This document shows positions 1 through 56,657 of a stretch of 56,657 bases of DNA, piece after piece. Each line of letters opens with the position of its first letter. The stretch's first letter is position 1. The DNA is from Bacteroidia bacterium (GTDB taxonomy: Bacteria > Bacteroidota > Bacteroidia > Bacteroidales > VadinHA17). The notes beneath the pieces are model-generated. The model ran no database searches. It was given only the letters and a program-made list of their open reading frames with translations, and was not told the origin of the DNA. The translations under genes were made by a program, and so were the position numbers. The DNA is taken from contig JAPLDY010000152.1 of the NCBI GenBank assembly GCA_026391595.1, forward strand, positions 1 to 56,657, written 5' to 3'.

Positions 1-1407
1 AAGATCACCATAGATCAGAGGATTTGTGCTTGAGTTAGCTATGTACAACTTGTTACTGCTTGTTTCACCGGCTCCTGCCTGGTAGCCAAGAAAAACATTA
101 TAGTTTCCTGTCCTCATTGCAGCGCCTGCAGATGCTCCGACTATTGTATTGTATGATGCATTTTCAAGAACAGTTCCGGTGAACGAACCTACAAGTGTAT
201 TGTAATTTCCAGCAGGATCTGCCGGATCATTATCCGGACCTCCTCTCCCTGCCTCAGCTCCGAGGAAGGTGTTCCCGCTGCCACCATCAAACCAATATCC
301 GGAGTTGCTTCCGTAAAACGCATTATTGACACCGCTTGTCATTGCATATCCTGAATTGATACCGTAGTAAGAATTATATCCTCCGGAGGTAGTTTTATAT
401 CCGGCACCTATACCTACAAATGTGTTGTACCAGGCCGTTGTATTGCTACCCCCGGCATCCGGACCAAGGAAAACATTACATATTCCTGAAGTGTTTGCAT
501 ATCCTGCATTATATCCCACAAAAAGATTTTTATAACCGTATGTTGAACTAAATCCCGCCTGATAACCTAGAAAAGAGTTATAAAGACCTCCGCTCAAAGG
601 TTTCAGATGAATTCCAGCATCCTGTCCTATAAGATAATTTTCTTTTGTTATGTTGAGGAAATTTCCCAACGGAGTCCCTTTAGAGATATCAAAGCCACCA
701 ACGGCAAATCCTCCTTTTACAGCCTTGGCCGGATTATCATTCACATAGATCCTTGTACTATCAGATGTTACCCTTAAATATTCCTGGTTTCCCTTTGTCC
801 CGTCAAATCCTCCGACTGCAAATCCGCCCTTGACACCTTTTGCATCTCCGTCGCTGACATATATCCTTACTCCCTCACTGTAAACCGCAAAAATTGTTTG
901 TCCTCCTTTGTTTTTTACTTCGAACAACGCTTCGGTGGGATCAGTGACTACTCCTTTTATGTTCAGTTCCGGTAGTACACCGCTTACATTGCCCGCCACA
1001 TAAGCATAAGGCACTGAATATAGCTGAGCATCCCCCATAAGCAGCCATTCTCCTTTAAAATATATTGATGTTCTAAGGTAAAGAGGTTGATTTAGCCAAT
1101 TGATCTCTGTAAAACTGCCCAATGACCCTCCGGATTGTTCCGCCAGCAGATCTCCCACAATCAGTTTGAAAAGACCAAATTTGTCTGTAGTAACTAAATG
1201 TTCCTCTTCCCATAACACATTGAGTGGTGTTATTGTCTGTAGTATTCCTATCCTGATCTTAAGTTCAACATCCGAAAGGATAGTTCCTTCACCATCACGT
1301 GCTATTGCCTGATAATTGAATCCCCGGGGCACCTGGGATATTGCGGCTGTACAAATGGCACTCAATACCATTGTAAACAGGATTCCTTTGAGCAGAACAT
1401 GTTTCAT
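1..1407 (-). CDS. Secreted repeat protein with YadA/trimeric-autotransporter head-like repeats (C-terminus beyond window)
   Basis: Reverse-strand reading from ATG at 1407: MKHVLLKGILFTMVLSAICTAAISQVPRGFNYQAIARDGEGTILSD...; distal part has NTFLGAEAG / NTIVGASAG / NVFLGYQAG-type repeats; open at window edge, so not in ORF track. Confidence 0.75.
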   Translation of the reverse strand, partial: MKHVLLKGILFTMVLSAICTAAISQVPRGFNYQAIARDGEGTILSDVELKIRIGILQTITPLNVLWEEEHLVTTDKFGLFKLIVGDLLAEQSGGSLGSFTEINWLNQPLYLRTSIYFKGEWLLMGDAQLYSVPYAYVAGNVSGVLPELNIKGVVTDPTEALFEVKNKGGQTIFAVYSEGVRIYVSDGDAKGVKGGFAVGGFDGTKGNQEYLRVTSDSTRIYVNDNPAKAVKGGFAVGGFDISKGTPLGNFLNITKENYLIGQDAGIHLKPLSGGLYNSFLGYQAGFSSTYGYKNLFVGYNAGYANTSGICNVFLGPDAGGSNTTAWYNTFVGIGAGYKTTSGGYNSYYGINSGYAMTSGVNNAFYGSNSGYWFDGGSGNTFLGAEAGRGGPDNDPADPAGNYNTLVGSFTGTVLENASYNTIVGASAGAAMRTGNYNVFLGYQAGAGETSSNKLYIANSSTNPLIYGDL

Positions 1408-1624
1408 AGGACTGGCATTAAATGAATTAAAAGAAAAAAGATACGGCAAATTTTGAAACAAATCAATATTATTTTGACTAACTGATCAAAATGGGCAATA
1501 AATACTCAATATGCTTACATGGAATAAATAGAAAAAGGACTCAATCTGAAGTTAGAACATTTGAACATTCGAATTAAGAATGCAGAACTGCTGTTCTGAT
1601 TTCTTAATTCGTTTGTTCTTCATT

Positions 1625-3040
1625 CTACTTTATTTTTTCAAGATCGAGGTAGCTTACAACTTCTCCTGTTGCCTCCCCTTGCCCGGCCATAGGGCAGCCG
1701 GGAACCGGGCAGTTGATTACCTTATGTTCATTGTTATCGGCAGGCTCCCATCCGAGAAGAAGATAAAGAGTGAAAAAGCCAAGAATGTAAGCCACTGCTA
1801 TATGCCATCCTTTCTTGAGCCAGAGCAAAACATTCCGTCCTTCGGGGAATTTGTTTGTAATCGCAACACCAGCCGAAGAGCCGAACCAGATCATCGATCC
1901 TCCGAATCCTACTGTGTACGCAAGCATCCCCCAGTCATAATGTCCCTGGTCGAGGCAAAGTTTTGTAAGAGGGATGTTATCAAAAACCGATGAAAGGAAC
2001 CCAAGTGCAAAGGCGGTCCCCCATGATGCATTGGGAAGTTCTTCAACAGGCATTAGTGATGCACACGTAACAAGACAAAGAAGGAAAATAGTTCCTTTCA
2101 GGGCTCCGGGCACTTCTTTCCACGGAACCGGTCTTAATAAAACTCCAATGACTATTGCAATCCAGACGCCAAGCGCTGGCATGTCATAGAGAATATTGGA
2201 TATTATGGCACCTGCGAGGATCAGAACAACATTGACCAGCTTCAGCCAGTCGATTCTTACATTCTCAGCTGCCGTTTTCTGTATTCTTTGGAATTTATCC
2301 TGCTGGTGAGCTGCAAACCATGCAAAGAAAAGCAATGCAACAATTGCAGCGACATACCCGTGGAGAACATTGAACGCCGCAACCCCATCGATCCACATCA
2401 TTGTTGTAGTTGTGTCACCAACCACGCTTCCACATCCACCTGCATTGCTTGCTGCTACTATGGCCGCAATATAGCCGATATGAACTTTGTTCTTGAAAAC
2501 AACGAGTGCAATTGTACCTCCGATTAAAGCGGCAGCAATATTATCCAGGAATGATGAAAGAACAAATACAAAGATCAGTAACAGAAAAGGGCCTTTCCAG
2601 TCATCAGGCAGGTACCGCGGAAGTACCTCCGGAACATGTGATTCCTCGAAAATCTTTGAGAGGACCGCAAATCCCAGAAGCAATCCCAGAAGATTGAGAA
2701 TAATTCCCCATTCTCCCTGCCTCAGATCTTTGTCCATAAGTTGTTCACCGAACGGGGTTGTTCCAAACATGTGTTCCCCCAGATTAAAAGCGGGATCGAA
2801 AATGAACTTGAATGTCAGAAGAACAGCAAGACCAATAACTGCCACCCAGAAAGTATGCTTGTGAAACAGGGCTACACCAAGCAATATCAGTCCAAAGATT
2901 ATAAATTCTGCCCTAACGGGTCCAATGGAGGGAATATTTCCATCTGCTGCAAGAAGTGTAACCGGTGACAGGAGTATTAATAAGAAAATGAATAGCCTTT
3001 TGCTGTTGCTTTTCAGTAAAGACATAATGGCATTTTTCAT
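1625..3040 (-). CDS. nhaD: NhaD-type Na+/H+ antiporter / citrate-transporter-like (IT superfamily) permease
   Basis: 471 aa, about 12 hydrophobic segments; motifs SSFLDNIAAALIGGT and SNAGGCGSVVGDTTTTMMW, SSVFDNIPLTKL typical of the family. Confidence 0.75.
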   Translation of the reverse strand: MKNAIMSLLKSNSKRLFIFLLILLSPVTLLAADGNIPSIGPVRAEFIIFGLILLGVALFHKHTFWVAVIGLAVLLTFKFIFDPAFNLGEHMFGTTPFGEQLMDKDLRQGEWGIILNLLGLLLGFAVLSKIFEESHVPEVLPRYLPDDWKGPFLLLIFVFVLSSFLDNIAAALIGGTIALVVFKNKVHIGYIAAIVAASNAGGCGSVVGDTTTTMMWIDGVAAFNVLHGYVAAIVALLFFAWFAAHQQDKFQRIQKTAAENVRIDWLKLVNVVLILAGAIISNILYDMPALGVWIAIVIGVLLRPVPWKEVPGALKGTIFLLCLVTCASLMPVEELPNASWGTAFALGFLSSVFDNIPLTKLCLDQGHYDWGMLAYTVGFGGSMIWFGSSAGVAITNKFPEGRNVLLWLKKGWHIAVAYILGFFTLYLLLGWEPADNNEHKVINCPVPGCPMAGQGEATGEVVSYLDLEKIK

Positions 3041-3283
3041 ATTATCAGGGAACTATGTTTTTTCAGGGCACCAATATAGAAATATTTTTGCGTTGCATTC
3101 ACAGACCTAAATCATCTTTTTAAGCTTTATTTAAAGCTCCGGAATTGATAATTTTGGTGCCCTGGTTTATAGCCTTTGAGGATATTTTTATATTTTTGTG
3201 TGTTTATTTAGATTAAATCTAATTAACAAATATGATCCTTAGAGAGGAAATCAATTTTTATTGCCCCGGCCCTAAAGGGTGAA

Positions 3284-3336
3284 AATTGATTTTCTTTGCT
3301 CCCTTCAGGTTATGGGGCAAACAAAGAAAATCAATT
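3284..3336. repeat. Perfect 15-bp inverted repeat AATTGATTTTCTTTG / CAAAGAAAATCAATT
   Basis: 3284-3298 and 3322-3336 are exact reverse complements, with a nearby GGAAATCAATTTTTATTGCCCC at 3246-3267. Confidence 0.85.
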
Positions 3337-3405
3337 GAAGGAATAACATTATTAATAGCAGTTTGTTATTCTATGAGGCAATATGGAGATTTGAAAGCAA
3401 TATAG

Positions 3406-4854
3406 ATGGAGAAAGATCAGGATAAAATAATAAGTGATGTAACTTCCGGTGATTACAAGTACGGATTCTATACCGATATTGAAACTGATAGGATTACTAA
3501 GGGACTTAATGAAGAGGTCGTCCGTATTATTTCAAAAAAGAAAAATGAACCCGAATGGCTTCTTGAATTCAGACTCAAGGCATTCCGTCACTGGAAAACG
3601 ATGAAGATGCCAGGATGGGCAAACCTTAAGATACCATCAATTGATTACCAGGATATTATATATTATGCTGCTCCAATGCAGAAGATATCTCCTCAAAGTC
3701 TTGATGATATTGACCCTGAACTGAAGAAGACATTTGACAAGCTTGGCATCCCGCTTGAAGAACAGAAACACCTTACAGGAGTTGCCGTTGATGCTGTAAT
3801 GGATAGCGTATCCGTAAAAACAACTTTCAGGGAAACGCTTGCCGAATCAGGTATCATCTTTTGCTCGTTTAGCGATGCAGTGAAAGAGTACCCCGATCTG
3901 GTGAAAAGATATATGGGCACCGTAGTACCTTACACTGATAATTTCTTTGCATCACTTAATTCAGCAGTGTTCAGCGACGGCTCATTCTGTTATATCCCGA
4001 AAGGCGTTCGCTGTCCGATGGAGCTTTCAACATATTTCAGGATAAACTCTGCAAACACCGGCCAGTTTGAACGCACTCTCCTGGTGGCTGACGAAGAAGC
4101 ATATGTGAGTTACCTTGAAGGATGCACGGCACCAAGGAGAGATGAGAACCAGCTTCATGCCGCTATAGTTGAGATAATTGCAGAGAACAATGCCGAGGTA
4201 AAATATTCAACCGTTCAGAATTGGTACCCCGGTGATAAAGATGGCAGGGGAGGGATATTCAATTTTGTGACAAAACGAGGTTTATGCAGAGGTGAAAACT
4301 CCAAGATATCATGGACTCAGGTTGAGACAGGATCGGCAATAACCTGGAAATATCCATCGTGCATTCTCCGCGGCGATAATTCGACAGGTGAATTCTATTC
4401 CGTTGCTGTGACCAATAATTATCAGCAGGCCGATACTGGAACAAAAATGATACATATCGGAAAAAACACAAAAAGCACAATTGTATCAAAGGGAATTTCT
4501 GCAGGGCATGGACAAAACAGCTATCGCGGTCTCGTAAAGGTTTTGAAAAATGCGACAGGTTCAAGGAATTACTCACAGTGCGATTCGCTTTTGCTAGGAG
4601 ATAAATGCGGAGCCCATACATTCCCCTATATCGAAGTTGATAATCAGTCTGCTGTTGTTGAGCACGAAGCAACAACCTCTAAAATCGGGGAGGACCAGAT
4701 CTTTTATTGCAACCAGAGAGGTATATCGACAGAGGACGCGATAGGACTAATCGTCAATGGTTATGCACGGGAGGTGCTGAATAAGCTTCCGATGGAGTTT
4801 GCTGTTGAAGCTCAGAAACTTCTGCAGATCAGCCTCGAAGGAAGCGTTGGATAA
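3406..4854 (+). CDS. sufB: Fe-S cluster assembly protein SufB
   Basis: 482 aa; SufB-type sequence ([35 protein letters not shown]), first gene of the suf operon. Confidence 0.97.
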
Positions 4855-4894
4855 AAGACAAAAGACAAAACACAAAAGATCAAAGAAAGAAATC

Positions 4895-5650
4895 ATGCTT
4901 GTAATTGATAATCTGAAGGCTGAAATTGATGGTAAGAATATCCTTAAGGGCATAAGCCTGCAGGTGAAGGAAGGAGAAGTCCATGCCATCATGGGACCTA
5001 ATGGTTCGGGTAAAAGCACACTCGCAGCAGTGCTTGCCGGAAGGGAATTTGCCAAAGTGACGGAGGGAACCATTACTTACATGGGAAAGAACCTTTTTGA
5101 GATGGCTGCTGAGGAGCGTTCCAGGGCAGGAATATTCCTGGGATTCCAGTATCCGATAGAAATTCCGGGTGTGAGCATGGTCAACTTCATGAAGACAGCC
5201 GTCAACGAACATCGCAAATATAAAGGCCTTGAGCCTCTTTCAGCTTCCGATTTCCTGAAGCTGATGCGGGAGAAAAAAGAGCTTGTTGAGATAGATTCCA
5301 AGCTCGCAAACAGGTCGGTCAACGAGGGATTCAGCGGAGGTGAAAAAAAGAAGAACGAGATCTTCCAGATGGCAATGCTGGAACCAAAGCTGGCAATACT
5401 GGATGAGACAGACTCGGGTCTCGATATCGATGCCCTCAGAATTGTTGCCAACGGAGTAAACAAGCTTAAAAGGCCGGATAACTCGGCAATAGTCATAACT
5501 CATTACCAGAGACTCCTCGATTACATTATTCCGGATGTGGTGCATGTGCTCTACGATGGAAGAATCGTCAAGACTGCAGGCAGGGAGCTGGCACTTGAGC
5601 TTGAAGAAAAAGGATATGAGTGGATACGGAAAGAAGTTGAGGAGTCATGA
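4895..5650 (+). CDS. sufC: Fe-S cluster assembly ATPase SufC
   Basis: Walker A GPNGSGKST, signature FSGGEKKKNEI, LDETDSGLDID; start placed at ATG 4895 (MLVIDNLKAEIDG) rather than the ORF start 4799. Confidence 0.97.
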   Translation: MLVIDNLKAEIDGKNILKGISLQVKEGEVHAIMGPNGSGKSTLAAVLAGREFAKVTEGTITYMGKNLFEMAAEERSRAGIFLGFQYPIEIPGVSMVNFMKTAVNEHRKYKGLEPLSASDFLKLMREKKELVEIDSKLANRSVNEGFSGGEKKKNEIFQMAMLEPKLAILDETDSGLDIDALRIVANGVNKLKRPDNSAIVITHYQRLLDYIIPDVVHVLYDGRIVKTAGRELALELEEKGYEWIRKEVEES

Positions 5651-7005
5651 GCAACCAGGCAGAAAGATCGGAACAGTATCTTAATTTTTATAAGGAAAAC
5701 ATTAAGAGGATATCGGAGAGTTCGTCTCCGTATATAAACTCTTTCCGCGAGGCTGCCATAGAGAAGTTCTGTCAGCTCGGCATCCCGACCAGAAAGAATG
5801 AATCTTACAGATATACCAATCTCGACACCTTTTTTAATCATGATTTTAAGAGTTACTTCCTGCCTTCTGAATCCGATTTTGCGATGGCAGAAGAGTTCAG
5901 ATGCGATGTCACCGACCTCGATGCACATGGTCTGGTTCTTTTAAATGGATTTTATCCTACATTAAACGACAAGCTCCGGCAGCTTCCCGGAGGGATATGG
6001 ATAGGGAGCTTGAACGAAGCATCGAAAAAATTCAGCGACAAGATAGAGAAGCATTACGGAAAATATGTCAACGGAAATTCCGACGGTCTTGTTCATCTCA
6101 ACACAGCAATGGCTTCAGATGGTGTTTTTATATGGGTGCCTGAAGGAGTTGTACTTAAGAAAGCTATACAAATCGTCAATCTTGTTCAGTCTGATCAGGA
6201 TATCTTCAACCAGCACCGGAGCCTTATAATCGTTGAGAAAAATGCTGATGTCACTCTGATCATATGCGACCATACCCTTTCACCCCAGAAGTTTCTTACA
6301 AATGCAGTTACTGAGGTTTATATTGGTGAGAATGCACATTTTGACATTATACGAGTGCAGAACGAACATAACAATGCTGCCAAGATCACACATACCTTCA
6401 TCCATCAGGAGAGGAACAGCAATGCTTCTTCAAATAATATTACACTTCATGGAGGACTTGTACGCAACAGCACACATCATTATCTTGGCGGAGAAGGAGC
6501 AGAGTGTAATTCGTACGGACTCTATCTGGCAGATAAGTTTCAGCATATCGATAATTTTGTGAATGTCGACCATGCCTTCCCGAATTGCACAAGCAATCAG
6601 CTTTTTAAGGGGGTGCTTGATGATATGGCTACCGGAGCATTCAACGGCCGTATATATGTTCATAAGGATGCCCAGGGTACCGTAGCCTACCAGAAGAACA
6701 ACAACATACTTCTCACCGACGATGCCAAAATGGATACCAAACCCCAGCTTGAGATCTATGCCGATGATGTCAAGTGCAGTCATGGGGCAACAGTTGGACA
6801 GCTTGACGATGATGCACTTTTCTATCTCAGATCAAGGGGTATCGATAAGCGCCAGGCACGGCTGATGCTTATGTTCGGATTTGCCCATGAAGTGATACAG
6901 AATATCAAGGTTGAGGCCTTGCAGGAGAGAATGGATAATCTCGTGATGCAGAGACTCAAAGGTGAGTTGTCGCGATGTGCCAGCTGTATGGTTAAATGCG
7001 GTTAA
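5647..7005 (+). CDS. sufD: Fe-S cluster assembly protein SufD
   Basis: SufBD family C-terminal core KCSHGATVGQLDDDALFYLRSRGI; overlaps sufC stop by ATGA. Confidence 0.95.
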   Translation: MSNQAERSEQYLNFYKENIKRISESSSPYINSFREAAIEKFCQLGIPTRKNESYRYTNLDTFFNHDFKSYFLPSESDFAMAEEFRCDVTDLDAHGLVLLNGFYPTLNDKLRQLPGGIWIGSLNEASKKFSDKIEKHYGKYVNGNSDGLVHLNTAMASDGVFIWVPEGVVLKKAIQIVNLVQSDQDIFNQHRSLIIVEKNADVTLIICDHTLSPQKFLTNAVTEVYIGENAHFDIIRVQNEHNNAAKITHTFIHQERNSNASSNNITLHGGLVRNSTHHYLGGEGAECNSYGLYLADKFQHIDNFVNVDHAFPNCTSNQLFKGVLDDMATGAFNGRIYVHKDAQGTVAYQKNNNILLTDDAKMDTKPQLEIYADDVKCSHGATVGQLDDDALFYLRSRGIDKRQARLMLMFGFAHEVIQNIKVEALQERMDNLVMQRLKGELSRCASCMVKCG

Positions 7006-8234
7006 TTATTCATGAAGTGAAAGATATAACCCACATAAGAGCAGACTTCCCGATACTTAAAACAAAGGTTTACGGGAAACCGCTTGTATATTTCGACAAC
7101 GGAGCAACCACTCAAAAACCTCAATGCGTTATAGATACTGTAAGTGATGTGTTTACATCCTATAATGCAAATATTCACCGCGGTATTCATTCACTAAGTG
7201 ATAAGGCCTCGGAAGAATATGAAAAGGCCAGAGAAAAAGTCAGATCATTCATAAATGCAGGTAAACGGGAAGAAATTGTCTTCACCTCGGGCGCGACCAG
7301 TTCTATAAATGCGGTTGCGTTTTCTTTCGGTGAACGCTTTATTGAAAATGGTGATGAGATAATTATAAGTCATCTTGAACATCATGCCAACATAGTGCCC
7401 TGGCAGATGATGTGCGAAAGGAGAGGCGCGAAGCTTAAAGTAATTCCGATAAATGACAATGGCGAGATCATACTCGGGGAGTACTATAAATTACTATCCT
7501 TCAAAACCAAACTGGTAGCAATAGCACAAGTCTCAAATGCCCTGGGAATAATCCTTCCTGTTAAAGAAATTATTGAAGCTGCTCATTCTGCGAATGTGCC
7601 TGTTCTTGTTGACGGAGCACAGGGTGTTCAGCACGGTGTGACCGATGTCTGTGCATTTGATTGTGATTTTTATGTTTTCTCCGGTCATAAAATATATGGT
7701 CCGACAGGTATTGGCGTTCTCTATGGAAAAGAAAAATGGCTCGCAGAACTGCCTCCTTACCAGGGAGGTGGTGATATGGTTGAGAACGTTACATTTGAAA
7801 AGACCACCTATAATGAGCTTCCTTTTAAATTCGAAGCCGGAACGATGAACTTCCCCGGAGCAATAGGTCTTGGAACCGCATTGGATTATCTGCTTTCGTT
7901 AGGAAGGGAAAATATTGCAGCACGGGAAAAGGAGCTGCTCGACTATGCAACGAATAGATTGTCAGGCATCGAGGGATTGCATATTTATGGGGGATCCCCT
8001 TTTAAAATTTCAACCATCTCATTCCTTCTGAATAACATACACCAGTACGATACCGGCATGATACTCGACAAGCTTGGCATTGCTGTCAGGACCGGCACTC
8101 ACTGTGCCCAGCCGGTGATGGACAGGTTTGGAATCGACGGCACAGTGCGTGCATCAATGTGCTTCTATAATACAATAGAGGAGATCGAATACCTTGGCAC
8201 GGGAATTGAAAAAGTAATTTCCATGTTTTCTTAG
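6996..8234 (+). CDS. sufS: Cysteine desulfurase SufS
   Basis: PLP class V aminotransferase; VFSGHKIYGPTGIGVLYG, RTGTHCAQPVMDRFG. Confidence 0.96.
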   Translation: MRLIIHEVKDITHIRADFPILKTKVYGKPLVYFDNGATTQKPQCVIDTVSDVFTSYNANIHRGIHSLSDKASEEYEKAREKVRSFINAGKREEIVFTSGATSSINAVAFSFGERFIENGDEIIISHLEHHANIVPWQMMCERRGAKLKVIPINDNGEIILGEYYKLLSFKTKLVAIAQVSNALGIILPVKEIIEAAHSANVPVLVDGAQGVQHGVTDVCAFDCDFYVFSGHKIYGPTGIGVLYGKEKWLAELPPYQGGGDMVENVTFEKTTYNELPFKFEAGTMNFPGAIGLGTALDYLLSLGRENIAAREKELLDYATNRLSGIEGLHIYGGSPFKISTISFLLNNIHQYDTGMILDKLGIAVRTGTHCAQPVMDRFGIDGTVRASMCFYNTIEEIEYLGTGIEKVISMFS

Positions 8235-8235
8235 A

Positions 8236-8670
8236 TTGAATTTTATGACAGTCAATCAGGTTCAGGACGCAATAGCAGATGAGTTTTCAGTATTTGATGA
8301 CTGGATGGATAAGTACAATCTTCTCATTGATATGGGGAAAGATCTTCCTGCAATAGATCCCAAATTCAAGATGAAGGATTTTCTCATCGAAGGATGCCAG
8401 TCAAAGGTTTGGCTTCATCCTGAATTCAGGGAAAACAGGGTATTCTTCACTGCTGACAGCGATGCCATAATTACAAAAGGCATTGTAGGACTTCTTATCA
8501 GAGTACTTTCCGGAAGAACGCCTGATGAGATCATTTCCGCTGAACTCTGGTTCATCGACAAAATAGGCTTGAAGCAGAATCTTTCACCTACAAGATCAAA
8601 TGGCCTTCTGTCAATGGTGCGGCAGATGAAACTTTATGCAATGGCATATAAGGCGACAGGCTCCCGATAG
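8236..8670 (+). CDS. sufE: SufE family sulfur acceptor protein
   Basis: SufE-like: EGCQSKVWL motif, position directly after sufS. Confidence 0.93.
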   Translation: MNFMTVNQVQDAIADEFSVFDDWMDKYNLLIDMGKDLPAIDPKFKMKDFLIEGCQSKVWLHPEFRENRVFFTADSDAIITKGIVGLLIRVLSGRTPDEIISAELWFIDKIGLKQNLSPTRSNGLLSMVRQMKLYAMAYKATGSR

Positions 8671-8679
8671 CTATCGGGA
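8662..8679. repeat. 18-nt perfect palindrome TCCCGATAGCTATCGGGA overlapping the sufE stop codon
   Basis: Exact self-complementarity; sufE TAG is at 8668-8670. Confidence 0.9.
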
Positions 8680-8782
8680 AGGCACCAGACATCAGGAAAT
8701 TCAAATGGTTCCCCTCCCGGGAGAGCCTGTCCCGACGGTACGGCGGGAGGCTAGGGGTGGGTTAGATTTAATAAATTCTATT

Positions 8783-9103
8783 ATGGATGCTACAGAACAG
8801 CTTGAAATAGAAACACGGATCATCGGAGTGCTCAAGAGCATATTCGATCCTGAGATACCAGTCAATATCTATGACCTTGGTCTTATTTACAACATCAATA
8901 TCGACGACGATCATATTGTTCATATTACCATGACGCTTACAGCACCAAACTGTCCGATGGCAGAACAGCTCATCGAAGAGGTCAAATATAAAGCAGGGGG
9001 GACGAAGGGTGTGAAAGACATTGACCTGAAGCTTACCTTTACTCCGCGATGGGATAAGAACATGCTTAGCGATGAGGCGAAGCTTGAACTCGGATTCCTT
9101 TAA
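8783..9103 (+). CDS. sufT: DUF59 / SufT-like metal-sulfur cluster assembly factor
   Basis: MDATEQLEIETRIIGVLKSIFDPEIPVNIYDLGLIYNI...TMTLTAPNCPMAEQL; start at ATG 8783. Confidence 0.85.
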   Translation: MDATEQLEIETRIIGVLKSIFDPEIPVNIYDLGLIYNINIDDDHIVHITMTLTAPNCPMAEQLIEEVKYKAGGTKGVKDIDLKLTFTPRWDKNMLSDEAKLELGFL

Positions 9104-9117
9104 AAACATTCCCTGTT

Positions 9118-10062
9118 ATGTCACCTAGTGAAAAAAATCTATCTGCGCTGATCAAGGCTAAAGCCCGTGAACTTAATTTTGATATCTGCGGAATTGCAAA
9201 AACCCGCAAGATGACAGAACGGGCAGAAATTTTACAGAAATGGTGCGAGGCGGGGATGAACGACAATATGTCGTACCTGGAGAGGAATACCGAAAATCGG
9301 GCAGATCCTGACTTATTATTCCCGGGAACCAGGTCGCTTGCGGTTGTGGGATTCAGCTACTACTCAGAATTAAAGCAGATAGATCATAGTGCACCACTTC
9401 TTTCGAGATATACATACGGGATTAATTATCATGATGTTATTGAAAACAAACTTGAGAAGCTCCTTGAATATGTAAAGGTTGAGGTCCCCGGCTGCGAAGG
9501 AAAAATATTTGTCGATTCAGATCCGCTTTTTGAGAAAGGATGGGCTCAGGAAGCAGGGCTGGGGTGGCAGGGGAAGCATTCAATAGTGATCAATAAGGAA
9601 ATTGGATCATTCTTCTTTATCGGAATTATGATGCTGAACATTGACCTTGAATACGATAAGCCTTTGAATAAGGAATATTGCGGCGAATGCAGATTATGTA
9701 CAGATGCCTGCCCGACCGGAGCGATAAATGACGACAGGACAATAGATGCACGGAAATGCATTTCAAACCTCACGATAGAAAACCGGGGGCCGATACCCGA
9801 AGAGTTCATTCCAAAGATGGGAGGAAGAGTTTATGCCTGCGACAAATGTCAGGAAGTATGTCCATGGAATAAGAATGTAAAACCAAATAATCATCCTGAA
9901 TTTGCCATTAATGAGAAAATAGCTGGTATGTCCCGCCAGGATTGGCAATCACTTACTGAGGATCAATTCAAAGAGTTATTCAGCAACACAGCCATGGGAA
10001 GGATAAAATTCGCCGACCTTAAGCGTAATATTGCTGCGGCAATCCTCTCAATGGATTTCTAA
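9118..10062 (+). CDS. queG: Epoxyqueuosine reductase QueG
   Basis: Two 4Fe-4S motifs CGECRLCTDACPTGAI and CDKCQEVCPWN; GWQGKHSIVINKEIGSFFF. Confidence 0.95.
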   Translation: MSPSEKNLSALIKAKARELNFDICGIAKTRKMTERAEILQKWCEAGMNDNMSYLERNTENRADPDLLFPGTRSLAVVGFSYYSELKQIDHSAPLLSRYTYGINYHDVIENKLEKLLEYVKVEVPGCEGKIFVDSDPLFEKGWAQEAGLGWQGKHSIVINKEIGSFFFIGIMMLNIDLEYDKPLNKEYCGECRLCTDACPTGAINDDRTIDARKCISNLTIENRGPIPEEFIPKMGGRVYACDKCQEVCPWNKNVKPNNHPEFAINEKIAGMSRQDWQSLTEDQFKELFSNTAMGRIKFADLKRNIAAAILSMDF

Positions 10063-10107
10063 TAAGACTGATTCTCCAATAAAATTGCAATTTGTTTTTT
10101 ACCTTTC

Positions 10108-10132
10108 CTGTAATAATACGTCTTTATTACAG
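10108..10132. promoter_or_regulatory. 9-bp inverted repeat CTGTAATAA-N7-TTATTACAG in the leader of an ECF sigma gene
   Basis: Exact IR 10108-10116 / 10124-10132, 8 nt before the predicted start. Confidence 0.6.
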
Positions 10133-10140
10133 ATAACAAT

Positions 10141-10692
10141 TTGATTTTGGTTAATCTCGAATTAATAGAAGAGTGCAAAAAAGGCAATCTGCAGAATTTC
10201 AGAAAGCTAATAGGAATATCTTCCCCTTTTGCCTTCTCTGTAGCCTTCAGAATGCTTGGTGATGAGGACCTTGCAAAAGATGTTGTTCAGGAAACCATGA
10301 TAACAATATGGTCGAAGCTGAATAAGATCAAATCGGCAGAAAGTTATAAGACATGGTTATACAGGATTGTGGTGAACAAGTGCTACGACGAGATGAGAAG
10401 GAAAAAGAAAATTATGGAAGATAGAGCTGACGACAAAACCTGGGCTTCGATCTCAAACCATATTTCAGACGAAAACCCATCTGAACTTGAGAACAGGGAA
10501 ACCGCAATGATCATAAATCTGATGACCAGGAAGCTTAGCCCCAGGCAAAAATCCGTTTTTGTCCTGAGCGACCTTGAGGAGATGACACCGAAAGAGATCT
10601 CTGAAATAACAGGGATGAGCAAAAGGAACATAAAGGCCAACCTTCATTATGCAAGAAAAAATATTGGTGAAATGATTGAAAAATATATCTGA
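10141..10692 (+). CDS. ECF-type RNA polymerase sigma factor
   Basis: Sigma70 region 2 (FRMLGDEDLAKDVVQETMITIWSKL) and region 4 (LSPRQKSVFVLSDLEEMTPKEISEITGMSKRNIKANLHYARK); TTG start. Confidence 0.9.
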   Translation: MILVNLELIEECKKGNLQNFRKLIGISSPFAFSVAFRMLGDEDLAKDVVQETMITIWSKLNKIKSAESYKTWLYRIVVNKCYDEMRRKKKIMEDRADDKTWASISNHISDENPSELENRETAMIINLMTRKLSPRQKSVFVLSDLEEMTPKEISEITGMSKRNIKANLHYARKNIGEMIEKYI

Positions 10693-10693
10693 G

Positions 10694-11239
10694 ATGACAG
10701 AAGAAGAAAAAAAATATGAAAGGGTCCTCAATATCCTCAGAAAATCCAAACCTGAACTCAATGGATTGGAAGATATTGAAAAAGGGGTGTTAAAAGAAAT
10801 TCAAAAATCCGGCAGAAAGGTGCAGGAGGATTTTAATCTCTTCGATTACCTGTTTGGCTGGGTTTATATAGGCTGGGTGAGAACAACACTCATAACAGTT
10901 TCGATATTTTTTGTAGGACTGTTTCTTTATCAAAACACACTGATCCTCAGACGGTTAAATCTGCTTGAAAATCAAACAGTAACGACAGGGAGCCAGTTCG
11001 TCAACTTGAGTCCGGTTAACCAGGATTACAATATAACTGTAGACAGGCGGACAAAGCTCAGGCTCAAAACCGGAAAAGTTGCCATTACCCGTAAACAATT
11101 GGAAGAATTAGTGAATTCGTACAACGACATGGAGAATAAATATAAAAATCTGATCCATATTATAGAGGATGATCCTGAGCTTAAACAGATGTACGAAAAG
11201 AAACTCTCTGAAAAGAACAAAAAGAAATTTAATCTCTAG
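10694..11239 (+). CDS. Single-TM protein downstream of ECF sigma factor, possible anti-sigma/regulator
   Basis: TM segment VRTTLITVSIFFVGLFLYQ and coiled-coil C-terminus; adjacent to the sigma factor. Confidence 0.6.
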   Translation: MTEEEKKYERVLNILRKSKPELNGLEDIEKGVLKEIQKSGRKVQEDFNLFDYLFGWVYIGWVRTTLITVSIFFVGLFLYQNTLILRRLNLLENQTVTTGSQFVNLSPVNQDYNITVDRRTKLRLKTGKVAITRKQLEELVNSYNDMENKYKNLIHIIEDDPELKQMYEKKLSEKNKKKFNL

Positions 11240-11243
11240 TATT

Positions 11244-12305
11244 ATGAAAAACAGATCTCTTAAATTGGCTGTCTCTTTTATCCTGGTTATGCTAATTTCC
11301 TGTGATGAACCAGAGACTGTTGTGACAGATATCGTTCACACGGACGGATCAGTTACACGGAAAATTGAAATGAAAAACACAGAGAACAAATTTGAGCTAG
11401 AAAAAATTCAGGTACCCTTTGACTCAACATGGATAGTGAAAGATTCACTTGAGATAAGTGACAAGGGTGACACGACCTGGGTAAAACGGGCAGAAAAATT
11501 GTACGGAAATGTCTCTGAAATCGACCAGGCATACGTTGCCGATAGCGGCAGTAACCGTGGCATTCCCCGGAGAGCAGAATTCAAAAAAACCTTTAAATGG
11601 TTTAATACAGAGTACCATTTTGCAGAAATAATCGACAGGAAGATTAAGAATGGTTATCCTGTTTCGGATTTTCTGAATCAGGAAGAACTAAAGTGGTTTT
11701 ATTCTCCTGAAAGTGTCGTCAAAGAAAAGACAGAAGGACCTGATAGTCTGAAATATAAGGCATTTGAAGATACGGTAAAAAAGAAAACAGACCGATGGGC
11801 CTATAAATGTCTTGTATCGGAATGGTCGGCCGCATTTTTAATGCTAACTGAAGGTAAAGCCGGCAGTGATATTACAAAGGAATCATTGAAAGCGCATGAA
11901 GACGATTTAGTGAAGCTGCTTGAAACAAATGAAGAGGGTTTAGATAATAATTTTGACTCATTATGGACTAAAGGGATACTCTTGCAGAGATATTTGGGCT
12001 TGGAAAATGGTCAGAAATTCATGATTGAAGCTGATTCTGCAGCTGCTATTTCAGCCGAAAACGTACTTTTTGATTTCAAAGAGTATACTGTAAGGATCAT
12101 TATGCCGGGTAAATTGATAGGTACAAACGGCTTTGTTGATTCAACAGATATTATGCTCTGGCCTGTTAAATCAGATTATTTTACAACTCAGCAATATGAG
12201 ATGTGGGCTGAATCAAAAACGCCCAATAAATGGGCATGGTATGTGACAGGTATATTTCTGTTGTTTGTTCTTGCAGGGATCATCTTCAGGTCGGTAAGAA
12301 AATAA
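11244..12305 (+). CDS. Hypothetical lipoprotein with C-terminal TM anchor
   Basis: MKNRSLKLAVSFILVMLISCDEPE lipobox; C-terminal WAWYVTGIFLLFVLAGIIFRSVRK. Confidence 0.7.
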   Translation: MKNRSLKLAVSFILVMLISCDEPETVVTDIVHTDGSVTRKIEMKNTENKFELEKIQVPFDSTWIVKDSLEISDKGDTTWVKRAEKLYGNVSEIDQAYVADSGSNRGIPRRAEFKKTFKWFNTEYHFAEIIDRKIKNGYPVSDFLNQEELKWFYSPESVVKEKTEGPDSLKYKAFEDTVKKKTDRWAYKCLVSEWSAAFLMLTEGKAGSDITKESLKAHEDDLVKLLETNEEGLDNNFDSLWTKGILLQRYLGLENGQKFMIEADSAAAISAENVLFDFKEYTVRIIMPGKLIGTNGFVDSTDIMLWPVKSDYFTTQQYEMWAESKTPNKWAWYVTGIFLLFVLAGIIFRSVRK

Positions 12306-12313
12306 AATAAGCA

Positions 12314-12336
12314 AGGGGCGTTATTCATACGCCCCT
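12314..12336. terminator. Hairpin AGGGGCGT-TATTCAT-ACGCCCCT between convergent genes
   Basis: 8-bp perfect stem between convergent sigma-associated genes. Confidence 0.75.
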
Positions 12337-12372
12337 GCTTTCCCTAAAAACCAAACCTGACTAAAACGAGTA

Positions 12373-12879
12373 CTACTTAACGTAATCCTTGAGCATCAGC
12401 ATGAGTTTCTGACGCGTGAAAAATATCCTGCTTTTTACTGTACCTATCTTTAAACCAAGTTCATCAGCTATCTCTTTGTATTTGTAACCATTGAGGTGCA
12501 TCCTGAAGGGGATCCTGAATTCATCCCCGAGTGAATCTATTGCACGTTCAATTTCACCTTCAGCATAATTCGACTCTGGAGATATAAATCCCTTGTCGCC
12601 CGGCTGATTGATGTAATAAAGATCCTGGGTACCATCAATAATGGTATTCTCTTTTACTCCGCGCCTGTAATTATTAATGAAAGTATTTTTCATAATAGTG
12701 AAAACCCATGCTTTGAGGTTTGTATAGTCCGCAAATTTGTCCTTATAAGTAATAGCTTTCAGATATGTGTCCTGAACCAGGTCCAGTGCATCGTCGCGAT
12801 CGGATGTTAGGCTCATGGCAAACCTTTGAAGATTGGGCTTCATTCCGATCAGACTGGTATTGAATTCAATTGTTGTCAT
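12373..12879 (-). CDS. ECF-type RNA polymerase sigma factor
   Basis: MTTIEFNTSLIGMKPNLQRFAMSLTSDRDDALDLVQDTYLKAITY...; HLNGYKYKEIADELGLKIGTVKSRIFFTRQKL. Confidence 0.93.
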   Translation of the reverse strand: MTTIEFNTSLIGMKPNLQRFAMSLTSDRDDALDLVQDTYLKAITYKDKFADYTNLKAWVFTIMKNTFINNYRRGVKENTIIDGTQDLYYINQPGDKGFISPESNYAEGEIERAIDSLGDEFRIPFRMHLNGYKYKEIADELGLKIGTVKSRIFFTRQKLMLMLKDYVK

Positions 12880-13061
12880 AGCTCTTATTATTTTATTTGT
12901 TATCGCAAATTTATAAACATATAAAAAGATAAGCAAATCTTAATATCCTAATATCCACATATTCCAGAATCATTCTAAATAAGGCTGCATGGTAAAACAC
13001 AGATAATGAATATGATATGCAACTAAAACAGAGATGTGTATAAATTATATATAAATAGAAA

Positions 13062-13187
13062 ACCCCCTTCCCAACCTTCCCCCACGGGGAGGCCCGAGCG
13101 TAAAGAAATAGCCCGGTGGGCTATTTTAGCGGAGGGGCCGGCATGCTGCGAAGGCGTTTCCCCCCTGGGGGAAATAAGAAAGGGGGT
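13062..13187. repeat. GC-rich palindromic repeat element, copy A
   Basis: ACCCCCTTCCCAACCTTCCCCCA...TTTCCCCCCTGGGGGAAATAAGAAAGGGGGT; shares both ends with 45449-45520. Confidence 0.85.
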
Positions 13188-13267
13188 AAATGACAATGAA
13201 GAAATTAATATTTGTCTCCTTTTCCAAGCAGATTCCTTCAACTTTTGTACTTTTAAAGAATAAAACC

Positions 13268-14089
13268 ATGGAATACAATATAGTTCTCAGTAACCGTCAG
13301 GTATTGAAGGGTATGATATCCACTCCCGGCGACAAAGCAAAAGCTTTCATAATATTTGTCCATGGCCTGGGAGAGCATATCCAGAGGTATGAATCATGGG
13401 CAGCTCTTCTGAACAGGGAGGGGATCGGATTTACAGGTGTCGATCTGCCCGGACACGGCCGTTCCGATGGAGCACGCGGGAATATAAGAAGCTATTCGCT
13501 TACCGACGAGATGATAGAAATACTCCAGGAGAATGTCAGCAAAACTTTTCCCGGAATTCCTGTTTTTATTTATGGTCAAAGTCTGGGTGGCGGAATCGTG
13601 CTGGATTTTCTTCTGAGGAAAAAGCCCGGCTTCAAAGGTGCAATAGTGACATCTCCGTGGCTTAAGCTGTCATTCCAGCCAGGCAAATCCAAGATCATGC
13701 TTGCTGCCATGATGAAGAACATCCTACCCGGAATGGTACAGCCATCAGGTCTTGTGGTCGATCATTTTTCACACGACAGGGAGGTAGTTAAACGCTATAC
13801 CTTAGATCCTCTGGTTCATAATAAGATATCTGTAAGCCTGTTTCACAGCGCAATGAGTGCAGCAGGCTATGCATTGGCTCATGCTTCTGAACTCAATATC
13901 CCTCTTCTGCTGATGCACGGCAGCGACGATTTGCTGTGTTCGCCTGATGGCAGCCGGGAATTTGCCTCTAAGACAAAACTAGCCGAACTTAAGATATGGG
14001 AGGGGGGATACCATGAGCTGCATAACGAACTTTTCAGGGATAAAGTTTTTGAATATCTGAAAACCTGGATCAACAAGATGGTTAACTGA
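13268..14089 (+). CDS. Alpha/beta hydrolase, monoacylglycerol lipase-like
   Basis: FVHGLGEHIQRYESW, GVDLPGHGRSDG, IYGQSLGGGI nucleophile elbow; start at ATG 13268. Confidence 0.9.
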   Translation: MEYNIVLSNRQVLKGMISTPGDKAKAFIIFVHGLGEHIQRYESWAALLNREGIGFTGVDLPGHGRSDGARGNIRSYSLTDEMIEILQENVSKTFPGIPVFIYGQSLGGGIVLDFLLRKKPGFKGAIVTSPWLKLSFQPGKSKIMLAAMMKNILPGMVQPSGLVVDHFSHDREVVKRYTLDPLVHNKISVSLFHSAMSAAGYALAHASELNIPLLLMHGSDDLLCSPDGSREFASKTKLAELKIWEGGYHELHNELFRDKVFEYLKTWINKMVN

Positions 14090-14090
14090 A

Positions 14091-15077
14091 ATGGAATTAA
14101 GAACAGTTGTAAAAATCAATCCTTCACCTAACAGGATTACATATAATGATCCGGTAATGTTCATAGGATCATGTTTTGCCGCTTCAATAGGACACCGGAT
14201 GGAAACCGGCCATATGCCTGTGATGATAAATCCGTCAGGTACGGTTTACAACCCGGTCTCGGTCTGCAACACCTTAGATACAATAACCTCCGGAAGGAAC
14301 TATATGGCATCTGATCTTTACGAACATAAAAATACATGGCTGAGCTTCAATCATTATACTGATTTCTCTTCAGAGAATGCGGAAGCTGTTCTGGAAAAGA
14401 TAAACAGGAGGAGTGAAGCCGCCGGAGATTTTCTTACGGGAGCCAGGTTTCTTTTTGTCACATTCGGAACGGCAAGGGTATACAGATGGAAACATTCAGG
14501 TAAAATTGTATCCAATTGCCATAAGATACCATCATCGGAATTTACAAACGAACTGCTTTCAGTCGAGGCTATAGTCTCTCTTTGGAATAATCAGCTTGAG
14601 AGACTCAAATCACTTTTTCCTGACCTAAAAGTCATATTTACTGTCAGCCCTGTCCGTCACTGGAAAGATGGAGCCCATGGCAACCAGATAAGCAAATCTG
14701 TTCTCCTCCTGGCAGTCGAGGAGCTTCTGGGTCATCCTTCAAAACCGGAATATTTTCCTGCTTATGAGATTGTTATGGATGACCTTCGCGATTACCGGTT
14801 CTATGATGACGATATGCTTCATCCTTCAACCGCAGCAGTCGATTATATCTGGAATTCATTTTCTGACTGCTATCTGGATATAAATATTAAAAAACTCTGG
14901 CAGGAGGTTTCCTCGATTACAAAAGCCATGTCTCATAAGATTCTGACAACCTCAAAGACAGAAGTAACAAGATTCGCAAAAAATATTCTTACCAGAATTG
15001 ATGCTGTTGAAAGTAGGCAACCCGTAATCAATCTCGGACTTGAGAGATCTTATTTCAGTGCTCTTCTGAAATTTTAG
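14091..15077 (+). CDS. GSCFA domain-containing protein
   Basis: N-terminal PVMFIGSCFAASIGHRM; TVSPVRHWKDGAHGNQISK; DDDMLHPSTAAVDYIW. Confidence 0.92.
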   Translation: MELRTVVKINPSPNRITYNDPVMFIGSCFAASIGHRMETGHMPVMINPSGTVYNPVSVCNTLDTITSGRNYMASDLYEHKNTWLSFNHYTDFSSENAEAVLEKINRRSEAAGDFLTGARFLFVTFGTARVYRWKHSGKIVSNCHKIPSSEFTNELLSVEAIVSLWNNQLERLKSLFPDLKVIFTVSPVRHWKDGAHGNQISKSVLLLAVEELLGHPSKPEYFPAYEIVMDDLRDYRFYDDDMLHPSTAAVDYIWNSFSDCYLDINIKKLWQEVSSITKAMSHKILTTSKTEVTRFAKNILTRIDAVESRQPVINLGLERSYFSALLKF

Positions 15078-15154
15078 AAAATTTCCTGATTTTATTCGAA
15101 TTTTTTTGAACAATTCCTCTGTTTACGTTGTTTTAGAGGCAAATTTTAATTTCT

Positions 15155-17548
15155 ATGAAACGCATTAATATTATACTTCTATTATTTATTTCTCTCTTCC
15201 CTGCGATTTTTGGACAGGCAAATTCAGGGGTGATCAAGGGAAGGGTTTTCAATTCAAAGACTAACGAGGGTGTTCCATTTGCAACAATACAGATATGGGG
15301 AACAACAACAGGAGCCGTATCTGATTTTGACGGAAATTTCCTGTTCACAGGAGTAAAACCAGGATATACAGAACTGAGAGTTTCCTCAGTAGGATACAAA
15401 CCGTCTATCTCTTCCGCACTTCTGGTAACAAACAGCAACCAGGTAAATATTGAGATCCCTCTCGAGGAGCTTGCTATCGATATCGGAGAAGTGGTTATAA
15501 AAGCTTCACCGTTTGTAAAGAAAGCTGAAACGCCCATTTCGGTCAGGATCATAGGGATAGACGAGATTGAAAAGAATCCCGGAGGGAACAGGGATATATC
15601 AAAGGTCATTCAATCATTCCCCGGAGTTGCATCGACACCTGCATTCAGGAATGATGTTATTGTCAGGGGAGGCGGCCCCAACGAAAACAGATTCTATGTG
15701 GATAATGTTGAGATCCCATATCTTAATCATTTCTCCACACAGGGTGCTTCGGGTGGTCCGGTTGGCATCCTTAATGTCGACTTTGTTCAATCGGTCGATT
15801 TTCTTTCAGGAGCATTCCCGGCTTCAAAAGGCAATGCCCTCAGTTCAGTTCTCAACTTTACTTTCATCGACGGGAACAGAGACAAGATGAAATACCGTGC
15901 TACACTCGGCGCTTCTGATCTTGGGCTCACACTTGACGGTCCAACCGGAAAAAACAGCAGTCTTCTGGTGTCGGTCAGAAGATCTTACCTGCAGCTTTTG
16001 TTCAGCGCACTTAAGCTTCCTTTCTTTCCGAATTATACGGATTTCCAGTTTAAGTACAGAGTGCGTCTTGATGATAAAAATGAGATCACCATTATTGGAC
16101 TAGGTGCAAAGGATGATTTCAAACTTAACATGAAAGCCAATGATACGGAGTACCAACGATATATACTCGACTATATTCCGGTTCAGGAACAATACAGCTA
16201 TGTTACCGGTCTGGTTTACAAACATTTCAGGGGAACCGGGTATGATACATGGGTCTTTAGCAGGAATTATCTTAATAATTCACAGTACAAATATGCCGGA
16301 AACGTAGAAGCTGACACTAACAAGCTGTTCGACTACCTTTCAGGTGAAGGTGAGATCAAATCGAGGTTTGAAAGAACGATAATCGGAGAGAAGGGGCTGA
16401 GAGTTAATTTTGGCGCAAGTGCCGAATATGCTCACTACAGGAATTCGACATACAGGCTTCTTTATACAGGTCTGGGAGAAAATGAACTGAACTATGAGAC
16501 AAACCTTAAGCTCGGTAAGTTTGGTGTTTTCGGTCAGATGAGCAAGTCAATACTTGAGGAGAGGCTCAGACTATCACTGGGTGTCCGCACCGATTTCAAC
16601 ACATATTCCCCCTCGATGTCAAATCCCCTGAAGCAGTTATCACCCAGACTTTCAGCATCATATATCCTTACTGAAAAGCTGAATCTGAATTTCAATATTG
16701 GCCGCTATTACCAGCTGCCGCCATACACTGCTCTCGGATACTCGACCGCAACAGAAGAGTTTGTGAATAAGAACAACAATCTGAAGTACATAAGCTCCGA
16801 CCATATTGTGGCAGGAGTGGAGCTTGTGCCAAGCGAGAACATCCAGATCACTGCAGAAGGATTTATGAAGTTCTATTCAAAGTATCCTTTTTCTGTGAGG
16901 GAGATGATTCCTATTTCAAGCAAAAGCGCCGATTACGGTATCTTTGGGGATGAAGAGCTTACTTCAACTTCAGACGGAAGAGCATACGGTATTGAATTAC
17001 TCGGCAGGCTGAAAGAATTTAAAAGGATAAATCTGGTATTCTCCTATACGTATGTAAGAAGCGAATTTAAGGATCTTGCTTCCAATTGGATCCCCTCATC
17101 CTGGGACAACCGTCATCTCTTTAATCTTACAGCAACGAAGAAGTTAAACCGCAACTGGGATTTAGGCTTCAAGTGGCGATTTGTCGGAGGCGCTCCCTAC
17201 ACTCCTTATGATATTGAGAAATCTATGCTTAAGGCTGCATGGGATCTCCAGGGGCAAGGTTATCTCGACTATTCAAATTTCAACAGCCAGCGCCTCAAAT
17301 CATTCCATCAGCTCGATCTGAGGATCGACAAACAATACTACTTCAAAGGGTGGTCGCTGATGCTTTATGCTGACGTCCAGAACGTTTACAATCACCAGGC
17401 AGACCAACCTGCAATTCTGATCAGGGAATCGGATATGAACGGCATTCCTTTTACCGATTCGTCTGACCCGCAAAAGTATGTTCCAAAGTACATCGACGGC
17501 TCATCGGGAACTGTATTGCCGACAATAGGAATTATGATCGAATTTTAA
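15155..17548 (+). CDS. TonB-dependent receptor with carboxypeptidase-regulatory-like N-terminal domain
   Basis: KGRVFNSKTNEGVPFATIQIWGTTTGAVSDFDGNFLF; plug VIVRGGGPNENRFYVDNVEIPYLNHF; C-terminal beta-barrel. Confidence 0.93.
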   Translation: MKRINIILLLFISLFPAIFGQANSGVIKGRVFNSKTNEGVPFATIQIWGTTTGAVSDFDGNFLFTGVKPGYTELRVSSVGYKPSISSALLVTNSNQVNIEIPLEELAIDIGEVVIKASPFVKKAETPISVRIIGIDEIEKNPGGNRDISKVIQSFPGVASTPAFRNDVIVRGGGPNENRFYVDNVEIPYLNHFSTQGASGGPVGILNVDFVQSVDFLSGAFPASKGNALSSVLNFTFIDGNRDKMKYRATLGASDLGLTLDGPTGKNSSLLVSVRRSYLQLLFSALKLPFFPNYTDFQFKYRVRLDDKNEITIIGLGAKDDFKLNMKANDTEYQRYILDYIPVQEQYSYVTGLVYKHFRGTGYDTWVFSRNYLNNSQYKYAGNVEADTNKLFDYLSGEGEIKSRFERTIIGEKGLRVNFGASAEYAHYRNSTYRLLYTGLGENELNYETNLKLGKFGVFGQMSKSILEERLRLSLGVRTDFNTYSPSMSNPLKQLSPRLSASYILTEKLNLNFNIGRYYQLPPYTALGYSTATEEFVNKNNNLKYISSDHIVAGVELVPSENIQITAEGFMKFYSKYPFSVREMIPISSKSADYGIFGDEELTSTSDGRAYGIELLGRLKEFKRINLVFSYTYVRSEFKDLASNWIPSSWDNRHLFNLTATKKLNRNWDLGFKWRFVGGAPYTPYDIEKSMLKAAWDLQGQGYLDYSNFNSQRLKSFHQLDLRIDKQYYFKGWSLMLYADVQNVYNHQADQPAILIRESDMNGIPFTDSSDPQKYVPKYIDGSSGTVLPTIGIMIEF

Positions 17549-17559
17549 ACAAAACAGAA

Positions 17560-18303
17560 ATGAACAGGATAATTATATTACTCATAGCTCTGACATTAGG
17601 TGCCTGCTCAACAGGCTCAATTAAAAAACAACCTGCGGTGCCGGAAGAAAAGACAACACTGGTTACCAACACACGGGGTGAAGGTCCTGAAATAATAGTG
17701 GACCTAGATAAAGGAGTGTCCTTTTACTACCCTCTTTTTGCAATATGGCTCGAAGATGCTGATGGCAAATATATTCAGACCCTTTATGTAGCTAAAGCCG
17801 TGGGGACGGGTTTTTTCAGATATGCAAAACAGGAAGGGAATAAATGGATAAGCGGAGAAAAACGAGCTCCACAAACCCTTCCATACTGGTCGCACAAACG
17901 AGGCATTATAGCTGCTGACGGCCTCTATGTTCCTGATGATCAATCATCCGTTCCGGATGCTTATTCAGGGGCCACACCAATAACCAGCTTTACTCTTACA
18001 TCACATGCAGATGGCTCTCTTCCTGAAAAATACAAAGTAATGATGGAGATAAACCAAAACTGGGACTGGAACGAATACTGGACCAATGACAGATACCCTG
18101 ATGATGAGAATTACAAGATCTCATGCCAGCCTGCGCTTGTTTATGAGGCAGTTATAGATACAAAACTGCCAAAGGATTCATATCAGATGAATCCGGCAGG
18201 TCATAGTCATTATTCAGGAAAAACCGGGGAATTGTTCACCGATCTCAGTACTCTGACCACGGCTTTGAATATTGTGGATAGAGTGACTGTAAAAGTGAGA
18301 TAA
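17560..18303 (+). CDS. Hypothetical lipoprotein (DUF2271-like)
   Basis: MNRIIILLIALTLGACSTG lipobox; central region IWLEDADGKYIQTLYVAKAVG resembles DUF2271 proteins; directly downstream of a TonB receptor. Confidence 0.65.
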   Translation: MNRIIILLIALTLGACSTGSIKKQPAVPEEKTTLVTNTRGEGPEIIVDLDKGVSFYYPLFAIWLEDADGKYIQTLYVAKAVGTGFFRYAKQEGNKWISGEKRAPQTLPYWSHKRGIIAADGLYVPDDQSSVPDAYSGATPITSFTLTSHADGSLPEKYKVMMEINQNWDWNEYWTNDRYPDDENYKISCQPALVYEAVIDTKLPKDSYQMNPAGHSHYSGKTGELFTDLSTLTTALNIVDRVTVKVR

Positions 18304-19203
18304 TCACTTCAGGCTTTCGACACAGCTTATAAAACCTGCAGGATCTCTTGTTATTAAGAGTCTATCCTGCTGTTTTTTTTCTTTTTCATCAGGAAAATCA
18401 GTGAGGATTATTTTCTTGATCATCAATGATTTGCCGATGTTGCTGAAATACACGATCTTCTTCTTAGCAAAATCAAATCCGCTGGAGTTAACCACAAGGT
18501 ATTCAAATGGTTTGATCTTGAACATTTCAATAGCTTCCGATGCGGGGAGAATGCCTCCGGTATATATAACCTCAAATCCATGTTTTCTGAGGACATATTT
18601 ATAGAACAGGAAGTTATTATCGCTCAGATTATCGGAAGTATTAATCATGGCAACTGATGGTTTTGACCTTCCGGTCCACGGCTTCAGCTGATTGTCTTCA
18701 ATAGTTATTATCTGCTTGATTATGCTTCTTATAAACTGCTCCTGTGCTCTGGATAGACTACCGGTCTGCCAGAGTATTTTAGCTTTTTCCAAAAGGGGAT
18801 GAAGGTATCTGCAATAAGCCTCTTCAATACCTCTGTATTTTATAAAAGGAGCCAGTGTCTCTTTGAAGAGATCTTCATTGAACCGGATGGCTGACATCAG
18901 TATTTTACCCGGCTGAAATTCATGATCCGGATCATCATTACTGCTGCTTACTGTCATAACCTTTTGGGTAAGCTCATCTTCGTCGAGCCTGGCAATCTTT
19001 GATATTTTCAAACCACTGCGGTTAAGATAGGCTACATTAAGTATTTTTTTAAGTTCTGATTCATTGTAGGTTCTGATATTTGAATCAGTTCTTTCAGGTT
19101 CGAGTATCCCATATCTTTTTTCCCAGATCCTGATTGTATGGGCTTTGATACCTGAAAAATTCTCCAGGTCTCTGATCGAGAATACATTATATCCTTCTTC
19201 CAT
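18304..19203 (-). CDS. MerR-family transcriptional regulator with (degenerate) B12-binding-like domain
   Basis: N-terminal MerR HTH (FSIRDLENFSGIKAHTIRIWEKRYGILEPERTDSNIRTY); C-terminal CarH-like fold region. Confidence 0.88.
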   Translation of the reverse strand: MEEGYNVFSIRDLENFSGIKAHTIRIWEKRYGILEPERTDSNIRTYNESELKKILNVAYLNRSGLKISKIARLDEDELTQKVMTVSSSNDDPDHEFQPGKILMSAIRFNEDLFKETLAPFIKYRGIEEAYCRYLHPLLEKAKILWQTGSLSRAQEQFIRSIIKQIITIEDNQLKPWTGRSKPSVAMINTSDNLSDNNFLFYKYVLRKHGFEVIYTGGILPASEAIEMFKIKPFEYLVVNSSGFDFAKKKIVYFSNIGKSLMIKKIILTDFPDEKEKKQQDRLLITRDPAGFISCVESLK

Positions 19204-19358
19204 GGCTAAATATTATAATAATATCTGTAGTTCCTTACAAATGATAAACAACCCGTGAAAGGGAATGTTTACAATTTCCAAATGGTTATTAAATTTTCAA
19301 ATTTTATTTGCGGAAAATTCCCCCGAACATCCGCTCAAATACTGAGTAATCTTTACAC

Positions 19359-19730
19359 TTATTCAGCCTGCTCAATCATAATTTTCTTCACTACCCTGGC
19401 ACCGTCATCCAGAACTATTGTTACAAGATACATCCCTCTTTTTGGATTATCAAGATTGATTTTTGTAAGTGTCTCAGGGTTATTACATTTTACCTTGAAA
19501 ATATCCTGTCCAATGATATTGGTTACCTTAACACTTGTGATCTCCTTTTCGCTTCTTATTGTAAAATAATTCTCTCTTATCGGAACAGGATATATAGTAA
19601 TACTGGCGTTTGCAGCATCGGCCAAAGCGCTTTTTTGAACCTGATAGGGTGAAACATTAACGGTATCCTTCTGTGCTTGAAGGCCTAAAGTAAAAATGAT
19701 AAAGAGAATAAAGAGCAAACTCTTCTTCAT
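19359..19730 (-). CDS. Short secreted protein consisting mainly of a T9SS type A C-terminal sorting domain
   Basis: Signal peptide MKKSLLFILFIIFTLGLQAQ; ITIYPVPIRENYFTI...VKVTNIIGQDIF...RGMYLVTIVLDDGARVVKKIMIEQ. Confidence 0.8.
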   Translation of the reverse strand: MKKSLLFILFIIFTLGLQAQKDTVNVSPYQVQKSALADAANASITIYPVPIRENYFTIRSEKEITSVKVTNIIGQDIFKVKCNNPETLTKINLDNPKRGMYLVTIVLDDGARVVKKIMIEQAE

Positions 19731-19781
19731 ATATACCGTTTTGTGTTATGCATCAAAAATTGTGCTAAAGTTAGCAAATAT

Positions 19782-20555
19782 TTAAACAAAATCATTAAGA
19801 TGTCTGAGAGCACTCTCCAGATCATCAGGTGTGTCAATGCTGATACTTTCACGGTCGGTTAACTCTGTCCTTATTTTAAGGCCGTTTTCAAGCCATCTGT
19901 TTTGTTCAAGCGATTCGGCAATTTCAAGGGGGCTTCTTTCCAGCAGGGTAATTTTTTTCAGGGCTTCAGTGGTATAAGCGTAAAGCCCCAGATGCTTGAA
20001 GAAAACGTGCTCTTTTGACCATAAAGCAGACTCAGTGTCCCTGTAATACGGAATGACAGCCCTGCTGAAATAAATTGCATTTCCCTCCCTATCGAGTACC
20101 ACCTTCACATGATTCGGATTAAAAATATCTTCACCCGAGCTGGTTTTCCTTATGAGTGTGGCGATCTCTACCTTTTTATCATTAAAGCATGATTTGAGGA
20201 GGTTTATCTGCTCGTGGTCAATAAAAGGCTCATCCCCCTGAATATTCAGCACAATGTCGATCTTCTGTCCTGTTTCATCCATTATTATGTCAACAGCCTC
20301 AGCACAACGGTCAGTCCCGCTTAAGTGTTCTGTCGATGTCAGTACAGCCTTGCCGCCGAAATCCCTGACTGCATTTATTATCCTTTCATCATCGGTCGCC
20401 ACATAAACCAGGTCAACTGCTTTTCCTGCCTGCTCATACACCCTCTGGATCATGGACTTGTTACCTATCCTCACAAGTGGTTTCCCGGGAAACCTTGAAG
20501 AGGCATAACGTGCAGGAATAATGGCTGCAAAGTGATTACCGGATTGTTTTCTCAT
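19782..20555 (-). CDS. kdsB: 3-deoxy-manno-octulosonate cytidylyltransferase
   Basis: IIPARYASSRFPGKPL; NIQGDEPFI; YAYTTEALKKI. Confidence 0.95.
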   Translation of the reverse strand: MRKQSGNHFAAIIPARYASSRFPGKPLVRIGNKSMIQRVYEQAGKAVDLVYVATDDERIINAVRDFGGKAVLTSTEHLSGTDRCAEAVDIIMDETGQKIDIVLNIQGDEPFIDHEQINLLKSCFNDKKVEIATLIRKTSSGEDIFNPNHVKVVLDREGNAIYFSRAVIPYYRDTESALWSKEHVFFKHLGLYAYTTEALKKITLLERSPLEIAESLEQNRWLENGLKIRTELTDRESISIDTPDDLESALRHLNDFV

Positions 20556-20629
20556 CTTGCGAATTTACGAAAATTGAATTTCCCAATGTTTTAAAAATAT
20601 CTTAAATTCGCACATTCTTTAAAAGGATA

Positions 20630-21871
20630 ATGAAAGATCTTCAAAATATTAAGCAACGGTTTGGAATTATAGGTAACGATGAAGGGCTGAACAGGGCAAT
20701 CGATATTGCCGTTCAGGTTGCACCCACCGATCTTTCTGTTCTTATAACCGGCGAGAGCGGAACAGGAAAGGAAGTCTTCCCCCAGGTCATTCACAACTAT
20801 AGCGCCCGTAAACATGGTCAGTATATTGCAGTAAACTGCGGCGCAATACCTGAAGGGACAATTGATTCGGAGCTTTTCGGACACGAAAAGGGCTCATTCA
20901 CCGGTGCTACAGATAGCCGCAAGGGGTATTTTGAGGTGGCCGACGGAGGGACAATCTTCCTTGATGAAGTTGTGGAACTGCCACTCTCCACACAGGTCAG
21001 GCTGCTCAGGGTGCTGGAAACAGGCGAGTTCATAAGAGTAGGTTCATCAAAGGTTCAGAAGACAAACGTGAGGGTCATTGCTGCCAGCAATGTAGATGTA
21101 ACAGCAGCAATAAACAACGGAAGATTCAGGGAGGATCTTTTCTACAGGCTCAACACGGTACCTATAAAAATGCCTGCTCTGAGAGAACGGGGCGATGATA
21201 TCTTTCTTCTTTTCAGGAAATTTGCTGTTGATTTTGCGGAAAAATACCGCATGCCGGCAATAAAGATAGACCATGATTCAAGAAATCTGCTTTTAAACTA
21301 TTCATGGCCAGGCAACGTCAGGCAGCTGAAGAACATCACCGAACAGATATCCATTATTGAAAGTGAACGTGAAATAACAGCCTCAACTCTGAAGGCGTAT
21401 CTGCCTGAATATGACGGTGTAAAGCTTCCGGCTGTAATAAAAAGGGAAGATGATAAAAACTACTCATCAGAGCGTGAGATTCTCTACAAGATCCTCTTCG
21501 ACATGAAGAGTGACATGAATGATCTGAAAAAGCTGGTCTATGATCTGATACAGAATGGGGGAACAGAAACTATTAAAGAGAGGGATTCCAGGGTTTTAAA
21601 GAACCTTTTCAGGGATTCTAAAATTGATATGGAGGAACCGAAGCAGGATGTCGGAACGCAGGTCGACTTCCCACTGCGGAAGGGAAGGGAGGATATCGTG
21701 GATACAGAGGAGATAATAGAAGAATCATTGTCGCTTGCTGACAATGAAGTGGAAATGATAAAGAAAGCTCTTGAAAAATACAGCGGGAAGAGAAAACTTG
21801 CAGCCCATGAACTCGGAATTTCCGAACGAACTTTATATAGAAAAATCAAGGAATATGGCATTGAAATGTAA
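20630..21871 (+). CDS. Sigma54-dependent transcriptional activator (AAA+ and Fis-type HTH, no receiver domain)
   Basis: GESGTGKEVFPQVIH Walker A, GSFTGA loop, GTIFLDEV Walker B, C-terminal RKLAAHELGISERTLYRKIKEYGI. Confidence 0.93.
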   Translation: MKDLQNIKQRFGIIGNDEGLNRAIDIAVQVAPTDLSVLITGESGTGKEVFPQVIHNYSARKHGQYIAVNCGAIPEGTIDSELFGHEKGSFTGATDSRKGYFEVADGGTIFLDEVVELPLSTQVRLLRVLETGEFIRVGSSKVQKTNVRVIAASNVDVTAAINNGRFREDLFYRLNTVPIKMPALRERGDDIFLLFRKFAVDFAEKYRMPAIKIDHDSRNLLLNYSWPGNVRQLKNITEQISIIESEREITASTLKAYLPEYDGVKLPAVIKREDDKNYSSEREILYKILFDMKSDMNDLKKLVYDLIQNGGTETIKERDSRVLKNLFRDSKIDMEEPKQDVGTQVDFPLRKGREDIVDTEEIIEESLSLADNEVEMIKKALEKYSGKRKLAAHELGISERTLYRKIKEYGIEM

Positions 21872-22397
21872 TGTAAAAACGTTATTTTCAGGAAGGAGCC
21901 TGCCATATCTGATTTTCATAGCAGGAGTGTTGCTTTTATACGGTTGCAAGATTAAATATTCCTTATCCGGAGCAAGCATCTCACCAGATGTAAAGACCTT
22001 AAGTGTCCAGTATTTCCAGAACAGGGCTAACCTTGTTCAGGCCAATCTGAGCCAGAGTCTCACGGATGCCCTTATCGACAAATGCAAGGCACAGACAAAT
22101 CTCAGCATGACGAGCAGTATCGGTGACGTAAATTTTGAGGGTGAGATAACTGACTATAACACAAGACCTCTGACTGTAGCAGCTGATGCCCTGGCGGCAA
22201 CCAACAGGTTTACAATTTCAGTCAGGGTTAAATTTACAAATGCTGTCCAGCCTGAATATAACTTTGAGCAGACCTTCTCGCGCTATGAGGACTACAGCAG
22301 CGAACTTGACCTGAGTGCGGTTGAAAAAGAGCTCTCCGACAAGATTATTGAACTGCTGATCGAGGATATTTTCAACAAGGCTTTCGTGAACTGGTAA
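21855..22397 (+). CDS. lptE: LPS assembly lipoprotein LptE family
   Basis: Lipobox LLYGCKIKYSLSGASI, VKTLSVQYFQNRANLVQANLSQSLTDAL; conserved position after the sigma54 activator; overlaps its 3' end. Confidence 0.8.
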   Translation: MALKCNVKTLFSGRSLPYLIFIAGVLLLYGCKIKYSLSGASISPDVKTLSVQYFQNRANLVQANLSQSLTDALIDKCKAQTNLSMTSSIGDVNFEGEITDYNTRPLTVAADALAATNRFTISVRVKFTNAVQPEYNFEQTFSRYEDYSSELDLSAVEKELSDKIIELLIEDIFNKAFVNW

Positions 22398-22402
22398 CTG
22401 TT

Positions 22403-23293
22403 ATGAACAGAAATGATTTTCTGAGGATGATTGAGAGCTCCGGACCAGCCGATCGCACCATGATCGGTGAGGTAAATGAGCTAATTAATATCTTCCCGTA
22501 TTTCCAGAGTGCATACCTTTTGATGCTTAAAGGGCTTCAGAATACTTCTGACGTAAAGTTTGAAAACCAGCTCCGGATCTCTGCCATGCATATTGCTGAC
22601 CGGGAAGTACTTTATTATTTGCTGAAGAAAGAGCCTGATGCTGAGGAAGTGAAGGAAGTTGTAACTGCCGGGACGACTGTTGTATCACCGGAGGATTCGG
22701 CAGAAAGCCAGCAGGTAGTGATCGAATCAGCAAAAAACAGCGAGGACTTTATCAATGAAATAGAAAAAGAGGCACTCCCGGCAGAAGATGATGAAGAACT
22801 GCTGGATCATTCTGTTCTCATCTCGGAAGAATCAGATGAAGAAGATGAAGATTCAACTATTTTTATTATCGATTCGGAATCTGGTTCAGAAGAAGAAAAA
22901 ATAATCTATATGGATCCGGGGTTTTCTGTCCCGGAACCTGAAAAGCTTCTTGAGCTTCTACCGGAAGAGAACACTACTTTATCATCAGAACCACTGACGG
23001 ATCCAGTAACTAAGAAACAGCTTCAATCGGAACTTATTGATAAATTCATAATAGCAAATCCCAGAATCGAACCCAGGAAAGAAAAATCTGAAGCTCAAAA
23101 TATAGATTTCTCGACTCCGTACATTGAAGAGAAAGGCGGATTTGTAACGGAAACACTTGCCAGAATATATATTAATCAGGGCTATTATTCGAGGGCTATA
23201 GATATTTATGAGAAACTAAGTTTGAAATTTCCGGAAAAAAGTAGTTACTTTGCGACGCAAATTGAAAAAGTGAAAGAATTATTAAAAAAGTAA
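22403..23293 (+). CDS. Hypothetical protein with C-terminal TPR-like segment
   Basis: ETLARIYINQGYYSRAIDIYEKLSLKFPEKSSYFATQIEKVKEL; acidic central region. Confidence 0.8.
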   Translation: MNRNDFLRMIESSGPADRTMIGEVNELINIFPYFQSAYLLMLKGLQNTSDVKFENQLRISAMHIADREVLYYLLKKEPDAEEVKEVVTAGTTVVSPEDSAESQQVVIESAKNSEDFINEIEKEALPAEDDEELLDHSVLISEESDEEDEDSTIFIIDSESGSEEEKIIYMDPGFSVPEPEKLLELLPEENTTLSSEPLTDPVTKKQLQSELIDKFIIANPRIEPRKEKSEAQNIDFSTPYIEEKGGFVTETLARIYINQGYYSRAIDIYEKLSLKFPEKSSYFATQIEKVKELLKK

Positions 23294-23297
23294 CCAG

Positions 23298-23657
23298 ATG
23301 GGAATATATATTTTTGTGTCGGTCTTGGTTCTAATAGCGTGTGTCTTCCAGATACTTATTGTTTTGGTTCAGAATTCAAAAGGAGGAGGACTTGCTGCAA
23401 ATTTTACATCAGCCGGCCAAACTATGGGAATCCGCAAAACTGCAGATTTTCTTGAAAAAGCAACCTGGACGCTTGCAGTAGCCATATTGATTTTATCCCT
23501 TGTTGCAACTGCTACCATACCTAAGAAAGACAGGCAGGCAGGCCCAAGAACGAGCCTCGATCAGGCGGTAAATCCACGTGACATACCTACGCTGCCGCAA
23601 GCAGTTCCTCCTGCATCAACTACTACTTCAACAGGGAACAATCAACCTAAAAAGTGA
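23298..23657 (+). CDS. secG: Preprotein translocase subunit SecG
   Basis: VLVLIACVFQILIVLVQNSKGGGLAANFTSAGQTMGIRKTADFLEKATW. Confidence 0.92.
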   Translation: MGIYIFVSVLVLIACVFQILIVLVQNSKGGGLAANFTSAGQTMGIRKTADFLEKATWTLAVAILILSLVATATIPKKDRQAGPRTSLDQAVNPRDIPTLPQAVPPASTTTSTGNNQPKK

Positions 23658-23681
23658 TATTGTTATAAGGATATATCTCTT

Positions 23682-23714
23682 AAGGTGTCAGTTTGTCACA
23701 TAAACTGACACCTT
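23682..23714 (+). terminator. Rho-independent terminator after secG
   Basis: AAGGTGTCAGTTT-N7-AAACTGACACCTT followed by TTTGTTT. Confidence 0.88.
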
Positions 23715-23803
23715 TTTGTTTAAAAATGTCATGTTTCACCCTTTGGCATAGAATATGTAAAAACAAGTCGATAATAGATTTTTAACTTTAAAACTAAAAT
23801 AAA

Positions 23804-24082
23804 ATGGCACAATTAAAAGGTAAAATTCTGGCAGGCAAGGTTCTGGTAAAACCTTATGAAGCTGAAGCTAAAACTGCCAGCGGAATAATCATTCCTGATT
23901 CCGCAAAGGAAAAACCCCGTCAGGGAAAAGTAGTACTTGTCGGTGCAGCAAAGAAAGATGAAGAAATGGAAGTCAAAAAAGGCGATGAAGTTCTTTACGG
24001 GAAATACTCAGGACAGGAACTTACAATTGATGGCGAGGATTATCTGCTTGTTTCTCAGTCAGATATACTTTTTATAGCGTAA
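23804..24082 (+). CDS. groES: Co-chaperonin GroES
   Basis: [36 protein letters not shown]. Confidence 0.97.
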
Positions 24083-25744
<1,662 letters not shown>

Positions 25745-25767
25745 AATTATTTCAAAACAGATAATTT

Positions 25768-25797
25768 CGTAGGGGCGCTGCATGCAACGCCCCTACG
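25768..25797. terminator. Hairpin terminator after groEL (CGTAGGGGCG / CGCCCCTACG)
   Basis: 10-bp perfect stem followed by TATTTTT. Confidence 0.85.
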
Positions 25798-25841
25798 TAT
25801 TTTTATATATATTTGCACCTGATTTTCATTCCGGATTCCCG

Positions 25842-27629
25842 ATGAACAACATCCGTAATTTCTGCATTATAGCACATATCGACCACGGTAAAAGCACCCT
25901 GGCCGACAGGCTGCTTGAGAAGACAAAGACGATTACGGAAAGAGAATACCAGGACCAGGTTCTTGATGATATGGACCTTGAACGCGAACGCGGAATAACA
26001 ATCAAGAGTCATGCGATTCAGATGGAGTACATCCATGAAGGAAAGAAATATTTTCTTAACCTTATCGATACACCGGGACATGTAGACTTCTCGTATGAAG
26101 TGTCGCGTTCCATCGCTGCATGCGAGGGAGCCCTGCTGGTAATAGATGCCACCCAGGGAATTCAGGCCCAGACCATTGCCAACCTGTACAAAGCACTCGA
26201 TCACGACCTGATAATAATACCTATTCTTAACAAGATGGATATGGCCAATGCCATGCCTGAAGAAGTTAAGGACCAGATTGTCGATCTGGTTGAATGCAAA
26301 CGTGAGGACATAATAGAGACAAGTGCAAGAACTGGCATGGGCATCGATGCAATCCTTTCAGCGATCGTCAACTATATTCCCCCTCCGAAAGGAGATCCTG
26401 ATGCTCCTTTGCAGGCACTTATTTTCGATTCGATTTTTAATTCTTTCAGAGGGATAATTGCATATTTCAGAATTTTCAATGGTACAATCCGTAAAGGCGA
26501 CAGGGTAAAATTTGTCAGCACGGATCACGAATATAATGCTGAAGAGATAGGTGTACTCAAACTAAGACAGGAACCCAGGGATATCCTTGGTGCCGGTGAC
26601 GTCGGATATATAATTTCCGGAGTCAAAAACTCGGTAGAAGTAAAAGTTGGTGACACTATCACTAATGTCAAGGATCCCTGTGACAGGGCAATAGAAGGCT
26701 TTGCAGATGTAAAACCGATGGTTTTTGCGGGAATGTATCCTGTTGATGCTGATGAATATGAGGATCTCAGAAGTTCCATCGAAAAGCTTCAGCTTAACGA
26801 TGCATCATTATCGTTCATACCTGAATCTTCAGCAGCACTCGGTTTTGGATTCAGGTGCGGATTCCTTGGGTTGCTTCATATGGAGATTATCCAGGAAAGA
26901 CTCGACAGGGAATTCGACATGGACGTAATAACAACGGTTCCAAACGTATCATTTAAGGTTTTCACCACAAAAGGAGAAGAGATCGATGTACATAATCCCT
27001 CAGGCCTTCCTCCTATTACCCATATCGACCGGATTGAAGAACCATACATCATAGCTCAGGTGATTACGCTGTCGGAATATGTGGGACCCATAATGAAACT
27101 TTGCATTGACAGGAGAGGGGTGCTGAAAAATCAGATCTATCTTACAAGGGACAGGGTGGAACTTACATTTGAGATGCCGCTCTCGGAAATAATATTTGAT
27201 TTTTACGACAAGCTTAAAAGTATCTCGAAAGGATATGCATCATTTGATTATTATTATACTGCTTATCAGAATGCTGACCTGGTAAGGCTTGATATTCTTC
27301 TTAACGGAGAGATGGTTGATGCACTGTCGACATTAATCTACAGGGGGCATGCATATGAATTCGGTCGCAAGATGTGTGTCAAGCTGAAGGAACTTATTCC
27401 ACGTCAGCAGTTCGATATTGCCATTCAGGCTGCTATAGGTGCAAAAATTATTGCCAGGGAAACAGTCAAGGCTGTCAGGAAAGATGTGACAGCAAAATGC
27501 TATGGAGGAGATATTACCAGGAAAAGAAAACTGCTTGAAAAGCAAAAAAAAGGAAAGAAAAGAATGCGTCAGATAGGTAATGTTGAGGTTCCTCAACAGG
27601 CATTTCTTGCAGTACTGAAACTTGACTGA
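25842..27629 (+). CDS. lepA: Elongation factor 4
   Basis: [26 protein letters not shown]-terminal [25 protein letters not shown]. Confidence 0.97.
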
Positions 27630-27663
27630 AACAAAAGAAAGCCCTTAAATTTTATATTCGACA

Positions 27664-27694
27664 TTTGTACAAATATAAAAAAACACTATTTTAG
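27664..27694 (+). promoter_or_regulatory. Bacteroidetes-type promoter candidate TTTG-N19-TATTTTAG
   Basis: Near match to the Bacteroidetes -33/-7 consensus (TTTG, TAnnTTTG). Confidence 0.5.
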
Positions 27695-27755
27695 CCGAAC
27701 GATATAAGGGGGTACTAAGAAATTTTAATCCTAATATTTAACCTAAGCAAAAATG

Positions 27756-27785
27756 CCCCGGCCTGTAAAGCCGGGGTAATTTTTT
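27756..27785. terminator. Hairpin CCCCGGC-N7-GCCGGGG followed by TAATTTTTT
   Basis: 7-bp perfect GC stem between lepA and rprY-like gene. Confidence 0.85.
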
Positions 27786-28470
27786 AGCATAACAGCTTAT
27801 ATCCTCTTCCATGCACATTCAGGATCTTTACTGAAGCATCCTTCTTAAGGTACTTCCTCAGTCTTGTTATATAGACATCCATGCTTCGTGCATTGAAATA
27901 ATTGTCATCGATCCAGATCGATTTCAATGCAAAATTGCGTTCAAGGATCTCATTCCTGTGACGGCACAGCAGTTCAAGAAGCTCAGATTCCTTTGTCGTG
28001 AGCTTCACCGGCTGATTATCGAAAGAAAGCACCTGCTTTAGAGGATCAAATGTGTAATTCCCAATTGTGTACATCGATTCTTTCCTGGGAACCGCCGATC
28101 CGGCACTCCTTTTAAGTATTGCCTGGATCCGGTAAAGAAGCTCCTCCATTGAGAATGGTTTTGTAATATAATCATCGGCACCTGTCCGGAACCCTTCAAG
28201 AATATCTTCCTTCTGGCTCTTAGCAGTAAGAAATATTATTGGTATTGAAGGATTGATTTTTCTTATTTCCCTGGCCAGTGTCAGCCCGTCAATCTCAGGC
28301 ATCATAATGTCAAGAATACAGAGTTCAAACTGATGTCGGGGGAATTCTTCCAGTGCCTGCAATCCATTAACCAGTAATGTAGTATCATAATTTTTGACAG
28401 ATAAGTAGTCTTTAAGCAGCATACCAAGGTTGCTGTCATCTTCGGCGAGCAAAACTTTTGTGATTTTCAT
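27784..28470 (-). CDS. rprY: OmpR-family response regulator (RprY-like)
   Basis: Receiver domain LLAEDDSNLGMLLKDYL, LCILDIMMPEIDGL; winged-helix C-terminus; pairs with the adjacent kinase. Confidence 0.88.
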   Translation of the reverse strand: MKITKVLLAEDDSNLGMLLKDYLSVKNYDTTLLVNGLQALEEFPRHQFELCILDIMMPEIDGLTLAREIRKINPSIPIIFLTAKSQKEDILEGFRTGADDYITKPFSMEELLYRIQAILKRSAGSAVPRKESMYTIGNYTFDPLKQVLSFDNQPVKLTTKESELLELLCRHRNEILERNFALKSIWIDDNYFNARSMDVYITRLRKYLKKDASVKILNVHGRGYKLLC

Positions 28471-30026
28471 TTTCGTCCGGTTTTAGGAATTGTAATTGTG
28501 AATCGGGTACCTTTATTGATCTGGCTGTCAGCACTGATAGTTCCGCTATGGTCCTCGATCACCTTTTTGACATAGCTTAGTCCAAGACCAAAACCTTTAA
28601 CATCATGGAGGTTCCCGGAATGGACACGATAGAACTTGTCATAGATCCTCTTGAGCTCTTTTTTGCTTATCCCGATACCTTTATCCTCAATGGTAATAAT
28701 TATTGCTTTTTTCGAGTTCCTGGTCGCTATATTTATTTCGGGATTACCCTTTGAGTACTTAATTGAATTATCTATCAGGTTGGAGATTGCATTCAGAAAA
28801 TGAGCTTCGTCAATCATGACATGAGCTTCACCTGCCTGAAAGTCCTTTACGATAACACCCTGACAGCTTCTAATCTGGAGTGCAAAATTCTCAATTGCGC
28901 CTGAAAGGATGTTATGAATATCCATATCGGCAAGATTGAACTTCATTTTTGTTTTTTCAAAAATAGCCATCTGGAGCACTTTCTCTACCTGGAATTTAAG
29001 CCTCATACTTTCGTCGGAAATGACTTTAGCCAGGTTATCGATATTTTTATTTTCGTCAGATATGGTTTTGTCGGCCATCATTTGAGAAGCCAGGGAGATC
29101 GTAGAAATGGGCGTTTTAAGCTCATGGGTCATGTTGTTTATAAAGTCGTTCCTTATCTCCGATATCTTCTTCTGGCGGAATATAACAATGAAAGTGCTTG
29201 TTGCAAGAATAAGCAGCAAAAGGGTGAAAAGAAGGGACAGGAAACCCAGGGATCCGATCTTTTCAAACTTATATTGCTGTTCCTGAAGGCAGTACATTAC
29301 CAGCTGGTTCTGACCCGGAAGAGGATCATTTGGGAACAGCTGTATTATGAATTTGCTTGCCCCGGGTTTGTCAGTAAAGCCTGGTGTTTTGTAAATTGCA
29401 CCGGTACGGCCGGAACGGATTGAAAATTCAAAATCAAGGAAGATCCCTACATTATTAAGGGCGCTCCTTATCGATTTCTTTAGAACATCAGGATCAATCC
29501 TTTCTTTGATATCGGGGGTTTCAGACAGTATCTTATCCATTATCTTTTCAAGGAAGACAATTTTATTGGTGACCCTGCCCTTAAGTTCAGCACTGATAGA
29601 CTCTGCTGAAGTTTCTGTCAATTCATCAGGGTGAGAATATGCGGTGATATCTTCGGATGATATGACGATCCTTTGTCCCGAGCTGGTAATGGTTATCGGT
29701 TCATCCTTGCTGTTCAGTCCATATATCTCGAGGAGCTCTGAATTGGGTTGATATCCTCTTAGTTTTCGTGCGAGAGGTGAGTTTGCCGGGACAATTGCTG
29801 TTACTGAATCTGTTGAGTAAACATCAATTTGTTCCATTATATTCTTAATCAGCTCCTGTTCCTCAAGATCGAGAACCACTGCCTCCAATGCTTTATTCGC
29901 ATCTGTCCGGAACTGCTGGTCGGTCATCTCGATGGCATTCCTAATCCAATACAGCTGTATAAATACTATCCCTGTAATGGCAAGGAAAAAGAAAATGGCC
30001 AGCAATACAATGATTTTTCGCTTCAT
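28467..30026 (-). CDS. rprX: Sensor histidine kinase (RprX-like)
   Basis: H-box FINNMTHELKTPISTISLASQMM, N-box, GFGLGLSYVK G-box; two TMs; overlaps response regulator. Confidence 0.88.
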   Translation of the reverse strand: MKRKIIVLLAIFFFLAITGIVFIQLYWIRNAIEMTDQQFRTDANKALEAVVLDLEEQELIKNIMEQIDVYSTDSVTAIVPANSPLARKLRGYQPNSELLEIYGLNSKDEPITITSSGQRIVISSEDITAYSHPDELTETSAESISAELKGRVTNKIVFLEKIMDKILSETPDIKERIDPDVLKKSIRSALNNVGIFLDFEFSIRSGRTGAIYKTPGFTDKPGASKFIIQLFPNDPLPGQNQLVMYCLQEQQYKFEKIGSLGFLSLLFTLLLLILATSTFIVIFRQKKISEIRNDFINNMTHELKTPISTISLASQMMADKTISDENKNIDNLAKVISDESMRLKFQVEKVLQMAIFEKTKMKFNLADMDIHNILSGAIENFALQIRSCQGVIVKDFQAGEAHVMIDEAHFLNAISNLIDNSIKYSKGNPEINIATRNSKKAIIITIEDKGIGISKKELKRIYDKFYRVHSGNLHDVKGFGLGLSYVKKVIEDHSGTISADSQINKGTRFTITIPKTGRK

Positions 30027-30237
30027 ACCTGTACAAAAGTACTACTATAAATAATGCAACTTTTACCCCTTTAACTTTCTTTAACAAGGGAAGAATGTTC
30101 AAGCCTTGTTATATTGTACTGAAAGATAGCCGGACAATAAAAATTTTTAACATATTATTAAAAAAATGTTAATTTTCAACAGTTTAGCAAAAAACATTTT
30201 TTTATTAGGTATGCTGTATTTATCTTTGTAAAGGATT

Positions 30238-30252
30238 TGGCACGATATTTGA
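30238..30252 (+). promoter_or_regulatory. Sigma54-type -24/-12 promoter candidate TGGCACGATATTTGA
   Basis: GG-N10-GA spacing matching TGGCAC-N5-TTGC with one -12 deviation. Confidence 0.5.
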
Positions 30253-30311
30253 AAAAGAAAATATAGAGGTTTTTTTCATAGGTTAGGTTAGTTTTAGGGT
30301 TATTAAAAAAT

Positions 30312-30339
30312 GAGCCGTCCCGAGTTCTCGGGACGGCTC
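30312..30339 (+). terminator. Strong hairpin GAGCCGTCCCGAG-TT-CTCGGGACGGCTC followed by TTCTTATTT
   Basis: 13-bp perfect stem. Confidence 0.9.
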
Positions 30340-30379
30340 TTCTTATTTATATAGATCAGGTTTGAATCAGGTTGCCTGG

Positions 30380-30922
30380 TTATATTTGATTTGCATCTGC
30401 ATGGGTATGTGATTCATGATGAGCTTTGTGATGAGCCAGGGAGATAACTTTAAGAACGTCAATGTTCTTTTCCCTTGCTGTATGAAACATATGCTTCCTT
30501 ATAATGGTGGATTTTTTTCGCTGAAGATATGATACATCAATAATAAATGAAGTCCCATCCTTGAACATCACCTTTACCTTTCTCTCTTTATGAGGCATCA
30601 CAAGCTTTTTAATTTCTATCCAGAGAAATGTATATTTTTTTGGCCGGAATAAACCATATCTGAATTCTATCTTATCATTATCGATAAGAAAAAAGAGGTC
30701 TTTCCTTTTAATTGTAGATAAGAGTGCAACGGCTCCTATAATTAGCCCAATACCGAACGGCGCAAGGGAAAGGGCAGGTTTGATGGAATGTTTCCCGAAG
30801 ACCGGGCCGGCCATAGCGACATACATTCCGCCAACAAAAAACAGGAAGGTAACGATCCAGATCAATATTTTCCTGCCTTTTGTGAATTCCTCCTCCTCCA
30901 GATTGAAAAAAAGCTTTTCCAT
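30380..30922 (-). CDS. Hypothetical membrane protein (two N-terminal TMs)
   Basis: IWIVTFLFFVGGMYVAMAG and ALSLAPFGIGLIIGAVALLSTI; full ORF. Confidence 0.7.
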   Translation of the reverse strand: MEKLFFNLEEEEFTKGRKILIWIVTFLFFVGGMYVAMAGPVFGKHSIKPALSLAPFGIGLIIGAVALLSTIKRKDLFFLIDNDKIEFRYGLFRPKKYTFLWIEIKKLVMPHKERKVKVMFKDGTSFIIDVSYLQRKKSTIIRKHMFHTAREKNIDVLKVISLAHHKAHHESHTHADANQI

Positions 30923-30925
30923 ATA

Positions 30926-31384
30926 CTATTGAGTTATATAGTGCAAATTCTTGTCCTTCAGAATATTCGTGTCGATATTGAATACTGCTGTCACGGATTC
31001 GGTTCCCCTGAGCATTGAAATGATCCTTTCAGTGAAAACTTCATTATCAGGATTATGGATCTGAAATAAATAATCTATATTCTTCAGTTTCCTGATAAGA
31101 TAATTCTTTTCACTACGGTTGGAAATAAGGTCAAATGCCTGTCCCTGAGATGATGATATATCAGAAAATCTGCTAAAGACGATTTCCGTACCTGCATCAT
31201 CAGTTATTGTGAGAGGGCTGATATTTTTAAGAGAAATTTTCAGTTTCCTGTTAAGCGTGAGAGAGAGTTTATAGTCGGGTTCCGCAGAAACAATTCCCAC
31301 CAGTACGGATTCGTTATTCTGATTTATTATAAGCTGTACACGTTTGATTTTCGGACTGCTCCTCATCATTTTACGCGGCATCAA
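30926..31384 (-). CDS. Hypothetical protein, probably IPExxxVDY family
   Basis: Small protein directly downstream of rnc, the usual Bacteroidota position of this family; KNIDYLFQIHN C-terminal half. Confidence 0.6.
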   Translation of the reverse strand: MMPRKMMRSSPKIKRVQLIINQNNESVLVGIVSAEPDYKLSLTLNRKLKISLKNISPLTITDDAGTEIVFSRFSDISSSQGQAFDLISNRSEKNYLIRKLKNIDYLFQIHNPDNEVFTERIISMLRGTESVTAVFNIDTNILKDKNLHYITQ

Positions 31385-31413
31385 TCTATAAAGGTAGAAA
31401 AAATTGGAAGATA

Positions 31414-32160
31414 CTAGGCCGAATCTCCCGAAATATCTTTAATCCTTTTCCAAGCCTGGCTTGAAGCTTCCTGTTCAGCCTCTTTCTTGGAAACACCCTG
31501 TCCTTTTCCGAATTCTTCCCTGTCTATAAACAGAGTTGTAGAGAAAACCGAATTTCTGGAAATAAAATCGTATTCTTCGTTATAAGTAAAAATGAGGTTA
31601 GCCTTATGTTTTTGAACCCATTCAAAAACAAGGCTTTTATAATCGGTGTCGGTGTTTACTATCTGTTCCAGATTCAGATATCTGTTAAAGACCTTTTTTA
31701 TGAAGAGCTTTTTAGTCTTACGGAAACCCTTGTCAATGAACACTGCCCCGATCACTGCTTCCAGGGCATCGCCGTACAGATTTTTTGTAGAATGAGAAGA
31801 GCTTACATTACTTATCAGGATCTTATTAATGCCCATTGACACAGAAAGGTTGTTAAGGACATCCCTGTTGACTATCCTTGAGCGTATTTTTGTAAGAAAA
31901 CCCTCACTGGCATCTGGGAATTTTTCGAAAAGGTAATCTGAAAGAATGGCATCCAGTATGGCATCTCCCAGGTATTCAAGTCTTTCGTTATTGATCCTCT
32001 GTCCATCCGGAAGCTTGTAGGAAGCAGATCGGTGAATGAAAGCAATTTCATATAATCTAAGGTTCCCCGGTTTGAAGCCAAGAATCTTGCTTAAACGAGA
32101 TCCGAATTCGCGTTTATCAAGGATATATGTACCGTTGTTTATTAATTTGAATAGAGACAC
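31414..32160 (-). CDS. rnc: Ribonuclease III
   Basis: NERLEYLGDAILDAILSDYLF; GDALEAVIGAVFIDKGF; C-terminal dsRBD. Confidence 0.95.
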   Translation of the reverse strand: MSLFKLINNGTYILDKREFGSRLSKILGFKPGNLRLYEIAFIHRSASYKLPDGQRINNERLEYLGDAILDAILSDYLFEKFPDASEGFLTKIRSRIVNRDVLNNLSVSMGINKILISNVSSSHSTKNLYGDALEAVIGAVFIDKGFRKTKKLFIKKVFNRYLNLEQIVNTDTDYKSLVFEWVQKHKANLIFTYNEEYDFISRNSVFSTTLFIDREEFGKGQGVSKKEAEQEASSQAWKRIKDISGDSA

Positions 32161-33407
32161 TAAAAGTCTGCTTTTTTGAAAATCACAGAAGCATTATGGC
32201 CTCCGAAACCAAAAGTGTTGCTCAGGCCAGCATAGACTTTTCTGTTTTGTGCCTTGTTAATTGTCAGGTTCAGATTCTGGTCAATATCAGGGTCAGGAAC
32301 TTTGAAATTTATTGTTGGAGGAACGATGTCATTGACTATTGCCATTACTGTAGCTATAGCTTCAACTGCTCCTGCTGCGCCCAGCAGGTGTCCGGTCATG
32401 GATTTAGTGGAACTAATGCCAAGTTTATAAGCATGTTCGCCAAATACATCGACAATTGCTTTTGCCTCAGATATATCACCAAGGGGGGTTGATGTGCCAT
32501 GGACATTGATATAATCCAACTCTTCTGGTTTCATGTTTGCATCTTCAAGGGCAAGCTTCATAACGTTACATGCACCCAGCCCTTCCGGATGAGGTGCAGT
32601 GACATGATATGCGTCGGCAGTCATACCGGCACCTACAATCTCTGCATAGATCCTTGCACCTCTTGATCTGGCATGCTCCAATTCTTCAACAATGAGAGCT
32701 CCTGCCCCTTCTGCCAGTACAAATCCGTCGCGTGTTTTGTCGAAAGGCCTTGAAGCCGTTTTGTACTCTTCATTGTTTGTCGAAAGAGCCTGCAATGCGT
32801 TAAAACCTCCTATGCCCGGCTCATTGACACAAGCTTCTGATCCACCGGAGACGAAAATGTCAGCTTTATTCCAGCGGATATAATTGAAAGCATCAATAAG
32901 TGCATTGGTGGAAGAGGCACATGCTGATACCGTAGCAAAATTAGGGCCTCTGAAACCGTATTTGATTGAAATTGTCCCGGCAGCTATATCGCTGATCATT
33001 TTTGGGATGAAGAAGGGGCTGAAGCGTGGTGTTCCGTCTCCCTGAACATGTTGTTTTATTGCCAGAAAAAAGGTTTCAAGCCCTCCAATGCCAGATGCCC
33101 ATATAACACCGACCCGGTCCTTGTTGATTTTTTCAAGATCCAGACCGGAATCTTTAATTGCTTCCGCAGCAGCTACCTGCGCGAACTGGGCATAAGGATC
33201 AAGCTTGTTAGCCTCTTTTCTGTCAAAATAATCTGAAGAGTCGTATCCTTTTACCTCACAAGCGAATTTTGTCTTGAACTTTTCCGGGTTGAACCGGGTG
33301 ATGATCGCGGCTCCGCTGATTCCGTTAATAAGTCCATCCCAGTATGCATGTAAATTATTGCCAATAGGAGTCAAGGCTCCAAGGCCCGTAATTACAACTC
33401 TCCTCAT
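32160..33407 (-). CDS. fabF: Beta-ketoacyl-ACP synthase II
   Basis: ATVSACASSTNALIDAF active site; NVHGTSTPLGD; KSMTGHLLGAAGAVEAI. Confidence 0.97.
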   Translation of the reverse strand: MRRVVITGLGALTPIGNNLHAYWDGLINGISGAAIITRFNPEKFKTKFACEVKGYDSSDYFDRKEANKLDPYAQFAQVAAAEAIKDSGLDLEKINKDRVGVIWASGIGGLETFFLAIKQHVQGDGTPRFSPFFIPKMISDIAAGTISIKYGFRGPNFATVSACASSTNALIDAFNYIRWNKADIFVSGGSEACVNEPGIGGFNALQALSTNNEEYKTASRPFDKTRDGFVLAEGAGALIVEELEHARSRGARIYAEIVGAGMTADAYHVTAPHPEGLGACNVMKLALEDANMKPEELDYINVHGTSTPLGDISEAKAIVDVFGEHAYKLGISSTKSMTGHLLGAAGAVEAIATVMAIVNDIVPPTINFKVPDPDIDQNLNLTINKAQNRKVYAGLSNTFGFGGHNASVIFKKADF

Positions 33408-33430
33408 AAATGGGTTATAAGCAATGCAAA

Positions 33431-33667
33431 TTACTTTGCATTTTCCTCGATGTACTTGATAGCATCACCAACAGTGCTGATGGTCTCTGCCTGATCGTCA
33501 GGAATACCGATATTGAATTCTTTTTCAAATTCCATGATCAATTCAACAGTATCAAGAGAGTCTGCACCCAGATCATTCGTGAAACTGGCTTCGGGAGTTA
33601 CTTCTGACTCATCAACTCCAAGTTTGTCAACAATAATCTCTTTTACTCTTGTGGCAATGTCAGACAT
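33431..33667 (-). CDS. acpP: Acyl carrier protein
   Basis: [20 protein letters not shown] phosphopantetheine site. Confidence 0.97.
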
Positions 33668-33849
33668 AATGATAAATTTTAATTAATAATAAATTTAAAA
33701 CCATGCAAAGAAATATATTTGTACTATATTTTTCAAATGATTTGAGGTTTTTTTATTTGATGCTTGAATTAATTTGTTGAATATAAGCAAAATAAACTTA
33801 TTTTTCAAATAAAAAATCCAATCTGCCCGAGAGTGATAAATATCACATA

Positions 33850-34437
33850 ATGAGAAAAATAGCCATTTTTGCTTCAGGCTCAGGGACCAATGCCGAAAAC
33901 ATAATAAAATACTTTTCGACCCGCAACAGCGCAAAAGTCACTCTCGTTTTGTCGAACAAGCGTGAAGCATACGTATTGCAAAGGGCTGCAACACTGAGTG
34001 TAAAAACGATTTTTTTCGACCGTAATGAATTTTATACCAGCCGAAAAGTTCTTGATTACCTTCTGAAAAGTGATATTGATTTAATTGTCCTGGCGGGATT
34101 TTTATGGCTTGTTCCGGAGGATATACTAGAGGAGTTTAAAGGCCGTATAATTAACATACACCCGGCACTTTTACCAAAATATGGAGGAAAAGAAATGTAT
34201 GGTGAAAAGGTACACAGGGCCGTCATTGCAAATCATGACCGTGAATCGGGGATTTCAATTCATTATGTAAACATGAATTATGATGAAGGTAGCATTATTT
34301 TTCAGGCAAGATGCAGGGTAGATCCATCTGATACTGCAGATACTCTTGCCTCGAAGGTCCATGCACTGGAATATAAGCACTTCCCTGAAGTAATTGAAGA
34401 CCTGATCAGCAAGCTGCCGGATCGATCTAAAATGTAG
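33850..34437 (+). CDS. purN: Phosphoribosylglycinamide formyltransferase
   Basis: IAIFASGSGTNAENII; INIHPALLPKYGGKEMYG; SGISIHYVN.DEG. Confidence 0.95.
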   Translation: MRKIAIFASGSGTNAENIIKYFSTRNSAKVTLVLSNKREAYVLQRAATLSVKTIFFDRNEFYTSRKVLDYLLKSDIDLIVLAGFLWLVPEDILEEFKGRIINIHPALLPKYGGKEMYGEKVHRAVIANHDRESGISIHYVNMNYDEGSIIFQARCRVDPSDTADTLASKVHALEYKHFPEVIEDLISKLPDRSKM

Positions 34438-35677
34438 CAAGCATGCTCAGCACGAGCAATTTATTCTTTTCGAATCTTGACAGGTTCTCCTCTGAAACAG
34501 GTTCAACAGGTGGCGCTTCGACGCTCAGCGGATCGACAGGGGATCCATTCCTGTAAAACCTGAAATCGAGATGCGGACCTGTTGAAAGGCCGCTGCTTCC
34601 TACATAACCAATGATATCTCCCTGCTTAACCTGCGCACCTGCATAAACCCCTTTCCCGAAACCGCTTAGATGAAGATATGCAGTGGAATAGACACTGTTA
34701 TGGGTAATCCTCACAATCCTTCCTGATCCATTCTCAGTTCCGGCAAAAGTCACTTTGCCATCACCGATAGCCTCAACAGGAGTGCCTATGGGTGCCGCAT
34801 AATCTACACCGAAATGAGGCCTTCTGATCCTGAGTATCGGGTGAAGCCGGCCAGAAGAGAACCGGGAACTTATCCTTGAGAACCTAAGAGGAGCTTTGAG
34901 AAATGCCTTCCTCATGCTGTTACCGTCACCATCGAAGAAGGTCTCCTTGCCATCCTGGATGAAAGGTATGGCAGTAATGGTCTTACCAGCCCATGTGAAT
35001 TGCGCTCCATATATTTTGCCTATCCTGAGAGATTCATCATCTATAAATAGCTCTTCGTAGAACACCTTGTAGCTGTCTCCCTTCTGCAGACTGAAAAAAT
35101 CAACGGTCCAGGCAAAAATTTCTGACAATTCACCCGGAAGCTCCGGATGCATGCCTGCCGCCATCATGGATTCCCAGAGAGATGTCTCTATGGTACCTGA
35201 TGAATACCTTATGACCTTCCTGATCTCTTTCCTGTAAGGGGTTATATTCAGCGAGTCGTTGAAGCTGAAGATATAGCTTAAAGTGGGATCATGTTCATAT
35301 ACCAGATACCCGGCTCTTGCAACAGAATCTGTATCGCAGAAAAGGGTATAGTGATTTCCCGACCTGATTTTTCTGACATCAAAGACAGAATCTGAATTTT
35401 TAACTACCTGGTCTATCTCCTGCATGGTAATACCGTGCCCGAGGAGAATTTCCGAAAGAAATCCATTTCGTTTTATGTGCCCCGGAATGAGTGTGAACTG
35501 GTCTGAAGGGATTCCGAGAGTGAGTACCGGTTTCTTGATCTGGACTGCTGCCGTGTCAGTTACAGGTGGCTGTATATTTAAGTTATCCTTCTGAAAGTAC
35601 CTGCATGAAGAGGCTAAAAGCAACAACAATACCGGAATGATGAACTTTGCCCGTGAAAACATTATCGTCCGCATCAA
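34427..35677 (-). CDS. M23-family metallopeptidase (LytM domain) lipoprotein
   Basis: Lipobox [45 protein letters not shown]. Confidence 0.93.
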
Positions 35678-38337
35678 TTTTTAACAACTATGTTCACGAT
35701 CCGGTTGGGAACCACAATTATGTCGGACATTTTTCCGGTTGAGAGCCATTTTTGTGCTCTTTCATCCGCAAGCACTATTCTGGCTATCTCCTCCTTGCCC
35801 ATATTTACGGGCAGCTCTATCTTGAACCTTAGCTTGCCGTTGAATGAAACCGGGTATTCGAAAGTATCCTCTTTAAGATACGTTTCATTTACAACAGGCC
35901 ACGGTTCATAGGCAAGTGTTCTGGCATGTCCCTGTTGCTGCCATAACTCTTCAGCTATATGTGGTGCAAATGGAGATAATATTTTTGTAAAGATATTTAC
36001 AGTCTCTTTTGTGACTTTTCCCTTTTTCATAGCAAGGTTAAGGAAAATCATCATCGCTGAAATTGCAGTGTTGAACCTGAGATTCTCAATATCGCCTTCC
36101 ACCTTCTTTATTGCCTGGTGGAGACCTTTAAGTATTTCAGGATTCTCATCTGCTGCAACAATATTCCCGGGATTCGAGAAGAACCTGTATGTTCTTCCAA
36201 GGAAGTTGAAGACACCTTTCACACCTTTGTCATCCCATGGCTTTGTAACATCAAGCGGACCCATAAACATTTCATATAATCTTAAAGAGTCTGCCCCATA
36301 TCTTAGAACAACATCATCAGGATTGACGACGTTTTTTAGGGATTTCGACATTTTTGCCACTATCTGCCTCACTTCCATACCTGTTTCGCTGTTGTAGAAT
36401 TTGCCGTCGCGTTCCTCAATAATGTCGGCAGCGACTTTTCCACCGGCCTCATTTTCATAGGCAAAAGCGAGGATCATTCCCTGGTTGAAAAGTTTCTTAT
36501 AAGGTTCATCAGTGGAGACGATACCAAGGTCGAACAGCACCATATGCCAGAACCGGCTGTAGAGAAGATGAAGAACAGCATGCTCTGCGCCTCCAATATA
36601 GAGATCCACCGGCATCCAGTATTTTTCCTTTGCAGTATCAAATATCAGCTTATCATTATGAGGATCTATATAACGCAGGTAATACCAGCACGAACCTGCC
36701 CATTGAGGCATTGTGTTCGTTTCACGCCTGCCCCTGCGGCCAGAATTATCTGTCACAGTAAGCCATTCGGTCGCATTTGCCAGCGGAGATTCTCCTGATT
36801 CTCCGGGAAGATATTTTTCAAGCTGAGGCAGTTCAAGAGGAAGCTCTTTTTCATCGATCAGGGATATTTCACCATCTTCCCAGTGGATCACCGGGAATGG
36901 CTCGCCCCAGTATCGCTGTCTGCTGAATAGCCAGTCGCGAAGCTTATAATTTACTTTTTCCCTGCCCAGGTTCGTTGACTCGAGCCATGAAATTATCTTT
37001 GCGATTCCTGTTTCTTTATTCAGACCGTTGATGTCGATGCCGGTCGCCATATCGGATGAATTTATATATGTACCATCTTCTGTCCAGCACTCTTCACCCT
37101 TTAATATTCTCTCTTTCTGATTATGATCAGATACATCAGGATCCTGGATGCAAACGACAGGCAGGTCAAATTTCTTTGCAAATTCAAAGTCGCGGGTGTC
37201 ATGTGCCGGAACAGCCATGATAGCTCCGGTGCCGTAGCCCGTAAGAACATAATCGGCTACCCAAATTTGTAACTTCTTATGATTCACAGGATTAATTGCA
37301 TAGCGTCCGGTAAAGACACCGGTTTTTTCCTTGGCAAGGTCGGTGCGGTCGAGATCTGACTTAAGCGAAGCTGCCTTTATATAGTCATTTACATCTTTCC
37401 TTCTTTCATCAGTGGTTATGGTTACCGTCAGTGAATGTTCCGGAGCGATAACCATATAGGTTGCTCCGAAAAGAGTATCCGGACGAGTTGTAAAAACTGT
37501 CAATTTCTGGTTCAGCCCTTCAACAGCGAAATCGACTTCAGCGCCTGTAGAGCGGCCGATCCAGTTACGCTGCATGTCTTTTATTCCTTCCGGCCAGTCG
37601 ACATTATCAATACCTGACAGGAGTCTTTCGGCATAAAGAGGTATACGCAGCATCCACTGTTTGAGGTTTTTCTTTTCAACCTTGTTGCCGCATTTTTCGT
37701 GCGACCCGTCGAAGAGCACTTCTTCGTTGGCGCATACTATCCTGCAGCTCGGGCACCACCATACCTGGGCATTGTCATAATAGGCAAGCCTTTTTGAGTC
37801 GATGTATTTTGTAACCTCCTTTTTTCCCTGTTTCTTTATTTCCTCCGGGATGATAAACTCTGATATCGGTCTCCCTTTCTGGAGTTTTTCGTCAAACCAG
37901 GTATTGTATAATTTTATAAAGATCCACTGCGTCCATTTATAGTATTTGGGATCGGTTGTGTTGATCTCCCTCTCCCAGTCGTAGCTGAGGCCCAGTTCCT
38001 TTATCTGGCGCCTGAAAGTATCGCAATTGTTTTTTGTTGTGACGGAAGGATGTGTTCCCGTCTGGATAGCGTACTGCTCAGCAGGCAATCCGAATGCGTC
38101 CCAGCCCATGGGGTGCAGCACATTAAAACCCTTCATTCTTTTATACCTGCTGAATATATCGGTTGCCGTATAGCCTTCGGGATGTCCGACATGAAGACCG
38201 GCTCCTGAAGGGTACGGGTACATATCGAGTACATAGCATTTTTTTGGATTAGTCAGGTATTCCGGAGTTCTGAAAGTCTTATTCTCCTCCCAGTATTTCT
38301 GCCATTTTTTCTCGATATCGGTGAAGTTGTATTCCAT
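35674..38337 (-). CDS. leuS: Leucyl-tRNA synthetase
   Basis: [25 protein letters not shown]-type region, [14 protein letters not shown]. Confidence 0.98.
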
Positions 38338-38365
38338 TTTAGGAAGTGTAAATTATTGGTTTATA

Positions 38366-38400
38366 GAAGACGGAAGACCGAAGACCGAAGACAGAAGATT
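38366..38400 (+). repeat. Left 35-nt terminal inverted repeat of five heptamers (GAAGACG GAAGACC GAAGACC GAAGACA GAAGATT)
   Basis: Direct reading; inverted partner at 38831-38865 with 3 mismatches in 35. Confidence 0.93.
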
Positions 38401-38461
38401 GACGAACGAAGTGAGGAAATTCCGCAGAGCGGAACCGAAGAAAGAAGATTTAAGTGGTATA

Positions 38462-38821
38462 TCATTTAATTTTGTTTTTAAATGCAATCATCATATTCAT
38501 TAAATTAAAAGCATACTCATATGATTTATTGAAATCCATTTCGGAAATATAAATTCTCCTGTGTGCTTTGTGTAAACAAGTAACAACCTCGGCAAGTGAC
38601 CGTATTGCAATGCTCATAAATCTTTTTTGTTCAGGATCTGACTGTCCAATAGAACCTTCTGAAATATTTAATGAGATGGAATCAACCGCCCGACGGATTT
38701 GAGAGGTCAGATTATACAACTCATCTTTGGGGAACTGCTTAGATAAAGTAAAAATCGTTTCACCATAATCCATTGATTTATGCCAGATAACAAGATTCTC
38801 AAATTTAAATTTACCATCCAT
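38462..38821 (-). CDS. Four-helix-bundle protein (23S rRNA intervening-sequence-protein / Avd-like fold)
   Basis: FENLVIWHKSMDYGETIFTLSKQFPKDELYNLTSQIRRAVDSISLNISEGSIGQSDPEQKRFMSIAIRSLAEVVTCL, characteristic of this family. Confidence 0.93.
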   Translation of the reverse strand: MDGKFKFENLVIWHKSMDYGETIFTLSKQFPKDELYNLTSQIRRAVDSISLNISEGSIGQSDPEQKRFMSIAIRSLAEVVTCLHKAHRRIYISEMDFNKSYEYAFNLMNMMIAFKNKIK

Positions 38822-38830
38822 TGTATTAAC

Positions 38831-38865
38831 AAACTTCCGTCTTCGGTCTTCGGTCTTCCATCTTC
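38831..38865 (-). repeat. Right 35-nt terminal inverted repeat of heptamers (reverse complement GAAGATG GAAGACC GAAGACC GAAGACG GAAGTTT)
   Basis: Direct reading. Confidence 0.93.
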
Positions 38866-38900
38866 TTAAGGCTGCGAAATTAGAAAATCTTTAGGAAATA

Positions 38901-38931
38901 TTGTAAAACCGCCCTATTGATGTTACTTTTG
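38901..38931 (+). promoter_or_regulatory. Bacteroidetes-type promoter for tRNA-Arg: TTG-N20-TACTTTTG
   Basis: Matches -33/-7 consensus, 10 nt before the tRNA. Confidence 0.55.
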
Positions 38932-38941
38932 TTTCATAATT

Positions 38942-39014
38942 GGTCCCGTAGTTCAATGGATAGAATGGCAGATTCCGGTTCTGTTGGTTGAGAGTTCGAA
39001 TCTCTCCGGGATCA
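38942..39014 (+). tRNA. tRNA-Arg (anticodon CCG)
   Basis: Cloverleaf by hand: acceptor GGTCCCG/CGGGATC, anticodon stem GCAGA/TCTGT with loop TTCCGGT, T arm GAGAG-TTCGAAT-CTCTC. Confidence 0.95.
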
Positions 39015-39021
39015 CATATCA

Positions 39022-39056
39022 TAGAAAGCAGCGCTGATAATCAGTGCTGTTTTCTT
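39022..39056 (+). terminator. Hairpin after tRNA-Arg (AGAAAGCAGCGCTGAT..ATCAGTGCTGTTTTCT)
   Basis: Long near-perfect stem followed by a T-containing tail. Confidence 0.75.
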
Positions 39057-39117
39057 TATAGGGACTTACTTTTATTGTCCGTTCCGGGAGATCGTTTTAT
39101 TCCAGCGGAATTATATT

Positions 39118-39585
39118 TTAATTTTTAATTAATTGTTCTTTATTAGGCCTGGTTGTCAAAACAAGTTCCTTTATTTCTGATGGCAATTGTTCATTTTGCC
39201 ATTTTCTTTCTTCATCTATTGATCTGTTTGCATTTTTAACGGCTTTCAGAGCATACATTGCTGCTCCTAACGAATGATCAGCCATATGGGCTGTGGCTAC
39301 AGCCTGTCCGACGGAACGGGCAACAGCTATTGAAGTCGGATTAAAAGATTTTCTTGCTACTTCGTGAGCATCAACTGAAGCTTTTATGGCGCTACCGACA
39401 GTTGCATTCCCGGCTGCCCAATCTTTTGCAGTAATTAATGCATCTTTCAGCCGTGCTCCCAGATTTTCATCATATAAGAAAAATACATGTTCTGCACATT
39501 TACAAGCCCATTCAATTAATTGTCTGTGATGTTCTTTTATCAGAAGTCCACCCCGGTGTTCTGTTATAAATCTTTTGTCCCGCAT
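39118..39585 (-). CDS. Imm-5-like putative immunity protein
   Basis: MRDKRFITEHRGGLLIKEHHRQLIEWACKCAEHV... resembles the Imm-5-like family; ATG at 39585 preferred over TTG 39612. Confidence 0.65.
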   Translation of the reverse strand: MRDKRFITEHRGGLLIKEHHRQLIEWACKCAEHVFFLYDENLGARLKDALITAKDWAAGNATVGSAIKASVDAHEVARKSFNPTSIAVARSVGQAVATAHMADHSLGAAMYALKAVKNANRSIDEERKWQNEQLPSEIKELVLTTRPNKEQLIKN

Positions 39586-39602
39586 ACTAAAACATGTTCG
39601 AA

Positions 39603-40091
39603 TCACTGCCAATTTCCAGATTGTTTGCCTGTTATTGAGTCTATTCTGAGTTTTAATATTATCATCCGGGAAAGGAGTGATTCATCATAATTCAGTTCCA
39701 TAGCAGCTCCGTATTTAAGCATAATCAGATCTAATCCTCTCTTTTTCGATTCCGGATCGTTTTCAAGAAAGATGGTCCCTTTCCCCATAACAGAACGATA
39801 CACAGTTGTCCAGTTACAAGGAATCTCACTTCTGATAATTTCACATGAATACTCAATCTCGAAGGTTATTCGATTATTCCGCTTTATCAAATCAATTTTC
39901 CTACCGGCCGGAGCAGAATGAATATAGATCAGCCCATTTTCATAGGCATAATTGGTCGGAACAATGTACGCTTCATCTTTATCAACCAATCCGAGTCTGC
40001 ATATCGCAGACTTTTCAAGAATTTCCTGAATTATTCTATTGTCTGTTATCTCTTTATCTTGTCTTCTCATAAATGACGAGGATTTTTTCAT
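39603..40091 (-). CDS. Pyridoxamine 5'-phosphate oxidase family / NimA-like flavoprotein
   Basis: KSAICRLGLVDKDEAYIVPTNYAYENGLIYIHSAPAGRKIDLIKRN. Confidence 0.88.
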   Translation of the reverse strand: MKKSSSFMRRQDKEITDNRIIQEILEKSAICRLGLVDKDEAYIVPTNYAYENGLIYIHSAPAGRKIDLIKRNNRITFEIEYSCEIIRSEIPCNWTTVYRSVMGKGTIFLENDPESKKRGLDLIMLKYGAAMELNYDESLLSRMIILKLRIDSITGKQSGNWQ

Positions 40092-40164
40092 TTTGCGTCA
40101 CACCAAACTTGCTTTTATTGTTCATGTTTTGGTGCGTTAAATTTTAATGGACTGTTTAGAGTGA

Positions 40165-41253
40165 TCAGGTTAAAGCTCCTTTCGCAATTCTTAAAAAGTT
40201 ACCTCCTGTAAAAGCTATTATATCATCTTTGGATAGTCCTATTGACAGCAGTTCGTTGATCAAGTCCGGCAGTGATGAGATTGAATCCCATCCATTTACT
40301 AACCTCGGAAGCCCCCCACTATCTGTCCCAAGTCCAATATGTTCAATTCCCAATCTGGTTTTCATCAGAGCAATTTCAACTGCCCAGCTCTTTAGAGTTG
40401 TTCTGGAATAATTTCCAAGTGTGTATCCAATAGGCATACTGCAAATCACACCTCCTGATTTTGCAATTAATTCCATTTCCGCCCAACTTCTTGCTCTGTT
40501 AGGAAATGTATTTTTCTCACCATCCGGGAATGGGGCTGTATGAGAATCCAGCAGAGGCAGCTTACTGATTTCGGCAATGCTCTTTAGTGTTTTGGTGGCT
40601 GAATGTGCAACATCGACAATCATTCCAGTTTCATTCATTTTTTCAACCATCCTGGTACCGAAAGCGGATAAAGGACCATCAGCTTTTGATTCCTGATTAA
40701 AGCCTATCTCATTATCTCGCTTATGCATGATTGTTATTAATCTTACGCCGTAATCATAAAATTTTTCAATATTTAATATATCACCTTCTAAAGCGTCACC
40801 TCCTTCAATTGCCATTATCGCTCCAAAAAGGTATTCTTTCCCTTCGGGGAATACGAGATCAGAATTTTTCCTGATTATACGCAGTATCTTTTTTTCTTCA
40901 TAGTTATTTATCCTGTTAAGTTGATCCATTGCATCCGCGAAATAGTTTTTAGAAGGATTATCGGAAAGTTGTCTGTCTCCGACCGCTGCAAATACAGAGG
41001 CTACCAAACCGGCATTTCTCATCCGGTCAACTGTAGAGGTCGTTTTTAAGTGTCTTATTTTTCCGTTTAAAAAATATGGATAAGCGTTAAGATTGTACGG
41101 ATGGGAATGTGCATCCATAGCTTTGATCCCATAAAATGGTAATGTATTTTTAATATCTGACGGGGTCGTTATAAAACTATCAGATAAAGTTCTGCTAAGG
41201 GGCAATGTAATACCCACTGCCAGACAACTCTTGAGAAAATCCTTACGGTTCAT
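40165..41253 (-). CDS. Membrane dipeptidase (peptidase family M19)
   Basis: MDAHSHPYNL, AIEGGDALEGD, MIVDVAHSATKT, LGTDSGGLPR. Confidence 0.85.
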   Translation of the reverse strand: MNRKDFLKSCLAVGITLPLSRTLSDSFITTPSDIKNTLPFYGIKAMDAHSHPYNLNAYPYFLNGKIRHLKTTSTVDRMRNAGLVASVFAAVGDRQLSDNPSKNYFADAMDQLNRINNYEEKKILRIIRKNSDLVFPEGKEYLFGAIMAIEGGDALEGDILNIEKFYDYGVRLITIMHKRDNEIGFNQESKADGPLSAFGTRMVEKMNETGMIVDVAHSATKTLKSIAEISKLPLLDSHTAPFPDGEKNTFPNRARSWAEMELIAKSGGVICSMPIGYTLGNYSRTTLKSWAVEIALMKTRLGIEHIGLGTDSGGLPRLVNGWDSISSLPDLINELLSIGLSKDDIIAFTGGNFLRIAKGALT

Positions 41254-41393
41254 TTCTCTAAGTTATTGTATTAATATGAATTATAGACGTTATGGTGCGA
41301 TCTTTTTAAAAGCGGAGATTTTAATTCTGGAATCGGATGAAGCATAAAGGCCTACAGGCATAAACGTCTTGCTTAGTCCATCCTATCAGGCTT

Positions 41394-41960
41394 CTACGAC
41401 CGCAGTATCTCGATCATCTCTGTAATAGCCTCTGTTTCTGTCGTATTTTTAACCGGAGATAAACCCAGCAGCGATCTGGCCTTGTTGAGGTCTTCACCTG
41501 TAACGAAATCCTTACCTATTAATATATAGTATAATATTGCTGATTTCAGGGTGTTCGCTTTTATCCTGAAAGAGTGAGGGCTAAGCCTTGCGGGGAAAAT
41601 ATGAACAAACTTTTTTTCATCATTGTGGTACTTAAGCATCCATAGCGATGTGTCTGATAACGCGATTGTTTTAAAGTCATCTATCTTAATTCCGGCCCAT
41701 CCGGAGAAGATATTTATTTCATCCAACTTTTCTGAATGCAGGAATTCTCTAATCTCTTTGCATATATCTTCAACAGATAATGACCCGGAATAGACATCCA
41801 TCACTGATGAACCGATATGCTTCAGTTCCTTTACAATATTCTTAATGTCAGTCTTCTTTTCTTCTGGCCAGCGGTCAGCAATAAATCCCTTAATAAAAAA
41901 AAGATGATGCTTAAGCGGATTAAACTGGAAAGGCCCGGAAATATTCTGCACCATGTTCAT
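41394..41960 (-). CDS. Hypothetical protein
   Basis: Uninterrupted 188-aa ORF with ordinary coding composition; no recognised family. Confidence 0.6.
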   Translation of the reverse strand: MNMVQNISGPFQFNPLKHHLFFIKGFIADRWPEEKKTDIKNIVKELKHIGSSVMDVYSGSLSVEDICKEIREFLHSEKLDEINIFSGWAGIKIDDFKTIALSDTSLWMLKYHNDEKKFVHIFPARLSPHSFRIKANTLKSAILYYILIGKDFVTGEDLNKARSLLGLSPVKNTTETEAITEMIEILRS

Positions 41961-42105
41961 TTAATGACAAATTTATAAATTCATTGGTATATAAATCCAC
42001 TAATAAGCAATTTGAAATATACCTTAATATTGGTAGATTTATTCACAGTAATCGTTTATATTCATGAAGATTTTAAACCTGTTTTACTGAACCTATCCTG
42101 TTTTA

Positions 42106-44160
42106 ATGAAAATGTATGTTCTACAACCTGTTTTGGCCATAGTGATTATTCTTTTCTCATTTTGCGGAAGGAAAGATAAAATTACAGTTGTATCCGGACA
42201 GCTCTCTCCAAGGGAAGAATATGGAGTGGAAAAGCTTGTCGGGGCTCTGAACAATAACGGGTATGAGGTTGAAATATCGGATAAGAAGGCAGGAGAAACT
42301 GAAAAACAAGTCATTGTCGGATCATTGAAAAGCAAGCTTCTTGAGGAATTTGCACAATCAAACAGATCATCTGACACATTGGCAAAGGAAGGTTTTATTC
42401 TTCTGTCATCAGGGAATACAATATATGCTGCAGGAGCTGACAACAGCGGTACGTTATATGCTTGCCTGGAGCTGACTGAACGGCTGGGCAAAAAGGGCCG
42501 TCTGCCCAAAAAGATAAATTTCTCAGACCAGCCTGATATGATGATGCGCGGAACCTGCATAGGACTGCAGAAAACAGTTTACCTGCCTGGCCGAAAGGTT
42601 TATGAATATCCATATACACCGGAAAATTTTCCCTGGTTTTACGACAAGGATCTCTGGATAAAGTATCTGGACATGATGGCCGGTAACCGGTTCAATTCCC
42701 TTTATCTCTGGAATGGACACCCATTCGCTTCCCTTGTTAAGCTTGAATATTATCCTTATGCAGTGGAAGTTGATGAGGAGACTTTTAAAAAGAATGAGGA
42801 AGTATTTTCATTCCTTACTGAAGAAGCTGATAAACGAGGTATCTTTGTCATCCAGATGTTTTACAACATCATTGTTTCCAAACCTTTTGCCGAACATAAC
42901 AACCTGAAAACACAGGACCGCAGCCGGCCGATAATACCGATCATTTCTGATTATACCCGAAAGTCCATTACTGCATTTATTGAGAAATATCCGAATGTGG
43001 GCCTGTTGATTACACTTGGAGAGGCAATGAACACTATTGATGATGATGTTAAATGGTTCACAGAAACTATTCTTCCCGGAGTAAAAGACGGACTTAAAGC
43101 TTTGGGTCGTACCGATGAACCCCCCGTTGTGCTGCGTGGTCACGATACCGATGCCAGCCGCGTTATGAAAGCTGCACTGCCTATATACAAGAACCTGTAC
43201 ACAATGTTCAAATACAACGGTGAATCCCTTACAACATATGAACCGAGGGATACCTGGGAAAAAATTCCGAAAGGATTGTCAGAGCTGGGCACAGTGCATA
43301 TTTCAAATGTGCACATCATGGCTAACCTGGAACCTTTCCGGTATGGCTCGCCTGATTTCATTCAGAAATGCGTCAGGGCGATGATCCGGGTGCAGGGAGC
43401 CAAAGGTTTGCATCTCTATCCGCAGGCATCATACTGGGACTGGCCCTACAGTGCCGACAAAACAGAACCACGTCTTCTTGAAATGGACCGCGACTGGATC
43501 TGGTACACAGCCTGGGGCCGGTATGCATGGAATTGCCACCGTGATAAAGACAGCGAAAATATATTCTGGAAAGACCGGCTGGGAGACTTTTATGGAAACG
43601 GAAAAGAAGGGAAGAATATACTTGAAGCCTATGAACAAACAGGCGAAATCGCTCCTAAAGAAACCCCGCCTCAGATTATAGAAGATGTCGTTACCCGGGG
43701 CTGTCTGGCAGTAGAAGCTATTGAAAAAGCCAAAAGATCGGTCGATGACAACAAGGAGGAATTTGGCAGGCTTAAAAATGATATTTTTTGCTACAACGCT
43801 TTTGCAAATTGCTTTTCTGAAAAGGTAAAGGCTTCCATGCTGGTGCTGCGCTATCAATATTCAAAAGATATCACTGACCTTGAGAATGCTGTTCCATACT
43901 TAAGAAAAAGCCTGGAATATTACGAAAAACTTGTTCAGCTGACTGAAAACAGTTACCTCTACGCCAACAGTATGCAGACTGCCCAGCGCAAAATCCCTAT
44001 CAGAGGAACAGATGGTACATACAAGACATGGAAAGAGATGCTGCCTCAATACGGTAAAGAGCTGGATAACTTCATCAGTAATATCGATACGCTAAAGTCA
44101 GACACTTCTACTGTAACAAGATTATACGATTTAACTTCAATTGACTCACTCTTCTATTGA
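42106..44160 (+). CDS. GH67/alpha-glucuronidase-like glycoside hydrolase, lipoprotein
   Basis: Signal/lipobox ILFSFCGRK; N-terminal GH67/GH20-N-like domain (VIVGSLKSK...GFILLSSGNTIYAAGADNSGTLYACLELTERL), TIM-barrel-like body. Confidence 0.7.
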   Translation: MKMYVLQPVLAIVIILFSFCGRKDKITVVSGQLSPREEYGVEKLVGALNNNGYEVEISDKKAGETEKQVIVGSLKSKLLEEFAQSNRSSDTLAKEGFILLSSGNTIYAAGADNSGTLYACLELTERLGKKGRLPKKINFSDQPDMMMRGTCIGLQKTVYLPGRKVYEYPYTPENFPWFYDKDLWIKYLDMMAGNRFNSLYLWNGHPFASLVKLEYYPYAVEVDEETFKKNEEVFSFLTEEADKRGIFVIQMFYNIIVSKPFAEHNNLKTQDRSRPIIPIISDYTRKSITAFIEKYPNVGLLITLGEAMNTIDDDVKWFTETILPGVKDGLKALGRTDEPPVVLRGHDTDASRVMKAALPIYKNLYTMFKYNGESLTTYEPRDTWEKIPKGLSELGTVHISNVHIMANLEPFRYGSPDFIQKCVRAMIRVQGAKGLHLYPQASYWDWPYSADKTEPRLLEMDRDWIWYTAWGRYAWNCHRDKDSENIFWKDRLGDFYGNGKEGKNILEAYEQTGEIAPKETPPQIIEDVVTRGCLAVEAIEKAKRSVDDNKEEFGRLKNDIFCYNAFANCFSEKVKASMLVLRYQYSKDITDLENAVPYLRKSLEYYEKLVQLTENSYLYANSMQTAQRKIPIRGTDGTYKTWKEMLPQYGKELDNFISNIDTLKSDTSTVTRLYDLTSIDSLFY

Positions 44161-45445
44161 AGCTTATAATTATAAACATAACAATGATCAAATGTATTCT
44201 GATTCAAAAACCCAATTCCATAAAACCATCAACCACAGGCAGCCTGACAGAGTAGTAGTCGACTTCGGTGCGACGACTGTCACGGGCATTCATATTCTTA
44301 TAGTTGAAAAACTCAGGGAATATTATGGTTTGAAAAAAAAGCCCATTAAGGTAATCGAACCTTACCAGATGCTGGGTGAGTTGGATGAAGAGCTGATCAG
44401 AGAGATGGGAATTGATGTAATTGGTCTTTTCGGGGAGAAGAACATGTTCGGCATAAGCAACACGGACTGGAAAGTTCATAAGACATTCTGGGGGCAGGAA
44501 GTGCTCTTCCCCGGCGGCTTCAACTATACATATAATAATAATGGCGACATTCTGATGTATCCTGAGGGGGATATGACCGCCAGTCCAAGTTCAATGATGC
44601 CGAAATCCGGATTCTTCTTTGATGCGATAGAAAGGCAGGAACCGATCGATGTCACAACACTGAAGGTTGAGGATAACCTGGAGGAATTCGGACTCGTGAC
44701 AGACGAGAATCTGGAGTACTGGAAAAAGCAGGTTGAAGCGACGGATACTGATTCTAAAGCAGTTGTAGCCACCCTGGGGGGAACCGCACTTGGTGATATT
44801 GCGCTTGTTCCGGCTGTTGGACTGAAGAAGCCAAAAGGCATAAGGAGTGTAGCCGAATGGTACATGTCCACACTGACAAGAGAGGATTTTATGAAGGAGC
44901 TCTACAGCAGGCAGACAGACATTGCAATTGAGAATCTGAAAAAGTTTTATAGTGTAATCGGGAACAAAATAGATGCTGCATTCATATGCGGAACCGATTT
45001 CGGAACCCAGAATTCAACATTCTGTTCACCTGAAGCTTACGCAGAAGTATGGCTTCCATACTATAAAAAGGTGAATGACTGGATCCATCTGAACACAAAA
45101 TGGAAGACCTTCAAACATTCATGCGGAGCCATAGAATCATTTATGGATCTTTTTATTGAATCAGGCTTTGACATTATAAATCCTGTCCAGATAAATGCTT
45201 CAGGAATGGATCCGAAACTGCTCAAAAATAAATATGGCGACAGGATAATTTTTTGGGGAGGAGGCGTGGATACCCAGGGTGTTTTCCAGTTCGGAACGGC
45301 CGAACAGGTGAAGGAGCAGGTCAGGCGTCAGTGTGAAATATTTAACAATAAAGGAGGATTTGTTTTCAGTACCGTACATAATATCCAGGCCAATGTGCCT
45401 TTTGAAAATGTGGTTGCAATGCTTGAAGCTTTAAAGGAATTATGA
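44141..45445 (+). CDS. Uroporphyrinogen decarboxylase-like (UROD superfamily) protein, possible methyltransferase
   Basis: INHRQPDRVVVDFGATT...; C-terminal FKHSCGAIESFMDLFIESGFDIINPVQINASGMDPKLLKNKYGDRIIFWGGGVD; likely in-frame start downstream of 44141. Confidence 0.85.
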   Translation: MTHSSIEAYNYKHNNDQMYSDSKTQFHKTINHRQPDRVVVDFGATTVTGIHILIVEKLREYYGLKKKPIKVIEPYQMLGELDEELIREMGIDVIGLFGEKNMFGISNTDWKVHKTFWGQEVLFPGGFNYTYNNNGDILMYPEGDMTASPSSMMPKSGFFFDAIERQEPIDVTTLKVEDNLEEFGLVTDENLEYWKKQVEATDTDSKAVVATLGGTALGDIALVPAVGLKKPKGIRSVAEWYMSTLTREDFMKELYSRQTDIAIENLKKFYSVIGNKIDAAFICGTDFGTQNSTFCSPEAYAEVWLPYYKKVNDWIHLNTKWKTFKHSCGAIESFMDLFIESGFDIINPVQINASGMDPKLLKNKYGDRIIFWGGGVDTQGVFQFGTAEQVKEQVRRQCEIFNNKGGFVFSTVHNIQANVPFENVVAMLEALKEL

Positions 45446-45448
45446 AAT

Positions 45449-45520
45449 ACCCCCTTCCCAGCCTTCCCCCAAGGGGGCAGGAGCTAAGCTTTCCCCCCTG
45501 GGGGGAATAAGAAAGGGGGT
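45449..45520. repeat. GC-rich palindromic repeat element, copy B
   Basis: ACCCCCTTCCCAGCCTTCCCCCAAGGGGG...TTTCCCCCCTGGGGGGAATAAGAAAGGGGGT. Confidence 0.85.
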
Positions 45521-45556
45521 CTTTTATCAAAAAAATTGAGCTTACTAAATATTCAA

Positions 45557-46954
45557 ATGGTTAACAATAAATACAACTGGAGTTACTTACTTTCTATCAG
45601 CCTGGTGTCGGCGATGGGAGGACTTCTTTTCGGATACGACTGGGTAGTGATAGGTGGTGCCAAACCTTTTTATGAACCATTTTTCGGAATAGCCGGAAAT
45701 CCTGCCGTTCAGGGCTGGGCAATGAGCTGTGCGCTGGTCGGATGCCTTGCCGGTGCAGTTATCTCAGGCTGGCTGAGCGACAGGTATGGCAGAAAAAAAC
45801 TTCTGCTGCTTTCAGCTGCTCTGTTCATAATTGCATCGATGGGGACAGGATCGGCAGATTCATTTGCGGCTTTTATAATCTTCAGGATAACAGGAGGCAT
45901 AGGAATTGGTCTTGCTTCGAACCTGTCGCCAATGTATATAGCCGAAATCACTCCCGGCAGCGTAAGAGGACGTTTTGTATCACTTAACCAGCTGACAATA
46001 GTTGTCGGGATACTTGCGGCGCAGCTGATAAACTGGAGAATAGCCAGACCTGTTTCAGCGGAGTCAACGGTTTCTGATATACTGGTATCATGGAACGGGC
46101 AGATGGGATGGAGATGGATGTTTTATGCATGTACTGTCCCGGCAGGGCTCTTCTTCATTTTGATGTGGTTTGTGCCTGAAAGCCCAAGATGGCTGGCGAA
46201 GAAACCGGATAATAACCTGAAAGCACAAAAAATCCTTTCCAGGATAGGAGGAGATGAATATGCTGCCTGTGAACTTGCCTCAATCAAAGAATCGCTGAAT
46301 GCATCTTCAGAAAAAGCAGATCTCAGGTTCCTTAAAAAACCAGGAATTTCCAGATTGCTGATAATAGGGATCATAATTGCAATATTCCAGCAATGGTGCG
46401 GAATAAACGTTATCTTCAACTACGCCCAGGAGATATTCTCAAATGCCGGATACAGTGTTTCAGACATCCTGTTCAATATTGTCATAACCGGAAGCGTGAA
46501 TCTCATTTTCACTTTTATCGGAATGTTTGCAGTTGACAGGCTTGGTAGGAAGGCACTTATGCTTATCGGAGCAGGAGGACTAGCGGTTATTTTTGCAATA
46601 ATCGGGAGCATGTATTTCTTTCATATTCAGGGAATTCCTTTATTGATTATGGTTGTGATTGCAATTGCCTGCTACGCCATGACACTTGCCCCGGTAACAT
46701 GGGTTCTGCTCTCAGAGATCTTTCCGAACAGGATCCGCGGATTTGCAATGTCTGTAGCAACATTTGCCTTGTGGGCTGCCTGCTTTGTACTGACATACAC
46801 TTTCCCGATACTAAACCAGGTGCTAAAAGCTTCCGGAACATTCTGGATTTACGGATTCATCTGTATTTTAGGCTTCTGGTTTATATTGAAAAAGCTACCC
46901 GAAACGAAAGGCAAATCACTGGAAGAGATTGAAAATGAATTAACTGGTAAATAA
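45557..46954 (+). CDS. Sugar porter family MFS transporter (XylE-like)
   Basis: GGLLFGYDWVVIGGAKPFYEPFF, GWLSDRYGRKKLLL, VPESPRWLAKK, PETKGKSLEEIE; ATG at about 45557 preferred over TTG 45536. Confidence 0.93.
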   Translation: MVNNKYNWSYLLSISLVSAMGGLLFGYDWVVIGGAKPFYEPFFGIAGNPAVQGWAMSCALVGCLAGAVISGWLSDRYGRKKLLLLSAALFIIASMGTGSADSFAAFIIFRITGGIGIGLASNLSPMYIAEITPGSVRGRFVSLNQLTIVVGILAAQLINWRIARPVSAESTVSDILVSWNGQMGWRWMFYACTVPAGLFFILMWFVPESPRWLAKKPDNNLKAQKILSRIGGDEYAACELASIKESLNASSEKADLRFLKKPGISRLLIIGIIIAIFQQWCGINVIFNYAQEIFSNAGYSVSDILFNIVITGSVNLIFTFIGMFAVDRLGRKALMLIGAGGLAVIFAIIGSMYFFHIQGIPLLIMVVIAIACYAMTLAPVTWVLLSEIFPNRIRGFAMSVATFALWAACFVLTYTFPILNQVLKASGTFWIYGFICILGFWFILKKLPETKGKSLEEIENELTGK

Positions 46955-46968
46955 AAAGGTTTTAAAGG

Positions 46969-49803
46969 ATGAAGAAATATTTAGTCTTACTTCTTTTTGT
47001 AGCAGGCTGTTCAGGCAGGATCCCGGAAGAACGTCAAAGCCTGTTACTTGCAGGAGAATGGAATTTCCGGATAGATTCTCTCGATCAGGGCATTCAAAAT
47101 GAATGGTACAATACAATTTTTGATGAGAAAGTCAAGCTTCCGGGTTCGATGGCGGAAAACGGAAAAGGGGACGAAGTCAGCCTTAAAACCAAATGGACAG
47201 GAGATATTATTGACAGATCATATTTCACTGATAAGAAATATGAGAAATACCGTCAGCCGGGTAATATTAAGATCCCCTTCTGGCTGAAACCGGTAAAATA
47301 TTATAAAGGTGTTGCATGGTACCAGAAAGAGGTAGTTGTTCCTGATGAATGGAAAGGGAAAAGGATAGTTCTTCATCTTGAAAGATGCCACTGGGAATCG
47401 ACATTGTTTGTAAATGGTAAAAAAGCCGGAACTCAAAACAGCCTTTCGACACCTCATGAATATGAAATTACCGATCTGCTTCTACCGGGTAAGAATATAT
47501 TAAGCATCCGTATTGATAACCGCGTGATAATTCCGATTGGCGTTAATTCGCACAGTATAAGCGATCATACGCAATCCAACTGGAATGGGATTACCGGGAA
47601 TATTTCCCTTTATGCTACTTCTCTGGTATATATTGATGAAATAAAAGTATTCCCAGATATTGAGAATAGTACAGCTAAAGTAATCGTCAGGATAAAGAAC
47701 AGCAGTAAACATGAATTTAAAGGCAAACTATCGTTTCAGGCTACAAGTGCTAACAGTAAGCAAAACATTAATCAGCTCCGCAAAAAAATAAAGGTTGCAA
47801 CGAAATCTGAAGAACAGCAGCTAATTCTGACATATTATATGCGGAATCCATGGTTCTGGAGTGAGTTCAAACCGATTTATTATAACATGACCGTAAGCCT
47901 TTCAGGAAAGAAAAGGAACGTGATTGATCAGCGGTCGGTCGATTTTGGTATGCGTGAGTTCAAAACAAACGGAACCCGGTTTGAGATAAACGGTAATCCG
48001 GTTTTTCTAAGGGGAACAACGGAATGCTGTATTTTCCCGCTGACAGGTTACCCTCCTGCAGATGTTGAATCATGGACAAGAGTTTTGCAGACCTGCAAGG
48101 ATTATGGATTGAATCATATCAGGTTCCATTCATTTTGTCCTCCCGAAGCGGCTTTCGTTGCTGCTGACAAGCTTGGCATTTATTTCCATATCGAATGTGG
48201 CTCGTGGGCCAACCAGGGAAGCTCAATAGGCAACGGGGGACCTGTCGATCAGTTCATTTATGATGAAAGCAACAGAATAATAAATGAATATGGTAGTCAT
48301 CCTTCTTTCTGTATGCTTGCTTACGGCAATGAACCGGCAGGAAGAAACCAGGGAGAATTCCTTGGTAAATTAATAACATATTGGAAGTCAATAGATAACA
48401 GAAGAGTCTACACTTCTGCTGCGGGCTGGCCTATCATCCCGGAAAATGATTATAATGTTCATTCCCAGCCAAGGATACAGCACTGGGGCGAAGGATTGAA
48501 AAGCATAATAAACGCAGAACCTCCACAGACGATGTTCGATTACAGGGATTTCGTTTCAAAATATGAAGTTCCGACAGTGAGCCATGAGATAGGCCAATGG
48601 TGCGTCTACCCTGATTTTAAGGAGATAGAAAAATATACAAGCGTTTTAAAACCAACAAACTTTGAAATATTCCGCGAAACTCTTAACGAAAACGGCATGG
48701 GCGATCAGGCTGAAGATTTCCTGATGGCTTCCGGGAAACTTCAGGTTCTTTGTTATAAGGCTGATATTGAAGCAGCATTGCGGACACCGGGCTTTGGCGG
48801 TTTTGAACTCCTTCAGCTTCATGATTTCCCGGGGCAGGGGAGTGCTCTTGTAGGCGTTCTTAATCCATTCTTTGAATCCAAAGGATATGTGACCCCTGAA
48901 GAATTCAGGATGTTTTGCAATGAAACAGTTCCCCTTGCCAGAATGAAGAAGATGACCTGGATTGGTGGAGAAACATTTGAGGCAATGGTTGAGGTTACGC
49001 ATTTCGGTCCGGAGCCCATGATGGATGCAAAAATTCTGTGCAGGATCATTAATTCTGAAGGCTCTGTTTTGCGTGAAGAGACCATGACCATGGATGAAAT
49101 TAAGATCGGGAATAATATAATTGGCGTATTTGCATGCGACCTGGACGATGTCGAGAAAGCTGAGAAGATAAAACTTGAGTTATCAATTCCAGGGACATCA
49201 TTCAAAAACAAGTGGGACTTATGGGTATATCCAGCGAACTCTACCACTGATGGAGGCGGTGTACTTGTCACCGATAAGTTCGACAATAATACTAATGAGA
49301 CTCTCAGAAAAGGGGGATCAGTTTTACTGCTTACTTGCGGCAAAGTCTCAGAAAAGAGGGGAGCAAAAGTTGCTATGGGCTTCTCAAGCATTTTCTGGAA
49401 CACTGCATGGACAAACAACCAGCCACCTCATACTTTAGGTATTTTATGTGATCCAAAACATCCTGTTTTTAAAGATTTCCCAACAGAGTTCCACAGCAAT
49501 TGGCAATGGTGGGATCCTGTTACCCATTCGCAGGCTATGATCCTGGATGGTTTTCCATCAGATCTGAAACCACTTATCCAGCCGATAGACACCTGGTTTG
49601 AGAACCGGAGACTGGCACTTGCATTTGAGGCAAAATGCGGCAATGGCAAGCTAATGGTCTGCAGTATAAATATGACAGATAGTTTGGATCAGCGGCCAGT
49701 AACAAAACAGCTTCTCAGCTCAATGTTGAATTATATGAACAGCGATTCTTTTAGTCCGAAGACTGAAATAGAAATAAGACAGATAAAAAAGATTTTAAAA
49801 TAA
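46969..49803 (+). CDS. Glycoside hydrolase family 2 lipoprotein
   Basis: Lipobox LLFVAGCSG; WYQKEVVVPDEWKGKRIVLHLERCHWESTLFVNGK; MLAYGNEPAG and VSHEIGQW putative catalytic Glu regions. Confidence 0.9.
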   Translation: MKKYLVLLLFVAGCSGRIPEERQSLLLAGEWNFRIDSLDQGIQNEWYNTIFDEKVKLPGSMAENGKGDEVSLKTKWTGDIIDRSYFTDKKYEKYRQPGNIKIPFWLKPVKYYKGVAWYQKEVVVPDEWKGKRIVLHLERCHWESTLFVNGKKAGTQNSLSTPHEYEITDLLLPGKNILSIRIDNRVIIPIGVNSHSISDHTQSNWNGITGNISLYATSLVYIDEIKVFPDIENSTAKVIVRIKNSSKHEFKGKLSFQATSANSKQNINQLRKKIKVATKSEEQQLILTYYMRNPWFWSEFKPIYYNMTVSLSGKKRNVIDQRSVDFGMREFKTNGTRFEINGNPVFLRGTTECCIFPLTGYPPADVESWTRVLQTCKDYGLNHIRFHSFCPPEAAFVAADKLGIYFHIECGSWANQGSSIGNGGPVDQFIYDESNRIINEYGSHPSFCMLAYGNEPAGRNQGEFLGKLITYWKSIDNRRVYTSAAGWPIIPENDYNVHSQPRIQHWGEGLKSIINAEPPQTMFDYRDFVSKYEVPTVSHEIGQWCVYPDFKEIEKYTSVLKPTNFEIFRETLNENGMGDQAEDFLMASGKLQVLCYKADIEAALRTPGFGGFELLQLHDFPGQGSALVGVLNPFFESKGYVTPEEFRMFCNETVPLARMKKMTWIGGETFEAMVEVTHFGPEPMMDAKILCRIINSEGSVLREETMTMDEIKIGNNIIGVFACDLDDVEKAEKIKLELSIPGTSFKNKWDLWVYPANSTTDGGGVLVTDKFDNNTNETLRKGGSVLLLTCGKVSEKRGAKVAMGFSSIFWNTAWTNNQPPHTLGILCDPKHPVFKDFPTEFHSNWQWWDPVTHSQAMILDGFPSDLKPLIQPIDTWFENRRLALAFEAKCGNGKLMVCSINMTDSLDQRPVTKQLLSSMLNYMNSDSFSPKTEIEIRQIKKILK

Positions 49804-49815
49804 TGTAATGAACCC

Positions 49816-49921
49816 TTCCCCCGGCCCCTTCCCTTATAATTAAGGGCAGGGGAGTGATTCTTGCTTTATCAGTACAGTTTACTTTCCCTTATGCTTAAGA
49901 GAAGGGTTAGGGTAGGGTTAA
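49816..49921. repeat. CCCTT/AAGGG-rich palindromic intergenic repeat
   Basis: CCCTTA-TAAT-TAAGGG hairpin at 49831-49846 with CCCTTATGCTTAAGAGAAGGG distal part. Confidence 0.6.
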
Positions 49922-50007
49922 GAAAAAGACATTGAGTTAAATAGTTTTTCTGCTTACCTTAGTAAATTATATCAACCACGATCTATTAACCTTAAAACGA
50001 GTTAACC

Positions 50008-50811
50008 ATGACATTAATAATTGTCGGAATTTTCGTACTTCTTGCTGCTGCTTCCATTGTGCAGATTGAGCCCGGAATGGTAGGGGTGAAAAAGCTTTTT
50101 GGGAAAGTGAGCAATAATACACTCGAAAGCGGATTGAATCTGATCAATCCTCTGGCCAAGGTGGTTACGTTCGACATTAAAACAGAGAATTATACCATGT
50201 CGGGGGTGCAGGATGAAGGTACTGTACAGAGGGATGACGCTATACATGTTTTATCAGCAGATGGGCTGGATGTCATTGTTGATCTTACTGTGCTGTACAA
50301 AGTTATCCCGTCGGAGGCGCCAAGGATACTCAAAGAGATAGGAACGGATTACAAGAATGTTATTGTTCGTCCTGTCTGCAGGACAGGGATCAGGGACAAT
50401 GCCGTATATTATGATGCTGTTTCACTGTTCTCATCAAAAAGAGAAGAATTCCAGGACCGCATCTTCAAATCAATTGAATCCAATTTCAGGGATAGAGGAT
50501 TGATGCTTGAACAGCTGTTAGTCAGAAACCTCACACTGCCCGAATCAGTCAAAGCTGCTATCGAATCAAAGATCAATGCTGAACAGGAGGCGCAAAAAAT
50601 GACATTTATTTTACAAAAAGAAAGACAGGAAGCAGAAAGGAAAAGGGTTGAAGCACAGGGTATTGCCGATTATCAGAAAATACTGAGCTCCGGACTGAGC
50701 GACAGGCTTCTCCAGTATGAGATGATAAAGGCTATTTCAGCTTCACCAAATGCCAAGTTAATAATAATGACAAATGATAAGGGGCTGCCGATAATGGTGG
50801 ATACCAAATAA
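50008..50811 (+). CDS. SPFH/Band 7 (prohibitin-like) membrane protein
   Basis: N-terminal TM, IEPGMVGVKKLFGKVSNNTLESGLNLINPLAKVVTFDIKTENYTMS; C-terminal coiled coil. Confidence 0.92.
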   Translation: MTLIIVGIFVLLAAASIVQIEPGMVGVKKLFGKVSNNTLESGLNLINPLAKVVTFDIKTENYTMSGVQDEGTVQRDDAIHVLSADGLDVIVDLTVLYKVIPSEAPRILKEIGTDYKNVIVRPVCRTGIRDNAVYYDAVSLFSSKREEFQDRIFKSIESNFRDRGLMLEQLLVRNLTLPESVKAAIESKINAEQEAQKMTFILQKERQEAERKRVEAQGIADYQKILSSGLSDRLLQYEMIKAISASPNAKLIIMTNDKGLPIMVDTK

Positions 50812-50835
50812 GTAAAAAAATAACCCATCCTCCAG

Positions 50836-50863
50836 CTCCTTCCCTTAAGGTTAAGGGAAGGAG
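50836..50863. terminator. Bidirectional terminator CTCCTTCCCTTAA-GG-TTAAGGGAAGGAG
   Basis: 13-bp perfect stem between convergent genes. Confidence 0.85.
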
Positions 50864-50868
50864 GGCTA

Positions 50869-51657
50869 TTAATCAGAATACTTTTTTACTTTTTTTTCAA
50901 TCTTTTTCCGGATCTTTTCGTAAGATATGGGAGGGCCTGTCATAACCTCTTTGCCATCTATAAAAAGTGCATCTGTAATACCATATTCATTAAGAATTTT
51001 GCTATCGGTAGTATCAATTTCCTGAACATCGATTTTCCCGGGAAAATCAAGCGCTGCTCTTTTTGCTCTCTCGCAGGTAATGTTCACTGACTGGCACCAG
51101 CCATTCCTGAACATTGTAAGGTTGACTTTTCCTTCACCTTTTTCAGGTTTCTTTCCGGGTTTTCTGAACTTCGGAGCAATTGCCTTTTCATGGAAGGGTT
51201 TCCATAACAGCCTCATGATCCCGCTTTTATCGACAACCTTATATCCGTGTTTCTTAAACCATGAAGCGCGCATGAATACAGGTATTATAAGTCCCCATGT
51301 GACCAGCCCATCAGCGCCCATTTGTCTTGCATCTTCTTCAGCTGATTTAAGCAAAGCTATCCCCATTCCTCTTTTTCTGTAATCGCCTCTGCCCTGTTTA
51401 TGACCATGGACCCATATGCAGAGGACAACATAAAGATTTCTTCCGTCACATATTGAATATTCCGATGGGATATACTGGATCATTCCGCCAATAATGTCAT
51501 TATCATCAAGGGCAAATTTTACTTTCAATCCCCTGTCCTTCATTGATTCATACCATTTCTGCTTGCAGCCGCCGGCTTCCTTCATGTCTTCCGACCATTC
51601 CTCAAGACAGCAGAAATAAGCGCTTTCGGTTTCAGGGGAGATGTCAATGATTTTCAT
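50869..51657 (-). CDS. GNAT N-acetyltransferase with C-terminal YoaP-like/thioredoxin-like domain
   Basis: GNAT core RGMGIALLKSAEEDARQMGADG; C-terminal MFRNGWCQSVNITCERAKRAALDF...DALFIDGKEVMTGPPISYEKIRKKI. Confidence 0.82.
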   Translation of the reverse strand: MKIIDISPETESAYFCCLEEWSEDMKEAGGCKQKWYESMKDRGLKVKFALDDNDIIGGMIQYIPSEYSICDGRNLYVVLCIWVHGHKQGRGDYRKRGMGIALLKSAEEDARQMGADGLVTWGLIIPVFMRASWFKKHGYKVVDKSGIMRLLWKPFHEKAIAPKFRKPGKKPEKGEGKVNLTMFRNGWCQSVNITCERAKRAALDFPGKIDVQEIDTTDSKILNEYGITDALFIDGKEVMTGPPISYEKIRKKIEKKVKKYSD

Positions 51658-51662
51658 TTGTT

Positions 51663-52242
51663 TTATTTTTTACATATTCTTTTCCGGACGGTACTCCAGG
51701 TTTCTGTTATCAGGAAGCTCTCTTCCATGTAACCGATCATTCTCTCAAACCTTTTCATGGGAACCGCAAATGTCAGGACATTTTCAGGTACACAGGGACG
51801 GGCAGATGGATCGAACATTCCGATTATTGCTCTTTGTCTTTCCGATCTGGTTTCCATGTATGGATAATAAATTATTGATCCGCAACCGGATCCAAAAGGT
51901 GCAATGGTCCCGTTCCGTTCGTCCTGATCAAAATTTGCAAGTGTATATAGACCGGATAAAACATCAGGCTTTGCAAAGAAGATAACTACATCCGGTTCGT
52001 TTATCTGTGTAACCCAAATATCTTTTGGCGCCACCGCATTGCACTCTTTCAGAATTATAAACTATTGAGCTGCCACTTCTGACTTTTGCCAGCTCACAAA
52101 TTACACAGCTCCATCCCTTTGGTTTATCTGCCCATTCAGCACCTCCGTTACCATCAGTATAATAAAATACAATCGGGAGCTCAGCATTACCAAAATACTT
52201 TTTCCAGAGGTGAAGGAAGGTTTCTTTGAGTATGGTGTTCAT
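51663..52242 (-). pseudogene. DUF169 family protein split over two frames, apparent internal deletion
   Basis: N-part KGWSCVICELAKVRSG...VQCGGAKRYLGYT in one frame; C-part NEPDVVIFFAKPDVLSGLYTLANFDQ...FGSGCGSII in the +1 frame. Confidence 0.65.
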
Positions 52243-52712
52243 TTTTAAATGATTTTGTCTCATGTAAATTTAAAGAGGGATTCGAACCTCTTTTCTATTA
52301 TTCAGATAATGAATTACTTGCAAGATTCTGATATTGCCGTAACACCGAATAGTACACCAGGTACACCAAATCATCCAAAGAACATAGCTTATCAAAGATA
52401 TGAAAAAAGTGAACCATTTTCGTTATAAATATTTCCTGGATAAATTTTTAAAAAATGTTCAGCTACCGGTCTTTTTAAATAAGGAACAATCGAAGTTTCT
52501 AATCATTATTTTCACCGGAATGGGGAGATCAATTAATTTTTTATTATTCATGCAAAGAAAATTGACCTTTCACAACCTCATCAGGTATAAAGAGTTGCAC
52601 AACTTTCCGATATCGGAAGGATCGGAGTAGCGCATTCTTTAATTAATATTTTATTTTTGCTGATCCATGGCATGTTGATTAATAACTTTTAAAAGGAACT
52701 TAAATACAATTC

Positions 52713-55067
52713 ATGAATAGAATATTATGCTTGTTTATTTTTCTGGTTTTTATCCCTTCTCTGCTTTCGGGAGAAAACTCCTTTAACAGCGGAACACAGA
52801 AAAAAATCACCATTAGCGGTCATGTTCGTGATCAGGCAAATGGAGAAGTGCTTTCAGGAGTTACGATCTTTGAAAATAACCTTAAACAGGGAACATCAAC
52901 CAATTCATATGGATTCTACTCACTTACCATCACCTCCGAAAATTATAATCTTCAATTCTCATATGTAGGTTATGTAAGCATCAATAAAACAGGATTTACT
53001 GATATGGCAATCACCCTCGATATATTCCTCGAGGCATCTGAAAACATCCTTGGCGAGGTGGTTATTTCAGATAAGCGGACCAACGAAAACGTCAGAGCAC
53101 CGGAGATGAGCATTGTCAAACTCGATATAAAAGCTATCAATCGTATTCCGGCCCTGTTCGGGGAAATTGACCTGGTAAAAGTCATTCAGCTACTTCCCGG
53201 GGTGCAGTCGACAAGCGAGGGATCCAGCGGGTTCAGCGTACGGGGCGGCAGCGCCGATCAGAACCTGGTATTACTTGATGAAGCCACCATTCATAATGCC
53301 TCTCATCTGATGGGATTCTTTTCTGTTTTTAACAATGATGCCGTAAAAGATGTCACTTTGTACAAGGGAGATATTCCGGCTGCTTATGGCGGGAGACTGT
53401 CATCACTTCTCGATATACGTATGAAAGATGGAAATGCAAGAAAATTCGGAATGTCGGCAAGCATTGGAAGCGTCTCAAGCAAACTGATGATTGAGGGACC
53501 GATAATCAAAGACAAGACTACTTTTCTGGTTGCAGGACGACGCACCTATGCCGATCTTTTCCTACTTTTAGCAAAAGATGAAAATGTGCGTGACAATAAG
53601 CTTTATTTCTACGATGTCAATGTAAAACTGTCGCATGTAATCAATGATAATAACAGGCTTTATCTCTCTGGTTATTTCGGGAGGGATAATTTTAAAAACG
53701 TTTTTGCACTGTTTGGCTTTGGAAACCAGACAGCCTCACTTCGGTGGAACCACCTTTTTTCAAGAAAGCTCTTCTTTAACATGAGCCTCATCTATTCGCG
53801 TTACAAATACGAGCTTGGAACTCCTGAAGGGGACGCAAACTCATTCCTGTGGGATTCAAAAATGTATGATTATTCGGCGCGCTTCGATTTTACCCACTAC
53901 CTTACAAACAAACACACTCTCAGGTACGGGGCTACGACAATGTATCACACATTCTATCCCGGATCAGCCTCCGGTCTTGGGACAAACAGTTCCTTTACTG
54001 AATTCATCCTCCCTGCGGAATATGCTCTGGAACACAGCCTTTATGCCACCGACGAATTCAAGCCCTGGGAAAAATTCACCATTAAATATGGATTGAGGTA
54101 TGCACTTTTTCAGAATATAGGTCCCGGAACATACTATTCATTTGATGAAAACCATAATCCGGTTGACAGCACTGTGTATGCAAAGGGTGATATTTTTAAC
54201 AGATATTCAAGTTTCGAGCCTCGTATAGCATTCACCTTGTTGCTGAATGATGTGTCGTCAATTAAGGGAAGCTATTCTCATTCAGCCCAGTTTATTTCAC
54301 TTGCACAGAATTCGACTGCCGGGACTCCTCTGGATGTATGGCTCCCGGCATCGCTGAATGTAAAACCCCAGTTATGTGATCAGGTCTCTGCAGGATACTT
54401 CAGAAACTTCAAAAAAAACATGTATGAGGTATCGACAGAATTGTATTATAAAGATCTGAAGAACGTTATAGATTTTCGCGATCATGCTCAGCTTTTACTC
54501 AATCAATATCTGGAAGGTGAGATGAGAACAGGCATAGGTTATTCATACGGAATTGAGACAATGGTGCGCAAGGATGCCGGCCGGCTTACAGGATGGATAA
54601 GCTATACATATTCAAGATCTTTCAGGATTGTAAAAGAGATAAATGATGGCAATCGTTACAATGCTCCGTACGATAAGCCTCATAGCGCTAATATAGTAGT
54701 GAACTACGATATCTCCAAACGCTTAACTGCTTCAGCTACATGGGTGTATGCCACCGGTCTTCCGGTAACTTTTCCGACAGGCAGAGCCGTGGTCGGCAAT
54801 TCAATTCTTCCGATATTTTCGAACCGAAATGCCTTCAGGATGCCGGATTATCATCGCCTCGATGTTTCAGTTTCGCTAAAGGGGAAAGAAAAGCCTGGAA
54901 GGAAATGGCGCGGAGAATTGAACCTGTCGGTATATAATGCATACAACAGGCATAACGCATGGTCTATTAATTTCGTCGCAGATCCAAATGATCCGAATAT
55001 TACATATGCTGAAAAGACATATTTGTTTTCAATCATTCCTGCAGTTACCTATTCTATCAAATTCTGA
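52713..55067 (+). CDS. TonB-dependent receptor with carboxypeptidase-regulatory-like domain
   Basis: ISGHVRDQANGEVLSGVTIFENN; plug VQSTSEGSSGFSVRGGSADQNLVLLDEATIHNASHLMGFFSVFN. Confidence 0.93.
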   Translation: MNRILCLFIFLVFIPSLLSGENSFNSGTQKKITISGHVRDQANGEVLSGVTIFENNLKQGTSTNSYGFYSLTITSENYNLQFSYVGYVSINKTGFTDMAITLDIFLEASENILGEVVISDKRTNENVRAPEMSIVKLDIKAINRIPALFGEIDLVKVIQLLPGVQSTSEGSSGFSVRGGSADQNLVLLDEATIHNASHLMGFFSVFNNDAVKDVTLYKGDIPAAYGGRLSSLLDIRMKDGNARKFGMSASIGSVSSKLMIEGPIIKDKTTFLVAGRRTYADLFLLLAKDENVRDNKLYFYDVNVKLSHVINDNNRLYLSGYFGRDNFKNVFALFGFGNQTASLRWNHLFSRKLFFNMSLIYSRYKYELGTPEGDANSFLWDSKMYDYSARFDFTHYLTNKHTLRYGATTMYHTFYPGSASGLGTNSSFTEFILPAEYALEHSLYATDEFKPWEKFTIKYGLRYALFQNIGPGTYYSFDENHNPVDSTVYAKGDIFNRYSSFEPRIAFTLLLNDVSSIKGSYSHSAQFISLAQNSTAGTPLDVWLPASLNVKPQLCDQVSAGYFRNFKKNMYEVSTELYYKDLKNVIDFRDHAQLLLNQYLEGEMRTGIGYSYGIETMVRKDAGRLTGWISYTYSRSFRIVKEINDGNRYNAPYDKPHSANIVVNYDISKRLTASATWVYATGLPVTFPTGRAVVGNSILPIFSNRNAFRMPDYHRLDVSVSLKGKEKPGRKWRGELNLSVYNAYNRHNAWSINFVADPNDPNITYAEKTYLFSIIPAVTYSIKF

Positions 55068-55071
55068 AAAT

Positions 55072-55923
55072 ATGGGACAGCTTAGAATTATAATAAAATT
55101 ACTACTTCTTTCAATGATGGTTGTTTCCTGTACCGAACGAATTGATATCAAGCTTGATGAGAATTACACCCGGCTTGTAGTTGACGGATCTATATCTACC
55201 GAAACGATGGCACATAAAGTTGTGCTTTCAATGACATCGGATTATTTTTATAATATGCCGCCTGAAATGGTAACAGGAGCAAGTGTTACTATTACAGATG
55301 GTGTTTTCATACAGGTACTGACAGAAGGTCTTCCGGGGGTATATAGTACTGATCCCACTTATTTCGGAGAGGTCGGTCATACTTATACTCTCAATATAAT
55401 ACTTGCAGACCCCATTGGTGGATATACTGATTATACAGCCAGCTCAACGCTTATGCCTGTTGCCTCTGTCGATTCCATCGGACTTGAATTACATGATGAG
55501 TGGGCACAATATATTTATTGGGAAGTGAAGTGTTATTTGCAGGATCCTCCGACCACTGATTATTACCGCTGCAAGATTTCAAAGAACTCGCAGATGATCA
55601 CAGATACTCTTATTGAATGGTATGTGACAGATGATAAATATTTCAATGGATATTATATAGACGGAGCTGCCATTGGATATCTGGAGCAGAGTTATGCTGA
55701 TGAGTTTCTCGCTGCCGGTGATACAATTACAGCTGAAATAAACGGTATTGAAAAAGAATATGCCACCTTTATCTGGGATGCACAGGTAGAACTATGGGGT
55801 TCAAATCCGCTTTTCAGCGGTCCCAGGGCTAACATAAAAGGCAATATAAGTAACGGAGCTATCGGATATTTTGCAGCTTACTCTATAACGAGGGCTACTG
55901 TAATTGCCCCTGAGTATAAGTGA
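55072..55923 (+). CDS. DUF4249 domain-containing lipoprotein
   Basis: SCTERIDIKLDENYTRLVVDGSISTETMAHKVVLSMTSDYFYN; ATG at 55072, directly after the TonB receptor. Confidence 0.85.
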   Translation: MGQLRIIIKLLLLSMMVVSCTERIDIKLDENYTRLVVDGSISTETMAHKVVLSMTSDYFYNMPPEMVTGASVTITDGVFIQVLTEGLPGVYSTDPTYFGEVGHTYTLNIILADPIGGYTDYTASSTLMPVASVDSIGLELHDEWAQYIYWEVKCYLQDPPTTDYYRCKISKNSQMITDTLIEWYVTDDKYFNGYYIDGAAIGYLEQSYADEFLAAGDTITAEINGIEKEYATFIWDAQVELWGSNPLFSGPRANIKGNISNGAIGYFAAYSITRATVIAPEYK

Positions 55924-56055
55924 AATCTTCCAGCCACTGAGGATTACCTTCGGTGATCCCCGGGGGAGAACCAGCAAAGCCAAAACAAATTCTGCGTAAG
56001 CTCAGCAGATAATATGCTTTTACTTTTTTGCCATGAAAGGGCATAATTTGAATAA

Positions 56056-56075
56056 CCCCCGGCGACAGCCGGGGG
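56056..56075. repeat. Hairpin CCCCCGGC-GACA-GCCGGGGG
   Basis: 8-bp perfect stem within an intergenic repeat cluster. Confidence 0.8.
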
Positions 56076-56170
56076 CATAGGGCAACTAAATGATCTGAAG
56101 CCCTGAAGGGGCGTAATATTTGGGGATTATTCCCTCACTTCGTTCGCTCATGATCCCCGGAGGGGAACCT

Positions 56171-56296
56171 GCAAAGCTTAAATGAACCCTCCGGGTTTTT
56201 ATTTGTTTTCCCGTTGCTCCTTTAGAAAGCAAGCTTTCCTCGGAGCCCCGGTTAAACAAATAAACCCGCGTGCCGCGGGGTTCATTTAAGCTTTGC
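56171..56296. repeat. Long interrupted inverted repeat adjacent to tRNA-Ser
   Basis: GCAAAGCTTAAATGAACCC (56171-56189) perfectly inverted at 56278-56296; second inner arm GGGTTT..ATTTGTTT / AAACAAATAAACCC. Confidence 0.88.
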
Positions 56297-56383
56297 GGAG
56301 AGAGGGGGATTCGAACCCCCGATACCCTTTTGGGGCATACTCGCTTTCCAGGCGGGCTAGTTAAACCACTCATACATCTCTCC
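56297..56383 (-). tRNA. tRNA-Ser (anticodon GGA)
   Basis: Reverse strand GGAGAGA...CTGGAAA anticodon loop, long variable arm, GGGGGTTCGAATCCCCC T arm, TCTCTCC. Confidence 0.93.
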
Positions 56384-56479
56384 CTTTGTCCACCGAAGCC
56401 TTGGCGAAGGTGGGCGATATTAATATCCTGCCAAAAAAATGGCGGCGAAAATTACAAAAATATTTTCAATTGTCGCCTC

Positions 56480-56657
56480 TCAGGAGATTTCTCCGGCAAG
56501 AGGCATGCTTAAAAACTTAATGACATCCTTCTTCGTTTTGCATGTCCCAAGCAGATGCATAAGCTTTGTGACAGAAGCTTCTGAAGTGATGTCCTTTCCG
56601 CTCACTACACCTGCTGAAAGAAGCTGGCGGCTGGTCTCATATAATCCCATTTCTACG
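56480..56657 (-). CDS. ansA: Type I L-asparaginase, C-terminal fragment (runs off window)
   Basis: Reverse strand EMGLYETSRQLLSAGVVSGKDITSEASVTKLMHLLGTCKTKKDVIKFLSMPLAGEIS*. Confidence 0.85.
   Translation of the reverse strand, partial: VEMGLYETSRQLLSAGVVSGKDITSEASVTKLMHLLGTCKTKKDVIKFLSMPLAGEIS

Follow-up and report, generated by a model that had tools for sequence, protein, structure and literature searches.

A four-helix-bundle gene between inverted heptamer arrays in the leuS leader of a Bacteroidia bacterium: probable member of a dispersed family of intervening-sequence-type elements

The window, by which we mean the whole 56,657-nucleotide stretch of Bacteroidia bacterium DNA that was analyzed, contains a unit at positions 38366 to 38865 in which a gene for a small four-helix-bundle protein lies between two inverted arrays of heptamers. 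The features of this region are as follows.

35674 to 38337, minus strand: leuS, the host gene downstream of the unit and on the same strand (context)
38366 to 38400, no strand assigned: left arm of five GAAGACN heptamers; the 3' arm relative to the gene, pyrimidine-rich in the sense RNA, with orthologous arms in relatives
38401 to 38436, plus strand: dispersed accessory module with the hairpin TTCCGC-AGA-GCGGAA (38420 to 38434); not a general part of the element
38462 to 38821, minus strand: gene for the 119-amino-acid four-helix-bundle protein, PF05635/TIGR02436 (profile matches, AlphaFold2 fold)
38831 to 38865, no strand assigned: right arm of inverted heptamers; the 5' arm relative to the gene, purine-rich in the sense RNA
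38872 to 38899, minus strand: genus-wide conserved sequence, reverse complement CCAAAGATTTTCTATTTTCGCA, read as the leuS promoter region (promoter function inferred)
38942 to 39015, plus strand: tRNA-Arg(CCG), divergent neighbor (context)

When the coordinates and pairing were recomputed, they agreed with an earlier note on this DNA, which had described two 35-nucleotide inverted arms with 3 mismatches around a 119-amino-acid open reading frame (ORF) next to a tRNA gene, here tRNA-Arg(CCG). The arm pairing extends to 38365-38401 and 38830-38866, giving 37 nucleotides that are 92% complementary, with 3 mismatches. The inverted-repeat score at this locus is 29.5, compared to a shuffled maximum of 13, and no arrays of this type were found in dinucleotide-shuffled windows; the arms are beyond chance expectation. 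In the predicted fold of the sense RNA (-143.8 kcal/mol, z of -6.6), a terminal stem of approximately 33 bp closes the whole unit, and a search of the unit against Rfam returned no family except tRNAs. Two details of the earlier description are correct for this unit but not for such units in general: its arms are indeed made of GAAGACC-type heptamers (GAAGACN), but each unit has its own repeat, and the internal hairpin is present but is not a regular component. The module that carries the hairpin, TTGACGAACGAAGTGAGGAAATTCCGCNGAGCGGAAC, is a dispersed repeat tied to GAAGAC arrays in the host genome and is also present on host contigs C158 and C14 without a four-helix-bundle gene. At both of these sites (L228, 5951-6050, on C158 and L017, 320-400, on C14), GAAGAC arrays occur with the hairpin module TTGACGAACGAAGTGAGGAAATTCCGC, and the C158 copy adjoins what appears by eye to be a HicA/HicB pair.

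In profile searches, the 119-amino-acid ORF matches PF05635 with 104.6 bits (cutoff, 33.8) and TIGR02436 with 99 bits (cutoff, 24), and these searches revealed neither a nuclease nor a transposase domain. The AlphaFold2 model of the protein, built from an alignment of window and locus sequences that excluded plasmid sequences, has a pLDDT of 94.8, and its fold matches those of 2GSC (Foldseek TM of 0.92) and 2RLD. More remote fold matches are the Avd chains of diversity-generating retroelement (DGR) complexes (4DWL and 8UB7; TM of about 0.79), the best-matching of which share only 6 to 8% identity with the window protein, while a relative of this protein matches the PHROG Avd family (E value of 2.9e-13). 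We propose that the protein is a basic homolog of the Avd of DGR ribonucleoproteins. Close pairs of PF05635 genes have dN/dS values of 0.05 to 0.10, which indicates that the protein is kept functional by purifying selection; for the protein of the Coxiella intervening sequence (IVS), expression in vivo has been reported as improbable (PMC4990558). Membership in a defense system and a phage origin were considered and rejected, as PADLOC gave no match and a tblastn search against 50,697 phage records also returned none.

We found that inverted arrays are strongly associated with genes of this family, using an inverted-arm score computed over the gaps around each gene. In the genus, 30 of 44 PF05635 genes have a score of at least 16, compared to 4 of 76 other ORFs (p = 1.6e-13), and at least 2 of these 4 control ORFs are immediate neighbors of a PF05635 gene, with which they have a gap in common. 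In the sample from more than 20 phyla, the same threshold was reached at 41 of 78 PF05635 loci and at 12 of 1,629 control positions within the same loci; when the ORF-gap test was applied to the other phyla, 17 of 33 PF05635 genes and 5 of 57 control ORFs were positive. The cross-phylum sample consisted of 80 named loci, not including Xanthomonas XCC0516, and its duplicates (L020 and L021, which are identical, and L002 and L007, which lie on one contig) leave the contrasts unaffected. Array density is 1.64 per kb up to 400 bp from the gene and 0.11 per kb at distances of more than 1 kb; because much of the distant DNA is coding, the ORF-gap test gives the fairer comparison. Clear inverted arms are missing from about one-third of the PF05635 genes in the genus and from about half of those elsewhere; some of these genes have incomplete flanks, and some arrays have possibly decayed. 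The enrichment of inverted arrays around PF05635 that was put forward as a check in the earlier note is thus present both within the genus and across phyla, and the dispersed family it had envisaged is borne out, with arms around most PF05635 genes of the genus and around roughly half of those in the wider sample.

The host genome itself has nine PF05635 matches, most with inverted short-repeat arrays on both sides (two adjacent matches on contig C79, which align to consecutive portions of the profile, probably belong to a single gene). The family is present in 53 of 58 genomes of the genus, in variable numbers that reach 18 matches per genome. Judged by sequence comparison, the window unit is one member of a dispersed family that spans many bacterial phyla and includes insertions in rRNA genes.

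The repeat sequence changes from locus to locus, while the two arms of one element are alike. The repeat is usually a heptamer, with a best repeat length of 7 in 51 upstream arms, 8 in 15, and 9 in 6. Host repeat types include GAAGACC at the window and nine-mers of GTCTTGCAG at loci L004 and L005, with AATTTGAA, GCACAGG, and GGGAGAG elsewhere. We rejected GAAGACC as a universal end, since the repeat is locus-specific, and also a universal core of the heptamers, for which TAGT, ACAG, and CAGT were just mildly enriched. Purines predominate in most arms on the 5' side of the gene, and G exceeds C in 77 of 86 loci. The genes are in the sense orientation to codirectional neighbors by 66 to 15 (40 to 3 across phyla and 26 to 12 in the genus), a bias that is also expected of an ordinary operon gene but not of an unconstrained mobile insertion. 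At the window, the unit is placed between the leuS ATG and the conserved putative promoter sequence at 38872-38899, which would put it in the leuS 5' leader in the sense orientation, given that the promoter function is inferred.

To define what the arrays delimit, we compared related units in different contexts and orthologous sites with and without a unit. Two Atribacterota units (L170 and L192) are 91% identical over 469 bp, their likeness ends at the outer TAGTGAA arrays, and their neighboring genes differ. In the host genome, the units L004 and L005 have 84% identity across 550 bp, a stretch that runs from one array to the other, and no similarity beyond it. In both pairs, homology runs out at or within the outer arrays amid unrelated flanks, and inverted ends delimit the DNA that moved, as in elements of the MITE or IS type. 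Empty orthologous sites, a comparison suggested in the earlier note, were found in the leuS gap of some relatives, in the TraM gap of Nostoc plasmids (occupied in L120 and L121, empty in L210 and L211), and between cmr2 and cmr3 of Picosynechococcus (occupied in PCC 7003, empty in PCC 7002). In L209, the Nostoc TraM gap is filled by a unit that has the GGGAACA-type arms of the occupied sites but no gene, and the empty Nostoc site in C057 carries no array. Units of this build are thus present within conjugation and CRISPR operons of cyanobacteria. No target-site duplication was evident at the aligned occupied and empty pairs.

The layout of the window unit resembles that of a 23S rRNA IVS with an S23p ORF, as in Coxiella, Leptospira, and Azospirillum: a PF05635 ORF in an inverted-repeat stem, a size of about 430 to 550 nucleotides, and sense transcription. 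In an Azospirillum lipoferum 23S rRNA gene (L128; Rfam RF02541), we found a PF05635 ORF flanked on both sides by inverted arrays of a 7-mer; the location is assigned to the helix-45 region by a motif match. In the Coxiella IVS, RNase III cleaves a 28-bp terminal stem, and the GACAGAT heptamer is present in two or three copies depending on the strain, an observation that the authors did not generalize (Warrier et al., PMC4990558). Heptamers in the arm are thus shared by Coxiella, Azospirillum, and the window unit, which also has the terminal inverted-repeat stem enclosing an S23p ORF that is typical of an IVS. In contrast to an rRNA IVS, the window unit lies in an mRNA leader, between leuS and tRNA-Arg, and not inside an rRNA gene. 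The stem-enclosing-ORF layout proposed in the earlier note therefore recurs, arms included, in a real Azospirillum 23S rRNA IVS, and its reading of the unit is supported in the main; we class the unit as an IVS element of a dispersed kind that lies outside rRNA and ends in heptamer arrays. In the literature within reach of our search, which left out most subscription journals and bioRxiv, we did not find the general array architecture, the locus-specific repeats, or the spread beyond rRNA described.

We conclude, with a probability of about 0.72, that the window unit is a dispersed, mobile element of the IVS type that carries one Avd-like gene between inverted arrays. In this reading, the arrays form part of the element itself and define its limits, as the unit comparisons show, and the element sits in the sense orientation in transcribed sequence, here the leuS 5' leader. 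Its RNA copy is predicted to form a long terminal stem with the purine-rich strand 5' and the ORF in the loop. From the precedent in Coxiella, we infer that RNase III cleaves the stem and that the host RNA would in this way tolerate the insertion. The arrays gain and lose whole repeat units. Inverted pairs and solo arrays that lack the gene are most plausibly, by inference, remnants of decay or passively derived copies. The protein probably binds nucleic acid of the arm or stem and so promotes spread or maintenance, an inference for which there are no binding data. The route by which copies might move is not shown, and movement does not track RT or Y1 transposase genes of the same genome. Against this conclusion stand the lack of any evident target-site duplication or of a transposition event seen in real time, the PF05635 genes without clear arms, the solo arrays that mostly have neither the gene nor an inverted partner, the improbable expression reported for the Coxiella protein, and the possibility that the leuS-site unit was vertically inherited.

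A bolder version, which we offer only tentatively, is that PF05635 proteins are the agents behind heptamer repeats, to which they are lineage-matched as RNA or single-stranded DNA, and that the unit represents a new transposase-free mobile class of which rRNA IVSs are a special case. Heptamers are the most abundant short tandem repeats of prokaryotic intergenic DNA, and the SPADE survey (PMC6344855) states that their function is without a clear clue; unexplained examples are GGGAATC in Xanthomonas, GGGGATT in Nostoc, and TAACTGA in Beggiatoaceae. The arrays described here are like these repeats in having the same period, an intergenic position, and partly inverted pairs (PMC4692102), and text searches of those heptamer-repeat papers did not find a link to a PF05635 or S23 gene.

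It is also possible, although we consider it doubtful, that, as in REPIN/RAYT systems, the protein recognizes its repeat in trans and seeds solo arrays through the genome, with the gene-bearing unit as master and solo arrays as non-autonomous copies. The unit shares with REPIN/RAYT systems and MITEs a small size, inverted ends, and dispersed gene-less derivatives. Our array statistics for the host rest on 182 kb sampled from its genome, where we found 15 solo arrays, and sampled solo arrays have repeats in common with gene-bearing units. A nearly self-complementary 9-bp repeat, GTCNTGCAG, forms many dispersed host arrays (111 matches per strand, on contigs such as C20, C45, C50, C56, C64, C72, and C113), compared to only 2 gene-bearing units seen with it in this genome. 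GAAGNCC arrays are more numerous in genomes that have the GAAGACC gene-bearing leuS unit (7 versus 53 genomes; p = 1.3e-4), a comparison in which the unit's own arms are counted, relatedness is uncorrected, and the direction of cause is not settled. However, five genomes without the gene at the leuS site have 11 to 24 GAAGNCC matches each, solo arrays are mostly direct and not inverted pairs, and the protein has no detected nuclease or transposase domain. Unlike REPIN/RAYT systems and MITEs, the unit has no HUH or DDE transposase, a repeat that is not conserved among units, and no visible target duplication; the repeat-associated Y1 HUH transposase that characterizes REPIN/RAYT is not matched here, as no heptamer arrays lie beside the intact Y1 gene. 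Among 29 GAAGNCC sites examined in the genus, 28 had no gene in the locus and 24 had no inverted partner. The earlier note would have counted heptamers that occur genome-wide without a link to this family as a refutation; this applies in part on the side of the arrays and fails on the side of the genes.

We think it quite unlikely that the arrays came first, arising as tandem repeats by an unrelated process, with a gene cassette inserting into them or persisting there. Gene-less solo arrays are common, and the gene-less leuS leaders of relatives hold several different arrays (CAATCCG, CGCTCAC, TTCAGCG, and a 9-mer), which would fit such an origin. On the other hand, insertion into one direct array would give direct and not inverted flanks, and the arms keep the same polarity with respect to the gene and accompany it when it appears elsewhere.

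A still weaker, disfavored explanation is that the gene is simply a resident one without mobility, and that the repeats beside it are low-complexity DNA of a regulatory or terminator-like kind that formed in place. In its favor, six examined genomes carry an orthologous unit at leuS, in which each arm has from 4 to more than 20 heptamers (in a seventh, G011, a PF05635 gene adjoins leuS by coordinates), the protein is strongly constrained, and a comparison of G028 and G049 shows that heptamer number was altered in place. At leuS, the remaining relatives have nothing or gene-less arrays with the same or a different repeat, including gene-less inverted pairs in G028, G049, and G006. In a weakly supported LeuS tree, gene presence requires 3 changes, no improvement on shuffled labels, so gains and losses cannot be distinguished, and the leuS-site unit, common to several species, may be just an old unit that was passed on vertically and lost in places. 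A resident gene does not account for the empty sites, the near-identical units in unrelated contexts, the variable number of up to 18 copies per genome, or the insertion within 23S rRNA.

Least likely of all is a retroelement or Avd-type accessory mobilized by an RT (of a DGR or group II intron) or a Y1 transposase of the same genome, for which the Avd homology and the sense-orientation bias would speak, and which we rejected since RVT_1 (PF00078) has no match in the host genome and is missing from 30 of the 53 PF05635-bearing genomes, PF05635 copy number in 58 genomes follows neither RT (rho of 0.19, p = 0.15) nor Y1 (rho of 0.14, p = 0.29), five gene-bearing genomes have neither enzyme, and the one intact host Y1 gene has its own 58-nucleotide repeats and no heptamer arrays alongside. 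This null result does not exclude an enzyme of another family. The window protein has the same fold as DGR Avd (4DWL and 8UB7), whereas its host genome has no RT and the boundaries of its unit are heptamer arrays. The host Y1_Tnp gene (L235, 1911-2258, on contig C261) lies beside five spaced copies of the 58-nucleotide repeat, which contain AACCGCTACGCGGTATTAGAAAAACAGGG, and the palindrome ACCGCTACGCGGT is present here and in the leuS gap of a relative (L095). This locus resembles a REP/RAYT system that is distinct from the heptamer units.

Three questions meet in these elements: the role of the S23/four-helix-bundle protein, the origin of rRNA IVSs, and the abundance of heptamer tandem repeats. 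Because PF05635 is strongly linked to inverted heptamer arrays across phyla, all three can be tested in hosts that grow in culture, and the widespread, unexplained heptamer repeats of bacteria gain a testable partner gene.

We also observed four-helix-bundle genes within type III-B cmr and type I-D cas operons, on a plasmid of Picosynechococcus PCC 7003 (L119), on pANA02 of Anabaena 90 (L122), and on pPg_01 of Pseudanabaena galeata (L214); arms were checked in the first two, and relatives lack the gene at the site. Such genes inside CRISPR operons can therefore be element insertions and not CRISPR components, and they may be miscounted as CRISPR-associated. A 3,318-bp locus (L020/L021) is 100% identical in genomes G042 and G031, which are classed as different species, suggesting either recent transfer or cross-contamination of assemblies. 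In the cas6-cas4 gap of Dolichospermum UHCC 0315A (L213), a MITE-like element with GTAGGTTGGGTT inverted ends occupies the site of the Anabaena 90 unit, so this gap has been colonized by two unrelated elements.
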